From Deltaproteobacteria bacterium (lineage in GTDB: Bacteria > Desulfobacterota > Desulfuromonadia > Geobacterales > Pseudopelobacteraceae): a stretch of DNA of 64,000 nucleotides. Positions 1-64,000 of this stretch are shown here, in pieces. Every line of letters starts with the position of its first letter. Position 1 is the stretch's first letter. The translations under genes were made by a program, and so were the position numbers. Below the pieces are notes generated by a model. It saw only the letters and a list, made by a program, of their open reading frames with translations, did no database searches and was not told the DNA's origin. The DNA is taken from the NCBI GenBank assembly GCA_021779135.1, contig JAJYBH010000001.1:25993-89992 (forward strand). The letters are read 5' to 3'.

Positions 1-707
1 TGGAACGCCTGAACGTCTTCGGCCCCGGCGAGGCCGAGGTGGATGAGATGCTGGGTGGTATTGCCCGGCCGGACCAGGGTCTGTACCTGGGGATATGCGT
101 TACGTTTCCCTGGATGCGCATTACACTGCGGGCTGAAGCGGATGGTGACGACAAGGCCTCGGCACTGCTTGACCCCGCTGTCAGCCTGGTGCGGGAACGG
201 CTTCAGGAGTACGTCTTTTCGAATGGTGACCGTACCATCGACGAGATCATTGCCGAACTGTTCATCCGGAAGGGGATGACACTGTCGCTGGCGGAATCCT
301 GTACCGGCGGGATGATTGCCCAGAGAATCACCTCGATCTCCGGCAGTTCCCGTTATTTTCTGGAGGGGGCGGTAACCTACAGCAATGCCGCCAAGTCCCG
401 TCAGCTGGAGGTGGGGCCGGCGTTGCTGGCGGAAAAGGGCGCGGTCAGCCGCGAGGTGGCTTCGGCCATGGCCAAAGGGGTGCGCCGGGCCGCGGGCAGC
501 CATCTGGGACTGGCTGTCACCGGAATCGCCGGGCCGGACGGCGGCACCGACGACAAACCGGTCGGCACGGTGTTCATCTCCCTGGCGGCCCCGGACGGTT
601 GCTGGACCAAGCGTTTCCGGTTCAGCGGCAGTCGCGACGAAATCCGCATTATCACGACCTGGACGGCGCTTGACTGGCTGCGGCGCTACCTGCTTAAGAA
701 GGAGTAG
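1..707 (+). CDS. cinA: CinA-family protein (C-terminal part; 5' end outside window)
   Basis: The frame is already open at base 3, so the gene starts upstream of the window. Visible are the end of the N-terminal molybdopterin-binding-like (MoCF) part and the whole C-terminal CinA/PncC domain. The latter has the hallmark [10 protein letters not shown] and the later [14 protein letters not shown] motif. Domains of this type deamidate nicotinamide mononucleotide in pyridine nucleotide salvage. In the family the MoCF part may act as an ADP-ribose pyrophosphatase; that part is too truncated here to judge. cinA next to recA is a common bacterial arrangement, interrupted here by two small genes. A weak stem-loop follows the stop. 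Confidence 0.9.
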
Positions 708-738
708 ATACGCTTTCATAAGTTGCTTGTCATCATCC

Positions 739-774
739 CCTCGTGGAACATGAAACGAGGCGGCAGCTTTTTTT
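739..774 (+). terminator. Weak terminator-like hairpin after cinA
   Basis: CCTCGT (739-744) pairs with ACGAGG (755-760). A seven-base T run follows, but seven bases after the stem (768-774), so this is an imperfect intrinsic terminator. Confidence 0.4.
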
Positions 775-899
775 CATCATAAATGTCACCTAGAGACGTA
801 TTGTGTCACCCTCCCGTGGTATCCTTCAAAAAGATTGTAACTGTTTGGATTTTGTATTTGTCAGTGCGGACATTTTGGCCCAAAGAAGGAGTACGTGCC

Positions 900-1745
900 A
901 TGACAAAAAGCGAGCTTATTCGGGTAGCTGTTTTTGAAGGAAAGCATATTCGCAAAATCTTGCATGAAGGCGAATGGTGGTTTGCAGTAATTGATATCGT
1001 GGAAGTACTCACCGGAAGCAGCATTCCTAAACGGTACTGGAGCGATCTCAAAAGAAAGCTTGCCAGGGAAGGCTATTTCGAGTTGTACGAAAAAATCGTA
1101 CAACTGAAATTCGAAGCAGCCGATGGCAAGTTCTACTCCACCGACTGCGCAGATACCGAGACGATGTTCCGTATCATCCAGTCCATCCCGTCACCCAAGG
1201 TAGAACCTCTGAAACGCTGGCTGGCCAAGGTCGGCAAGGAGCGGATCGACGAGATCGAAAATCCGGAACTCTCCATGGAGCGGATGAAGTCCCTCTACGA
1301 GAAAAAGGGCTATCCGAAAGATTGGATCGACAAACGGATGCGGGGGATAGCCGTCCGGCAGGACCTGACAGACGAATGGCAGAATCGAGGCGCCGGAACA
1401 AGCCTGGAGTATGCGATACTGACCAACGAGATCATGCAGGGGACGTTTGATCTGAAGGTGGAGGATTACAAGCAGGTCAAGGGATTGGAACGGGAAAATC
1501 TGCGCGATCACATGACCGACATTGAGTTGATCCTGACCATGCTGGCCGAGGCGACGACTACCAAGCTCCACCGCGACCGGGATTCAAAGGGATTCGAGCC
1601 GCTGAAAAAGGATGCCCAGGAGGGTGGAGCCGTGGCCGGCAGCACACGCAGGGATATTGAGAAGCGGTCGGGCAAGCCGGTGGTGACGGGAGAAAATTTC
1701 AAGGGATTGACGGGGAAAGGGCGGAAGAAGCCTGAAATTGGCTGA
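900..1745 (+). CDS. BRO-N domain protein, DinD-like
   Basis: 281 aa from the ATG at 900, which has GAAGGAG about six bases upstream; the open frame extends further 5' but without a ribosome site. The N-terminus (VAVFEGKHIRKILHEGEWWF) looks like the BRO-N fold of phage antirepressors. The C-terminal half (EYAILTNEIM, then DSKGFEPLKKDAQEGG and VAGSTRRDIEKRSGK) resembles the DNA-damage-inducible DinD family. Such genes are often tied to phage or SOS responses; the molecular role is not established. I saw no match to GGTTN2CN4GN3ACC, the LexA box reported for Geobacter sulfurreducens. Its place between cinA and recA suggests acquisition. Confidence 0.75.
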   Translation: MTKSELIRVAVFEGKHIRKILHEGEWWFAVIDIVEVLTGSSIPKRYWSDLKRKLAREGYFELYEKIVQLKFEAADGKFYSTDCADTETMFRIIQSIPSPKVEPLKRWLAKVGKERIDEIENPELSMERMKSLYEKKGYPKDWIDKRMRGIAVRQDLTDEWQNRGAGTSLEYAILTNEIMQGTFDLKVEDYKQVKGLERENLRDHMTDIELILTMLAEATTTKLHRDRDSKGFEPLKKDAQEGGAVAGSTRRDIEKRSGKPVVTGENFKGLTGKGRKKPEIG

Positions 1746-2063
1746 GGTTTGAAGAAGTGAAACCTAGGCATAATCATAAAATGTTTAGAAGTTAAATCTA
1801 TGGCTAAAGCCGGTAAAATCTGCTATGGCAAATAGACTGGATCGGACTGGGTGGCGCGCACCAGTAAGTGTTTAGGGCCGGTTTTGTTGCTGTTAGGGAT
1901 CGGATAGGTTTTGTGGGGTAAAGGCGTGGGATGGGTGCCGTGGCCTCTGGGGCTTGGATTAATGCAACAAAGCAAATTTGACCTTGATGAGGTATCTATC
2001 AAGTCGCATTCTATAACGAAAATGAAAAATTAGATGCCATTGGGCCCATTCCAAGGAGGAAGT
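1746..2063. other. Gene-free stretch
   Basis: 318 bases without a credible gene. All frames are broken by stops, base composition shifts towards A/T at its right end, and no tRNA, IS end or clear repeat is visible. A good ribosome site (AAGGAGGA, 2053-2060) at its right end belongs to the next gene. Confidence 0.6.
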
Positions 2064-2387
2064 ATGATAAATCTGGAAGCAATGAGGATTGTGGCAATTG
2101 AGAATGAATTGGCTCTGCATGAAAGTTCGACTGGTGTAATGTTGATGGAATTCCCCTCGATAGGAAAAGTTTTACCACTATTGTTGTCAGCTGATGAAGG
2201 AGAAACTTGGTGCCCTGAAGCCTCCGGCCCAGAAGTAAAAATGTGGGGTGGTCGAATTAGTTTGCAAGGTATAACGCTGGAAACGGAAATTCGAGACATG
2301 TACCGTGACTTAAGTCTTGGTTCACCAGATAAAATGTTGAAGGCTGCCAATGAATTGCAGTCGATGAATGGGACCATATTCTCTTAA
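2064..2387 (+). CDS. Hypothetical protein, 107 aa
   Basis: Start chosen at ATG 2064, three bases after the strong ribosome site AAGGAGGA; the frame runs ten codons further upstream without support. The protein has no signal peptide, membrane segment or motif I recognise. It contains a small hydrophobic core (GKVLPLLLSADEG) and a C-terminal helical stretch. Codons are richer in A/T than in recA next door, as in the flanking non-coding DNA, which fits recent arrival. It could be the remaining half of a two-gene module, but no partner is visible. Function unknown. Confidence 0.55.
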   Translation: MINLEAMRIVAIENELALHESSTGVMLMEFPSIGKVLPLLLSADEGETWCPEASGPEVKMWGGRISLQGITLETEIRDMYRDLSLGSPDKMLKAANELQSMNGTIFS

Positions 2388-2428
2388 AGAGGCAACAAAT
2401 TACGCACCAATTTGGAGGACTAATGAGT

Positions 2429-2450
2429 TACCAGTCTGAAATCACTGGTA
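2429..2450. promoter_or_regulatory. Inverted repeat upstream of recA
   Basis: TACCAGT (2429-2435) and ACTGGTA (2444-2450) are perfect 7-bp arms around eight bases, an operator-like geometry. It lies about 230 bp before recA, just after the hypothetical gene. It does not match GGTTN2CN4GN3ACC. Confidence 0.35.
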
Positions 2451-2476
2451 GGCATAACAAACCGGCCACCTAAAAT

Positions 2477-2636
2477 CATATCCAGGGAACTTACGAACTC
2501 TCGACCTTCGAGAAAATAGCACCAATGATTATTCCTGGATATGCTCGGCTCAACACACTTCATTCTCTTGTCAGTTGACCCAATCGAGAACCCCAGATAA
2601 AGCCTTGCGGGACAACGCCAGGATATGCTATTTTCT
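2477..2636. repeat. Nested inverted repeats before recA
   Basis: CATATCC (2477-2483) is complementary to GGATATG at both 2537-2543 and 2621-2627. AGAAAATAGC (2511-2520) is complementary to GCTATTTTCT (2627-2636). TCTCGA (2499-2504) pairs with TCGAGA (2508-2513). The last arm overlaps a possible recA promoter, so alternative leader folds are conceivable. Confidence 0.4.
2575..2634 (+). promoter_or_regulatory. Candidate recA promoters
   Basis: Two sigma70-like pairs: TTGACC (2575-2580), 17 bases, TAAAGC (2598-2603); and TTGCGG (2605-2610), 18 bases, TATTTT (2629-2634). Either would give a short leader before recA at 2681. I cannot choose between them. Confidence 0.35.
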
Positions 2637-2680
2637 AACCCTTTAAATTACCCATCCCACCTTTCAGGAGACATATACCA

Positions 2681-3703
2681 ATGGCGGAAAAAGATACGGC
2701 ATCGGATAAAAACAAGGCCATAGACCTGGCGCTCAGCCAGATTGAGAAACAGTTCGGCAAGGGTGCCATCATGCGGCTGGGCACGGATGAGGCGCTCCCG
2801 GGGGTGGAAGCCATTTCTACCGGTTCCATCTCCCTGGACATGGCTCTGGGAGTGGGTGGCGTGCCGCGCGGCAGGATCGTGGAAATATACGGACCAGAGT
2901 CTTCCGGCAAGACGACCCTGGCTCTGCACATTGTGGCCGAGGCCATGAAGAGCGGTGGCATCGCCGCCTTCGTGGATGCTGAGCACGCCCTGGACATCGG
3001 CTACGCCCGCAAGCTGGGGGTCAAGACCGATGACCTGCTGGTATCCCAGCCGGACACCGGCGAGCAGGCCCTGGAAATCGCCGAGACCCTGGTGCGCAGC
3101 GGCGCCATCGATGTGCTGGTGATCGATTCGGTGGCGGCACTGGTGCCCAAGGCCGAGATCGAAGGCGACATGGGCGATTCCCACATGGGCCTTCAGGCCC
3201 GCCTGATGTCCCAGGCCCTGCGAAAATTGACCGGCATCATCTCCAAGTCCAATTGCTGCGTGATCTTTATCAACCAGATCCGCATGAAGATCGGTGTCAT
3301 GTTCGGCAATCCCGAAACCACTACCGGCGGCAACGCCCTCAAGTTCTACGCCTCGGTGCGCATGGATATCCGCAAGATTGCCACCCTGAAGCAGGGGGAT
3401 GCCGTAATCGGTTCCCGCACCCGCGTCAAGGTCGTCAAGAACAAGGTGGCCCCCCCTTTCAAAGAGGTGGAGTTCGATATCCTTTACGGTGAAGGTATCT
3501 CCCGCACCGGTGATGTGCTGGACCTGGCGGTGGACAGGGGCATCGTCGACAAGAGCGGAGCCTGGTTCTCCTACGGTAAGGAACGTATCGGACAGGGTCG
3601 CGAAAACTCTCGCACCTGGTTGACCGAGCACCCTGAAACACTGGCCGAGATCGAAGGAAAGCTCATGGACCTGCTCAAGGCTCCACTGGTCGCCAAAAAG
3701 TAG
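2681..3703 (+). CDS. recA: Recombinase RecA
   Basis: 340 aa, near the usual 350. RecA coats single-stranded DNA, drives homologous strand exchange using ATP, and triggers LexA cleavage. The Walker A motif GPESSGKTT is at residues 71-79, Walker B is [10 protein letters not shown], and the DNA-binding loop regions ([11 protein letters not shown] and [18 protein letters not shown]) are intact. The ATG at 2681 follows CAGGAG. It precedes the PilT-like gene by 11 bases, and recX lies one gene further on; RecX usually restrains RecA. Confidence 0.98.
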
Positions 3704-3714
3704 TCGGAGGGAAC

Positions 3715-4869
3715 ATGGATCTGAATGAAATACTGACGATCGCCGTCAAGGCCAAGGGCTCGGATATACATATCAAGACCGGGTTGCCTCCCATCGTCCG
3801 TATCGATGGCCGGTTGCACCCGATCCCCAACGCCCCCCGGCTTTCTCCCGACGTTGTCAATGGCATGAGTCAGGGTATGATGAATGATCGGCAGAGGCGG
3901 ATATTCGAGGAGAATTCGGAGGTCGATCTGGCCTATGCCGTTCCGGGACTGGGGCGTTTCAGGGTCAGCGTGTATCGACAGCGCGGCACTACCGCGATGG
4001 TGTTCCGCTCCATCTCCTTTGTCATACCGTCACTCTCTGGGCTCAACCTGCCGCCGGTTCTGCAGAAGATCTGCCAGGAGGAGCGCGGACTGGTGCTGGT
4101 GACCGGTACCACCGGTTCCGGCAAGTCTTCTACCCTGGCAGCGATGATCGACTATATCAACCAGAACCGCACCTGCAACATCATCACCATCGAAGACCCG
4201 GTCGAGTTCCTGCATCGCGACAACAAGAGCATCATCAGCCAGCGTGAGGTGGGATCGGATACGCCCTCCTTCTCCGGCGCCCTCAAGGGAGCCCTGCGGC
4301 AGGACCCCGATGTTATCCTGGTGGGCGAGATGCGCGACTACGAGACGATTGAGACCGCAATGACCGCTGCCGAGACCGGCCACCTGGTCATGTCAACCCT
4401 GCACACCATGGATGCCGCCGAGACGGTAAACCGCATCATCGGCGTGTTTCCTCCCTACCATCAGCGCCAGGTCCGCATCCAGCTGGCAAGTGTTATCAAA
4501 GGGGTCATCTCCCAGAGGCTGGTGCCGAAATCCGATGGTAAAGGACGTGTTCCGGCGGTGGAGGTCATGCTGGGGACCGGCCGCATACGCGAATGCATCG
4601 ATGACAAGGACAAGACCAAGCAGTTGCATGATGCCATTGCACAGGGATTTGTCAGCTATGGCATGCAGACCTTTGACCAGTCATTGATGAAACTCTACAC
4701 GGCTAACCTGATCTCCTATGAAGAGGCGGTGCGGCAGAGTTCCAACCCGGACGACTTCGCCCTCAAGGTCTCCGGTATCTCGGGCACCTCGGATGCCTCC
4801 TGGGAAGGCTTCGAGAGCAAGGAAGACCCGGTTGCGGAACCGGAACCGCTTGAAATCGAGAAGTTCTGA
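3715..4869 (+). CDS. pilT: PilT-family type IV pilus retraction ATPase
   Basis: 384 aa hexameric secretion-ATPase type protein, expected on the cytoplasmic side of the inner membrane, where PilT/PilU proteins power pilus retraction. Seen: Walker A GTTGSGKSST (131-140), Asp box DPVE (161-164), Walker B ILVGEMRD (201-208), His box TGHLVMSTLH (221-230). The C-terminal 40 or so residues are acidic and Glu/Pro-rich, unlike classical PilT. That suggests a paralogue of the PilT/PilU type rather than the sole motor. Ribosome site GGAGGG precedes the ATG. No other pilus genes are nearby. Confidence 0.9.
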   Translation: MDLNEILTIAVKAKGSDIHIKTGLPPIVRIDGRLHPIPNAPRLSPDVVNGMSQGMMNDRQRRIFEENSEVDLAYAVPGLGRFRVSVYRQRGTTAMVFRSISFVIPSLSGLNLPPVLQKICQEERGLVLVTGTTGSGKSSTLAAMIDYINQNRTCNIITIEDPVEFLHRDNKSIISQREVGSDTPSFSGALKGALRQDPDVILVGEMRDYETIETAMTAAETGHLVMSTLHTMDAAETVNRIIGVFPPYHQRQVRIQLASVIKGVISQRLVPKSDGKGRVPAVEVMLGTGRIRECIDDKDKTKQLHDAIAQGFVSYGMQTFDQSLMKLYTANLISYEEAVRQSSNPDDFALKVSGISGTSDASWEGFESKEDPVAEPEPLEIEKF

Positions 4870-5335
4870 ACCCTCTTCTCCGGAACGGGCGTACCTGTAT
4901 GCGCTACGCATTCTGACCGCGCGGGATTATACGGTGTCCCGGCTGCAGGAAAAGCTCCGTGGCAGGGATTTTGATCTGGCGGATATCGAGACCGCACTCG
5001 GGCGACTGGTCTCGGAGGGGTGGGTGGACGACCGCCGTTTTGCCGAACGCTTTGCCGAATCGGCGCTGGCGTCCGGGCGTTACTACGGCGCCCGTTTGCG
5101 GCAGGAGATGCGACGGCGGGGACTGCCGTCCGAACTGGTGTCCGAGGTGCTCGGACAACTCCTGGCGGATCATGATGAAGTCGAGGAAGTATGCGCAATC
5201 GTTGAACACCGTTTCAGCGGTTTTTCATTTTCCGCTGCCAGCGACAAGGAAAAACGCCGGGCGGTAGGTTTTCTGCAACGCCGCGGGTTCTCTCTTTCCG
5301 CGATAATGCGTGCCCTGCGGACAACGGAGCTGTAA
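4850..5335 (+). CDS. recX: Regulatory protein RecX
   Basis: About 161 aa if it starts at TTG 4850, overlapping the end of the pilT-like gene by 20 bases. The frame is open back to an ATG at 4718, but that part is a shadow of the pilT-like gene rich in Arg and Pro. RecX repeats of three-helix type are visible: ALRILTARDYTVSRLQEKL, then GWVDDRRFAERFAES, GARLRQEMRRRGLPS, and a C-terminal FLQRRGFSLSAI repeat. RecX binds RecA filaments and modulates them. The start is uncertain, since no strong ribosome site is seen; translational coupling to the upstream gene is likely. Confidence 0.87.
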   Translation: MKSRSSEPSSPERAYLYALRILTARDYTVSRLQEKLRGRDFDLADIETALGRLVSEGWVDDRRFAERFAESALASGRYYGARLRQEMRRRGLPSELVSEVLGQLLADHDEVEEVCAIVEHRFSGFSFSAASDKEKRRAVGFLQRRGFSLSAIMRALRTTEL

Positions 5336-5364
5336 AGAAAAATTTCTAAGTGTTGAGGATACAG

Positions 5365-7998
5365 ATGACAGGCAGAGAGATTCGCGCACGATTTCTGAAA
5401 TATTTTGAGGATCGGGGACATGTGGTGGTCCCCAGCTCGGGGATCCTCCCCAAGAACGACCCGACTCTGATGTTTACCAATGCCGGCATGAACCAGTTCA
5501 AGGACTGTTTCCTGGGTCTGGAGGATCGCGGCTATTACCGGGCAGCCAGTTCGCAGAAGTGCGTGCGGGCCGGCGGCAAGCACAATGACCTGGAGAATGT
5601 GGGGCGCACCGCCCGCCATCATACCTTCTTCGAGATGCTGGGCAACTTTTCCTTCGGCGACTACTTCAAGAAAGAGGCCATCGCCTTTGCCTGGGAATTT
5701 CTCACCGTCGACCTGGGGCTGGACAAGAGCCGCCTGTATGTGACGGTCTACACCGATGACGACGAGGCCGCCGACCTCTGGCACCTGCAGGAAGGTGTGC
5801 CGCGTGAGCGGATCTACCGCTTCGGCGAGAAGGACAACTTCTGGTCAATGGGGGATACCGGCCCCTGCGGCCCCTGTACAGAAATCTTCTGGGACAACGG
5901 TCCCGAGGTGGGCTGCGGCTCTCCAGACTGTGCCGTGGGATGCGACTGCGACCGCTACATGGAGATCTGGAACAATGTCTTCATGCAGTTCAACCGCTCA
6001 GCCGACGGTGTCCTGACGCCGCTGCCCAAGCCCTCCGTCGATACCGGCATGGGGTTGGAGCGCATCACGACCGTCATGCAGGGGGTGCACTCCAACTACG
6101 ATACCGATCTGCTGCAGGGGATCATCCGACACATCGAGCGTCACAGCGGTAAAACGTATGGCGACAATGAGAAAGACAATGTCTCCATGCGGGTCATAGC
6201 CGATCACTGCCGTGCCGTGACTTTCCTGATCTGTGACGGGGCCCTGCCCAGCAACGAGGGGCGCGGCTATGTGCTGCGACGCATCATGCGCCGCGCCGCC
6301 CGTCATGCCAAGATGCTGGGGGTGGGCGAACCGTTGCTCTACAGGATGGTGGAGGCGGTACGCGAAATGATGGGGGATGCCTATCCGGAACTGGCCGAGC
6401 GCGAGGCCTATATCAAGAAGGTGGTTCTGGCGGAAGAGGAACGCTTCACCGAGACCCTTGATCGCGGCCTCGGGATTCTCAACGATGAAGTGGCAGCGTT
6501 GCGTATCAGCGGAAAAACGGTAATTCCGGGCGACGTGCTCTTCAAGCTGTACGATACCTTCGGTTTCCCGGTCGATCTGACGGCTGATATCGTGGAATCG
6601 GAAGGTTTTACGGTTGATGAAGCCGGTTTCGGGGCCTGCATGGAAAAACAGCGCGAGCTGGGCCGCGAACACTGGAAAGGTTCCGGGGCTGAGGGAATTG
6701 CCGACATCTACAAGGCAATACACAATCGTGGTGTTCATTCCCAGTTTGTCGGCTATGACGCCCTGCTGGCCTATTCTCCGATACTGGCGCTGGTGCGTGG
6801 TGGCGTTGAAGCCAACACTGCAACGGCCGGCGACCAGGTGGATGTGATCGTGGAATCGACGCCTTTCTACGGTGAATCAGGTGGACAGGCAGGTGATGGC
6901 GGCCTGATCTCCTCCGGAAGCGCTCATCTGGAGGTTGTGGATACCAGTCGGCCATTTGTTGACCTGATAGTCCATCATTGCCTCGTCAAGGAAGGGTCAC
7001 TGCGGGTTGGTGATGCGGTCAATCTGACCGTCAACGGCGCTACCCGCGCTGCCACGGCGCGCAATCACACCGCCACGCACCTGCTCCAGACCGCCCTGCG
7101 CCAGGTGCTGGGGGAGCATGTCAAGCAGGCCGGTTCACTGGTGTCTCCAGACCGTCTGCGTTTCGACTTTACCCATTTCTCCGCCATGACCACCGACGAG
7201 CTCAGGCAGGTGGAGGGTCTGGTCAATGGCTATGTCATGGAGAATGCCCCGGTGGCTACCAACCAGATGCCGATCAGTGAAGCCATCGAAGCCGGGGCAA
7301 CGGCCCTGTTCGATGAAAAATACGGTGATTCGGTGCGCGTGGTCCGTGTGGGCGATGTCAGCATGGAGTTGTGCGGCGGCACCCACGTTCGGGCGGCTGG
7401 CGACATTGGTCTGTTCAAGATCGTCTCGGAAGCCGGGATTGCCGCGGGGGTACGCCGCATCGAAGCTCTGACCGGGACCGGCGCGCTCGGTTTCGTCCGG
7501 CAGATGGAGGATGAACAGCGGGCGATGGCGGCACTGCTCAAGGCCGAGGGAGGCAACCCGCTGGACCGGCTGGAAAAGCTGCTGCTCCGCCAGAGGGAGT
7601 TACAGCGCGAGATCGAGTCGCTCCAGGGGCGCCTCAACGCCGCGGCGTCCGGGGATCTGCTGTCGCAGGTTGTTGAGGTCAACGGCATAAGACTGCTGGC
7701 GGTACAGGTACAGGTCGAGGATATCAAGGGGTTGCGTGACCTGTCCGATACCCTCAAGGAGCGTATGGGTGAAGGGGTTGTCATCCTGGGCGCCGAGATC
7801 GGCGGCAAGGCCAATTTGCTGGTTGCCGTCAGCAAAGAATTGAGTGCAACAATAAAAGCCGGTGATATAATCAAACAACTGGCACCGATTGTGGGAGGAA
7901 GTGGCGGCGGCAAGCCCGAATTGGCCCAGGCCGGCGGAAACCTTCCCGGCAAGATTGGTGAAGCCCTGGCTGCGACAGCACGGATACTCGGACGCTAG
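5365..7998 (+). CDS. alaS: Alanyl-tRNA synthetase
   Basis: 877 aa from ATG 5365, which follows GAGG by six bases; a GTG 15 bases earlier is less likely. The enzyme charges tRNA-Ala and edits Ser/Gly mischarging. The N-terminal class II catalytic domain ([44 protein letters not shown]) is complete. The editing domain has HTATHLLQ and CGGTH for zinc. The C-terminal C-Ala domain ends in [15 protein letters not shown]. It follows recX by 29 bases and is probably co-transcribed with the upstream genes. Confidence 0.98.
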
Positions 7999-8028
7999 GA
8001 GCCTGGTTCATTCGTCACGAGGTTTGCA

Positions 8029-9147
8029 ATGATATTACAACACCTGCATAACGAGGCGCCCACCCCGCAAAAAAATCCGACAACCATCCTGATTGTGGAC
8101 GATGAGTCCGTCATCAGGGATCTTTGTGCGAAGGCCCTCAGCAGCTACAATGTGTTTCAGGCCGGTTCCTGTCTGGAGGCCATGAATATCTATGAAAACG
8201 AATCCGTAGACCTGATCCTCACCGATGTCATGATGCCTGGCGGCACCGGGCTTGATCTCCTGCGGCAGATCAAGCATATTGATCCCACGGCCGTCGTTGT
8301 AATCATGACCGGGTTTGTTGAAAAGGATATTATTCTCGAAGCGCTCAAAGAGGGCGCCGATGATTTTATCAACAAGCCTCTCAATTTATTGCAGTTGAGA
8401 ACAGCCGTCGAGAAGGCCATTGCAAAGAAAATACTTAAAGAAGAACTTGCAAATCTGAAAAAACTGGATCACCTCAAGAGTATCTTCCTCTCGCTCATCT
8501 CCCATAAACTCCGCACGCCGATCACTTCAATCTCACTGTTTCTGCAGGATATTCAGCACGGCGTCTATGATATGAATGATCCTTCATTTGCACAGAATGT
8601 GCGGATGATCAATGAAGAAACCCTGTATCTGAGCCGCATGGTGGGCGACCTTCTTGCTTTCAGCCAGGTAATGGATGTGAGGGGGGTACAGCGCGAGGCA
8701 TGTGATCTCAACTTTATCGTGGCCTCGGTACTGCAGGGATCCATGGAGGCGCAAAGCAAACCCGGCATTGAGACGGATTTTCATGAAGTGCCGCTGCCCC
8801 CATTACAGCTGGACCGGAAAAAAATCACCTTTGCTTTGCAGCAGGTCATCGAGAATGCCTACAAATTTTCAGGTGAGGTAGGTCACGTTACCATCTCCCT
8901 GCTCGATGCCGGCGACCAGGTGTGTATAATTGTTACTGATACCGGGGTCGGGATGGCCCGTGACGAGATCCACAAGGTGTTTGAAAAATTCTATCAGATC
9001 GATCCCTGTAATACCGGCCAGGTGCGGGGCTTTGGTCTGGGGTTGTATTATGCGCGGGAGTTTATCCGGCTGCATGGGGGCAGTATCAATCTGGACAGCC
9101 AACCCGGTTTGGGAGCCACGGTTACGATAATGCTGCCGATGCAATAA
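8029..9147 (+). CDS. Hybrid receiver-histidine kinase
   Basis: 372 aa soluble two-component protein with the receiver first. Receiver at about 19-135: acidic VDD near 23-25, phospho-accepting Asp66 in LILTDVMMPGG, Lys116 in NKPL. HisKA at about 145-210 with His159 in SHKLRTP. HATPase_c at about 250-372 with the N box VIENAYKFS, DTGVGM and GFGLGLYYA. There is no membrane segment or separate sensor domain, so the signal probably arrives through phosphorylation of the receiver by another kinase. It follows alaS by 30 bases and ends at a strong terminator. Partner unknown. Confidence 0.9.
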   Translation: MILQHLHNEAPTPQKNPTTILIVDDESVIRDLCAKALSSYNVFQAGSCLEAMNIYENESVDLILTDVMMPGGTGLDLLRQIKHIDPTAVVVIMTGFVEKDIILEALKEGADDFINKPLNLLQLRTAVEKAIAKKILKEELANLKKLDHLKSIFLSLISHKLRTPITSISLFLQDIQHGVYDMNDPSFAQNVRMINEETLYLSRMVGDLLAFSQVMDVRGVQREACDLNFIVASVLQGSMEAQSKPGIETDFHEVPLPPLQLDRKKITFALQQVIENAYKFSGEVGHVTISLLDAGDQVCIIVTDTGVGMARDEIHKVFEKFYQIDPCNTGQVRGFGLGLYYAREFIRLHGGSINLDSQPGLGATVTIMLPMQ

Positions 9148-9176
9148 CCTTTTGAGGTTTTGCGAATTCTACGTTA

Positions 9177-9213
9177 AACTGCCAGCTTTAAGGTTGGCAG
9201 TTTTATTTTTTTT
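9177..9213 (+). terminator. Intrinsic terminator
   Basis: AACTGCCA (9177-9184) pairs with TGGCAGTT (9195-9202), followed by a run of mostly T to 9213. It closes the recA-to-kinase block and separates it from the arginine operon. Confidence 0.85.
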
Positions 9214-9249
9214 ATCGCACGTATCCCGCATCCGGGGAAAAGAGACGAT

Positions 9250-10128
9250 ATGAAACATCTGATAGAAAAAGCCACGACGTTGATGGAGGCGCTGCCCTAC
9301 ATCCGGCGCTTCGCCGGCAGGACATTTGTTATCAAGTACGGCGGCCACGCCATGTCGGACGAGAAGCTGAAAGAGTCGTTTGCCCTGGACGTGATCATGC
9401 TGAAGTCACTGGGAATCAATGCCGTCATCGTGCATGGTGGCGGCCCGCAGATCAACGAGACCCTTAAGCGTTACGGCATCGTCTCTGAATTTGTCAGGGG
9501 CATGCGGGTGACCGATGCCGAAACCATGTCAGTGGTGGAGATGGTGCTGGTTGGTCAGGTCAACCGGGAAGTGGTTGGCTATCTCAACCAGCATGGCGGT
9601 CGCGCAGTCGGGCTGTCCGGCAAGGACGGTACCCTGCTGCTTGCCGAGAAGCTTCTTCAGGAGGTTACCGGAGACGATGGCGCAGTGGAGCTGGTTGACA
9701 TCGGCTACGTCGGTGATGTGGTCAAGGTCAATACCGACCTGATCGCAACCCTGGAAAACGGGAAATATATCCCGGTCATTGCGCCGGTGGGAGTCGGCCA
9801 GGATGGGGAAAGCTACAATATCAACGCCGACCTGGTTGCCGGACGGGTTGCCGCGGCGCTTAATGCGGAAAAGCTGATTCTTTTGACAGACATTGAAGGT
9901 GTCAAGGACACGAACGGCAGGCTCCTGGGAAGTCTTTCGGTAGCTGAATTGCACTGCCAGATCGAGCAGGGCGCCATTACGGGTGGAATGATCCCCAAGG
10001 TGGTCTGTTGCGCCGATGCACTAGGGGATGGCGTCAAGAAGGCCCATATCATCGATGGGAGAGTGCCCCATGCCGTGCTGCTTGAAATATTTACCGACGT
10101 CGGTATCGGGACGGAGATCACCAAATAG
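9250..10128 (+). CDS. argB: Acetylglutamate kinase
   Basis: 292 aa, normal length. Phosphorylates N-acetylglutamate, the second step of arginine synthesis via acetylated intermediates. Seen: [10 protein letters not shown] near residue 27, the substrate loop VHGGGPQIN, and the C-terminal GGMIPKV. First gene of the arg cluster, just after a terminator, so a promoter should lie in 9213-9249, though I see no convincing one. The proteins of this family that respond to arginine carry an extra N-terminal helix; the N-terminus here ([16 protein letters not shown]) is of that longer type. Confidence 0.97.
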
Positions 10129-10130
10129 AA

Positions 10131-10246
10131 GGAACGCGAATTTTTCCCAATCTCGGCGTTGGCCATCGCGCCTCCTCGTGCAGCGTAGCGCTGCTACGCT
10201 TCCTCGTCGCCCCTTGGCCGCCTTGATATTGAAAAATACACGTTCC
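10131..10246. repeat. 116-bp imperfect palindrome (MITE/REP-like)
   Basis: Outer arms GGAACGCGAATTTTTC (10131-10146) and GAAAAATACACGTTCC (10231-10246) are inverted repeats, 14 of 16 identical. The centre is AGCGTAGC (10182-10189) with GCTACGCT (10193-10200). Further complementary pieces (GGCG..GGCCA and its mirror) lie between. It fills almost the entire argB-argD gap and has no gene. The size and structure suggest a mobile palindromic repeat. Confidence 0.65.
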
Positions 10247-10263
10247 TATGGGTTGGAGAAAAA

Positions 10264-11460
10264 ATGAATTCACAACAGTGGATAGAAAAATCAGACAGAT
10301 ACATCATGCGGACCTATGGCCGCTACCCGATCGTGCCGGTACGGGGTGAAGGATGCCGCCTGTGGGATGCCGACGGCAAGGAATACCTGGATTTCCTGGG
10401 GGGCGTGGCAGTCAACAACCTGGGCCACTGTCATCCCAAGGTGGTCGCGGCGCTGCAGAAGCAGGCCGCTGAGCTGATCCACTGCTCCAACTACTATCAG
10501 ATCCCCCAGCAGATCGAACTGGCGGAGCTGCTCTGCAACCATTCGTTTGCTGACAAGGCCTTCTTCTGCAACAGCGGCGCCGAGGCCAATGAGGCGGCCA
10601 TCAAGTTGGCCCGCAAGTACAGCCGCGATACCTATGGTCCCGAGCGCTACGAGATCATTACCGCAGCCGATTCCTTCCATGGCCGCACCATGGCCACGGT
10701 GTCCGCTACCGGTCAGGAAAAGGTCCAGCGATTTTTCGATCCGCTGCTGCATGGATTCAAACACGTTCCCTTTGACGACCTGGATGCCCTTGAGGCGGCG
10801 GTCACTCCCGCTACCTGTGCGGTCATGCTGGAACCGATCCAGGGTGAGGGGGGGGTAAATGTACCGTCTCCCGGATATTTCCAGGAAGTACGGCGCATCT
10901 GCGACAAACACGACCTTATCCTGATCTTCGATGAGGTGCAGGTGGGCATGGGGCGCACCGGAAAACTGTTCGCCTATGAACATTTCGATATCGTCCCGGA
11001 TATCATGACCCTGGCCAAGGCGCTGGCCGGTGGTGCTCCCGTCGGAACCATGCTGGCGAAGGACCGCTTCGCAGCCGCTTTTGTGCCCGGCACCCACGGA
11101 TCCACCTTTGGCGGCAATCCGCTGGTATGCGCCGCAGCCATCGCCACGGTCCGGACAATCCTGGAGGACGGTATCCTCAACCGCTGTGAAGAAATCGGCG
11201 AGTATCTGGTGGGAGAGCTCCAGTCGCTCCAGCACAAATATCATGTCGTGAAAGAGGTGCGCGGCATCGGCCTGATGATCGGCATGGCCCTGGATATCCC
11301 GGCCGGTGACATCGTCAAGAAGGGGCACGAGCGGGGCGTGCTGCTGAACGTGACCCACGAAACGGTGCTGAGATTTGTCCCGCCCTTGACAGTGACGAAG
11401 CAGGAAATTAATCAAATGATTGCCATTCTCGACGGTATTTTTGCGGAGGGCGCGGCGTAA
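10264..11460 (+). CDS. argD: Acetylornithine aminotransferase
   Basis: 398 aa class III PLP transaminase that makes N-acetylornithine from the semialdehyde with glutamate. Seen: NSGAEANEAAIK, FDEVQVGMGRTG, the PLP lysine in TLAKALAGG, and the closing HGSTFGGNPL. Such enzymes may also serve lysine synthesis (DapC activity). The ATG follows TTGGAG by a few bases. Its stop overlaps the argF start by one base (TAATG), so the two are translationally coupled. Confidence 0.96.
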   Translation: MNSQQWIEKSDRYIMRTYGRYPIVPVRGEGCRLWDADGKEYLDFLGGVAVNNLGHCHPKVVAALQKQAAELIHCSNYYQIPQQIELAELLCNHSFADKAFFCNSGAEANEAAIKLARKYSRDTYGPERYEIITAADSFHGRTMATVSATGQEKVQRFFDPLLHGFKHVPFDDLDALEAAVTPATCAVMLEPIQGEGGVNVPSPGYFQEVRRICDKHDLILIFDEVQVGMGRTGKLFAYEHFDIVPDIMTLAKALAGGAPVGTMLAKDRFAAAFVPGTHGSTFGGNPLVCAAAIATVRTILEDGILNRCEEIGEYLVGELQSLQHKYHVVKEVRGIGLMIGMALDIPAGDIVKKGHERGVLLNVTHETVLRFVPPLTVTKQEINQMIAILDGIFAEGAA

Positions 11461-12383
11461 TGGGGGTGACAGTGACGCGACATTTTCTGGCGCTGCATGA
11501 TTACAACGAGATTGAGCTGTTCGGCATGCTGACCCTGGCCCGCGAGTTGAAAGAGAAGCAGAAGCAGGGCATAGCGCACAGATTGCTGGAAGGCAAAACG
11601 GTGGCGCTGATTTTTGAGAAGGCCTCCACCCGTACCCGTGTTTCCTTCGAGGTGGGCGTCTTTCAACTGGGTGGCTATGGCCTGTTTATGTCATCCGGCA
11701 CGTCTCAGATGGGGCGCGGTGAGCCGATCAAGGACAGTGCCCGTGTCATGTCGCGTTATTGCGACGGTGTCATGATCCGCACCTTTGGCCAGGAAATCGT
11801 GGAAGAGTTTGCCCGCTACTCATCGGTGCCGATAATCAACGGTCTGACCGACCTGTTTCACCCCTGTCAGATCATGGCCGACCTGCTGACGGTCATTGAG
11901 CACAAGCGCAGCTACGAAGGGCTGAAATTCGCTTGGGTGGGGGACGGAAACAACATGGCCAACACCTGGATAGAAGCGGCCGCAATACTCGGTTTTGACC
12001 TGACTCTGGCATGCCCGCAGGGTTATGAGCCGGATGCCGGGGTCATGGCCTGGGCTCGGGCCAAGGCGCCCGGCAGGATCCAACTGACGACGGATCCGAA
12101 GCTGGCGGTGACGGGAGCCGATGTCATCAACACCGATGTCTGGGCCAGCATGGGTCAGGAGAGCGAACAGAAGGAGCGCGAGCAGGCCTTTGCCGGCTAC
12201 TGTCTGGATGACGCGCTGCTGGCCCTGGCGCAGCCGGATTGCTTGGTGCTGCACTGCCTGCCCGCTCACCGTGGAGAGGAGATCTCTGACTCGGTCATCG
12301 AAGGCAGGAACTCGGTAGTCTGGGACGAGGCTGAAAACCGGCTGCATATACAAAAAGCTATCATGGCAACCTTGATAAAATAA
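11460..12383 (+). CDS. argF: Ornithine carbamoyltransferase
   Basis: 307 aa. Joins ornithine and carbamoyl phosphate to give citrulline. The carbamoyl phosphate loop STRTR (in FEKASTRTRVSFEVG), the HPCQ motif and the ornithine-binding HCLPAHRGEE are all intact. Starts inside the argD stop codon and ends 24 bases before argG, all on one transcript as far as can be seen. Confidence 0.97.
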   Translation: MGVTVTRHFLALHDYNEIELFGMLTLARELKEKQKQGIAHRLLEGKTVALIFEKASTRTRVSFEVGVFQLGGYGLFMSSGTSQMGRGEPIKDSARVMSRYCDGVMIRTFGQEIVEEFARYSSVPIINGLTDLFHPCQIMADLLTVIEHKRSYEGLKFAWVGDGNNMANTWIEAAAILGFDLTLACPQGYEPDAGVMAWARAKAPGRIQLTTDPKLAVTGADVINTDVWASMGQESEQKEREQAFAGYCLDDALLALAQPDCLVLHCLPAHRGEEISDSVIEGRNSVVWDEAENRLHIQKAIMATLIK

Positions 12384-12407
12384 AACAGACAAGCGAAGGA
12401 GAAGCTC

Positions 12408-13637
12408 ATGGCAAAAGTTAAGAAACCTGAAATCAACAAGATCGTTCTGGCCTATTCAGGCGGCTTGGACACCTCCATCATCCTCAAATGGCTCAAGAAC
12501 GAGTACGGATGCAAGGTCGTGGCCTTTTCGGCCGATCTGGGGCAGGGGGATGAGCTTGATCCGGTCCGTGAAAAGGCCCTGGCTACCGGAGCCGACAAAG
12601 TCTATATCGATGACCTGCGCGAGGAGTTCGTCAGGGATTTCGTGTTCCCCATGTTCCGCGCCAACGCTATCTACGAAGGTCACTATCTGCTGGGCACCTC
12701 CATCGCCCGACCGCTGATCGCCAAACGCCAGATGGAGATCGCCGCCAAGGAGAAGTGCGATGCCGTTTCCCACGGGGCCACCGGCAAGGGCAACGACCAG
12801 GTCCGTTTCGAACTGGCCTACTACCACTTCAACCCGGCCATCAAGGTCATCGCACCCTGGAGGATGTGGGACCTGAACAGCCGTCAGGCCCTGATCGAGT
12901 ACGCCAAGAAGAACGGCATTCCTATCCCGACCATAAAGAAGCGTCCCTGGTCATCAGACCGCAACCTGCTGCACATCTCCTTCGAGGGGGGCATCCTGGA
13001 GGATACCTGGGCCGAGGCGCCGGAAGAGATGTACGTGCTGACCAAATCTCCGGAGAAGGCGCCCAACAAGGCCCAGTATGTGGAGATCGAGTTCAAGAAC
13101 GGTAATGCCGTGGCCGTGGATGGCGAGAAGATGACGCCGGCCCAACTGCTGGCGCACCTCAACTATATCGGCGGACAGCATGGCGTTGGCCGTGTGGATC
13201 TGCTGGAAAACCGGTCCGTGGGGATGAAGTCGCGCGGCGTGTACGAGACCCCCGGTGGCACCATCCTGCGCGAGGCCCACTCGGCCGTCGAGCAGATCAC
13301 CATGGACCGCGAAGTCATGCGTATCCGCGACAGCCTGATTCCAGAATATGCCAAGCAGATCTACGCCGGTTACTGGTTTTCTCCCGAACGCCAGATGCTG
13401 CAGACCCTGATCGACGACTCGCAGAAGTGCGTCAACGGCGTGGCCCGCGTAAAGCTTTACAAGGGCTTGTGCCGTACGGTCGGCCGCAAATCCGAGAGCG
13501 ATTCGCTCTTTAACCTGGATTTTGCCACCTTCGAGAAGGATCAGGTCTTCAACCAGGCTGATGCCGAGGGCTTCATCAAGATCAACTCCCTGCGGCTGCG
13601 CATACGTTCGCTGATGCAGGCCAATCGGAAGAAATAA
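12408..13637 (+). CDS. argG: Argininosuccinate synthase
   Basis: 409 aa, typical. Condenses citrulline and aspartate with ATP. The PP-loop [10 protein letters not shown] at residues 14-23 and [15 protein letters not shown] are intact. A ribosome site (GAAGGAGAAG) lies before the ATG. It sits between argF and argH in the operon. Confidence 0.98.
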
Positions 13638-13652
13638 TTCAGGAGCATTGTG

Positions 13653-15029
13653 ATGTCCAAAGACAAATTGTGGGGCGGGCGTTTCACCCAGCCTACCGAT
13701 AAATTCGTGGAGGAGTTCACCGCTTCCATCGACTTCGACAAGCGCCTCTATCACCAGGATATTCGCGGCTCGATTGCCCATGCCCGCATGCTGGGCAAAC
13801 AGGGGATCATTACCCTGTCCGACGTGGAGCAGATCGTCCACGGACTGCAGCAGATCCTGCAGCAGATCGAGGCCGGAGAGTTCGATTTTTCGATCAGCCT
13901 GGAAGATATCCATATGAACATCGAGGCGCGTCTTTCGACCGCCATCGGCGAAGCGGGCAAGCGTCTTCACACCGGCCGCTCGCGCAACGACCAGGTGGCG
14001 CTGGACATCCGCCTCTATCTGCGGGACGAGATCGTGGGGATCAGCACCTACCTTGATCTGCTGATAGATGCCCTGCTCAATCAGGCCGAGGGCAACCTGG
14101 ATGTGATCATGCCCGGTTTTACCCATCTGCAGACAGCCCAACCGATCCTTTTCAGCCACCATATGATGGCATATGTGGAGATGTTCAGGCGTGACAAGGC
14201 CCGTTTGGAAGACTGCCTGAAACGGGTCAATGTCCTGCCGCTGGGGGCTGGCGCGCTGGCCGGTACGACCTTCCCGATCGATCGCGAGTATGTGGCCGAG
14301 CAGCTGGATTTTCCGACGGTGACCCGTAATTCTCTGGATGCTGTTTCGGACCGGGATTTTGCGCTAGAGTTTCTGGCGGATGCCGCCATCCTGATGATGC
14401 ACCTCTCCCGTTTCTCCGAGGAGCTGATTCTCTGGTCCACCAGCTCCTTCAGATTCATCGATCTGTCAGACGGTTTCTGCACCGGTTCATCGATCATGCC
14501 CCAGAAGAAAAACCCGGATGTGCCGGAGCTGGTGCGGGGCAAGACCGGTAGGGTCTACGGCAACCTGATGGCGCTCCTGACGACCATGAAATCGCTGCCA
14601 CTGGCCTACAACAAGGATATGCAGGAAGACAAGGAACCGCTTTTCGATACCATCGATACGGTCAAGGGGAGTCTGAAGATCTTTGCCGATATGATCCGCG
14701 AGATGCGCGTCAACGGCGATAGCATGAGGCGTGCCGCGTCTCTGGGGTTTTCGACCGCCACGGATGTGGCTGATTATCTCGTCCGCAAGGGTCTGCCATT
14801 TCGCGATGCCCATGAGGCGGTTGGCAAGGCGGTCGGCTACTGCGTCGAAAACGGCATGGATATCACCGAGTTGTCACTGGCGGAGTGGCAGCTTTTCTCC
14901 GCTAAGATCGAAAGTGACATCTTTGCCTGCATTACGGTCGAGGCCAGCGTCAATGCCCGCAATGTGATCGGCGGTACCGCGCGGGTCGCGGTGGAGCATG
15001 AGATACAGAGAGCACGAGAGGGTAAGTAA
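13653..15029 (+). CDS. argH: Argininosuccinate lyase
   Basis: 458 aa. Splits argininosuccinate to arginine and fumarate, the last step of the pathway. Seen: [12 protein letters not shown] and the fumarase-superfamily signature [13 protein letters not shown] take ATG 13653 because AGGAG (13641-13645) is seven bases away; the GTG one codon earlier is too close. The next gene begins six bases after the stop, so the following secretion-type genes are probably read through from the arg operon. Confidence 0.97.
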
Positions 15030-15035
15030 TCCCTG

Positions 15036-15899
15036 ATGTACTGTGAATTTTTCGGTTTCAGCGAAAAACCGTTCACGATCACCCCCAATCCGCAGTTCAT
15101 TTATCTGAGCGAGCACCATCGCGAAGCCTTTGCACACCTTCTGTACGGTATCGACAGCCATGCCGGCTTCATTGCCATGACCGGCGAAGTGGGCACCGGC
15201 AAGACGACCGTGCTTCGGACGCTCCTTACCCAGCTTGACCCGGAAAAATATTGCAGCGCCCTGATCTTCAACCCCTGTCGTTCGGGTGAACAGCTCCTGG
15301 CCAACATCTGCCGCGAGTTCGGCGTGAATCCGGAGGAGCGAAACGGCTTCGGATACCTGGACGCGCTCAACAACTTTCTGCTTGAGCAGCATGAAGCCGG
15401 AAGAACAGTCGTCCTTGTCGTCGATGAGGCCCAGAACTTGACCCCCGACGTTCTCGAGCAGGTGCGCCTGATCTCGAACCTTGAGACAGAGCGTGACAAA
15501 CTGATACAGATCGTTCTGTCCGGCCAGCCGGAGCTCGACACTGTCCTGCAACGTCACGACCTGCGTCAGCTCAACCAGCGCATAACTGTACGCTGTCGTC
15601 TGGCACCGATGGATATGCGCGATACCGCCGAATACATCCGGCACCGGCTGAAGGTGACCGGCTGCCGGATTCCTAGCCTGTTCTCTGTGGGGGCGGTGAG
15701 GCGCATTTACCGCTTTTCGCGGGGGGTGCCACGCTTGGTCAATGTAGTCTGTGAACAGGCGCTGGTCATGGCCTGGACCCAGGAAAACAGCAGCGTGACC
15801 CCGGCCATTGCTTCTCGGGTAATCGCAGGAATCCGGCATTCTTCAGGACATCGCAACGTATGGCAACGAATACATGGTTGGCTTTGGGCCGGAAGGTAA
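15036..15899 (+). CDS. ExeA/GspA-like AAA ATPase
   Basis: 287 aa. Opens with MYCEFFGFSEKPF, characteristic of the ExeA (GspA) family, followed by Walker A GEVGTGKTT (50-58) and Walker B VVLVVDEAQ (Asp130-Glu131). In type II secretion, ExeA with ExeB helps insert the secretin multimer into the peptidoglycan layer. Here there is no C-terminal transmembrane or peptidoglycan-binding domain, since the protein stops after the AAA lid. The partner may therefore supply the membrane anchor. The ExeB-like gene follows after seven bases. Confidence 0.85.
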   Translation: MYCEFFGFSEKPFTITPNPQFIYLSEHHREAFAHLLYGIDSHAGFIAMTGEVGTGKTTVLRTLLTQLDPEKYCSALIFNPCRSGEQLLANICREFGVNPEERNGFGYLDALNNFLLEQHEAGRTVVLVVDEAQNLTPDVLEQVRLISNLETERDKLIQIVLSGQPELDTVLQRHDLRQLNQRITVRCRLAPMDMRDTAEYIRHRLKVTGCRIPSLFSVGAVRRIYRFSRGVPRLVNVVCEQALVMAWTQENSSVTPAIASRVIAGIRHSSGHRNVWQRIHGWLWAGR

Positions 15900-15906
15900 T
15901 TGTAAA

Positions 15907-16644
15907 ATGAGCTATATCCTCGATGCATTGAAAAAGCTGGAGAACGAAAAGTCCAGAAAATCCCGCAAGGACGGGGTTATCAACATATCCGGTGCGCTCT
16001 TTGAGAATGAACGTCATCAGGGTTCAGGAATGTCGGGCTGGAAAATTGTTCTCGCCGTGACGCTGGTCGTGCTGGTTACTTTCGGAGCCAGCTGGTTGTT
16101 TTTCCGGTCCGGGAAGGGCCGCAAAAATATGATACCGCTCATTGCAAAACCGGCCCAGATAACTCCTGCCGCCCCTCCGGCTGCTATCTTGACCGCTCCG
16201 CCACCGGTGATACCGGCTGTTCCTGCGCCGCAAGTCCCCATATCAACGCCTCCCGTGCCAGCAGTAAAAACCCATCCCATACGTTCCGCTTCCCCTGCGA
16301 GAGCGCGGAAAGCCGCTGTTCAGGCCGCGACCGTTGCCGAAGATGATACTCCTCGGAAAACTCCGCAGGAGCAGTACACACGTAAGAAAGATCAGAAAAG
16401 ACAGGACGTGCCGGCAGAACAAACCATGGCTGCGCCAACCGACATCAAGCTGTCCGGCATAGCCTGGCAGGAAGAACACCGCGCCCGTCGGGCAGTCGTG
16501 AATGGATTTCTGGTGAAGGAGGGTGACGTTATCTCGGGCGCCAGAATAACGGACATTTATCAGGACCGGGTGCGATTCTTACTTTCTGGCAAGAGCTTTG
16601 AGATCCCACTGGTTTCATCGACTGTTCCCGCCGCAGGAAAATAA
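15907..16644 (+). CDS. GspB/ExeB-like membrane protein
   Basis: 245 aa from ATG 15907 (GGAAGG ten bases upstream). Short basic cytoplasmic N-terminus (MSYILDALKKLENEK, typical of this family), one membrane segment at about 45-66, then a Pro/Ala-rich linker (about 80-125). The small C-terminal GspB-type domain (DIKLSGIAWQEEHRARRAVV, then FLVKEGDVISGARI) is periplasmic by inference. Paired with the ATPase upstream as GspA/GspB usually are. No secretin gene lies nearby. Confidence 0.8.
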   Translation: MSYILDALKKLENEKSRKSRKDGVINISGALFENERHQGSGMSGWKIVLAVTLVVLVTFGASWLFFRSGKGRKNMIPLIAKPAQITPAAPPAAILTAPPPVIPAVPAPQVPISTPPVPAVKTHPIRSASPARARKAAVQAATVAEDDTPRKTPQEQYTRKKDQKRQDVPAEQTMAAPTDIKLSGIAWQEEHRARRAVVNGFLVKEGDVISGARITDIYQDRVRFLLSGKSFEIPLVSSTVPAAGK

Positions 16645-16672
16645 CACTCATCACTAAGGGAAAGGTGTCTTC

Positions 16673-17434
16673 ATGCGCACGCTCTTTGGCCTGCTGTTTT
16701 TCGCCATATCCATCACCGCCTGCGGTAAAAAGGGCCCCCTGTTCTACCCGGATATGCTGGTGCCGGCCGCTCCTTCGGCTGTGACGGCGCTTCAGTCCGG
16801 CAAATCCATTAAACTGTCTTTTGAACTACCTTCCAGGGATCTGGCTGGTCGGAACTTTGCCGGCCTGACCGGTGTTAAAATCCTCAAGCGCGACATGCCT
16901 GCCGGACAGAACCCTGGTTGCAGCGCCTGTATGGATGATTATTCCTTGTTCCGAACGTTTAATCTCGACCTGCTTCAGCCCGATATCCAGCGCTACGGCC
17001 GATTGCTGATGCTGCAGGATAACGACGTGCTTGTCGGCAGATCCTATACCTATCGAGTCTCCGCACTGGCCAAAGATAATCAGGCCGGCGGGTTTTCTGC
17101 TCCGGTCTCAGTGGTTATGGTCGCACCAGTCGTACCGCCGGTGCTTCAGGTGATAAGTCAACCGACCGAGATACTGCTCGAATTTGCCGGATTGCCGCCA
17201 GCCGAGGGCGTTCTCGTGGGGTACAACGTCTACCGGGCTCTCAAAGGAGAAAACTTGCCTTATCAGCCCCTGAACAGAGAACCATTGGCTGACAACCGTT
17301 ATGCCGATGTGGGACTTGAACGGCGCACAAGCTATGTGTATGGTGTCAGGTCGGTTGTGCGGCTATCGTCTGGGGACAGGGTCGAGAGCAGTCTCTCCAA
17401 CGAGGCGGTGGGGCGCTTGAAGGATGATGAATAG
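16673..17434 (+). CDS. Putative lipoprotein with fibronectin-III-like segment
   Basis: 253 aa. Signal peptide with lipobox SITAC, so the mature protein would be lipidated at Cys17. The sequence right after it (GKKGPLFYPD) resembles the small LptM-type lipoproteins. The rest is beta-rich with two stretches resembling fibronectin III folds (SYTYRVSALAKDNQAGGFS and SYVYGVRSVVRLSSGD). Probably faces the periplasm at one of the membranes. Last gene of the block, 28 bases after the GspB-like gene, closed by a perfect hairpin. Exact role unknown. Confidence 0.75.
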   Translation: MRTLFGLLFFAISITACGKKGPLFYPDMLVPAAPSAVTALQSGKSIKLSFELPSRDLAGRNFAGLTGVKILKRDMPAGQNPGCSACMDDYSLFRTFNLDLLQPDIQRYGRLLMLQDNDVLVGRSYTYRVSALAKDNQAGGFSAPVSVVMVAPVVPPVLQVISQPTEILLEFAGLPPAEGVLVGYNVYRALKGENLPYQPLNREPLADNRYADVGLERRTSYVYGVRSVVRLSSGDRVESSLSNEAVGRLKDDE

Positions 17435-17462
17435 AGGATTGCAGCGCAATTGAGCAACTACC

Positions 17463-17505
17463 AACTGAAAAGGGCATCCGCAATAAACGGATGCCCTTTT
17501 CAGTT
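17463..17505. terminator. Bidirectional terminator
   Basis: A perfect 16-bp stem (17465-17480 with 17488-17503), extendable to 18 bp with the flanking AA/TT, around the loop CAATAAA. The A-rich and T-rich ends let it work both for the lipoprotein gene on plus and atpE on minus. Confidence 0.9.
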
Positions 17506-17525
17506 ACTGTGACGCGGCTTGAAAA

Positions 17526-17804
17526 TTACTTGGCAACGACGGTTTTTGCCAGTTCCAGAGCGATATCCTTGTAGGGGTTGGCGAACAGGATGATCAAACA
17601 GACTACCAGGGCGTAGATTGCCAGAGACTCGATCATGGCCAGACCAATCATCATGGTGGTCAGAATCTTGCCGGAAGCGCCGGGATTACGGGAAACACCT
17701 TCTACCGCACTTTTAACAGCCAGACCCTGGCCAATGCCGGTGCCCAGTGTACCCAGTGCCATACCAATACCTGCTGCCAGAACGCACATCGTGAAAAAGC
17801 TCAT
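17526..17804 (-). CDS. atpE: ATP synthase F0 subunit c
   Basis: 92 aa hairpin of two membrane helices with the polar loop SRNPGA; forms the rotating ring. The ion-carrying carboxylate is Glu59 in AMIESLAIY. Gln26, Glu59, Ser60 and Tyr64 match positions used for sodium binding in Na+-type rings (Gln32, Glu65, Ser66, Tyr70 of Ilyobacter), while the Val63 and Thr67 equivalents are Met57 and Leu61. Ion specificity cannot be decided from this. Last gene of the atpZ-I-B-E set; the F1 genes and subunit b are not in the window. Confidence 0.96.
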   Translation of the reverse strand: MSFFTMCVLAAGIGMALGTLGTGIGQGLAVKSAVEGVSRNPGASGKILTTMMIGLAMIESLAIYALVVCLIILFANPYKDIALELAKTVVAK

Positions 17805-17864
17805 CTTTACTTCTCCTCTCTTCTATTGGTTGATATCCTAAACAGTATAGGATTTGAAATATTG

Positions 17865-18554
17865 TTAGTGTGCGTGCTCCAGTGAACCCTGGATGTAGAT
17901 CATGGCCAGGAGCATGAACACAAAGGCCTGGATAAAGGATACCAGAACCCCCATCAGCATCATCGGCAATGGAACCAGGAAAGGTGCCAGGCCGAAGAAT
18001 ATCATCAGGACCAACTCGTGGCCGTTCATGTTGCCGAAGAGACGCAGGGTCAGGGAAACCGGGCGGCTCAGGTGGCCGATGACCTCGATGAAGAACATGA
18101 TCGGGGCCAGCCATGCGATAGGTCCCAGGAAATGTTTGATGTAACCTGCACCATGGTGTTTGAGCCCGACAATGTGGGTCGAGATAAATACGATTACCGC
18201 ACAGGCCGCGGTAGTGTTGATGTTGGCGGTCGGCGGAAAAAATCCGGGAACCAGGCCGATCAGGTTTGAGACCAGTATGAAGATTGCCAGAGTGGCGATC
18301 AGGGGAAAGAAAGGGCGGCCATGTTCGCCCATGGTTTCGACAACCATGTTCTCGATGCCGCCGATGACGACCTCCATGAAGTTCTGCAGTCCACCGGGGA
18401 CCGCCTTGATCGCCTTGGTCGCCAGTACGGAAAGAATGAGCAGAAGAATAATCACAAACCAAGTGTAGATTATTGCGTCGGCGCTGGCGCCGGTTATATG
18501 AAACGGAACCAGTAGCGTGCGGAAGAACTCGAGAAAAAGTAATGGGTGAACCAT
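17865..18554 (-). CDS. atpB: ATP synthase F0 subunit a
   Basis: 229 aa from the ATG at 18554, which has AGGAGG eight bases upstream; the frame extends nine codons further without support. Forms the ion half-channels beside the c ring. Several membrane helices are present. The essential Arg lies in [19 protein letters not shown], and the final helix is present ([15 protein letters not shown]). Co-directional with atpI (five bases upstream) and atpE (60 bases downstream). Confidence 0.96.
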
Positions 18555-18558
18555 GAAG

Positions 18559-18939
18559 CTAACCTCCTGTGTGTATGGCACGATATAGTGAAAGTGAAAT
18601 TATATTGACCACAATGATGGATAATCCCGCCAGCGTACCGGCCAGCGAAAACCATCCAGATGTTAATACGAAGTAGAGGGCACATCCGGTTACTGTCATG
18701 CGGGCAATGTACCGCATCAACGCATACCGTTGTGCATTGACCGGTAATAGCCCCAGTATGCGCTGCAGCACGTTGCGCATCCAGAGGAAGTTGACGATCG
18801 CGATGACACCCCCCGCCAGGACCCCCAGTGCCGCCTGGCAGGAAAACAGGACAAAAGCGCCGAGCGCAAGAACCGCCAGCAGTCCGAGGCTGCCCTTGAT
18901 GATGACTGAGAAGAGGTTATCTTCGTTGATCGCTGTCAT
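18559..18939 (-). CDS. atpI: ATP synthase protein I (AtpI)
   Basis: 126 aa small membrane protein with four predicted helices and one charged loop ([19 protein letters not shown]). AtpI assists c-ring assembly or ion supply and is not part of the finished enzyme. Start taken at ATG 18939, which overlaps atpZ by 23 bases; an adjacent ATG one codon earlier is also possible. The long upstream open frame is a shadow of atpZ. Confidence 0.8.
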
Positions 18940-19159
18940 CATCCCTGCGGATCTCCCTGCCGGCAATGACATAGATGTTCTTGAAGCCGGCGGCGATGCC
19001 GATAAAAAGAAAGATATAAAAGAACCAGGGTTCAGTGCCGAACCATTTGTCCAACTGTCGACCAAAGGCAAATCCAATCACGATGGCCAAAACCACCGAG
19101 ATGCCCATGCTGGATACCATGGCGAGGTTTCGAAACAGCTCTTTCTTGTCGTTATTCAT
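18917..19159 (-). CDS. atpZ: AtpZ/AtpQ-type F0 accessory protein
   Basis: 80 aa with two membrane helices (LAMVSSMGISVVLAIVIGFA and WFFYIFLFIGIAAGFKNI) separated by a short loop with GRQLDKWFGTEPW. This matches the AtpZ family often encoded first in atp operons, with AtpI; the pair has been linked to Mg2+/Ca2+ transport and c-ring assembly. I start it at ATG 19159 (MNNDKKELF) because the family begins there; the 14-codon extension covers the leader. A good promoter lies upstream. Confidence 0.8.
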   Translation of the reverse strand: MNNDKKELFRNLAMVSSMGISVVLAIVIGFAFGRQLDKWFGTEPWFFYIFLFIGIAAGFKNIYVIAGREIRRDDDSDQRR

Positions 19160-19169
19160 GACAGGACGC

Positions 19170-19226
19170 GTATACAACTGTGCACAAAACCTGTATTCCA
19201 TAGCACGGCCGGCGCAATTCTGTCAA
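19170..19226 (-). promoter_or_regulatory. Promoter of atpZIBE
   Basis: On minus: TTGACA (19226-19221), 18 bases, TATGGA (19202-19197). Just downstream lies TTGTATAC (19177-19170), which shares the GTATAC core with the palindrome at the nuo promoter. Confidence 0.6.
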
Positions 19227-19241
19227 ACGAAATCAAGTCTG

Positions 19242-20528
19242 TCACGCGATCAGTTTAAAACATTTTGCCGCTGCAGCGATTGTCTTTTCGATGTCGGATA
19301 TTCCGTGGGCGGCAGAGACAAAGCCGGTCTCGAACTGGGACGGGGCCAGGTAGATACCCTCGTTCAGCATGGCCAGGAAGTATGCGGCGAAGGCCTTGGT
19401 GTCGCACTGCGATGCAGATGGCCAGTCGTGGACCTCACCTTTGGTGAAGAAGGCGCAGAACATGCTACCGACTCGGGTGGAATAGATCGGGTACCCGGCA
19501 TCCTTGGCCGCTTTAGCGATACCCTCCGCCACCATGCGGCTCTTGTCTTCAAGTGCCTGGTAAAAACCGGGCTGCTTGAGGATGTTCAGGGTGGCGATCC
19601 CTGCCGACATGGCCAGGGGGTTGCCGGAGAGGGTGCCGGCCTGATAGATCCCGCCGGAGGGTGAAAGCTTCTCCATAATCTCGCGCCTTGCGCCGAATGC
19701 GCCCACCGGAAGGCCGCCGCCGATGATCTTGCCCAGTGTGGTCATGTCAGGCGTAACGCCGTACAGTTCCTGAGCCCCGCCATAAGCCACGCGGAAACCA
19801 GACATTACCTCGTCAAAGATCAGGATGATCCCTTCCTGTGTGCAAATATCTCGGAGTCCTTCCAGAAAACCCTCTCGCGGCGGGACAGTGCCCATGTTTC
19901 CGGCCACCGGCTCAACGATGATACAGGCTACGGAGTCCCTGTTTTCAGCTACCAACTTTCTGACCGAAGCAAGCGAATTGTATTCTGCCGTCAGTGTCAG
20001 CTTGGCAACCTCGGCTGGGACGCCGGGTGAATCGGGTACCCCGAAGGTGGCGGCACCGGAACCGGCCTTGACCAACAGGGAGTCGGCGTGGCCATGGTAG
20101 CAGCCGGCAAATTTCAGGATTTTATCACGGCTGGTAAAACCGCGAGCAAGGCGGATAGCGCTCATGGTGGCTTCTGTTCCGGAGCTGACCATGCGCACCA
20201 TTTCAATTGAGGGAACCGCATCAATAACCATGTTGGCCAAGGTGGTTTCGAGTTCTGTCGGTGCGCCGAAGCTGGCGCCGCTCTCCATGGTGTTTTTAAC
20301 CGCGGCGATGACGGCCGGGTGGCAATGGCCGACTATCATTGGCCCCCAGGACCCGACGAAATCTACATAGGTGTTCTCATCTTCGTCAATAATATGGCAG
20401 CCGGAAGCTTTCTTGATAAAAAGCGGATCGGCGCCGACTGATTTAAAGGCCCTGACCGGGCTGTTGACTCCACCGGGAATAGAGGATTTGGCCTGTTGAA
20501 ATAACAAACTGGAGCGAGTGTGGTTCAC
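19242..20528 (-). CDS. hemL: Glutamate-1-semialdehyde 2,1-aminomutase
   Basis: 428 aa PLP enzyme that turns glutamate-1-semialdehyde into 5-aminolevulinate, the C5 route to haem. Seen: [25 protein letters not shown] and the PLP lysine Lys267 in [12 protein letters not shown]. Starts at GTG 20528 preceded by AAAGGAG. A TTGACA lies upstream on minus (20614-20609) but with a poor -10. Haem demand fits a cytochrome-rich respiratory bacterium. Confidence 0.97.
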
Positions 20529-20772
20529 GTTGATGACTCCTTTGAAGCGGTAAGTGAGGAACAGCAGGCAAATCTGATAGTCTTGGTTAGCATATTGAAT
20601 GCGGCCATGTCAATCACAGAGAAAATTTGTCGTTAGCAAGGTATTTATTTGATTTTTCTTATGTACTAATTGATAGCTGGTAAGGAAATATTGTAACAGT
20701 AACGTATACATAAGGATTGTGATGATTATTATTCCAAGCAAATATCTACGAAAAAAAACACGGAAAAACTCC
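20529..20772. other. Intergenic region between hemL and nuo
   Basis: Divergent intergenic DNA, AT-rich, no gene. It holds the hemL leader on its left. An isolated CGTATACA lies near 20703-20710, a partial copy of the GTATAC core found by the nuo promoter. Confidence 0.6.
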
Positions 20773-20801
20773 TTGACAAAGGGCTTCGAATAACCTATTT
20801 T
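20773..20801 (+). promoter_or_regulatory. nuo operon promoter
   Basis: TTGACA (20773-20778), exactly 17 bases, TATTTT (20796-20801): a near-consensus sigma70 promoter 49 bases before the nuoA start codon. Confidence 0.75.
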
Positions 20802-20812
20802 CCTCAGCGTTT

Positions 20813-20829
20813 GTATACAGTATACTGTA
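20813..20829. promoter_or_regulatory. Operator-like palindrome at the nuo promoter
   Basis: TACAGTATACTGTA (20816-20829) is a perfect 14-bp palindrome. It is part of GTATACAGTATAC (20813-20825), two GTATAC cores one base apart. It lies 11-15 bases after the -10, around the expected start of transcription, a position where a bound protein would repress. HgtR, reported to repress biosynthetic and energy genes in Geobacter, is one conceivable binder; I cannot confirm its site. Confidence 0.55.
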
Positions 20830-20849
20830 CGCAGTAAGGAGGTCTATCA

Positions 20850-21206
20850 ATGCTCGGTGCTTATCTACCTATACTTCTTCTGGTTATTGTAGCGATAGGC
20901 TTTGGCCTCGTTTCGCTGGTGATGTCTTCTCTCATCGGCCCGAAGAAGTACTCAGCTTTAAAAATGTCTCCATACGAGAGCGGATGCGAACCGGTAGGAA
21001 CGGCTCGCGAGCGTTTCTCGATCAAGTTTTATCTGATTGCCATGCTCTTCATTGTGTTTGATATAGAGGCGGTGTTTCTCTACCCTTGGGCAATCCTCTA
21101 CAAAAAGCTTGGTATGTTCGGTTTGGTGGAGATGGGGCTTTTTATCGTCATCCTCTTCGTCGGCTATATTTATGTATGGAAAAAAGGAGCACTGGAATGG
21201 GAGTAG
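20850..21206 (+). CDS. nuoA: NADH-quinone oxidoreductase subunit A
   Basis: 118 aa, three membrane helices. Carries the conserved loop [16 protein letters not shown], whose Cys faces the quinone cavity, and [12 protein letters not shown]. Membrane arm of complex I, at the junction with the peripheral arm. Strong ribosome site AAGGAGG. First gene of nuoA-N; its end overlaps nuoB by ten bases. Confidence 0.97.
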
Positions 21207-21709
21207 AAAATCCGCTTGGCGAAAACATCATAACCACGTCACTTGATGCACTTGTGAACTGGTCACGGAAATCGTCCATCTGGCCGATGACCTTTGGTCT
21301 TGCCTGCTGCGCTATTGAGATGATGGCTACCGGCGCCTCCCATAATGACCTTGACCGATTCGGCATAATATTCCGCGCTTCTCCTCGCCAGTCAGACTGT
21401 ATCATCATCGCCGGCACTGTCACCAAGAAAATGTTGCCGGTTATCAAGACCGTCTATGAGCAGATGCCCGAGCCGAAATGGGTTATCGCAATGGGAGCCT
21501 GTGCCTGCTCCGGCGGGATATTCGATACCTATAGTGTCGTTCAGGGTATTGACGAAGCACTGCCGGTTGATGTCTATATCCCAGGCTGCCCTCCTCGCCC
21601 CGAGGCGCTACTCTTTGGTCTGATGAAACTGCAGGACAAGATAATGAAAGACAAAAACTCATTCGGATCAGCTATTGGTCTTGGTGAGAGGATTGCGTCA
21701 GCCGCCTAA
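21197..21709 (+). CDS. nuoB: NADH-quinone oxidoreductase subunit B
   Basis: 170 aa from ATG 21197 (AAAGGAG upstream); the longer open frame is a shadow of nuoA. Holds the terminal [4Fe-4S] cluster N2 next to quinone: Cys37-Cys38 in GLACCAIEM, then MGACACSGG and [10 protein letters not shown]. All ligands are present. Confidence 0.97.
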
Positions 21710-21768
21710 CTGCAACCAGCTAAGCAGGTCGTTGCATAAATCAAATCCCAGAAAAAGGGTTGGATATC

Positions 21769-22257
21769 ATGGCAGAAAATAATCGCGCAGTACTCCAGTT
21801 GAAGGAAAAATACGCTGCTTCAATTATTGACGTGGTTGAGTTCAGGGGTGAGGTGACGGTGACCGTCAGAAAGGATGCCATTATTGATATCCTTTCGTTC
21901 CTCAAGCAGTCACTTCAGTACAACCTGCTCACAGATCTTACGGCAGTCGATTATATGGGGAAGAAAGAAGATCGTTTCATGATGGTATATCTTCTTTATT
22001 CGATTTCTAACAAGGATCGCCTGCGAATCAAGACGTCGGTGAGCGAGGCCGATTGTCACATCCCGAGCGCCACTCAGGTATGGAGAACTGCTAACTGGTT
22101 GGAGCGGGAAGTCTTTGACCTTTTTGGTATCGTTTTTGACAATCATCCCGACCTTCGTCGCATCCTCATGACCGATGACTGGGAAGGGCACCCGCTCCGC
22201 AAAGATTATCCATTGCAAGGCCCTGACCGTGAACCTTATAAAGGGCGTTTGTCGTAG
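21769..22257 (+). CDS. nuoC: NADH-quinone oxidoreductase subunit C
   Basis: 162 aa from ATG 21769 (AAAAAGGG nine bases upstream); a TTG three codons earlier is possible. 30-kDa subunit of the connecting module, with WLEREVFDLFGI and the signature DDWEGHPLRKDYPL. Separate from nuoD, not fused as in enterobacteria. Confidence 0.96.
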   Translation: MAENNRAVLQLKEKYAASIIDVVEFRGEVTVTVRKDAIIDILSFLKQSLQYNLLTDLTAVDYMGKKEDRFMMVYLLYSISNKDRLRIKTSVSEADCHIPSATQVWRTANWLEREVFDLFGIVFDNHPDLRRILMTDDWEGHPLRKDYPLQGPDREPYKGRLS

Positions 22258-22305
22258 TATAACTGCTACATCGTTTTCGTATTTCGACCATAGAAGAGGC
22301 GATAC

Positions 22306-23478
22306 ATGGCTACTACCGAAACAATGACACTGAACATGGGACCGCAGCACCCCAGTACACACGGGGTTTTGAGGCTAGTTCTCGAACTGGACGGTGAGGT
22401 GATCACCAAGATCACCCCTCATATCGGTTATCTGCATCGAGGTGTAGAAAAACTGTCCGAGCACCGCACCTACCATCAAATTCTGCCTCTTACCGACCGA
22501 CTCGATTACTTGGCGCCCATGAGCAACAACCTCGGTTATATCCTGGCAGTCGAAAAACTGATGGCGGTTGAGGTGCCCGAACGTGCTGAAACGATTAGGG
22601 TAATCATGACTGAGCTGACCAGGCTTGAATCGCATTTAGTCTGGATTGCATGCCATGCTCTCGATATCGGCGCCATGACTGTCTTTATCTATGCCTTCCG
22701 TGAGCGCGAGGCCATTATGGAGACCTATGAACTGATCTCCGGTGCACGTATGACCTCGAACTTCTTCCGGGTTGGTGGACTTTCCCAGGATGTGCCTGAT
22801 GAGTTTGTACGGAAAGTAAGTGACTTTATAGACAGTATGCCAGGATACCTGGACCAGTATGAAGGACTGTTGACGACTAATCCGATATGGCTCAAGCGAA
22901 CTATCGGAAATGGTGTCATCTCGGCCGAAGATGCCATCGATTTTGGCATTACCGGTCCAGCACTGCGCGGCTCTGGTGTTGATTGGGATCTCCGACGCGA
23001 TAATTCGTATAGTGGGTACGAGAAATACCAGTTCAAAGTGCCGGTAGGTGAAAACTGTGACACTTTTGATCGTTACAAAGTTCGATTGATTGAGATGCGC
23101 GAAGCCTGCAAGATAGTCCGTCAGGGGCTTGACAGGCTTAAGCCGGGACCGGTTCTGGCTGATAATCCGCAGGTCTGCTATCCACCGAAGGAAAATGTCT
23201 ACAACAGTATTGAGGGTCTTATACATCACTTCAAGATAGCTTCTGAAGGTTTCCCCGCACCAGAAGGAGAAGTATACCAGGGCGTTGAGGCTCCCAAAGG
23301 GGAGCTGGGATTCTATATCGTCAGCGACGGCGGAAACAAGCCGCAGCGATTGAGAATTCGCCCACCATCGTTCGTCAACCTTCAGGCAATCGAGAAAATG
23401 GCCAAAGGAGCCATGATTGCCGACTTGGTGGCTGTAATCGGAACCTTGGACATCGTTCTTGGTGAGATAGACAGATAA
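22306..23478 (+). CDS. nuoD: NADH-quinone oxidoreductase subunit D
   Basis: 390 aa, 49-kDa subunit, related to the large subunit of NiFe hydrogenases and forming most of the quinone pocket. Begins with MNMGPQHPSTHGVLRL, and has HRGVEKLSEHRTY. Ends with the conserved DIVLGEIDR. Ni-binding Cys are absent, as expected. Confidence 0.97.
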   Translation: MATTETMTLNMGPQHPSTHGVLRLVLELDGEVITKITPHIGYLHRGVEKLSEHRTYHQILPLTDRLDYLAPMSNNLGYILAVEKLMAVEVPERAETIRVIMTELTRLESHLVWIACHALDIGAMTVFIYAFREREAIMETYELISGARMTSNFFRVGGLSQDVPDEFVRKVSDFIDSMPGYLDQYEGLLTTNPIWLKRTIGNGVISAEDAIDFGITGPALRGSGVDWDLRRDNSYSGYEKYQFKVPVGENCDTFDRYKVRLIEMREACKIVRQGLDRLKPGPVLADNPQVCYPPKENVYNSIEGLIHHFKIASEGFPAPEGEVYQGVEAPKGELGFYIVSDGGNKPQRLRIRPPSFVNLQAIEKMAKGAMIADLVAVIGTLDIVLGEIDR

Positions 23479-23580
23479 CTCCCACGTAATTAAGTAACTT
23501 GATGAACCGTGTTTAAGTAACCAATGGACTTTTCTAATAAATCAGAAAATTTGTTGTTTACTAAAAAGGAGAAGGCGCGA

Positions 23581-24093
23581 ATGAGTGAAGCAGTTGCTCA
23601 ACAGGCTGCAGAGCAGGAACCGGAAATAGACCTCTCGCTTGCCAATAAGATCATAGACAAGTATATAGACATGCCAGGAAACTTGATGCCGGTACTTCAG
23701 GGTGCTCAGGACGAGTATGGTTACATTCCTCGCGCCGTTGCCGACCTCATCGCCGAACGCCTGAATGTCTATCCTAGCCAGATATATGGTGTCCTTACCT
23801 TTTACGCCCAGTTCCATCTCAAACCGCGCGGCAGGTTTATCATCAGAGTGTGCGTCGGGACGGCTTGCCATGTGCAGGGCGCACCGCGTATCGTTGAGAC
23901 ATTCTTCGACAAACTGAAAATCGGTCATGCAGAAACCACCCCCGACCTTCGCTATACCTTCGAAAAGGTGGCCTGTCTGGGGGCTTGTGGTATGGCTCCG
24001 CTGGCCATGGTCAATGATTCAACCTACGGTGCCATGACGGTGCAGAAGGTTGATGAAATCGTTAATGATTATAACCAGAGACCAATGAAATAG
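23581..24093 (+). CDS. nuoE: NADH-quinone oxidoreductase subunit E
   Basis: 170 aa from ATG 23581, with AAAAGGAGAAGG upstream; a 19-codon upstream extension has no ribosome site. Thioredoxin-like [2Fe-2S] subunit (cluster N1a): Cys in CVGTACHVQGAP and CLGACGMAP. Part of the NADH-oxidising module with nuoF and nuoG. Confidence 0.96.
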   Translation: MSEAVAQQAAEQEPEIDLSLANKIIDKYIDMPGNLMPVLQGAQDEYGYIPRAVADLIAERLNVYPSQIYGVLTFYAQFHLKPRGRFIIRVCVGTACHVQGAPRIVETFFDKLKIGHAETTPDLRYTFEKVACLGACGMAPLAMVNDSTYGAMTVQKVDEIVNDYNQRPMK

Positions 24094-24132
24094 AAAGTAG
24101 CTCGAAACTTTCCAGTAGGGGACAAATCAGTC

Positions 24133-25914
24133 ATGAGCGAAAACGAAGCAATTAAAATTCTGATCTGCCAGGGAACTGGCGGGGTTTCGATGGGCGCCAA
24201 AGAGGTAGAGGCGGCTTTCGTTAAGCATCTTGCTGAGAAAGGTGTTAGCGCCGTTGTCGGCAAGCGTTGTGATGTTATAAAGACAGGATGTCGCGGATTG
24301 TGCGCCAACGATGTCCTTGTTGACATCATAACCCCTGATCAGGGACGCGTCACCTACGATTTTGTTAAACCCGAAGAGGTCGAGAAGATCATTGAGGAGC
24401 ATATCGTCAACAAGACGATAATGGAAAAAAGAAAAGCTAAACCTTACTATAACCAATTTGTTAATGCCCAGATGCGTGTTGTCATGACCGGCTGCGGTCA
24501 GATTGATCCTGACAGTATTGATGCCTATAAAGAAGAAGATGGATTCAAGGCAATCGAGAAGTGCGTCAAGTCAATGAAACCAGAAGAGGTTATAGAAGAA
24601 GTAAAAAAATCAGGACTGCGTGGTCGTGGAGGCGGTGGTTTTCCCACTGGAATGAAGTGGTCCTTTTGCAAGGCATCGCCAGGCGAACACAAGTATTTGA
24701 TCTGCAACGCTGACGAGGGTGATCCCGGCGCATTTATGGACCGTTCTCTGCTGGAGGGTGACCCCTACTGCATCATTGAAGGTATGATGATTGCCGCCTA
24801 TGCCATTGGTTGCGATTTTGGTTACGTGTACGTTCGTGCAGAGTACCCTCTGGCGGTACAGCGTCTGCAACACGCAATTGACGTTTGTTATGAAAAAGGT
24901 TACCTGGGCAAGAATATACAGGGTTGGGGTCTTGATTTCGATATGCGCATCAAGATGGGTGCCGGTGCCTTTGTCTGTGGTGAGGAAACCGCTTTGATGG
25001 CTTCCATTGAAGGACAGCGCGGCATGAGTCGCCCTCGTCCTCCGTTCCCTGCCGTGCGCGGTCTGTGGGGGCATCCGACTAACATCAACAATGTCGAGAC
25101 ATTTGGCAACGTCCGTCACATCATCAACAAAGGTGGTGACTGGTACGCGTCACTAGGTACTGAGACTACCAAAGGTACCAAGATCTTTGCCGTCACCGGT
25201 AAGGTCAAGCACACCGGCCTGGTTGAAGTCCCTGCCGGAATGAAAATTCGCGAGGTCATCTACGATGTCTGTGGCGGTATTGCAAACAACCGAAAGTTTA
25301 AAGCCGTCCAGGCTGGCGGACCTTCCGGTGGTTGTATCCCTGCAGAAATTCTGGATACCCCGGTTGACTACGATTCGCTGATCAAAGCCGGTGCTATGAT
25401 GGGTTCTGGCGGCCTGGTCGTCATGGATGAGACAACCTGCATGGTTGACGTATCACGATTCTTTCTCAACTTTACGAGAATGGAATCATGCGGCAAGTGT
25501 GTTCCCTGTAGAATCGGTCTTAAGGTCATGCTCGATATTCTTGAACGCATTACCGAAGGACGAGGCGAGGCAACCGACATTGCCACTCTTCAGGACTTGG
25601 GAATCGCTATCAAGAAAGCCTCGTTGTGCGGACTCGGACAAACTGCGCCCAACCCGATTCTCTCCACCATCAATTATTTCCGCGATGAGTATGAAGCACA
25701 CATCAACGACAAGCGTTGTCCTTCGAACTGTTGTAAGGAACTGCTGTTGTGGCAGGTAGTCGAGGATAAGTGCGTCAAGTGCGGGGCATGCAAGAAAGCC
25801 TGTCCGGTTGACGCGATTGTATGGGAAAAAGGTCAGCTTGCATTTCTTGACAAAGAAAAGTGCACCAAGTGCAAATCATGCTATGACGCTTGCCGCTTTA
25901 TGGCACTTGAATAG
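24133..25914 (+). CDS. nuoF: NADH-quinone oxidoreductase subunit F, with extra FeS domains
   Basis: 593 aa, much longer than the roughly 440 of E. coli NuoF. Order: N-terminal thioredoxin-like [2Fe-2S] domain (ILICQGTGG; later CRGLCAND), then the FMN/NADH core (GRGGGGFPTGMKW; CNADEGDPGAFMD). Next is cluster N3 (SCGKCVPCRIG), and last a C-terminal 2[4Fe-4S] ferredoxin (CVKCGACKKACPV; CTKCKSCYDAC). This layout is shared with NADH-dependent and electron-bifurcating hydrogenase subunits of the HydB/HoxF kind. Here it sits within a complete nuo operon, so complex I is the likely home. Confidence 0.95.
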   Translation: MSENEAIKILICQGTGGVSMGAKEVEAAFVKHLAEKGVSAVVGKRCDVIKTGCRGLCANDVLVDIITPDQGRVTYDFVKPEEVEKIIEEHIVNKTIMEKRKAKPYYNQFVNAQMRVVMTGCGQIDPDSIDAYKEEDGFKAIEKCVKSMKPEEVIEEVKKSGLRGRGGGGFPTGMKWSFCKASPGEHKYLICNADEGDPGAFMDRSLLEGDPYCIIEGMMIAAYAIGCDFGYVYVRAEYPLAVQRLQHAIDVCYEKGYLGKNIQGWGLDFDMRIKMGAGAFVCGEETALMASIEGQRGMSRPRPPFPAVRGLWGHPTNINNVETFGNVRHIINKGGDWYASLGTETTKGTKIFAVTGKVKHTGLVEVPAGMKIREVIYDVCGGIANNRKFKAVQAGGPSGGCIPAEILDTPVDYDSLIKAGAMMGSGGLVVMDETTCMVDVSRFFLNFTRMESCGKCVPCRIGLKVMLDILERITEGRGEATDIATLQDLGIAIKKASLCGLGQTAPNPILSTINYFRDEYEAHINDKRCPSNCCKELLLWQVVEDKCVKCGACKKACPVDAIVWEKGQLAFLDKEKCTKCKSCYDACRFMALE

Positions 25915-25956
25915 AATCATCACTTGAACGGTCAAACTCACTACGCAGAGGTTGAG

Positions 25957-28425
25957 ATGGTAAATCTGACAATAGATGACAAGCAGGTAACAGCACCCAA
26001 AACCGCGACAATTTATGAAGCGGCGAAGTTGAATGGGATTAACATACCGATTTTGTGCCACGACAAAAAACTGAAGCCATTCGGTGCATGCCGCATGTGT
26101 CTGGTCGAAGTGGAGCAAATGAAGGGCCGTCAGATCCCGGCCTGCACTACTCCGGTTACTGAGGGGATGATTATCCGGACCTCAACCCCTGATATTGTCA
26201 AAGCGCGTAAGATGGTGCTTGAACTTCTCCTGCTCAACCATCCAATTGACTGCCCTGTATGTGACAAGGCCGGCGACTGCGATCTGCAGAATCTAACGTA
26301 TGAATACAAGGTGAATGCCAACCGATTTACAGATGAGAAGTTCCATCACGAAATCGATTACAACAATCCTCTAATTGAACGGGATATGAATCGTTGCGTA
26401 CTCTGTGGCAAGTGCGCCCGTATCTGTGATGAAATCGTCTCATTTGGAGCCTTGACATTTATCAGCCGTGGCATTGAGACCAAGATAGGTTGTGAGTTCG
26501 ATGAAGCACTGAATTGCGAGTTCTGTGGTTCCTGCGTGTCTGTCTGCCCGGTGGGTTCTTTGCTTGCACGTCCATTCAAGTTCAAAGCACGCTTCTGGTC
26601 GCTCACCAAACAAAAGACAATATGCGGGTATTGCGGTACCGGATGTAATCTGACACTAGGAGTCAAGGACAACAAGGTTCTCACCACGATTTATGATGAA
26701 AATCAGGGCTTTCATAACGGCCAGCTCTGTTGCCGAGGGCGTTTTGGTTATCAGTTCATCAATAGCGAGAAGCGTCTGACAAAGCCTTTGGTTCGTAAAA
26801 ACGGAAACCTGGTGGAAGCTGGCTGGGATGAGGCTCTTGATCTTGTAGCTGCGCGACTGAAGGGAGCCGGAGCCGCTGCGGCTGCTATAGCAACAGCACG
26901 TTTGACGAATGAGGAACTGGTGCTTTTCAAGCAGCTGATGGAAACTGCCGGATCCAACAATTATGACCATTCCGCCGGATACGCCCATGCGGCACTCACT
27001 GAGGGTTTTGCCAGTAGCTTCGGCGTAGCCGCTTCACCTTCATCGATACTTGACATACAAAAGAGTGAGTTGTTGCTTGTGATCAAGACCGATGCGTATG
27101 AAACCCATCCGGTAGTTGGCTTCGAGATCAATATGGCGGTCAAAAATAAGGGTGTCCTGCTCAAGATTTTGTCCGACAAGTCAGGGAAACTCTCCAAACT
27201 ACCTGATGCTAAGACTCTGATCCATACTCCCGGTACAGAAACCACAATTATCAACTCATTGGCAAAAGTCATCCTGGATAATAAGCTTGCTGATGCTTCA
27301 GCTGCATTGATCCCCGGATATGACGAACTTGAGAAGGCATTAGCCGATTTTACACCTGAGGCGGTTTCTGCCCAATGTGGTTTGAGTGCTGTTGAAATTA
27401 AACAGTTGGCTAGTGCTTATGCCAAAGCAGATAAGGCTTTGATTATTTTCCCTGTTGGGCAGGCTTACCCAGGGCATACCGCCGCCTTGGCCAATGCCAT
27501 TGCCAATCTGGCCTTGCTGGCTGGGAAACTTGGCAAAGAAGGCAGCGGGGTGCTCTGCCTTTCTGAAAAGAACAACAGCCAAGGCGCCGTCGACATGGGA
27601 TTCCAAACTGCCGATGGACTCAATGCAAACCAGATTCTTGACGGTTGTGCCAGTAAGACGATAAAGACTTTGCTCATTGCTGGCGAAAATCCGATGGTGT
27701 CCTATCCTGATCACGCCAAGGTAGCAGCTGCCCTAGACAGATTAGAATTTCTGGTAGTGTCAGAAATATTTCTGACAGAGACTGCGGCCATGGCCGATGT
27801 TGTTCTGCCGGTCTGCTCCTTTGCCGAAAAGGAAGGTACCTTTACCGCTACTGACAGACGAGTACAGCATATCAAGCCAGCGATCAAAAAAACTGCTCAG
27901 AGCCGCTCAGACTTTGAGATCCTAGGGGCGTTGATCAAAAAACTGGGTGGTATCGCTCCGACAGCGCCTGCATCCGTATTTGCCGAAATAGCCTCCTCTG
28001 TTCCCGGGTATGCCGGTATGAGCTACGTGTCTCTGGGAGAAGAAGGTCAATTTGCAACTGTTGCCGTAAAGCCTGCTTTTGTAGTCCCGCAAGCTCCGCT
28101 CGCCAAATCAGAAACGGGTAAGCTGGCGCTAGTTATCGGCAGTGCTCTGTATCACAACGGAACGCTTTCTCAGTATGGTGAAGGGCCAATGCACGTCTGT
28201 CCTGAGGGATATGTCGAACTTTCCAGGGCTGATGCCGCCGCGTTAAACTTTGCTGAAAACGATCTCCTGACGGTCAGTTCGGCCGGCGGAAGCATGGTCC
28301 TCAAGGCCCGGATCTCGTCTCGCATACCGCAGGGAGTCGTCTTTGCACCATACCATTTCGGATCCAATCCGGTTAACCAGATATGGAATGGAGCTGCTGT
28401 TACCTGGGTGACCCTGACCAAGTAG
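25957..28425 (+). CDS. nuoG: NADH-quinone oxidoreductase subunit G
   Basis: 822 aa from ATG 25957; a TTG start 33 bases earlier is also open. N-terminal [2Fe-2S] (CHDKKLKPFGACRMC), His-Cys3 cluster region (CPVCDKAGDCDLQ), two [4Fe-4S] (CVLCGKCARIC; CEFCGSCVSVCPV). Then a molybdopterin-oxidoreductase-like domain with its own [4Fe-4S] motif (CGYCGTGCN). It looks like a formate dehydrogenase alpha subunit in plan, but in NuoG the Mo cofactor is lost. The C-terminal molydopterin dinucleotide-like domain is retained. Confidence 0.95.
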   Translation: MVNLTIDDKQVTAPKTATIYEAAKLNGINIPILCHDKKLKPFGACRMCLVEVEQMKGRQIPACTTPVTEGMIIRTSTPDIVKARKMVLELLLLNHPIDCPVCDKAGDCDLQNLTYEYKVNANRFTDEKFHHEIDYNNPLIERDMNRCVLCGKCARICDEIVSFGALTFISRGIETKIGCEFDEALNCEFCGSCVSVCPVGSLLARPFKFKARFWSLTKQKTICGYCGTGCNLTLGVKDNKVLTTIYDENQGFHNGQLCCRGRFGYQFINSEKRLTKPLVRKNGNLVEAGWDEALDLVAARLKGAGAAAAAIATARLTNEELVLFKQLMETAGSNNYDHSAGYAHAALTEGFASSFGVAASPSSILDIQKSELLLVIKTDAYETHPVVGFEINMAVKNKGVLLKILSDKSGKLSKLPDAKTLIHTPGTETTIINSLAKVILDNKLADASAALIPGYDELEKALADFTPEAVSAQCGLSAVEIKQLASAYAKADKALIIFPVGQAYPGHTAALANAIANLALLAGKLGKEGSGVLCLSEKNNSQGAVDMGFQTADGLNANQILDGCASKTIKTLLIAGENPMVSYPDHAKVAAALDRLEFLVVSEIFLTETAAMADVVLPVCSFAEKEGTFTATDRRVQHIKPAIKKTAQSRSDFEILGALIKKLGGIAPTAPASVFAEIASSVPGYAGMSYVSLGEEGQFATVAVKPAFVVPQAPLAKSETGKLALVIGSALYHNGTLSQYGEGPMHVCPEGYVELSRADAAALNFAENDLLTVSSAGGSMVLKARISSRIPQGVVFAPYHFGSNPVNQIWNGAAVTWVTLTK

Positions 28426-28475
28426 TCTATTACAACACCTACGAAAATAACTATAAACCAAGGAAAGAGGGACAG

Positions 28476-29543
28476 ATGGATATCGTGATATTAGGACTGC
28501 CGATGATGTACTACATCGCCATGGTTGCCAAGGTCCTGGTGGCGTTTGTCTTCGTGTTGCTGACCGTGGCATATTCCACTTATGCTGAACGCAAAATTAT
28601 CGGACATATGCAAGTGCGACTGGGACCTATGCGTACTGGATGGCACGGACTTTTGCAACCGATAGCCGACGGAGTCAAACTCTTTTTCAAGGAAGAGATT
28701 GTCCCTGCACAAGCGAGTACCTTTGCTTTTTTGATTGCACCTATAATTGCACTGGTCCCGGCCTTTATAACTTTTGCAGTCATCCCGTTCGGTGGAGTTA
28801 TTGAGGTGGCCGGCTACAAGATTCCGCTACAGGTTGCAAGTTACGTTGATGTCGCCTCCGGTAAAGTTTATGACATCAACGTCGGTGTATTGTATATCCT
28901 AGCCATGTCTTCAATCGGTGTTTATGGCATTGTCCTAGCCGGATGGGCATCAAACAGCAAGTATTCTCTTCTGGGCGGTCTGCGTGCATCGGCACAGATG
29001 ATATCGTACGAACTTTCAGCCGGTCTGGCCATTGTCTCTGTTTTTATGCTTTCCGGCACTCTTTCAATGAATGAAATTGTCAATCTTCAATCCGGTGTTG
29101 GAGGGTTCGACTGGTACATATTCAAACAGCCGCTAGCATTTATCATGTTTTTCATCTGTTCGATAGCAGAGATCAACCGCACACCTTTCGACCTACCAGA
29201 AGCAGAAACTGAACTGGTATCGGGATTCTGCACTGAGTATTCAAGTATGAAATACGCGATGTTTTTCATGGCTGAATACGCCAACATGATAACCGTGTGC
29301 GCTATTACTACCACCCTGTTCCTGGGTGGGTGGAACGGTCCGATGGCAACGACAATACCACTGCTTGGCCCGGTCTATTTCGTGGCAAAGGTTTATTTCC
29401 TGATTTTCTTCTGCATGTGGCTTCGTGCAACAGTCCCCAGGTATCGCTATGACCAACTCATGCATATAGGGTGGAAAGTGTTTATCCCGCTTGGTTTACT
29501 TAACATTGTGGCCACAGGTATCTGGAATTTTATTCTTCAGTAG
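28476..29543 (+). CDS. nuoH: NADH-quinone oxidoreductase subunit H
   Basis: 355 aa from ATG 28476 (AAAGAGG upstream); the longer frame is untranslated leader. Multi-pass membrane subunit forming the quinone entry site. Conserved YAERKIIGHMQVRLGPMRTG and the acidic loop EINRTPFDLPEAETELVSGF are intact. Confidence 0.97.
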   Translation: MDIVILGLPMMYYIAMVAKVLVAFVFVLLTVAYSTYAERKIIGHMQVRLGPMRTGWHGLLQPIADGVKLFFKEEIVPAQASTFAFLIAPIIALVPAFITFAVIPFGGVIEVAGYKIPLQVASYVDVASGKVYDINVGVLYILAMSSIGVYGIVLAGWASNSKYSLLGGLRASAQMISYELSAGLAIVSVFMLSGTLSMNEIVNLQSGVGGFDWYIFKQPLAFIMFFICSIAEINRTPFDLPEAETELVSGFCTEYSSMKYAMFFMAEYANMITVCAITTTLFLGGWNGPMATTIPLLGPVYFVAKVYFLIFFCMWLRATVPRYRYDQLMHIGWKVFIPLGLLNIVATGIWNFILQ

Positions 29544-29580
29544 GATTTAAACCAAGGACTCCAAGAACAAGGACGGAAAC

Positions 29581-29994
29581 ATGAATCCGATTAATACGTT
29601 TGTGCCGATCATACAAGGCCTTAAAATCACACTGGGGCATCTATTCAAAAAACCGGTCACCTTGCAGTACCCAGATGAGCGACCAAAAGTAGCAGCGCGC
29701 TTCAGGGGGCTGCATGCATTGAATGTTTCTCACAACAAGGCAAAATGTGTGGCCTGTTACCTCTGCCCTACTGTTTGTCCTGCCAAGTGCATAACGGTTG
29801 AGGCGGGTGAGGATGCTTCCCATGACAAGTTTGCTGCTGTCTATGAGATTGACATGTTACGCTGCATCTTCTGCGGTTACTGTGTCGAGGCTTGCCCGGT
29901 GGATGCCATTCGGATGACGGGTGAGTTTGAGCTGGCCAACTATAACCGCAAGGATTTCGTCTACTCCAAGGAACGACTCTTAGAAAAGAAATAA
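29581..29994 (+). CDS. nuoI: NADH-quinone oxidoreductase subunit I
   Basis: 137 aa. Carries clusters N6a and N6b in two ferredoxin motifs, CVACYLCPTVCPAKC and CIFCGYCVEACPVDA, linking NuoG to NuoB. Conserved tail (AIRMTGEFELANYNR). Twelve bases before nuoJ. Confidence 0.97.
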   Translation: MNPINTFVPIIQGLKITLGHLFKKPVTLQYPDERPKVAARFRGLHALNVSHNKAKCVACYLCPTVCPAKCITVEAGEDASHDKFAAVYEIDMLRCIFCGYCVEACPVDAIRMTGEFELANYNRKDFVYSKERLLEKK

Positions 29995-30005
29995 AGGAGC
30001 AGTAC

Positions 30006-30509
30006 ATGGAAACCCTCTTCTTCTTAATAATCTCGCTGGTGGCCATCGTGTCGGCGATCCTGGTGGTTACCTGCAGGAACCCGATAAATAGTGCTCTGTC
30101 ACTGATCCTGACTTTTTTCTGTCTGGCAACCTACTACGTGATGCTGGATGCACCATTCATGGCTGCAGTTCAGGTGATGGTATATGCCGGTGCCATCATG
30201 GTCCTGATTGTGTTCACCATCATGCTGCTCAATATCCGGGTAAACGCATCTAAAAGCCAATCACATAAAATTGTGCTGGGAACTATTATCGGTTTCTTCA
30301 CGCTGATCAATACCGCTGTAATCGTTTTCAAGGGTCGTGTCGCAATTCCCAGCGGACCATTGACTGGCGAAATTATCAAGCAACAGGGTCATACCGAGTT
30401 GATTGGGCGTGAGATGTTCACCACCTTTCTGCTCCCTTTCGAGATAACTTCGATTCTACTCCTGGTAGCCATTATAGGTGCTGTTATTTTGGCCAAGAAA
30501 AAAATCTAG
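30006..30509 (+). CDS. nuoJ: NADH-quinone oxidoreductase subunit J
   Basis: 167 aa, five membrane helices. The conserved [19 protein letters not shown], with the helix that bends during turnover, is present. Ribosome site AAAGGAG. Confidence 0.96.
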
Positions 30510-30525
30510 ACAGAGGGATAAATTC

Positions 30526-30828
30526 ATGGAAAATCTGAACGGTTATCTCATAATCAGCGCCATACTTTTCTCGATCGGGACGATTGGTGTGCTGACGCGC
30601 AAAAATGCCATCGTTATCTTCATGTGTGTGGAAATGATGCTTAATGCTGTGAATCTTACCTTCGTGGCGCTTTCACGGCACTTGGGCAATCTGGACGGAC
30701 AGGTGTTTGTTTTCTTTGTCATGACTGTTGCCGCTGCGGAGGCCGCCGTCGGTCTGGCTTTGATGATAGCATTTTACAACAACAAAGAATCGATTGACGT
30801 CGATGACGTCAATCTGATGAAGTGGTAG
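30526..30828 (+). CDS. nuoK: NADH-quinone oxidoreductase subunit K
   Basis: 100 aa from ATG 30526; the longer frame overlaps nuoJ and lacks a ribosome site. Three helices with the conserved membrane glutamates in [12 protein letters not shown] and [11 protein letters not shown], which take part in the proton path. Confidence 0.97.
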
Positions 30829-30881
30829 TTCCGGTTTCAATAAAACAAACAACGTTTAACGATTGAATAAAGGAGTCCCAC

Positions 30882-32876
30882 ATGCTTGACTACGTTTGGC
30901 TGATCCCGTTCTTCCCGCTTGTTGGTTTTCTGATCAACGGATTGCTCGGGAAAAAGATCAAGAATGAGGCGGTCATCGGTGCAATCGGCACCTTGGCGAT
31001 ATTTTCGTCATTTATTGTCTCCTGCATGGTTCTTCTCGAGATGATAGGTCTATCTCCCGAGAATCGAGTCTTTGAGAAAGTGGTCTTTCCTTGGATTCAC
31101 TCCGGTAACTTCAAGGCGGATATGGCTTTTTTGGTGGATCCGCTCTCCTGTGTAATGATCATGGTCGTCACAGGGGTAGGATCTCTGATTCACCTCTACT
31201 CCATTGGCTATATGCACGGTGAGGAGGGCTTCTACCGCTTTTTCGCCTACCTGAACCTGTTCTGTATGTCCATGCTGCTGCTGGTGCTGGGCGGCAACAT
31301 GCTTGTCATGTTCATCGGCTGGGAAGGTGTCGGTCTCTGTTCATACCTGCTGATAGGTTACTATTTCCACAAAAAATCTGCCGGGGACGCTGCTAAGAAA
31401 GCCTTTGTCATGAATCGCGTAGGCGACTTTGGATTCCTGATCGGCCTGTTTACTCTTTACTGGTGGCTCGGTAGCAACCATAATATTTGGACCATCAACT
31501 TCACCGAAATCAAAGCTGCGTCACATCTGTTGCCCTACGGAGGCGTTGTAACAATCGCTACTCTATGCTTCTTTGTTGGTGCTACGGGTAAATCGGCTCA
31601 GATTCCTCTCTTTACCTGGCTACCTGATGCCATGGAAGGTCCGACCCCCGTTTCTGCTCTGATCCACGCGGCCACAATGGTCACCGCAGGTGTTTACATG
31701 ATCGGTAGAATGAGCTTTGTCTTCATAAAATCGCCCGAGACTATGATGGTTATCGCAGTCGTCGGAGCTGCAACTGCTATCTTTGCAGCTACCATCGGTA
31801 CTGCGCAGAATGATATCAAGCGCGTTCTCGCTTACTCTACCGTATCGCAGCTCGGATTCATGTTTCTGGCCATGGGTGTCGGTGCATTTGGGGCCGGTAT
31901 CTTTCATCTTATGACCCATGCATTTTTCAAGGCCTGTCTGTTCCTCGGGTCTGGGTCGGTCATTCATGCCATGCACCATGCGCTACATAAAGGACACCTG
32001 CACGATGATGCCCAGGATATGCGCAACATGGGTGGACTCAGAAAAGCCATGCCAATTACTTTCCTGACATTTCTTGTGTCTACCATCGCAATCTCTGGAA
32101 TACCCGGTTTTTCCGGTTTCTTTTCGAAGGACGAGATCCTCTGGCAAGCCTTCGCCAACCCCTATCATGGCAATCTGAATTACTTCCTTTGGGCGACTGG
32201 TGCGATAGCGGCCTGTTTCACAGCCTTCTACATGTTCCGTCTGGTATTCATGACCTTCTTTGGCGAGTGCCGTATCAACAGCAAGGTCAAGGAGCACCTG
32301 CACGAGTCACCTCTGGTTATCACGATCCCTCTGATGGTGTTAGGTTTTCTTGCTCTGATCGGCGGCTATATTGGTATGCCGAAACTGATGGGAATGCTTC
32401 CTAACTACTTTGAACATTGGCTTGATCCCGTCTTTGAACTGGCCACAGAATACGGTGCCGCCTATGCACACCATGGCGAACATTCTAGTCATGCACTGGA
32501 ATGGGGATTGATGTTCGGCTCAGTAGTTATTGCCGTGATAGGTATCGGCATTGCAGCCACCATGTATACGAAAAACTCCACGCTGCCTAAACGGTTCACC
32601 GACGCGTTCCCGTCCTTGCACCGTGCCGTATACAACAAGTGGTACATCGATGAACTTTATGATTTTGCTTTTGTTAATCCCTGCAAGTCATTTGGCCAGT
32701 TTCTTTGGAAAGGTTTTGATGTGCTGGTTATTGACGGTGTTGTCAACGGTGTTGCCGGTGTGGTAATGGGATTCAGCGGCATATTCCGTTACATGCAGTC
32801 CGGCCTGATTTCCAACTATGCCTGGTCCATGGCCTTTGGCGTTGTTGTGATGCTGGGCTACTACGTATTCAAGTAA
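30882..32876 (+). CDS. nuoL: NADH-quinone oxidoreductase subunit L
   Basis: 664 aa antiporter-like subunit at the far end of the membrane arm, about sixteen helices plus the lateral helix at the C-terminus. Conserved GWEGVGLCSYLLIGYY, FTWLPDAMEGPTPVSALIHA and AYSTVSQLGFM. AAAGGAG precedes the ATG. Confidence 0.97.
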   Translation: MLDYVWLIPFFPLVGFLINGLLGKKIKNEAVIGAIGTLAIFSSFIVSCMVLLEMIGLSPENRVFEKVVFPWIHSGNFKADMAFLVDPLSCVMIMVVTGVGSLIHLYSIGYMHGEEGFYRFFAYLNLFCMSMLLLVLGGNMLVMFIGWEGVGLCSYLLIGYYFHKKSAGDAAKKAFVMNRVGDFGFLIGLFTLYWWLGSNHNIWTINFTEIKAASHLLPYGGVVTIATLCFFVGATGKSAQIPLFTWLPDAMEGPTPVSALIHAATMVTAGVYMIGRMSFVFIKSPETMMVIAVVGAATAIFAATIGTAQNDIKRVLAYSTVSQLGFMFLAMGVGAFGAGIFHLMTHAFFKACLFLGSGSVIHAMHHALHKGHLHDDAQDMRNMGGLRKAMPITFLTFLVSTIAISGIPGFSGFFSKDEILWQAFANPYHGNLNYFLWATGAIAACFTAFYMFRLVFMTFFGECRINSKVKEHLHESPLVITIPLMVLGFLALIGGYIGMPKLMGMLPNYFEHWLDPVFELATEYGAAYAHHGEHSSHALEWGLMFGSVVIAVIGIGIAATMYTKNSTLPKRFTDAFPSLHRAVYNKWYIDELYDFAFVNPCKSFGQFLWKGFDVLVIDGVVNGVAGVVMGFSGIFRYMQSGLISNYAWSMAFGVVVMLGYYVFK

Positions 32877-32913
32877 GCGATACTCTGCAATTTGCATAAA
32901 GGAGCATGAATTC

Positions 32914-34542
32914 ATGAGTAACCTATTGAGCCTGACGACATTCCTGCCGATACTGGGTGTCCTGTTGTTGCTGTTTATACCCAAAGACAGCAAAGGAACG
33001 CTGCGTAATGTTGCACTTGCAACAACAGTCGTGACTTTCATTGTGTCGTTGCCGATAATGTTTGGCTTCCAGAGTAACGCCGAATTTCAGTTCGTAGAGA
33101 ATATTCCCTGGATATCAGCCGGCCCGTTTGTCATGCGCTACTTCGTTGGTATCGATGGCATCAGCCTCTGGCTGGTCATCTTGACTACCTTCATCATGCC
33201 GATCGCGGTACTTTCCACCTATACTGCTGTCGAGGAGAAGGTCAAAGAGTACATGATCCTGTTGCTGTTGCTCGAGACCGGAATGCTGGGGGCGTTTATA
33301 TCCCTGGACATGTTTCTATTCTATATCTTCTGGGAAGTCATGCTGATCCCGATGTATTTCATGATTGGTATCTGGGGTGGTAAAAACCGAATTTATGCTG
33401 CTGTAAAGTTTTTCATCTACACCATGGTTGGCTCCCTGCTCATGCTTGTTGCTCTGATCTATCTCTATTTCAAGGGTGTAGAGGCCGGTTTTACCAACTT
33501 CGGACTTCTTCAGTTCTTTAACTTGCAACTACCGCTTGCAACACAGGTTTGGCTGTTCCTGGCCTTTGCCCTGGCCTTTGCAATCAAGGTTCCAATGTTC
33601 CCTTTGCATACCTGGTTGCCGGATGCCCACACCGAAGCACCAACAGCCGGTTCCGTTATCTTGGCCGCCATACTGTTGAAGATGGGTACGTATGGTTATG
33701 TACGTTTTGCTATACCGCTTTTCCCGGAGGCTGCCCACAAATTTGCTCCTCTCATCGCGACACTGGCAGTGATCGGCATTATCTATGCTGCACTTGTTGC
33801 CATGGTGCAGGAGGATGTCAAAAAATTGGTCGCCTATTCATCTGTTGCCCATCTTGGTTTCGTTATGCTGGGTGTTTTTGCCTTCAATGTTGAAGGTATC
33901 ACTGGTGGACTTCTGCAAATGATTAACCACGGTGTTTCCACCGGCGCTCTGTTCCTTATCGTCGGATTCATTTATGAACGTCGGCACACGCGACTGATTA
34001 CTGATTTCGGCGGACTCTCAAAACAGATGCCGATTTTTGCAACCATTTTCATGATTGTAACCTTTTCTTCGATTGGTCTACCTGGTACCAACGGGTTTGT
34101 TGGCGAGTTCCTGGTTCTAATCGGTGCCTTCGAAAGCGAACTGCGCTGGTGGACGATCATCGCTTCTAGCGGTGTGATTCTTTCAGCAGTCTATATGCTC
34201 TGGATGTTCCAGCGGGTTATGTTCGGTGAACTGGACAATCCAAAAAACCAGAAGCTGGCAGACCTGAATGCACGCGAGATTGTTATCATGGTGCCGCTGA
34301 TCGTTATGATATTTGTGATGGGTATTTACCCGAAACCATTTATTGACAAGATGGATCCAGCCATCAAAAAACTGGTATCACAGGTCCGCCCTCTTTCTAT
34401 GAGTGCCCAGAAGATGTCGGAAGCCCAGCCGTCACTTCCATCTGGACATACCGGTATTGAAATGCCCGCCGGACACCCCGGCATGTCTCCAGAAACTGAT
34501 TCACACGCGGCACCGGTAGCAAATCCACACGAAGCCAAGTAA
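32914..34542 (+). CDS. nuoM: NADH-quinone oxidoreductase subunit M
   Basis: 542 aa antiporter-like subunit. Conserved FYIFWEVMLIPMYF, TWLPDAHTEAPTAGSVILA and AYSSVAHLGFV. The last 50 or so residues after FIDKMDPAIKKL form a Pro/His/Gly-rich soluble tail (GHTGIEMPAGHPGM), longer than in E. coli NuoM (509 aa); its role is unknown. Confidence 0.97.
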   Translation: MSNLLSLTTFLPILGVLLLLFIPKDSKGTLRNVALATTVVTFIVSLPIMFGFQSNAEFQFVENIPWISAGPFVMRYFVGIDGISLWLVILTTFIMPIAVLSTYTAVEEKVKEYMILLLLLETGMLGAFISLDMFLFYIFWEVMLIPMYFMIGIWGGKNRIYAAVKFFIYTMVGSLLMLVALIYLYFKGVEAGFTNFGLLQFFNLQLPLATQVWLFLAFALAFAIKVPMFPLHTWLPDAHTEAPTAGSVILAAILLKMGTYGYVRFAIPLFPEAAHKFAPLIATLAVIGIIYAALVAMVQEDVKKLVAYSSVAHLGFVMLGVFAFNVEGITGGLLQMINHGVSTGALFLIVGFIYERRHTRLITDFGGLSKQMPIFATIFMIVTFSSIGLPGTNGFVGEFLVLIGAFESELRWWTIIASSGVILSAVYMLWMFQRVMFGELDNPKNQKLADLNAREIVIMVPLIVMIFVMGIYPKPFIDKMDPAIKKLVSQVRPLSMSAQKMSEAQPSLPSGHTGIEMPAGHPGMSPETDSHAAPVANPHEAK

Positions 34543-34574
34543 AAAAGCGTCAATCCGACCGGAGGATATACTAG

Positions 34575-36032
34575 ATGGACATGATTATTATTCCAGCCGT
34601 CAACTTTACACCGATTCTGCCGGAGATATTCCTCTCTGTGCTAGCCATGGTACTTCTGCTGATCAACGTATTCGTCCCGGGTGATCGCAAAGCCTACCTG
34701 GGTTACCTCAGTTTCTTCGGTATAGTTGCAACGGGCGTACTAGTTGGTGCTGGTTGGGGCGGTCATATCGAGAGCTTTAGCGGCTCGGTAGTACTGGATA
34801 ATTTTGCTACCTTTTTCAAGATGATCTTCCTTGTCGCTGCCGGACTTGCCGTACTCATTTCCGACCAGTACATGGAGCGCGAACAGTGCAACCACGGTGA
34901 ACTGTACCCTTTGATTCTTTTCTGTGTAGTCGGCATGATGCTGATGGCTTCGGGTACGGACCTGATGACAATTTTCCTCGGACTGGAGGTCATGTCAGTA
35001 TCTTTGTATGTTTTGGCCGGATTCAATCGAAGCAACAAGAAGTCTAACGAGGCAGGACTCAAGTATTTCCTTCTGGGGGCATTTTCCACAGGCTTCCTGC
35101 TGTACGGCATGGCCCTGACCTACGGTGCCACTGGAACAACACGTATTGCCAAAATTGCTGCGACAGTCGGCCAGATGACACTTCCTTCGACCAATATCAT
35201 GCTGGTAGCTGGCATGCTGCTGATGTTGACCGGATTTGCATTCAAGGTAGCCGCCGCTCCATTTCACATGTGGACCCCTGATGTCTATGAAGGTGCCCCG
35301 ACTCCCATGACCGCATTTATGTCAGCTGGACCCAAGGCCGCCGGTTTTGCAGCCGCCTTGCGTATCTTCCTGGTAGCTCTCCCCACATTGCAGGTTGAGT
35401 GGAGTCAAGTTTTCTGGATCCTTGCGGTATTGACTATGACTGTAGGCAACATCACGGCTCTTCGTCAGGATAACATCAAGCGTATGCTTGCATATTCATC
35501 CATTGCACATGCCGGTTATGCCTTGGTCGGCTTTGCTGCCGGTAACCCTACCGGTACGGCAGGCATTCTATTTTACATGTTGTCATACGCATTCATGAAT
35601 ATTGGTGCTTTTGCCATCATCATTCTGGTTGGCAAGAAGGGAGAAGCCAACGGAAATGTTCAGGACTTCGCCGGGTTCGGAGTCAAGCATCCTGTCCTAG
35701 CCGTTGCCATGTCAATATTTCTGTTCTCGTTGGCCGGTATGCCGCCTACAGCAGGTTTTATTGGTAAATTTTATTTGTTCTCAGGCGCAATTCAAAAAGG
35801 TTACATCTGGCTGGCGATCATTGGTGTACTTAACAGCGCCGCATCAGTCTATTACTACCTGAGGGTGATGGTTTATATGTACATGAAAGATTCTACTGAA
35901 GAATTCGACTGGATGCAGGTGACCGCTCCAATGGCACTGTGTGTTGCAATCTCGGTAGCTGGTTCACTGATACCCGGCATTGTCCCATCAATAATCCTCC
36001 AATTTGCACAACAGGCAATAAAGCTAATCTGA
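34575..36032 (+). CDS. nuoN: NADH-quinone oxidoreductase subunit N
   Basis: 485 aa, third antiporter-like subunit. Conserved FLGLEVMSVSLYVLAGF, AAAPFHMWTPDVYEGAPTPM and LAYSSIAHAGYAL. Ribosome site CGGAGG. Last gene of the operon, followed by a terminator. Confidence 0.97.
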   Translation: MDMIIIPAVNFTPILPEIFLSVLAMVLLLINVFVPGDRKAYLGYLSFFGIVATGVLVGAGWGGHIESFSGSVVLDNFATFFKMIFLVAAGLAVLISDQYMEREQCNHGELYPLILFCVVGMMLMASGTDLMTIFLGLEVMSVSLYVLAGFNRSNKKSNEAGLKYFLLGAFSTGFLLYGMALTYGATGTTRIAKIAATVGQMTLPSTNIMLVAGMLLMLTGFAFKVAAAPFHMWTPDVYEGAPTPMTAFMSAGPKAAGFAAALRIFLVALPTLQVEWSQVFWILAVLTMTVGNITALRQDNIKRMLAYSSIAHAGYALVGFAAGNPTGTAGILFYMLSYAFMNIGAFAIIILVGKKGEANGNVQDFAGFGVKHPVLAVAMSIFLFSLAGMPPTAGFIGKFYLFSGAIQKGYIWLAIIGVLNSAASVYYYLRVMVYMYMKDSTEEFDWMQVTAPMALCVAISVAGSLIPGIVPSIILQFAQQAIKLI

Positions 36033-36055
36033 CTTAGCTGCTTTTTTGTCATGAC

Positions 36056-36096
36056 ACGAAAAGGGCGGTCTCCTGGGAGGTCGCCCTTCGTATTTT
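36056..36096 (+). terminator. Terminator after nuoN
   Basis: AAGGGCG (36061-36067) pairs with CGCCCTT (36082-36088), extendable through flanking ACGA/TCGT and an inner TCTCC/GGAGG. The T-rich tail is short (TATTTT). Confidence 0.65.
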
Positions 36097-36111
36097 CGAG
36101 TGCGTAATTCT

Positions 36112-36414
36112 TCAATGGAATGTCGGCAGGCGCTCCTGGATAAGGACATAGGGGCTGATAATCAGCATGGAGAATTTCTTTGTAACATCATCATTCCACG
36201 AATGAATCTGCTTTGCGGAAGGTTTGCCAATCTTACCATCGTTAATCCACTGCTCAATCGTTGCTATATCGTCTTCCGCAACCTTTAATGCCGCTTCCGC
36301 AAGATCAAGGCTGTCATCAACAAGAATCAAACCTCCACGCTCCAAATGCGCTCGCAGCCAGCTCCATTCGCTTTCATCTATTGTCAGTGCCAGTTCCTCT
36401 TTAGACGCTATCAT
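36112..36414 (-). CDS. DUF2288 family protein
   Basis: 100 aa soluble protein matching DUF2288 from memory: ESEWSWLRAHLERGGLILVD near the start, AEDDIATIEQWINDGKIGKPS in the middle, and SPYVLIQERL at the end. No function is established for the family. Its ATG overlaps the stop of the upstream gene by four bases (ATGA), so translation is coupled. Confidence 0.75.
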   Translation of the reverse strand: MIASKEELALTIDESEWSWLRAHLERGGLILVDDSLDLAEAALKVAEDDIATIEQWINDGKIGKPSAKQIHSWNDDVTKKFSMLIISPYVLIQERLPTFH

Positions 36415-36782
36415 TTAAAAAAGCCTTTCTCGATGCATTTCTCGCGAACTGCAATGGTATCATCTACGACTTTTTTCTGTTCGATAGACATGGCAGCATA
36501 ACCTAGTGTATCAAGTGGTGTTATCACCGTATGAACATATTGCTCGAAATTAATGTTAAGTGGCAGGTTAGTGCTGACGCAGTCACAGAATTTTTCGCGA
36601 GCAAATGCCTTCATGCACTGGTCTGATTTAACCGCAGTGATAGATTGTTGTGCCTTGAGGATCTTCAGTTCCTGTATCTGTTGTTCGAGTTGTCTGATTT
36701 TCTCCATCATGTCATCCTGCGCAATAGAAGGAAGAACGGATAGAGACAGACAGGACAATATTAATATTAAGCGTTGAAGCAT
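36411..36782 (-). CDS. Secreted coiled-coil hypothetical protein
   Basis: 123 aa from ATG 36782, with GGAGAAAGG upstream. Signal peptide at about 1-20 (LILILSCLSLSVLPSIAQ). A short coiled coil at about 24-46 (MMEKIRQLEQQIQELK) follows, then a domain with four Cys (CMKAFAREKFCDC and a late REKCIEK) that could form two disulphides. Likely periplasmic. No family recognised. Confidence 0.65.
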   Translation of the reverse strand: MLQRLILILSCLSLSVLPSIAQDDMMEKIRQLEQQIQELKILKAQQSITAVKSDQCMKAFAREKFCDCVSTNLPLNINFEQYVHTVITPLDTLGYAAMSIEQKKVVDDTIAVREKCIEKGFFK

Positions 36783-36819
36783 GACCTTTCTCCAATCCAT
36801 GTAATGTGCTCCTGTTGTA

Positions 36820-37830
36820 TCAGGCAACGCAAACAAAATCGAGTCCTTCTTTTAAAGATAGCGGTCGGACGAGTTCTCTGAACTGCTCACGAGCGCCACG
36901 GACACCGATTGCCACAATAATTGGACCATGTTGGGTTCCAAGTTGATCCACGCTCATTACTGGAGCACCATGCAAAATTCGGCCAATCTTGCGCGGATCA
37001 ACATCCACCCAGCCGGATACGGAGATTCCCTTGTCAGCCAGTTGACGATGCCATGCCCGTCCTTCAAGACCAGCTCCGGCAATGATTACTTTCTGAGTAT
37101 TCTTGAGAAAACCTTGGCAGAGATGATAAAGCTTGCAGGCGCGGAATGCCGATGCACTGTACTCAATCATAGTGCGTGTGGCGCGATCGGGATGATCGCG
37201 CCAAAAAAAGAGTGGATACGGCACTCGTGCAAAACGTATTCCCATGTAGGCCATGCGCAACCAAAGATCGTAGTCTTCGGCCCATCCGCAGTCGCGATAA
37301 CCTCCTGCAGCTTCAATCAGGCCTCGTCGTGTCATAATAGAGGGATGAACAAATGGAGACTCGACGAAAAGGTCACGCTGGATCAGTTCATGGTTCACAA
37401 GGGCATTTTGCCAGGTTTCGTAGGACAACAAGCCCTGTTTGAGTGTGTTGCGTGGAAAATGACGGAAGTTGCAAGCCACCAGTCCCGTGTCGGCGTGCGT
37501 ATCCAGATATGTTGCCTGGAGTTCGAGACGCTTGGGATGGCAGATATCATCGCCGTCCATGCGCGCTAACAAGGGAGCTCGACAGGCTGCCAAGCCGCAG
37601 TTGAGTGCAGCCACCAATCCGCCACCATCCCGACGGATAACACGGATCCGGTGATCCATGCGGGCGGCCTCCGCCAAGATGGCGGGTGTATTATCGCTGG
37701 AGCCGTCATCCACGGCGATCAACTCCCAGTCTCGCAACGACTGCTGCGTGAGAGATTTGAGCGCCGCCGGGAGAAAGGCGGCTTCGTTGCGTACGGGCAT
37801 GAGAATCGAGATGCGGGGCAGGGCGGTCAT
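36820..37830 (-). CDS. GT2 glycosyltransferase with C-terminal Rossmann domain
   Basis: 336 aa from ATG 37830 (CAGGAG upstream). N-terminal GT-A domain: VRNEAAFLP, AVDDGSSDNTP (Asp41-Asp42) and the metal-binding ARMDGDD (92-95). From about residue 250 comes a second, nucleotide-binding fold (VIIAGAGLEGRAWHRQL, then GWVDVDPRKIG) resembling the N-terminal domain of PglD-type proteins. Presumably transfers a sugar onto a surface glycan; donor and acceptor unknown. It heads a three-gene minus transcript. Confidence 0.8.
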   Translation of the reverse strand: MTALPRISILMPVRNEAAFLPAALKSLTQQSLRDWELIAVDDGSSDNTPAILAEAARMDHRIRVIRRDGGGLVAALNCGLAACRAPLLARMDGDDICHPKRLELQATYLDTHADTGLVACNFRHFPRNTLKQGLLSYETWQNALVNHELIQRDLFVESPFVHPSIMTRRGLIEAAGGYRDCGWAEDYDLWLRMAYMGIRFARVPYPLFFWRDHPDRATRTMIEYSASAFRACKLYHLCQGFLKNTQKVIIAGAGLEGRAWHRQLADKGISVSGWVDVDPRKIGRILHGAPVMSVDQLGTQHGPIIVAIGVRGAREQFRELVRPLSLKEGLDFVCVA

Positions 37831-37904
37831 CAGGACTCCTGTTTTTTCTTGACGAATGAATGACACATCGTAAAGGATATATAAAAACACATAAGGACAT
37901 CGTA

Positions 37905-38507
37905 GTGATAAGCACGCTTCCGGGGTATCAGAACACAATCGGTGACATCGCAGAGAGGCTAGGGCGGCGCGTACACCAGAAGCAATACGCCGTTGGCAGG
38001 CGAACCAGGGCGGCGGTTGCCATGATCATGCGCGAGTTAGCGGATGACCTGGAGATTCTCTTTATAGAGCGGGCTACCGATCTCCGTGATCCCTGGTCAG
38101 GGCATCTGGCCTTTCCCGGAGGTAAGGTGGAACAGGGTGAACAGGCCCGCCAAGCCGCTGAACGTGAGACACGTGAAGAGATCGGTCTTGTCCTGGAGAG
38201 TGAACGTTATCTTGGCAGAATGTCCGATATTGTTGGGGCGAATCTCCCCGTACAGGTATCATGTTTCGCGTACGCGGCTGTATCGGCTGCCGTCCGGCCG
38301 GTAGTCAGCCCCGAGGTGCGCGATGTCTTCTGGGTCAGGCTGTCGGATATCCGTGATCCGCAACGCCACAGGCTGGCCACGGTCGGATTCTCAGGAAGAT
38401 CGCTGGAGGTGCCCGCCATCATACTTCCCCAGGCGGATAAGCCGGTGCTCTGGGGTCTGACTTACCGTCTGGTCATGCAGTTTCTGGAGATTATTCAAAC
38501 GCCCTGA
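37905..38507 (+). CDS. NUDIX hydrolase, CoA-pyrophosphatase-like
   Basis: 200 aa if started at GTG 37905, which has AAGGA seven bases upstream; an ATG at 37860 is also in frame but overlaps what may be the promoter (TTGACG at 37849-37854). A perfect Nudix box, G-x5-E-x7-REUxEExGU, lies at about 73-95 (GKVEQGEQ...REEIGL), preceded by SGHLAFPGG as in the NudL/CoA-diphosphatase group. The substrate is a nucleoside diphosphate derivative, possibly CoA. Confidence 0.8.
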   Translation: MISTLPGYQNTIGDIAERLGRRVHQKQYAVGRRTRAAVAMIMRELADDLEILFIERATDLRDPWSGHLAFPGGKVEQGEQARQAAERETREEIGLVLESERYLGRMSDIVGANLPVQVSCFAYAAVSAAVRPVVSPEVRDVFWVRLSDIRDPQRHRLATVGFSGRSLEVPAIILPQADKPVLWGLTYRLVMQFLEIIQTP

Positions 38508-38581
38508 CCGCCCCCGGTTGCATTTTTGTGCGAATGCCGTACACTGACGATATCAATAATCGAAATCCAGGAGGATATCCC

Positions 38582-39097
38582 ATGAAAGAACGCAGTGGCA
38601 TCATTACCTTCAAAGGCAATCCCTTTACCCTGCTCGGGCCTGAGCTTAAAGTCGGTGACAAGGCTCCTGATTTCACGGTGGTAGACAACGGCCTGTCACC
38701 GGTTTCTCTGGCAAACTCAGCCGGTAAGATCAGGATCATCAGCTCGGTACCCTCTCTGGATACGCCTGTCTGTGATACGGAAACCCGCCGATTCAATCAG
38801 GAGGCCGCCAGCCTGCCGGGCGATGTGGTCGTGCTGACAATCAGCCTCGACCTCCCCTTTGCCCAGAAACGCTGGTGCGGCGCGGCCGGCGTCGACAAGG
38901 TCACGACCCTGTCGGATTACCGTGACCGCTCGTTTGGCCAGAGCTATGGCGTGCTGATCAAAGAGCTGCTGCTTCTTACCCGGGCCATCTTTGTGGTGGA
39001 CGCACAGGGAGTTATCCGCTACATCCAGATAGTTCCCGAAGTGACCAGCGAACCTGATTATGCTGCGGTAATCGACGCCGTCAAACCGTTGCTGTAA
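38582..39097 (+). CDS. tpx: Thiol peroxidase Tpx
   Basis: 171 aa from ATG 38582 (AGGAGG upstream). Peroxiredoxin that reduces lipid and other hydroperoxides using thioredoxin. The peroxidatic Cys is in VPSLDTPVCDTETRRFN and the resolving Cys in RWCGAAG. Oxidative-stress defence fits an anaerobe. Convergent with copA. Confidence 0.96.
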   Translation: MKERSGIITFKGNPFTLLGPELKVGDKAPDFTVVDNGLSPVSLANSAGKIRIISSVPSLDTPVCDTETRRFNQEAASLPGDVVVLTISLDLPFAQKRWCGAAGVDKVTTLSDYRDRSFGQSYGVLIKELLLLTRAIFVVDAQGVIRYIQIVPEVTSEPDYAAVIDAVKPLL

Positions 39098-39110
39098 TAG
39101 TGTCATGTAA

Positions 39111-39135
39111 TGAGACGCCCCAGTGGGGCGTCTCA
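39111..39135. terminator. Stem-loop between tpx and copA
   Basis: Perfect 11-bp stem TGAGACGCCCC (39111-39121) with GGGGCGTCTCA (39125-39135) and a three-base loop. No T run on either side, so termination is likely but not certain. Confidence 0.55.
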
Positions 39136-39212
39136 TCGCCAAAGGCCTGCAAACCGCTACTAAACTCCGCCACATATTAGTCAACACCGGAAAATACAAC
39201 TGGTTTTACCGG

Positions 39213-41423
39213 TTAAAGATCCTTTTCGATCCGTTTCAGCATGATCGAATTCAGCACCACAGAGACCGATGAAAGGGCCATGGCCAGTCCGGCGTACTCC
39301 GGTTTGAGGTGTATTCCATATCTGGAGAACAGACCCGCGGCAATCGGGATGCCCAGGATATTGTAGAACAGCGCCCAGAAGAGGTTCTGTCTGACCTTTG
39401 CCAGGGTTGCCCGACCTATCCGTATGGCGCGGACCACATCCAGAAGGTCATCGCGTATCAGGACAATGTCGCCTGTTTCCTTGGCCACGTCCGTGCCGCC
39501 GCCGATGGCGATGCCCACCTCGGCCTGGGCCAGGGCCGGGGCATCGTTGATGCCGTCGCCCACCATGGCGACGGTCATACCGCCTCTCTGGTATTCCTTG
39601 ACGACCTCCTGTTTTCGGTCTGGCAGGACGTCGGCCTCGAAGTCGTCCACCCCTGTCTGCCGTGCCACGATTCCGGCTACATCGGCGTGGTCGCCGGTTA
39701 TCATGCAAGTGCGGATACCCATGCGTCTGAGCTCGTTGACCGCCATGGTGGAGTTGGGTTTGAGCGTGTCGCCAAAGGCGGCTACCCCAACCAGTGTCGA
39801 GCCGGCGGCCACATAGATCAGCGACTTGCCTTCCGCGGTCAGTAGCCCGGCCTTGTCGGCCAGGGGGGCTAGAACGATTCCCTCCTCTTCCATCAGCCGC
39901 TCATTGCCCACGGCCAACCGAAATCCTTCGAAGCTGCAGGTGATACCATAACCGCCTCGCTCTTCGAAATTCTGGCCTACTCCAGGCCGGATGCCGGCTT
40001 TTTCGGCGGCGGTAATGGCTGCCTGCGCCAGGGGATGGGTGGAGTGAGACTCGGCGGTGGCCAGGCATTCGAGAAGTTTGGTCGGATCGACACTGCGTGA
40101 CACGGGGAGCAGGTCGGTCAAGACCGGCGTACCAGTGGTCAGGGTTCCGGTTTTGTCCAACAGCACGACCTGTATGCGGGAGATGGTCTCCAGAGCTGAG
40201 CCCTTTTTGACCAGAATACCCCTTCCCAGGGCAATGCCGCTGCCCACCATGATAGCAGTGGGGGTGGCCAGACCCATGGCACAGGGACAGGCGATAACAA
40301 TTACGGCGATGGCATATCTGAACGCGCTGAGAAAATCTGCATGCAGTACTGCAAACCAGATCAGAAAGGTTGCCATCGCCAGGATGATGACCAGTGGAAC
40401 GAATCGGGAGGAAACCGCATCGGCAAAGCGCTGGATGGGCGCCTTGTCACTCTGCGCCTCGCGCACCATGCGGACAATCTGGGAAAGGAGGGTTGCCTCG
40501 CCTACCCGGGTTGCCCGCACGCGCAGGACGCCGTTTCTGTTGATCGTGGCTCCGGTCACGCCGTCCCCGGGGTTCTTGACGACCGGCATGGATTCTCCGG
40601 TGACCATGGCCTCATCCACCGCACCGCTACCTTCAATCAGCTCCCCATCCACCGGAATCGTTTCCCCCGGACGCACCATCACCTCGTCGCCGACCCTGAT
40701 GATGGAGGCGGGCACCTCCTTTTCACCAGCATCTGTAACCAGTCGGGCCTTGTCGGCCTGCAGGTGCAGGAGTTTTTTGAGGGCCTCGCCGGCTTTGCCG
40801 CGGGCGCGGGTTTCCAGGTACTTTCCGAGGCGGATGAAGGCGATCAGCATGGTCGACGTCTCGAAGAATACTTCGTGATGCGGGCCGAGCAGGCTAAAAT
40901 ATGCCAGCAAGGAATAAAAATAGGCCGCCGATGTTCCCAGTGCTACCAGCACATCCATGTTGGCGCTTCTGTTTTTGATTGAACTCCAGGCTCCGCGGTA
41001 GAAGGTCAGACCGGCGGAGAACTGTACCGCCGTTGCAAGAAGCAGGTTTAACTGCATGGCGGCACGGTTGCTGTGCATGCCCATGGTAAACATTATCGGC
41101 AGGGAGGCGCATAGTGCGAAGATCATCCAGTTGCGCTGGATGCGCAGGTCGTCGTCCGCGGCGGTGTCGGCCACTTGCAGTTCCACGGGTGTATAACCGG
41201 CAGCATGGACGAGTCCGAAAATATTGGAGGGTGTCAGGCACTGGGGATCGAAGCGGACGAAGCCGGTTTCAGTGGCCAGGTTGATGATGGCGGTGGTTAT
41301 GGCGGGCTGTTCCAACAGTTTCTTTTCAAGCGAGTTTACACAGGATGCGCAATGCAGGCCGCGGACACCGAAAGATATTTCACCGGGTGATTCGCTGGTA
41401 TGGAAAGGTTGTTCCGGACTCAA
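39213..41423 (-). CDS. copA: Copper-exporting P1B-type ATPase
   Basis: 736 aa from TTG 41423, which has AAAGGA eight or nine bases upstream; a GTG at 41471 gives 752 aa but overlaps the upstream gene. One N-terminal metal-binding domain (GLHCASC, Cys25/Cys28 in this numbering) and eight membrane helices, with the transport motif ACPCAMGLATPTAI. DKTGTLTTGT carries the phosphorylated Asp; MVGDGINDAPALAQAEVGIA is the hinge. Pumps Cu+ (or Ag+) out of the cytoplasm. No copper-responsive regulator is adjacent. Confidence 0.93.
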   Translation of the reverse strand: MSPEQPFHTSESPGEISFGVRGLHCASCVNSLEKKLLEQPAITTAIINLATETGFVRFDPQCLTPSNIFGLVHAAGYTPVELQVADTAADDDLRIQRNWMIFALCASLPIMFTMGMHSNRAAMQLNLLLATAVQFSAGLTFYRGAWSSIKNRSANMDVLVALGTSAAYFYSLLAYFSLLGPHHEVFFETSTMLIAFIRLGKYLETRARGKAGEALKKLLHLQADKARLVTDAGEKEVPASIIRVGDEVMVRPGETIPVDGELIEGSGAVDEAMVTGESMPVVKNPGDGVTGATINRNGVLRVRATRVGEATLLSQIVRMVREAQSDKAPIQRFADAVSSRFVPLVIILAMATFLIWFAVLHADFLSAFRYAIAVIVIACPCAMGLATPTAIMVGSGIALGRGILVKKGSALETISRIQVVLLDKTGTLTTGTPVLTDLLPVSRSVDPTKLLECLATAESHSTHPLAQAAITAAEKAGIRPGVGQNFEERGGYGITCSFEGFRLAVGNERLMEEEGIVLAPLADKAGLLTAEGKSLIYVAAGSTLVGVAAFGDTLKPNSTMAVNELRRMGIRTCMITGDHADVAGIVARQTGVDDFEADVLPDRKQEVVKEYQRGGMTVAMVGDGINDAPALAQAEVGIAIGGGTDVAKETGDIVLIRDDLLDVVRAIRIGRATLAKVRQNLFWALFYNILGIPIAAGLFSRYGIHLKPEYAGLAMALSSVSVVLNSIMLKRIEKDL

Positions 41424-41454
41424 TGTCGTTATTCCTTTAACGTGATGCGAGTTC

Positions 41455-42516
41455 TTAGCGTCTGAAATCACCCGCGAGGATGTGTCCCCAGGTGATCTTT
41501 GCAGCAGCGGCGATGGGCAGCGCCAGCAGAATGCCCCAGAAACCGAGTAGTTCCCCCAGAGCCATGACCATGATGATGGTCACCAGCGGGTTGAGGTTCA
41601 TTGATTTTTTGAAGACCAGCGGTTTAACAATGTATCCTTCCAAGAAGTAGATCACCAGGAAGGCGATGACGACCTTTAGCAGAATAGTCATCTCCTGATA
41701 CTTGAACCATGCAAAAAACAGGGCCGGCAAGATGGCGATGATCACACCGATGAAGGGCAGGATCGATGCCGCGCCGGCAAATATACCGCACAGGAACGGA
41801 TGGGGGATGCTCATGCTGTAAAGCGCCAGCGAAGCAAGTAGCGCCACGATGATCGAGACGATCACCTGGCCGCGCAGATACCCGCCGATGCTGCTGTTTA
41901 CTTCCCTCCCGATGCCGAGAACAATCGAGCGATTGTGCTCCGGTATCCAGGAGGCAAGCGTCGTTATAATAGTCTGTTTGTAGTACAGCATGAAGAAGAC
42001 CAATATGGGCGAAAGCACGACGTTGAAAAGGTTGAAGAACATACGCCCGGCAAAGGAGTAAGCCCAAGCGCCGGTTTTTTCTGCCGCTGTGTCGACATTG
42101 GCGGAGGTTTTGTCCAGCATCCACTGAATCTCTTCCGAACCGTAGCGATCGGGGATGCGGGCCTTCCATTCCATGGCCATCTGCTTGATCTTCTGGATAT
42201 ACTGGGGAAGGTCGCGGAGAAAGGAATCCCAGCTCATGGTGAGCTTGGGTACCATGAAGGTCAGGAAGAAAATGGTCAGGATACCAAGGACAATGTACAG
42301 CAATGCCAAGGCATAGGTGCGTTTTATTTTACGGGCTTCAATCTTCACCACCAGCGGGTCCAGCAGATAGGCGATGATCCAGGAAAGCAGAAAACATGAG
42401 ATGGTGTGTTGCAGGGCATAGCCCGCGGCAGCCAGCAGGCAGAGCAGCAGAATCCCGGCAATCAGCTTGCCGTAGTCATTGCGGTGGGAGTGGGCTTCAT
42501 GGTTCGTGTGCGGCAT
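41455..42516 (-). CDS. AI-2E family (PerM-like) membrane permease
   Basis: 353 aa from ATG 42516 (GAGGTTGGT upstream). His-rich start (HTNHEAHSHRND), about eight helices, and the family hallmarks in GAASILPFIGVIIAILPALF and the final GFWGILLALPIAAAAK. Members export small molecules such as autoinducer-2 or act as Na+/H+ antiporters; which applies here is unknown. Seven bases after the UPF0158 gene. Confidence 0.85.
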   Translation of the reverse strand: MPHTNHEAHSHRNDYGKLIAGILLLCLLAAAGYALQHTISCFLLSWIIAYLLDPLVVKIEARKIKRTYALALLYIVLGILTIFFLTFMVPKLTMSWDSFLRDLPQYIQKIKQMAMEWKARIPDRYGSEEIQWMLDKTSANVDTAAEKTGAWAYSFAGRMFFNLFNVVLSPILVFFMLYYKQTIITTLASWIPEHNRSIVLGIGREVNSSIGGYLRGQVIVSIIVALLASLALYSMSIPHPFLCGIFAGAASILPFIGVIIAILPALFFAWFKYQEMTILLKVVIAFLVIYFLEGYIVKPLVFKKSMNLNPLVTIIMVMALGELLGFWGILLALPIAAAAKITWGHILAGDFRR

Positions 42517-42523
42517 ACCAACC

Positions 42524-42979
42524 TCAGGCACGCGAAGAGAACATGCCATCCGTCTCGACGGTGAACAAGTTGTGCTCCTCAAGCCAGCTCTTTACCCGGT
42601 TTGTGACGAAGGCATCCTTCATCTCCAGCAACTCTTCATGCTCCTCTGGAAAGAAATCCAGAATCTCATTGATATTCCCGTAGGGCTTTCTTCCGGTTAG
42701 TGCACCGCTCAAGAGGGATTTCAGCTCGGTGTTTTTCACTGAATCGACGAATCCAGACATAATCTTCCGTTCATTACTGTAATCGAAACGGGGAATTTCC
42801 AGAAAACGTTCCTGGTTGGTCTCCACCTGTCGCCAGAAATCGTCGTCTTCCAGGGCGGAGGGGACAAAGAAAATTTCCCCGGTAAAGCGGTCCAGAAAAT
42901 ATATACGATCACCGGTACCGCTGGTAAAGGCATCCATCAGATCATTCCAAACTATTTCCACATTATGCACAATGCCCAT
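42524..42979 (-). CDS. UPF0158 family protein
   Basis: 151 aa from ATG 42979 (AGAGG upstream); the 84-codon open extension runs into the divergent gene and is not coding. Recognised by IYFLDRFTGEIFFVPS early and SWLEEHNL late. Soluble, function not established in the family. Transcribed with the permease downstream. Confidence 0.75.
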   Translation of the reverse strand: MGIVHNVEIVWNDLMDAFTSGTGDRIYFLDRFTGEIFFVPSALEDDDFWRQVETNQERFLEIPRFDYSNERKIMSGFVDSVKNTELKSLLSGALTGRKPYGNINEILDFFPEEHEELLEMKDAFVTNRVKSWLEEHNLFTVETDGMFSSRA

Positions 42980-43036
42980 GTCGGCATACCTCTCTTCTCT
43001 ATTGACATCCTTGGGGAGTGACAGCACAATCCCCGC

Positions 43037-43774
43037 ATGCGTACGATATTTCTTGCCGATGCCCACCTGGTGTCTCCAGACGAGCTGAATTACCGACTCT
43101 TGCTGCGATTTTTCCGCGAACTGGAGGGGAATACGGAGTCCCTTTTTATCATGGGTGACCTGTTCGACTTCTGGCTCGGTTTTCCCTCGAACCCCTTCCG
43201 TCAATTTGATGAAATGCTGGATGCACTTCAATCATTGGTGCGTAGCGGCTGCCGCATTGTTTATTTCGAGGGCAACCACGATTTCCATCTGGGGGCCATT
43301 TTCCGACAGAGGCTCGGGGCGGAGATACACACCGGTCCGGCGGTCATCACCGTGCAGGGGCAGCGGCTTTTTCTTTGCCATGGTGACCAGATCAACCACC
43401 AGGACCGGGGTTACCGCCTATTGCGTTTGCTCCTGCATAATCGCCTGGCTGCTGCCATAACCGACTTCATTCCACCATTGATTGCACTGCGCGTCAGGGA
43501 CTGGTTGCAAAGGGCCAGCCGTGCCGGTTATCACGCCAAACGCCAGCGCTGGAACTATCCCGACATTATCCGCGCATTTGCGCGCACCGTCCGGGGGCAG
43601 GGATGTAACGGGCTGGTTACCGGGCATTTTCATCTTGCTTTCTGTGAGAAGCTAGACGTTTCACCCTTTACTATCCTCTCCCTGGGGGACTGGATGGAGC
43701 AATTCACCTATGGTGAGATGGCCGAGGGGGCCTTGTACCTCCGAAAGTATGAAATGCCTCATGAACCCTTGTGA
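43037..43774 (+). CDS. lpxH: UDP-2,3-diacylglucosamine hydrolase, LpxH-like
   Basis: 245 aa metallophosphoesterase. Metal ligands: Asp8 and His10 (LADAH), Asp41 (MGDLFDFW), Asn80-His81 (EGNHDF), His115 (CHGDQ), and the late TGHFHLAF. Hydrolyses the pyrophosphate of UDP-diacylglucosamine to lipid X in lipid A synthesis, at the inner membrane. Divergent from the UPF0158 gene with 57 bases between. Confidence 0.88.
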   Translation: MRTIFLADAHLVSPDELNYRLLLRFFRELEGNTESLFIMGDLFDFWLGFPSNPFRQFDEMLDALQSLVRSGCRIVYFEGNHDFHLGAIFRQRLGAEIHTGPAVITVQGQRLFLCHGDQINHQDRGYRLLRLLLHNRLAAAITDFIPPLIALRVRDWLQRASRAGYHAKRQRWNYPDIIRAFARTVRGQGCNGLVTGHFHLAFCEKLDVSPFTILSLGDWMEQFTYGEMAEGALYLRKYEMPHEPL

Positions 43775-43805
43775 TCATCACATAGGTTATCTAGCCACCG
43801 GCCGG

Positions 43806-45188
43806 TCAATTACTGAAAAACTCCTCCAACGCCTGTTCTCCCACCTGAGCTGACTTGATCTTCCATTTGTCCTGATTGATGACCAGTACTACCAGAGCAA
43901 TGCGAGGATTGTGTGTCGGCGCGAAGGCGGCAAACCAGGAATAGTGTCCCCGCGGGTCACTGCCGGATATGGAGCCGGTCTTGGCAGCGATATCTACATC
44001 GATTCGAGCCCGCCCCCGACGGTCGTGAAAGGCGCGCCGGGATGTCCCGGTGGTGACGGTGCTGGATAGCATCCGGGTCAGTGACGCGGCCGTTGTTGGT
44101 GCTACCAGGGTGCGAATTTCACGGGGTACGAATATATCCTTGCTCGTACCCCGTTTGTCGGTAATCTTCTCGGTCAAGCCAGGGGCCATCATTCTGCCGC
44201 CATTGGCAATAGCCGCCATCATGACTGCCGCGTGCAGGGGTGAAATCTTTACGTCATGGTCAAGCCCCGCTCCCATCAACATCAGGCCATGATTGTCTTG
44301 CGGTTCGGAGGCCGTGCTCTCCTTGGCGGGTGTGCCGGGCAGCAAGGCCTGGTTGAATCCGAATCTGTTGACGCACTCCATCACCGATGCCTTGCCGGCG
44401 ATATCACACGCCAGTCGGCCATATACCGGGTTCATGGACTTGCCCATGGCATAGCTTACATCGGTGCGGTTGTTTCTCCCTCTTGGGCTGGCATCCCAGT
44501 AACGAGGGTTCTCCGAGGTGGCATTGCCGCGAAACTCGATTACCGTCTCAGGCGTGATTTTTCTGCTCTCGAGGGCGGCCGAAGCGGTGATGATTTTGAA
44601 GAGTGATGCCATCGGGTAGAGGTTGAAATAGGCGTTTTTTGACCATTCAGGATCAACGGAAGAGTGAGCCGTCATACCCAGGATGCGTCCCGTGGCCGGC
44701 TCTATTGCCACGAAGACCCCATAGGGTACCTGGTTCTTAGCCATAAAGTCGTGGACGCGCTTTTGCAGGTTACCGTGGATGGTAAAATGAAGGAGCTCGC
44801 CCTCCACTGTTCGGGCAGTCATCTGATCGGGTGGCCCGCTGGCATCTTCGAGCAGCGAGCTGGCTGTCACAAAACTGCTGGCAGGAGGTTTTCCGGGTAT
44901 CTCCCCCGGTTTGTTGGCCGGAACGGACCGCGCCACCCATGACCGAACCTCCCCGCCAATTGTGGAAAGTTTCTGGTAAACGTACAGGGAAAGCGGAATC
45001 AGCGCCAGTACGATGGCCACACAGACAAGGAGACGCTTGAGCTGCTCACGCTGTTTACCCGTCGGGAGGCAAAGTCGCGGAGAAAGGCGTTCACCGGAGC
45101 GCGGTATCTTCCTGTTGCTGCGGCCAAAGCTGAAAAAACTGAAACCGAGACTCCGTTTTTGTCTGGATAGGTGTTTAAGGTCCTGCAT
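43806..45188 (-). CDS. Penicillin-binding transpeptidase
   Basis: 460 aa. Basic N-terminal tail, one membrane segment at about 53-71, then a transpeptidase domain: Ser195-x-x-Lys198 in ASLFKIITASAAL, SMN in MGKSMNPVY, and KTGS in IAAKTGSISG. No glycosyltransferase or PBP-dimer domain. By resemblance it is a D,D-transpeptidase or carboxypeptidase that works in the periplasm on peptidoglycan. A promoter with TTGACA and TATAGT precedes it. Confidence 0.85.
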   Translation of the reverse strand: MQDLKHLSRQKRSLGFSFFSFGRSNRKIPRSGERLSPRLCLPTGKQREQLKRLLVCVAIVLALIPLSLYVYQKLSTIGGEVRSWVARSVPANKPGEIPGKPPASSFVTASSLLEDASGPPDQMTARTVEGELLHFTIHGNLQKRVHDFMAKNQVPYGVFVAIEPATGRILGMTAHSSVDPEWSKNAYFNLYPMASLFKIITASAALESRKITPETVIEFRGNATSENPRYWDASPRGRNNRTDVSYAMGKSMNPVYGRLACDIAGKASVMECVNRFGFNQALLPGTPAKESTASEPQDNHGLMLMGAGLDHDVKISPLHAAVMMAAIANGGRMMAPGLTEKITDKRGTSKDIFVPREIRTLVAPTTAASLTRMLSSTVTTGTSRRAFHDRRGRARIDVDIAAKTGSISGSDPRGHYSWFAAFAPTHNPRIALVVLVINQDKWKIKSAQVGEQALEEFFSN

Positions 45189-45216
45189 GGCATTCCAGGA
45201 TAGCTGAGATAGAGGG

Positions 45217-45246
45217 ACTATACAGGTAAGGCGGCTACCTTGTCAA
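45217..45246 (-). promoter_or_regulatory. Promoter of the transpeptidase gene
   Basis: On minus: TTGACA (45246-45241), 18 bases, TATAGT (45222-45217), 29 bases before the ATG. Confidence 0.65.
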
Positions 45247-45282
45247 TGGATGAGGGGGGTCCCAAGCCGCCATGGGTGGTTG

Positions 45283-46311
45283 TTAAAAGGTGTTTATGCG
45301 GTTGATGAAGGCCATCAGGAGCCCATAGTGATGGTGGTCGAAGAGAAACGAGATGCGCGGAAGCGCCGCAAGGTCTGGCTCGTCTTGTTCCTCGGGGAAC
45401 ATGCCGCAACAGTGGATGGAATCACCTTTGCCGATCATCTCGGAGAACTCGTCCTCCAGGGTGGCAATCTGTTCCGGGGAAAGCTGTTTGTTCAGGCGTA
45501 TGACAAGCCGATTTTCTATGAAGCGCAGTGAGTTGTAGACGCGGTAGAATAAATCTATCACCTTGATGGCCTCCTGCTCATCCTTGGTGATGGTGAACAG
45601 GGAAAAGTCCTCTCCCGAGATGAACCCTTTCACGAGCAGGCTCTCCTTGACGAAGTCGAAGAAACGCTCCCAGTAGCCTTCATCATCATCCACCAGTATC
45701 AGCGGCTTCGGTGAGGTCTTGCCGGTCTGGATCAGGGTAAAGACCTCCATGGCTTCGTCCAGGGTGCCGAACCCTCCCGGAAAAACCGCCATGGCGTCGG
45801 CCTCCTTGACAAAGGCCACCTTGCGGTTGAAGAAGTATTTGTAGGTTATCAACCGCGGGTTGCGGTACATGATCCGGTTGGGTTTCTGCTCGAAGGGCAG
45901 GCGTATGTTTACGGCAAATGAATTCTCGCTGCCGGCGCCTTCGTTGCCGGCCTGCATGATTCCGGGGCCGCCGCCGGTGATGATCATGTAGCCCTTGTCT
46001 GCCAGCATGCGGCTGAAGCGCATACATTTCAGGTACATCTCGTCCTGCGATCCGGTGCGGGCGGAGCCGAAGATAGTAACCTTCTTGCGGTCTCGATACG
46101 GTGCGAACACCTGGGTGGTATAACGCATCTCACGCAGGGTACGGTTAATCAGCTTCAGGTCGGCCAGGTAATCGACGTCCTGTCCGATTTTCAGCGCGGA
46201 CAGGAGCATCTCGCGGATGATCTGGGGCTGGTGGATGTCACCAGCGGTCTCGATGAGCTGACCTATAAGCTGGTCAATCGATTCGTTTGCACGGGAAAAA
46301 CTGAGTTTCAT
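45283..46311 (-). CDS. LOG family protein
   Basis: 342 aa from ATG 46311 (GAGGA six bases upstream). The Rossmann core has FGSARTGSQDEMYL, TGGGPGIMQAGNEGA and the signature PGGFGTLDEAMEV. LOG-type enzymes release cytokinin bases from nucleotide monophosphates; many bacterial members instead hydrolyse purine nucleotides such as AMP. N-terminal (about 75 aa) and C-terminal (about 90 aa) extensions make it longer than plant LOG. Confidence 0.85.
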   Translation of the reverse strand: MKLSFSRANESIDQLIGQLIETAGDIHQPQIIREMLLSALKIGQDVDYLADLKLINRTLREMRYTTQVFAPYRDRKKVTIFGSARTGSQDEMYLKCMRFSRMLADKGYMIITGGGPGIMQAGNEGAGSENSFAVNIRLPFEQKPNRIMYRNPRLITYKYFFNRKVAFVKEADAMAVFPGGFGTLDEAMEVFTLIQTGKTSPKPLILVDDDEGYWERFFDFVKESLLVKGFISGEDFSLFTITKDEQEAIKVIDLFYRVYNSLRFIENRLVIRLNKQLSPEQIATLEDEFSEMIGKGDSIHCCGMFPEEQDEPDLAALPRISFLFDHHHYGLLMAFINRINTF

Positions 46312-46440
46312 TACCATTCCTCATGGGTGCGACAGGATAATTCCGCTGCTGACGGTAGCACAGCTTGCGGGACAAAGTAAACATGCTCTCGACGGCTGCG
46401 CCGACAGCGTGGGTGTCTTGACCACGCCAGAAACAAGCGC

Positions 46441-46469
46441 TTGCATTCAATGGTAACGTATAGTACTAT
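46441..46469 (+). promoter_or_regulatory. Promoter of ppiD
   Basis: TTGCAT (46441-46446), 17 bases, TACTAT (46464-46469). A TATAGT overlapping at 46459-46464 is an alternative -10. Confidence 0.5.
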
Positions 46470-46474
46470 TCTGC

Positions 46475-46510
46475 CCTTCGCGCCGCATACAGCGGCGTTT
46501 TGCACGAAGG
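46475..46510 (+). promoter_or_regulatory. Hairpin in the ppiD leader
   Basis: Outer arms CCTTCG (46475-46480) and CGAAGG (46505-46510) enclose an inner hairpin CGCCGC (46481-46486) / GCGGCG (46492-46497) with four T after it. It would form at the 5' end of the message, just ahead of the ribosome site. Confidence 0.45.
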
Positions 46511-46536
46511 ACAAACATATCAAGGAGCTTTAGTCC

Positions 46537-48126
46537 ATGCTAGATATCATGCGCAAGAAAAAAAACTCGATTATCATCAAGTTCGTCTTCGTCATAATCG
46601 TGCTGTCGTTTATCGGCACCATGTTCCTGGTATGGGGCGAGGGCAGGAGCGGCATGGGTGGCGGCAGGAGTTACGCGGCCAAAGTTGACGGCAAAAAAAT
46701 CTCCCTGGATGAGTATCAGAGCTCCTATCAACGCCTGCGCAACGTGTACCAGCAGATCTACGGGCAGTCCCTCTCCGCCGAGATGGAAAAAATACTCGGA
46801 TTGAAAAAGCTGGCCCTGGATACCTTGATCGATAATCGTCTGATCTTGAAGGAAGCCAAGTCCATGGGCATCAAGGTGACCAAGGAAGATGTCGCTGCCG
46901 CCATTGCCGCGATGCCCACCTTCCAGAAGGACGGCGCCTTCAGCTTTGATCTCTACCAGCAGCTCCTCAAGAGCAATCGTATGACCGCCAGTGATTTTGA
47001 GGAGGGGCAAAGGGAAGAGCTGATCCTGAAAAAGGCTCGCCAGGTGATCAAGGATAAGGCAACCGTCAGTGACGAAGATGCCCTGGCCCAGTTCCGGAAA
47101 GAAAATGACAGGATTGAACTGGAGTACGCATCCTATGCGCCATCCGATGTGATCAACGAAGTCAAGCTGACCGATGCCGAATTGAACGAGTACCTCCAGA
47201 AGAACCAGGCCGAATTCAAGACCCCTGAGAAGGTGGCCCTTTCCTATGTCTTGCTGGACCCGGCTCTGCTGGCTGCCAAGTTGACGGTCACCGATGAAGA
47301 GATCCAGACCTACTATCAGAAAAACATAGACAAATACCAGGGCAAGGATGGCATTCAACCGCTTAAGGAGGTCAGGGAGCGGGTAAAGGATGATGCCCTC
47401 CGCCAGAAAGCGGCCAAGCAATCGTTTGAGCAGGCTGCCGACACCCTCTACAAGAACATCAAGTCCGGAGACCTGGGCCTGGTTGCCGGTCAGCTTGGCC
47501 TCAAAATTCAGGAAACCCCCCTGTTTACCGCCAACGCACCTGTCGCTGTCCTGGCCGGTGAGGCCGCTGTTCTCAAAAAGGCCTTCGAACTGAAACAGGG
47601 GGAACTGGGCGGGCCGGTGGAGACCCCCAAGGGCATCTACATCCTCAAGGTGAAGGAACGTAAGGACGCGGTTGTGCCACCTTTGGCGGAGATAAAGGGC
47701 GCTGTAGAGACCAGGGCCAAGGCAGCCAAGGCCGTGGAAGTTGCCAAGCAGAAAGCCGAAGCTGCCGCCAAGCAATTTGTAGCCAAGGCCAGCCTCAAGA
47801 CTCAGTCCACGGGCAGCTTCGGCTACTCGGCAAAGGGTGAAATACCGACTATCGGCAATGCCCCCGAACTGATGGAGGCGGCCTTCAAACTGACCCCCGC
47901 GGCGCCGGCGGTCGACACCCCCTTCAAGGTCGGCAACCGCTGGTATGCCGTTCGCCTCAAGCAACGTATTGAGGCGCCCAAGGCTGATTTTGAAAAGGTC
48001 AAGGCCGACCTGAAAAAGAAGTTGCTGCCCAAGAAACAGGAAGAGGCCCTGGACAAATGGATCAAGGATCTCAGGGCCAAGGCCAATATCGAGATTAATC
48101 AGGCGCTAGTCGCCGCCGATAAATAG
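46537..48126 (+). CDS. ppiD: PpiD/SurA-type periplasmic chaperone
   Basis: 529 aa. Short cytoplasmic basic start, one membrane helix (about 12-33), then a periplasmic SurA-N-like domain ([40 protein letters not shown]). A PPIC/parvulin-like region ([19 protein letters not shown]) and a second C-terminal helical part follow. Anchored in the inner membrane, such proteins help exported outer-membrane proteins fold. CAAGGAG precedes the ATG. purC follows after ten bases. Confidence 0.87.
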
Positions 48127-48136
48127 GAGGACGTCC

Positions 48137-49027
48137 ATGTCTCAACTCGTCATGCAAACTGATTTTCCCGGACTTAACCTGATCACCCGCGGCAAGGTCC
48201 GGGACATTTATGACCTGGGCGACACGCTGCTGCTGGTCACCTCCGACCGCATATCCGCCTTTGACGTCATCATGAACGAGCCGATTCCGGACAAAGGTTT
48301 CGTTCTGACTCAGATCTCGACCTTCTGGTTTCGCCAGATGGCCGATATTGTGCCCAATCACATTATCTCAACCGATGTGGCCGATTACCCTGCTGTCTGC
48401 CAGCCCTATGCAGACGTGCTGAGGGGCCGCTCGATGTGGGTAAAAAAAGCCAAACCACTGGCTGCGGAGTGTATCGTGCGTGGATACGTCTCCGGCTCGG
48501 GCTGGAAGGATTACAAGGCCACCGGCTCCATCTGCGGCATCAAGTTGCCGGCGGGGCTGAAAGAGTCCGAACGCCTTCCCGAACCGATCTTCACCCCCTC
48601 TACCAAGGCCGATTTGGGCACTCACGATGAGAATATTTCCTTCGATGAGATGGCCGAAGTCTGTGGTCGCGAGTTGGCCGAACAGGCCCGCGAATATACA
48701 CTCAGGATTTACAGCCGCGCCCGTGACCTGGCCGCCGAAAAAGGGATCATCATTGCTGATACCAAGTTCGAGTTCGGCGTGTTTGAAGGGAAGCTGATCA
48801 TCATCGATGAGTGCATGACCCCGGATTCCAGCCGTTTCTGGCCCCAGGACCAGTATCAGCCCGGCGGACCGCAGCCCAGCTTCGACAAACAGTTTCTGCG
48901 CGATTATCTGGAGACCCTTGATTGGGGCAAGAGCGCGCCGGCTCCGCCGCTGCCGTCAGAAATTGTCGAGAAGACCGCCGCAAAGTATCGCGAGGCACTG
49001 CTGCGCATTACCGGAATCAGCGTGTAG
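48137..49027 (+). CDS. purC: SAICAR synthase
   Basis: 296 aa. Joins CAIR and aspartate with ATP in purine synthesis. Seen: [45 protein letters not shown] and [13 protein letters not shown]. This longer form resembles yeast ADE1-type enzymes more than the 240-aa E. coli one. Ribosome site AGGAGG; ends at a clear terminator. Confidence 0.97.
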
Positions 49028-49053
49028 ACCCTTTCGGATACCTCTGCATCTCG

Positions 49054-49083
49054 AAGCGGGCCTCTCTGGGCCCGCTTTTTTTT
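49054..49083 (+). terminator. Intrinsic terminator after purC
   Basis: AAGCGGGCC (49054-49062) pairs with GGCCCGCTT (49069-49077), loop TCTCTG, then a run of eight T (49076-49083). Confidence 0.92.
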
Positions 49084-49102
49084 AAAAAAAAATAGCATCG
49101 TA

Positions 49103-49131
49103 TTGGAAATTGTCAATTATTGCGCTATAGT
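49103..49131 (+). promoter_or_regulatory. Promoter of the 59-aa gene
   Basis: TTGGAA (49103-49108), 17 bases, TATAGT (49126-49131), 47 bases before the start codon. With the terminators on both sides this makes a free-standing one-gene unit. Confidence 0.6.
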
Positions 49132-49178
49132 ATTCGTCATGCTGGATAACAAATCACGTACCATGGAGAGATGACGAC

Positions 49179-49358
49179 ATGAAGCTGGATGAAATCAGAG
49201 AAATTGCAAAACAACATAACATCAAGGCGGGAAAGATGAAGAAGGCGGATCTGATACGTGCCATCCAGCAGGCGGAAGGCAATGAGGTCTGTTTTGACAC
49301 CGGCAAGGCTGCAACCTGTGGTCAGCACACCTGTCTGTGGAGTGATGACTGTCAGTAA
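49179..49358 (+). CDS. 59-aa SAP-like protein with four cysteines
   Basis: Starts at ATG 49179, with GGAGAG eight bases upstream, and ends at TAA 49356-49358. Residues 1-33 form a two-helix SAP/Rho-N-like motif (LDEIREIAKQHNIK, then MKKADLIRAIQQAEG), a nucleic-acid-binding fold. The tail has Cys38, Cys47, Cys52 and Cys58, which could bind a metal. It has its own promoter and terminator. I believe similar small proteins occur in other Geobacter-like genomes, but could not check. Function unknown; a small DNA- or RNA-binding protein is the inference. Confidence 0.8.
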   Translation: MKLDEIREIAKQHNIKAGKMKKADLIRAIQQAEGNEVCFDTGKAATCGQHTCLWSDDCQ

Positions 49359-49378
49359 TTCAGTCTGATCCCTTATCA

Positions 49379-49424
49379 CCCCCTTTCCCTTCTTATCATG
49401 GATGGGAAGGGGGCGGACGTTTTT
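49379..49424 (+). terminator. Terminator after the 59-aa gene
   Basis: CCCCC-TTT-CCC (49379-49389) pairs with GGGAAGGGGG (49404-49413) with one bulged T; a short T run follows at 49420-49424. Its right end touches the end of the hemerythrin pseudogene. Confidence 0.7.
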
Positions 49425-49842
49425 CATGCATGCACGGCAGTGCTCCTCAGAAATTTACCCTGCTTCACATCCACCGTGGATATGTGGTGTATCAACCATT
49501 GCAACAAACAAGGTTGGTTTCGACGACATGATGAAGCGCGACCCCTTCCCCGTTGATCTCCCCCTTTAGATCGGTCAGATGGGCGACAAACGAATTGTGC
49601 CCTGGTTAATGGGCCGAATGGTCGCGCTGCCCGGGCTACGTCTGTATACGTTCCTCATCTCTGAAATGCTTGATCACATACTCGTCCAGAAAACCGAACA
49701 GAGGTTTCAACTCATTATCCCCTTGCCGGACTCTCAGGCCTTCAGCAGCGGGTCACAGTGTGGCCGCAGCGTTTTGTACTGATTGTCGATCTCCGTTACA
49801 CTGACAGAAAGCGAATCTCTCCATCCTATTCCCAGGTGTCTG
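49424..49842 (-). pseudogene. Decayed bacteriohemerythrin gene
   Basis: Reading minus from 49842, pieces of one hemerythrin appear in order across frames: GWRDSLSVSVTEIDNQYKTL, then after an in-frame TGA and a frame change LKPLFGFLDEYVIKHFRDEE. After more stops come FVAHLTDLKGEINGEGVA and HHVVETNL, and after one further one-base shift WLIHHISTVDVKQGKFLR, ending at TGA 49426-49424. The total (about 139 codons) equals a normal bacteriohemerythrin, an oxygen-binding diiron protein. The HF..EE metal motif survives, while the initiator and several His-containing parts are lost. It begins inside the last codons of the Lon-like gene. Confidence 0.88.
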
Positions 49843-52290
49843 GCCTCTCCGGGCTGTTTTTTAAAACGCTGCCGGCTGCTTTTCGTGGTTTCTTTGTGCG
49901 CCTGCCTTCCTGTTCCTTCATCCGCTCCGCCATTTCAGTCAGGCGCTTGTCCACCAAATGAAAAATAGTCTTTTGGGGGAATGTCCCCTGTTTGTTCCGC
50001 TTGCCGGCTTTCATGCCGGTCAGGATCTCTATGCCCTGTTCAATGGTTTCCACGCTCCAGATATGGAAGCGGCCGTTTGCAACAGCCTCGATAACCTCGT
50101 CGTTCAGCATCAGGTGGCGTTCATTGGTCTTGGGGATCAAGACCCCCTGTTGACCCGTCAGCCCCTGTGATTTGCAGATCGCAAAAAAACCTTCGATCTT
50201 GAAGTTGACGCCGCCGATCGGTTGGATCATGCCACGCTGGTTGACGCTGCCGGTGACGGCGATGCCCTGTTTGATCGGAATACCGGCGAGGGCCGACAGC
50301 AGGGCATACAGCTCGGTGGATGAGGCACTGTCACCCTCGATGCCGTCGTAGGATTGTTCAAAACAGATGGAAGCCGAGAGTGACAAGGGGCGCTGCACGG
50401 CGAATGTACCGCCCAGATAGCCGGTCAGGATCATGACCCCCTTGTCGTGAATCGGGCCGGAGAGCTTGACCTCGCGCTCGATGTTGACCATGCCGGCCTG
50501 ACCGGTGTAGACCCGTGCCGTGATGCGGGAGGGACGGCCAAAGGTGTGGTCTCCCAGGCCGATCACCGACAGGCCATTGATCTGGCCAACCACCACATCG
50601 TCGGTATCCACCAAGAGCGAGCCGTCTTCGTAGAGCTCGTGCATGCGTTCTTCGATGCGATTGACCCGGTACACCTTTTCTTCGGCAGCCCGCAGTACAT
50701 CGGCTCCGGTGACGACGGTGTGTCCGTCCTTGCGGGCCCAGAAGCTGATTTCACGGATAAAGTCGGAAATCTCCATGAACTGGGAGGAGATCTTGTGCTG
50801 GTCCTCTACCATGCGGGAGGTGTATTCCAGCAGGCGGGCCACACCCGTACGGTCAAAGTGCAGCAGTTTTTCACAGCGGCAGTGCGTGGCCACGAACAGG
50901 GCATAATCCTGCATGATCTCGGGTGTGCGGGTCAGGCGGCTGTCGAAATCGGCCTTGACCTTGAAAAACTTGCGGTAGTCCGGGTCCATGTAAAACAGCA
51001 GATAGTAGATCCAGGGGGTACCGATCATGATGATCTTTGTCTGCATGGCAATCGCCTCGGGTTTGAGGGTGACCATGGTCATGAAGCGGTACTGTTCCAG
51101 CACGTCCTCGATACGGATGTCGCCGGTGCGGATGCAGCGCTTGAGCGCATCCCACACAAAGGGATTGATCAGCACCTCGCGGGCGTCAATGACCAGATAA
51201 CCGCCGTTGGCGCGGTGCAGGGCACCGGAGCGGATCATGGTGAAGTCGGTCACCGCGACGCCGCCGTACTGCATGACATGTTCGATGCGGCCGAAGAGAT
51301 TATTGTAGGTCGGATTTGACTCGAACACCACCGGAGCGCCCACGGTGTCCTTGTTGTCTACCAGTACATTGACCTCGTAGCGCTCAAAGGTCGGTTCCTG
51401 CCGCGTCATCTTGATCCCTGGGATCTGGGGCTGGTTGGACTGGGGTTTGAAGTCCTCAAGATTGTTGATGATATCTTCCTGCACCGCATCGAGATAGGCC
51501 TGCACCTTTTCAAGGCCGGCATATTTTTCCTTGAGCGGCCCCAGTCGATGGCCCAGGCAGGACATTCCCAGATCACGGTCGGCCTGCGCCAGGGCATCTT
51601 TGGTCAACTTTTCGTTGTCCCTGACCCGCCGCAGTACCTCGTTAAGTTTTTCGGTCAGCTTTTTCCCGGTATCATCGAGCTTCTGGCGTTTCTTATCGGT
51701 CAGCGCTTCGTACTCTTCCTGGGTGTAGTTGCGCCCCTGTTTCTGTGGCACGATCACCAAACCGGAAACCGTCCGCTGCAGGGCAAAGCCGTGTTTGGCC
51801 GCTTCCTTTTCCAATGTCTGGAACAGGTCGTTGTTGTTTTTCTGGTATTCTTCAAGAATTTCCGCCCGTCTGGCCTCATATTCCGGGCTTTCCAACGCCT
51901 TGGGGATGTCAGTTTTGAAGGCATCCACAAGCACCTTCATATCTGCCGCCAGCTCACTTCCTTTTCCCGCCGGCAGTGCCAGGGAAACAGCGGAGTCGCT
52001 GTCCTTGAAATTATTGACGTAGACCCAGTCGCTGGGCTGCGGTTCTTCCTTGGCCCTTTTTTTGAGGATATTGCGGATGGTAGAGGTGCGGCTGGTGCCG
52101 GTCTCGCCCGAGATAAACAGGTTGAAACCGGTTTCTTCCATACCCAGGCCGAATTCGATCGAGCGCAGCGCCCGCTGCTGGCCGATGGCATAATCCAGAT
52201 CGGGCAGCTCTTCGGTCGTCTCGAATTTGAACAGTGCGGGATCGCAGGTCCAGCGGAGTTTGTCCGGTGTGAGCAGGTGATTGCGGGATG

Positions 52291-52294
<4 letters not shown>
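49826..52294 (-). CDS. Lon-like ATP-dependent protease
   Basis: 822 aa. N-terminal AAA-type region with a degenerate P-loop GETGTSRT (63-70) where Gly-Lys would be expected. A long helical coiled-coil insert (about 140-280) follows, then an AAA part (HRANGGYLVIDAREVL). The Lon-type Ser-Lys protease domain has Ser656 in GIEGDSASSTELYALLSAL and Lys699 in GGVNFKIEGFF. The length and layout fit the YcbZ/LonH-like AAA_32 branch rather than classical Lon. The basic C-terminus ends in PERPDTWE. Coupled to the HD gene upstream by a four-base overlap. Substrates unknown. Confidence 0.88.
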
Positions 52295-55256
<2,962 letters not shown>

Positions 55257-55270
55257 TTGAACTATTGTAA

Positions 55271-55331
55271 CGTGTCACGGTAGGTGGCTCTTTTATTCTT
55301 GCCGTAATGATACTGCTAATATAGTGACACG
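55271..55331. promoter_or_regulatory. Inverted repeat around the HDOD gene promoter region
   Basis: CGTGTCAC (55271-55278) and GTGACACG (55324-55331) are perfect 8-bp arms 45 bases apart. A TATAGT lies at 55320-55325, overlapping the right arm, with TCTTGC 17 bases before it. Confidence 0.35.
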
Positions 55332-55350
55332 CTGTGTGAAAGGATTGAAC

Positions 55351-56259
55351 GTGGACAAGGTAACATTGACGATCAACGCCCGCAAGCTGATGAAGGGGGT
55401 TAGCGACCTGCCGGGTATTCCGGGCATCGTTTCGCAGGTGATTTCCCTGCTGGACAATCCCGACGCGGACCCTGACAAGATCGCCGACCTGATCCTGTCC
55501 GATCAGGTGCTGGCTGCCCGGGTGCTCTGGGTGGTCAATTCGCCGCTCTTTCGGGTCGCCACCGAGATCACCTCCGTTAAGCGCGCACTGCTGCATATCG
55601 GCTTCCAGGCCATTCGCGAATTGATCCTGACCAGGTATTTTGTAGACGCGTTCAAGAACCTGGAGCAGCCGTTTGACATCAAGGTGTTCTGGCTGCACTC
55701 GTTCAATGTCGGTGCGGTCTCCCGCCTTGTCGCCGGCAAGGTCGGCTACCGTGACTCGGAGAAGGCCTATCTGGCCGGGATCGTCCACGACATCGGCAAG
55801 GTCTTCCTGGGGCATTACCTGCGCAAGGAGTACGGCGAGATGCTGGCCGGCGTCAACGGCACCCGCTATCGGACCTACGAGGCCGAGCAGGAGTTTTTCG
55901 GCACCACCCACAGCGAAGTCGGCCTCTGTCTGGCACAGCGCTGGAATTTCCCCCCCGACTATTGCGACATCATCTCGTACCATCACACCTCGGAGCTGGC
56001 CATCCTGGATCCCATTCTGACGGCTATCGTCAGCCTCTCGGATTTTTTCTGTCTGAATCATGACGCCAGCAACGGGGAGATAGGTGAACTGGCCATCCAG
56101 GCGACCCGGTCCGAAGAGAACGCCTGGCGCGTGCTCAACCAGCTTTCAAACAGGCCGCTGGAAAAGGACATCCCCGCCTTTTTCGCCACGCTTTCCGATG
56201 GGTATGCCGAGATCGCGGACGAGGTGGACGTTCTGATCCGGGTCCTGACCAGGGACTGA
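55351..56259 (+). CDS. HDOD domain protein
   Basis: 302 aa from GTG 55351, with AAAGGA six bases upstream; a GTG at 55324 is also open. The HDOD domain covers nearly all of it: DLPGIPGIVSQVISLLDNPD at the start, SDQVLAARVLWVVNSP, and IVHDIGKVFLGHYL with the HD residues. HDOD proteins act as signalling or scaffold modules and mostly lack enzyme activity; this one keeps His-Asp. Not linked to other signalling genes here. Confidence 0.85.
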   Translation: MDKVTLTINARKLMKGVSDLPGIPGIVSQVISLLDNPDADPDKIADLILSDQVLAARVLWVVNSPLFRVATEITSVKRALLHIGFQAIRELILTRYFVDAFKNLEQPFDIKVFWLHSFNVGAVSRLVAGKVGYRDSEKAYLAGIVHDIGKVFLGHYLRKEYGEMLAGVNGTRYRTYEAEQEFFGTTHSEVGLCLAQRWNFPPDYCDIISYHHTSELAILDPILTAIVSLSDFFCLNHDASNGEIGELAIQATRSEENAWRVLNQLSNRPLEKDIPAFFATLSDGYAEIADEVDVLIRVLTRD

Positions 56260-56378
56260 CATCGGCCCGGACGCCGCCACTGGCGGCGGCATGCCGGTCT
56301 TGTCGTGTCAACAGCCTGTCACAGCCGAAACTCGTTCATGTAGTATCACCTTTTTCAATCCTTTCACGGGAGGCAAAC

Positions 56379-57104
56379 ATGTCTGATCAAGCACCGGTTT
56401 CGTGTTCCAGATGCAGTCTGGTCTGGCAAAATTGCGGCACTACAAACTGCTGGAGCGGCGACCCGCTGACGGCGCCGCCCAGGCCGGGCAACTGCCCGTC
56501 GAAAAACTACGCCGACGTCGTCGAGAGCAGTTTCAAAGAATACCGCGGCGACAGTGAGGATGCCCGCATCGCCTTTGTTGCGGCCCGGGTTGAGGGGCTC
56601 TGTTACCAGCCGGTGCCGGGCAGCGATGCCATCAATGCCCGCTGGACGCGGGTGGAGGACACGATCGCCTTTGCCAGGCTGATGGGTTACCGGAAAATCG
56701 GCTTGGCCACCTGTATCGGCCTGCTGGACGAGTCCGAACGCCTGGCGGCCATCCTGCGGGCCCAGGGTTTCGAACCGCTGAGCGTCTGCTGCAAGGCGGG
56801 CAGTATCGACAAGCTGGAACTCGGGCTGGAAGAACGCGACAAGGTCCGGCCCGGCACCTTCGAGCCGGCCTGCAATCCCATCGCCCAGGCCGAGATCTGC
56901 AACCGGCTGGAAACCGATATGAACATCATCGTTGGCCTGTGCGTCGGGCATGACATGCTATTCAACAAGCATTCCAAGGCTCCGGTCACGACCCTGGTCG
57001 TCAAGGACCGCGTCACCGGTCACAATCCGGTCGCAGTGCTGTACGGTCAGAACTTTTATTACAAACGGCTGCAGAAACAGCCGGTGCTGACGGGAAACGA
57101 GTGA
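56379..57104 (+). CDS. DUF1847 putative metal-binding protein
   Basis: 241 aa soluble. The Cys-rich N-terminus (Cys9, Cys12, Cys19, Cys24, Cys39: CSRCSLVWQNCGTTNCW...GNCP) could bind a metal or FeS cluster. Further Cys are in TCIGLL, VCCKAGSID, ACNPIAQAEICN and GLCVGHDML. This pattern and the TLVVKDRVTGHNP tail match DUF1847, which is found mainly in anaerobes; function not known. Ribosome site GGGAGG. Confidence 0.8.
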   Translation: MSDQAPVSCSRCSLVWQNCGTTNCWSGDPLTAPPRPGNCPSKNYADVVESSFKEYRGDSEDARIAFVAARVEGLCYQPVPGSDAINARWTRVEDTIAFARLMGYRKIGLATCIGLLDESERLAAILRAQGFEPLSVCCKAGSIDKLELGLEERDKVRPGTFEPACNPIAQAEICNRLETDMNIIVGLCVGHDMLFNKHSKAPVTTLVVKDRVTGHNPVAVLYGQNFYYKRLQKQPVLTGNE

Positions 57105-57114
57105 TTGCCGTCCC

Positions 57115-57142
57115 TTGACATTCCTGGATTTGGCATTACTAT
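57115..57142 (+). promoter_or_regulatory. Promoter of the Hsp20 gene
   Basis: TTGACA (57115-57120), 16 bases, TACTAT (57137-57142). No clear heat-shock (RpoH-type) or CIRCE element seen. Confidence 0.5.
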
Positions 57143-57197
57143 TAAAGATATAGGAAAGGTCACGGAGCCGTTATAACGAACCCGGGAGGAGATGGCC

Positions 57198-57644
57198 ATG
57201 GCACTGGTAAAATACAACCCGCTGAGAGAGTTGCGATCCATGCAGGAACAGATGAACAAACTCCTGAACGTATCCTGGAATCATGATGTTTCAGGAGAGG
57301 ATATGAGGGACGGAATCTGGCAGCCGGCCGTCGATATCTTCGAAACAGCAGATTCCATCGTGATAAAGGCGGAGGTTCCTGATGTAGACCAGAAGGATAT
57401 CGACGTTCGGATCGAGGATAACACCTTGACCATCAGGGGTGAGCGCAGGCATGACGACGAGGTTAAGAAGGAGAACTATCATCGTATCGAGCGCTACTTT
57501 GGCACGTTCCAGCGCAGCTTCAGCCTGCCGACAACGGTGGATCAGGAAAATGTCGCTGCCGCCTGCGAAAGAGGGGTGCTGACCGTTACGCTGCCCAAGA
57601 AGGAAGAAACCAAACCCAAACAGATCAATATCGCGGTCAAATAG
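57198..57644 (+). CDS. Hsp20/alpha-crystallin small heat-shock protein
   Basis: 148 aa from ATG 57198 (GGGAGGAG seven bases upstream; the ATG at 57192 is too close to it). Holds unfolded proteins until other chaperones act. The alpha-crystallin domain runs from about 40 to 140: WQPAVDIFETADSIVIKAEV, then FQRSFSLPTTVD and the late ACERGVLTVTLPK. The IxV-like tail (INIAVK) allows oligomer formation. Confidence 0.92.
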   Translation: MALVKYNPLRELRSMQEQMNKLLNVSWNHDVSGEDMRDGIWQPAVDIFETADSIVIKAEVPDVDQKDIDVRIEDNTLTIRGERRHDDEVKKENYHRIERYFGTFQRSFSLPTTVDQENVAAACERGVLTVTLPKKEETKPKQINIAVK

Positions 57645-57686
57645 TTTTCATCCGGAGGTTCCGGAGTGAGGCTGAAGCGGGAAGAA

Positions 57687-57710
57687 AACGGGCCGGGTAA
57701 CCGGCCCGTT
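57687..57710 (+). terminator. Terminator after the Hsp20 gene
   Basis: AACGGGCCGG (57687-57696) and CCGGCCCGTT (57701-57710) form a perfect 10-bp stem with a GTAA tetraloop. The following bases are only weakly T-rich. Confidence 0.6.
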
Positions 57711-57806
57711 CCCGTTCTTGCCTGTAACCCGCCATTAGCAATCCCGCCTGCCGCCACCATCCGTTTTACTTACAATAAAATATTTTACCAAAATTAAATA
57801 ATTTAT

Positions 57807-57836
57807 TTGACTTTAATTCGAAATGAATTATTTTAT
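57807..57836 (+). promoter_or_regulatory. Promoter and operator of the XRE-cupin gene
   Basis: TTGACT (57807-57812), 17-18 bases, then ATTTTAT (57830-57836). The spacer is filled by TAATTC (57814-57819) and GAATTA (57825-57830), a perfect inverted repeat around five bases. A protein bound there would block the promoter; autoregulation is inferred. Confidence 0.5.
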
Positions 57837-57924
57837 CAGTACTAAATTTCGTAATTATGAAACACGGTTGTCACGCGCTGATGCGTGAAAGTCCTGCAAA
57901 CTTTACCGGGGAGCTTGATCAATA

Positions 57925-58512
57925 ATGTCTGAATTAACAGGGGCCAAGATATATGATTACAATATCGGGGCCAAGATCAAGGAACTCCGGCGGGCAAAAA
58001 AACTGAAGCTGCAGGATGTGGCCAATGAAACGGGGTTTTCTACCGCGCTCATATCACAGATCGAAAACAATAACGTTTCACCTCCCATCGCCACCCTCTC
58101 CAAGATCGCACATTTCTTTGACGTCAAAATAGGTCACTTTTTCAACGAAACTGAGGAAGAGAGCCCCTACGAGGTCCTCAGAAGCACCGAGCGCACCGTA
58201 GTTCCCAAGGTTGTGTCCAAGGACGGCACCAGCCAGGGCTATTTTTACGAATCCCTTTCAGTTCGCAAAAAAAATAAGCAGATGGATCCCTTTCTGCTGA
58301 CACTCAACGAGAAGGTCACCAACACGGACACCTACAGCCACAAAGGCGAAGAATTCATATTTATCTTGAAAGGTTGTGCCGAATTGCTGCTTGATGACCA
58401 GCGCATCGCCCTCAATGAAGGGGACAGCGTCTATTTCGATGCCAACCTCAAACACCGCCTGTTTTCATCAGGGGGCGACGAGGTCAAGGTGCTGGCGGTG
58501 GTCATGCGTTAG
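57925..58512 (+). CDS. XRE-family regulator with cupin domain
   Basis: 195 aa. Helix-turn-helix at about 15-72 (IGAKIKELRRAKKLKLQDVA, then FSTALISQIENNNVSPP). A C-terminal cupin at about 115-195 carries HKGEEFIFILKGCAEL and LNEGDSVYFDANLKHRL. Such proteins sense a small ligand in the cupin and control metabolic genes, often polyamine or amino-acid related. An AT-rich 280-base leader lies upstream. The ligand and targets are unknown; sucC is 113 bases downstream. Confidence 0.87.
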   Translation: MSELTGAKIYDYNIGAKIKELRRAKKLKLQDVANETGFSTALISQIENNNVSPPIATLSKIAHFFDVKIGHFFNETEEESPYEVLRSTERTVVPKVVSKDGTSQGYFYESLSVRKKNKQMDPFLLTLNEKVTNTDTYSHKGEEFIFILKGCAELLLDDQRIALNEGDSVYFDANLKHRLFSSGGDEVKVLAVVMR

Positions 58513-58625
58513 ATTGCCTGCCATCCGGGTATGCCGATTTTTTCGGGGCCGGTTGTTTTCTATAAATTCAGCATCATACGAATCTGACAACGCTTCAAAA
58601 TACATCCGCAGCAAAGGAGAGTTCC

Positions 58626-59798
58626 ATGAACATCCACGAGTACCAAGCCAAGGCGATACTGCGGGAATTCGGCGTTCCGGTTCCCGACGGCCACGTCTGC
58701 TACAACTCCGCCGGCGCCCGCGAATGGGCCAAGCGCCTCGGTGAAGGCCCCTGGGTCGTCAAGGCCCAGATCCACGCCGGCGGCCGCGGCAAGGGGGGCG
58801 GGGTCAAACTGGCCCGCACCGCCGACGAAGTCCGCATGATCTCCCGCGAGATGCTCGGCATGACCCTGCGCACCCACCAGACCGGCCCGGAAGGCAAACT
58901 GGTCACCCGAGTCCTGGTCGAAAACGGCTGCAACATCGCCCGTGAGCTGTACGTCTCCCTGGTCGTCGACCGCGGTACGTCCAAGGTCGCTATCATGGCT
59001 TCCACTGAAGGTGGCATGGACATCGAGGAGGTCGCCGCCAGAACCCCCGAAAAGATCTTCAGCGAAACCATCGATCCCCTGGTCGGCCTGACCGCCTTCC
59101 AGTGCCGCAAGATCGCCTTCAGCCTCGGTCTGGAGGGCAAACTGGTCGGCAAGGCCGTCGCCGTCCTGCAGGGCCTCTATAAAACCTTCATCGCCTGCGA
59201 CTGCTCCATGTTGGAGATCAACCCGCTGGTCATCACCGCCGAAGACAACCTGATCTGCCTGGACGCCAAATTCGGTTTCGACGACAACGCTGTCTTCCGC
59301 CACCCCAAACTCAGCGACATGCGTGACTACGACGAAGAAGACCCCAACGAAGTCGAAGCCTCCCAGCACGAGCTCTCCTACATCTCGCTGACCGGCAACA
59401 TCGGCTGCCTGGTCAACGGCGCCGGCCTGGCCATGGCCACCATGGACATCGTCAAGCACTACGGCGGCGACCCGGCCAACTTCCTGGACGTCGGGGGAGG
59501 GGCCACCATCGAGCGCGTCACCGAAGCCTTCAAGATCATACTCTCCGACAAGAATGTACGCGGCATCCTGGTCAACATCTTCGGCGGCATCATGAAATGC
59601 GACATCATCGCCACCGGCGTCGTCGAAGCCGCCAAGCAGGTCTCCCTCGACGTCCCCCTGGTCGTCCGCCTGGAAGGCACCAACGTTGCCCGCGGCAAAG
59701 AGATCCTCGCCGAAAGCGGCCTCAACATCGTCGCCGCCGACGGCATGGCCGACGCCGCCCAGAAAATCGTAGCAGCAGTGAAGGAGGTGGCCCCATGA
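58626..59798 (+). CDS. sucC: Succinyl-CoA synthetase beta subunit
   Basis: 390 aa. With SucD it interconverts succinyl-CoA and succinate with ATP/GDP formation. ATP-grasp fold: [20 protein letters not shown] start, [22 protein letters not shown] and [13 protein letters not shown]. Codons end in C to an unusual degree, as also in sucD and maeB. Ribosome site AAAGGAG. Overlaps sucD by four bases (ATGA). Confidence 0.97.
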
Positions 59799-60667
59799 GC
59801 ATCCTGATCAATAAGAACACCAAAGTCATTACCCAGGGCATCACCGGCGCCACCGGTCTCTTCCACGCCCAGGGGGCCCGCGACTACGGCACCCAGATGG
59901 TCGGCGGCGTCACCCCCGGCAAGGGGGGCACTACCGTCGACGGCTTTCCGGTCTTCGACACCGTCCATGAAGCCATCGCCAAGACCGGCGCCACCGCATC
60001 CGTCATCTACGTACCGCCCCCCTTTGCCGCCGACTCGATCATGGAAGCCGTCGACGCCGGGATAGAGTTGGTCTGCTGCATCACCGAAGGGATCCCGGTC
60101 CTGGACATGGTCAAGGTCAAGCAGTACATGAAAGGGAAGAAAACCCGGCTGGTCGGCCCCAACTGCCCCGGCGTCATCACACCCGGTGAATGCAAGATCG
60201 GCATCATGCCGGGCTACATCCACAAACCGGGCCGGGTCGGCGTCGTCTCCCGCTCCGGCACCCTGACCTACGAGGCCGTCTGGCAGCTGACCTGCCTCGG
60301 CCTGGGCCAATCGACCTGCGTCGGCATCGGCGGCGACCCGGTCAACGGCACCAACCACCTCGACGTCCTGCGTCTGTTCGAAGCCGACCCCGACACCGAC
60401 GCCGTCATCATGATCGGCGAGATCGGCGGCACCTCCGAGGAAGAGGGCGCCCGCTTCGTCAAGGAGCACATGACCAAGCCGGTAGCCGCCTACATCGCCG
60501 GGGTCACCGCCCCTCCCGGCAAGCGCATGGGGCATGCCGGTGCCATCATCTCCGGCGGCAAGGGCACCGCCGCCGAGAAGGTCAGAGTACTTGAGGAATG
60601 CGGGATCAGCGTGGCGGCCAGCCCGGCCGAGATGGCCCAGGCGCTGCTGAGGATCTATAAGCCTTAA
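59795..60667 (+). CDS. sucD: Succinyl-CoA synthetase alpha subunit
   Basis: 290 aa from ATG 59795 (AAGGAGGTGG upstream); the longer open frame is a shadow of sucC. CoA-binding Rossmann domain ([21 protein letters not shown]) and the phospho-histidine loop [16 protein letters not shown]. Translationally coupled to sucC. Confidence 0.97.
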
Positions 60668-60670
60668 CAC

Positions 60671-60761
60671 GTAGGGGCGCTGCTTGCCGCGCCCAATGAC
60701 CGCGCACAAAGGCCGCATCCTGATCGACGCACCGATTGGGCGGAGCAAGCGCCGCCCCTAC
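60671..60761. repeat. 91-bp palindromic repeat
   Basis: Arms 60671-60697 and 60735-60761 are inverted repeats, 23 of 27 identical, beginning GTAGGGGCG and ending CGCCCCTAC, with a 37-base centre. It fills the sucD-maeB gap. This form is that of dispersed intergenic repeats; copy number could not be checked. Confidence 0.65.
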
Positions 60762-60793
60762 ATTACCGAATTAAAAACAGGAGAAATCATAGT

Positions 60794-63043
<2,250 letters not shown>

Positions 63044-63080
63044 TCAAGTATTATGGCACAATGCTTGTATAGATCAAAAG

Positions 63081-63121
63081 GCAGCAGGGTCCGACTCACG
63101 TCTTAACCTGCTGCTTTTTTT
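63081..63121 (+). terminator. Intrinsic terminator after maeB
   Basis: GCAGCAGG (63081-63088) pairs with CCTGCTGC (63107-63114), an 18-base loop, then seven T (63115-63121). Confidence 0.85.
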
Positions 63122-63374
63122 GATATTACTACATTCTGGATAGGTTTATTGCAGATCACCTTTATCCTATGGACACTCCAGCTACGCGATATAACAAACA
63201 TTTACCTCCAGGATCGCTATTTGCCGTATCCCTGGTGTGAAATTAAGTGCTGTGATTACAGGCAATTCCGTACTATTTATTAGATGATTTATTTTGACAT
63301 CGTCCGTGAATTGATTTAATGCTTGTAAACATTTTTAAGACTGTCGAGAAGCCCATCCGAATCAGGAGGCACAG
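63122..63374. other. Intergenic region with a candidate promoter
   Basis: AT-rich and gene-free. TTGACA (63294-63299), 17 bases, TAATGC (63317-63322) could drive the last gene. Nothing else recognisable. Confidence 0.5.
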
Positions 63375-64000
63375 ATGTTCCTTCTTCCCAAAGGCAACCC
63401 CCTTTTTGAAAACCTGGCGGCCACCAAGCTGAAGCTGCCGGAGGTTATGACCAAGTTGAGTTCCGGCGGTTTTACCGGCTACGCCAGCTTTGTCTTCCAA
63501 ACAGCAACAATCATTCTCGTATTCGAAGCGGGTAAACTGGTCAGCGTCCTTCTTGAAGAGCAAAATGGCCACCGCCAGACGGGCTTTGATGCGCTTTCCT
63601 CTTTGGCAGAACTTATGGTTACCTCAAACAGCGGCGCAATGAATGTTTACAAACTCTCCAAAGACCTGACCATGTGCATTCACGCACTGCTCCAGGGCGA
63701 GATACTCTACAAAGCCCAGGAACTCAGGTTGATCGACATCAAGCTCTTGCTGGAGAAGATCAAGGAAGACCACATGAATGGCTGCCTGCGCATCTACACC
63801 GCAGACCGCTCCGCCATGATCTTCTACAAGGACGGAACCCCGCTCGGCTTTTTCCATGATGGATCACACGACATCGAGACATCTTCATCAGAATCCCAGA
63901 AGATCGCCGCAATGCCTGGCGCAAAGATCGATCTCTACTCCACTCAGGGGGTGGAAGAGTTGATGAGCGTCGACCTTCTGGAGGTTACCAATATCCAGAA
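63375..64000 (+). CDS. Uncharacterised protein, N-terminal 208 aa (runs off the window)
   Basis: ATG 63375 follows AGGAGG by five bases; the frame is open to the end of the window. No signal peptide or membrane segment. Two similar beta-rich pieces are visible, GGFTGYASFVFQTATIILVF with EAGKLVSVLLEE (31-62) and NGCLRIYTADRSAMIFYKDG with TPLGFFHDG (135-163). They resemble DUF4388/PATAN-type modules, in which a strand pair is followed by a small-molecule or protein contact. Helical connectors lie between and after. The rest of the gene is not in this window, so other domains may follow. Function unknown. Confidence 0.7.
   Translation, partial: MFLLPKGNPLFENLAATKLKLPEVMTKLSSGGFTGYASFVFQTATIILVFEAGKLVSVLLEEQNGHRQTGFDALSSLAELMVTSNSGAMNVYKLSKDLTMCIHALLQGEILYKAQELRLIDIKLLLEKIKEDHMNGCLRIYTADRSAMIFYKDGTPLGFFHDGSHDIETSSSESQKIAAMPGAKIDLYSTQGVEELMSVDLLEVTNIQ

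Follow-up and report, generated by a model that had tools for sequence, protein, structure and literature searches.

Does the short open reading frame (ORF) downstream of purC in the window, i.e. the whole 64,000-nucleotide stretch of Deltaproteobacteria DNA analyzed here, represent a gene, and if so, what could a protein of 59 amino acids with four cysteines do? The ORF is located on the plus strand at 49179–49358 (stop codon included), runs from ATG to TAA and encodes the protein MKLDEIREIAKQHNIKAGKMKKADLIRAIQQAEGNEVCFDTGKAATCGQHTCLWSDDCQ, whose cysteines are arranged as C38-x8-C47-x4-C52-x5-C58. These coordinates and this spacing had been given exactly by a first-pass annotation of the same DNA. 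The designation as a gene for a Rho_N plus four-cysteine protein is based on the ORF and its translation, tblastn, alignments and dN/dS analysis.

The purC gene is located at 48137–49027 and the 59-amino-acid gene begins 151 bp beyond its end; between them, a terminator scan detected an intrinsic terminator of purC at 49053–49078. It is followed by a promoter-like site on the plus strand (TTGGAA-17-TATAGT, 49103–49131; scan score 9/12). When the upstream regions of 12 orthologues are aligned, the element CTGGAAA and the hexamer TATAcT reappear at corresponding positions, which supports a promoter at this site. The ATG is preceded by the ribosome-binding region tggagagatgacgac (49164–49178, plus strand), as read from the sequence, and the orthologues are likewise preceded by purine-rich ribosome sites of the GGAG or GGGAG type. 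At the 3′ side, a strong hairpin is predicted on the plus strand at 49380–49413 (folding energy −27.1 kcal/mol, z −2.8). It is only a plausible terminator of the gene, because the U-run at 49420–49424 starts about 6 nt past the stem and the hairpin is absent from the list of the terminator scan. The first-pass annotation had described a self-contained unit with a promoter at 49103 and a terminator at 49379; the promoter part of this description gained support from the recurring core, while the terminator part stayed at plausible.

With tblastn, relatives were found in 51 of 57 related genomes with E-values down to 5e-29. Compared with the closest relatives, pN/pS was about 0.09/0.84 (NG86, pairwise), and the median dN/dS over 124 unsaturated, non-independent pairs was 0.17 (NG86). 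The dN/dS ratio had been set as a refutation test in the first-pass annotation, and at about 0.17 it is not near 1. Judged by these substitution patterns, the 59-amino-acid gene is confirmed as real and as being under purifying selection. A spurious, untranslated chance reading frame could be suspected since the ORF is short and is overlapped by an antisense ORF of 96 amino acids (49137–49427). However, conservation at the protein level is strong with synonymous sites saturated, the start and the ribosome-site region are conserved, and so is the promoter footprint, whereas many relatives carry a disrupted antisense frame, which is non-conserved and was rejected as a gene. These conservation data refute the chance-frame explanation, whose probability we regard as practically nil.

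The N-terminal half, residues 1–32 (49179–49274, plus strand), comprises two predicted helices at residues 3–12 and 22–32 according to Pfam and AlphaFold2. It matches Pfam Rho_N (PF07498) with an E-value of 6.9e-7 and 29.6 bits, thereby passing the gathering score of 24.9, whereas SAP (PF02037) reaches 19.5 bits and stays below its gathering score of 23.9. The original assignment to a two-helix SAP/Rho-N-like motif was therefore borne out, with Rho_N as the better fit. SAP and HeH/LEM (PF12949) belong to the same small helix-turn-helix architecture class, yet the protein scores below the Pfam cut-offs of both. Among 113 diverse members of the family, 89 match Rho_N at E ≤ 0.01, and K22 is retained in 108 of 111 aligned members. 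The best relevant solved structure found by sequence is Rho itself (3l0o), a weak match with an E-value of 0.086. Rho_N, the N-terminal helical module of the terminator Rho, is likewise a two-helix module with an M(K/R)K..LI.AI signature. In contrast to Rho, the 59-amino-acid protein is free-standing: it stops at residue 59, and both the cold-shock RNA-binding domain and the ATPase ring domains are absent. It also differs from Rho_N by running straight into a four-cysteine module, which Rho_N does not have. Since Rho_N and SAP domains also act in protein contacts, nucleic-acid binding by this half is uncertain.

The four-cysteine module was delimited by alignments to residues 29–58 (49263–49352, plus strand) with the pattern IQxxEGNxxCFx(5-8)CxQxxCxWRxDC. 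Among close relatives, A10, K22, AIQ (28–30), E33, N35, the four cysteines, Q49 and W54, among others, are invariant, and in the alignment of 111 members this holds for Q30, E33 and the four cysteines. The cysteines are also invariant across members with differing N-termini. Cysteine invariance in the wider alignments is partly by construction, as the members were collected using the cysteine pattern. Loci collected from GTDB contigs with a pattern of the Rho_N half carry the four cysteines in 79 of 79 cases. When all fetched loci were searched with a profile that itself includes the cysteines and may miss members lacking them, 222 distinct hits were obtained, of which 217 carry all four. Conservation of the cysteines had been the other refutation test of the first-pass annotation, and it held in these hits. 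The five exceptions consist of three misplaced or spurious hits, one hit at a contig edge and one diverged member (L304, G273:C77), in which C38 and C52 are both replaced by Tyr and C47 and C58 are kept; only the latter looks like a genuine cysteine loss. The joint loss of C38 and C52 in this member could be a hint at how the cysteines pair. No exchange of Cys to His was seen among the four-cysteine hits. As far as the alignments tell, the four cysteines together with Q30 and E33 are the most conserved part of the protein.

An AlphaFold2 model computed without metal from the 111-sequence alignment, in which two sequences from plasmid records were left out, reached a mean pLDDT of 90 (about 85 in the tail), with helices at residues 3–12, 22–32 and 55–58. 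It superseded an earlier model from 29 close sequences with a tail pLDDT of 56. The structure prediction, too, had been proposed at the outset, and it returned the expected two-helix N-terminal half. A profile search found no relative of the four-cysteine part among solved structures, and a fold search with the AlphaFold2 model gave no significant match.

Using the four-cysteine module alone as query, relatives with other N-termini were detected. In one group (L246, L251, L252, L256–L260), the module follows a CxxC..SHGLCxxC ribbon-like domain. These proteins have the same C-terminal module (QxxEGNxDCFx..CDQxxCxYRxxC), while another cysteine-rich domain, without a Pfam match above the cut-off, makes up their N-terminal half. 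In other members the module is joined to basic tails rich in Lys, Ala and Pro (L134, L247–L249), or it has almost no N-terminal half and the N-terminal helix is absent (L140, L245, L287). Also, three genomes belonging to a single genus encode PAS-HisKA-HATPase kinases (L132, 1683–3092; L133; L255) whose C-terminus is formed by a Rho_N-like half with the four-cysteine module; in these fusions the K21/K22 pair is absent and the cysteines are kept. A DsbA-like gene is located upstream of the kinase fusion in L132. The evidence points to a separate module that is reused on several N-termini. The first-pass annotation was right about the cysteines, but it had regarded them as the tail of a SAP-like protein, a view that agrees less well with these findings. 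The occurrence of the module in kinase fusions and on ribbon-like or basic N-termini fits a sensory or regulatory role, for which the basic N-termini may represent one type of output.

Small regulators with a comparable set of cysteines are known from actinobacteria, where the WhiB family comprises small [4Fe-4S] proteins. The likeness, which is an analogy, consists in the very small size, four invariant cysteines, the C-x5-C spacing of the last two, and a basic plus an acidic residue before the final cysteine; the spacing ahead of this C-x5-C pair differs. The WhiB profile of Pfam gave no match to the 59-amino-acid protein at E ≤ 10, and no solved WhiB protein was found by profile search. With four conserved cysteines in 217 of 222 hits, the family also agrees with zinc-binding Cys4 proteins. 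In 113 members, Pfam matches over the module were limited to two weak Trefoil matches and one weak peptide match, and in the window protein the module was not covered by NCBIfam. A search of the open-access literature found no paper on this family. Because Rho_N is already known, the module lacks Pfam and NCBIfam coverage and no such paper was found, the four-cysteine module and its combination with Rho_N would be the new element.

How could these parts work together? We infer a small protein of the cytosol whose Rho_N-type two-helix module passes without a break into a compact module with four cysteines. The four cysteines would bind one metal center, either Zn2+ or an iron-sulfur cluster, or serve as a thiol switch, and binding of a nucleic acid or a partner by the basic helical half would change with the state of this center. 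The chances are about even that it is a cytosolic protein of the nucleic-acid-binding type whose Cys4 module responds to redox state or to a metal (Zn or Fe-S) and is coupled to binding; the chemistry of the cysteines, the binding of nucleic acids and a coupling between them are all inferred. Retention of the four cysteines, purifying selection, the Rho_N match, retention of K22, the kinase fusions and the pLDDT of 90 count for this coupled function. The lack of a solved relative of the cysteine part, of a fold match and of a universal neighbor showing the pathway counts against it. Regarding the metal, the sequence would fit Zn and Fe-S alike. A more far-reaching proposal, which we put forward tentatively as a possibility, is that an undescribed sensory domain, based on Fe-S or on thiols, makes up the four-cysteine part. 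In the course of evolution it would have been joined to several modules of the nucleic-acid-binding type and to histidine kinases, giving small regulators in Desulfobacterota, Nitrospirota and part of the Pseudomonadota a redox or metal input in common.

The main rivals of the coupled function are a structural zinc and a protein-adaptor role. A purely structural Zn could simply hold together a tiny nucleic-acid-binding protein associated with the nucleoid or RNA, with nothing being sensed. The tail of so tiny a protein would be hard to fold without metal or disulfides, the module is repeatedly paired with Rho_N and basic tails, and retention of Cys4 is typical of structural sites. However, sensing would be more natural in the PAS histidine kinases to which this module is fused as well, and the lack of any Cys-to-His exchange would be unusual for a purely structural site, so that we consider this explanation somewhat improbable. 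The kinase fusions also speak for another division of labor, in which the module senses or binds a partner and the Rho_N half is a protein-protein adaptor that does not bind nucleic acids. The missing N-terminal helix in L140, L245 and L287, where the cysteine module stays, and the absence of K21/K22 in the kinase form agree with such an adaptor. In contrast, the Rho_N half is rich in lysine in most members, 108 of 111 retaining K22, and others have Lys-rich tails instead; an adaptor thus appears unlikely to us.

A disulfide-bonded protein that is active in the oxidized state, i.e. a small stress or envelope peptide, would explain the even number of conserved cysteines, the weak Trefoil match in two members and the fact that C38 and C52 were lost together in L304. 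Yet the sequence has neither an N-terminal signal nor a hydrophobic segment, and the kinase-fused copies of the module should be cytosolic since they follow the HATPase domain. We therefore rate an oxidized peptide as very unlikely. If the module, as in the coupled function, binds a cluster or zinc, it would offer a small unit, easy to purify and to mutate, with which to study how gene control is linked to metal or redox conditions in iron- and sulfur-cycling bacteria, and a name for hundreds of small proteins that are 'hypothetical' or missed. The family itself is strongly selected and occurs in many bacteria that cycle iron and sulfur; a large share of the Desulfobacterota genomes has it, as do members of other phyla, and its most conserved part lacks a catalogue entry.

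The module profile matched 122 of 395 genomes (~31%) of the phylum to which the window belongs, 31 of 148 (21%) in a sample centered on a Nitrospira genome, 63 of 299 (21%) in a Pseudomonadota sample centered on a Lysobacterales genome and 2 of 149 in a sample centered on an Aminicenantes genome. In the Pseudomonadota sample nearly all matches recur at a spacing of four in the order in which the genomes were drawn, which places them in one subgroup. The genome of the window holds three copies of the family. Its paralogues are located at G000:C177:4303–4476 and G000:C174:9291–9461 (L144, L145), one after a gene for a YHS-domain protein, the other between a glycosyltransferase-type gene and ppk. 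On mobile elements, two plasmid members (one Leptospirillum, one Megamonas) and one member on one viral contig were detected, and none in the phage records searched; a phage or plasmid origin was rejected on these counts. The member on plasmid p49879.2 of Leptospirillum ferrooxidans (L146, 23784–23957) is missing from the PLSDB gene table, which lists an antisense ORF instead; this table is incomplete and the original record may differ. The expectation that gene callers would overlook such proteins thus found support in this one case; the member on the Megamonas funiformis plasmid (L147), which starts directly past a recombinase gene, is annotated as 'hypothetical protein'.

In Geobacteraceae, the syntenic order is SurN-like chaperone, purC, the 59-amino-acid gene, bacteriohemerythrin (opposite strand), Lon-like protease, HD-domain protein and ligA, with protein names taken from reading of the sequences. 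In this group, purC is present at 43 loci, including the distant and possibly non-syntenic match L311, and 38 of the 43 also have the hemerythrin. In the window the bacteriohemerythrin gene (49359–49840, minus strand) is decayed, with two in-frame stops and frame changes; the remnant has about 41–58% identity (best E-value about 1e-32, tblastn) to orthologues from the syntenic loci, most of which have an intact gene at this position. At the same-genus loci L038 and L059 no bacteriohemerythrin match was obtained at the threshold used. Across about 60–70 diverse loci outside the Geobacteraceae purC locus, no universal operon partner was found. Recurring neighbors are histidine kinases, response regulators, copper-type ATPases and glycogen or sugar genes (glycogen synthase, GalT, GH57, phosphorylase); they were rejected as conserved partners, kinases being common everywhere and the others having been picked out post hoc. 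In several lineages, members adjoin glycogen synthase, GH57 or GalT genes (L108, L118, L119, L111, L227, L232), a post hoc observation that may be due to chance.
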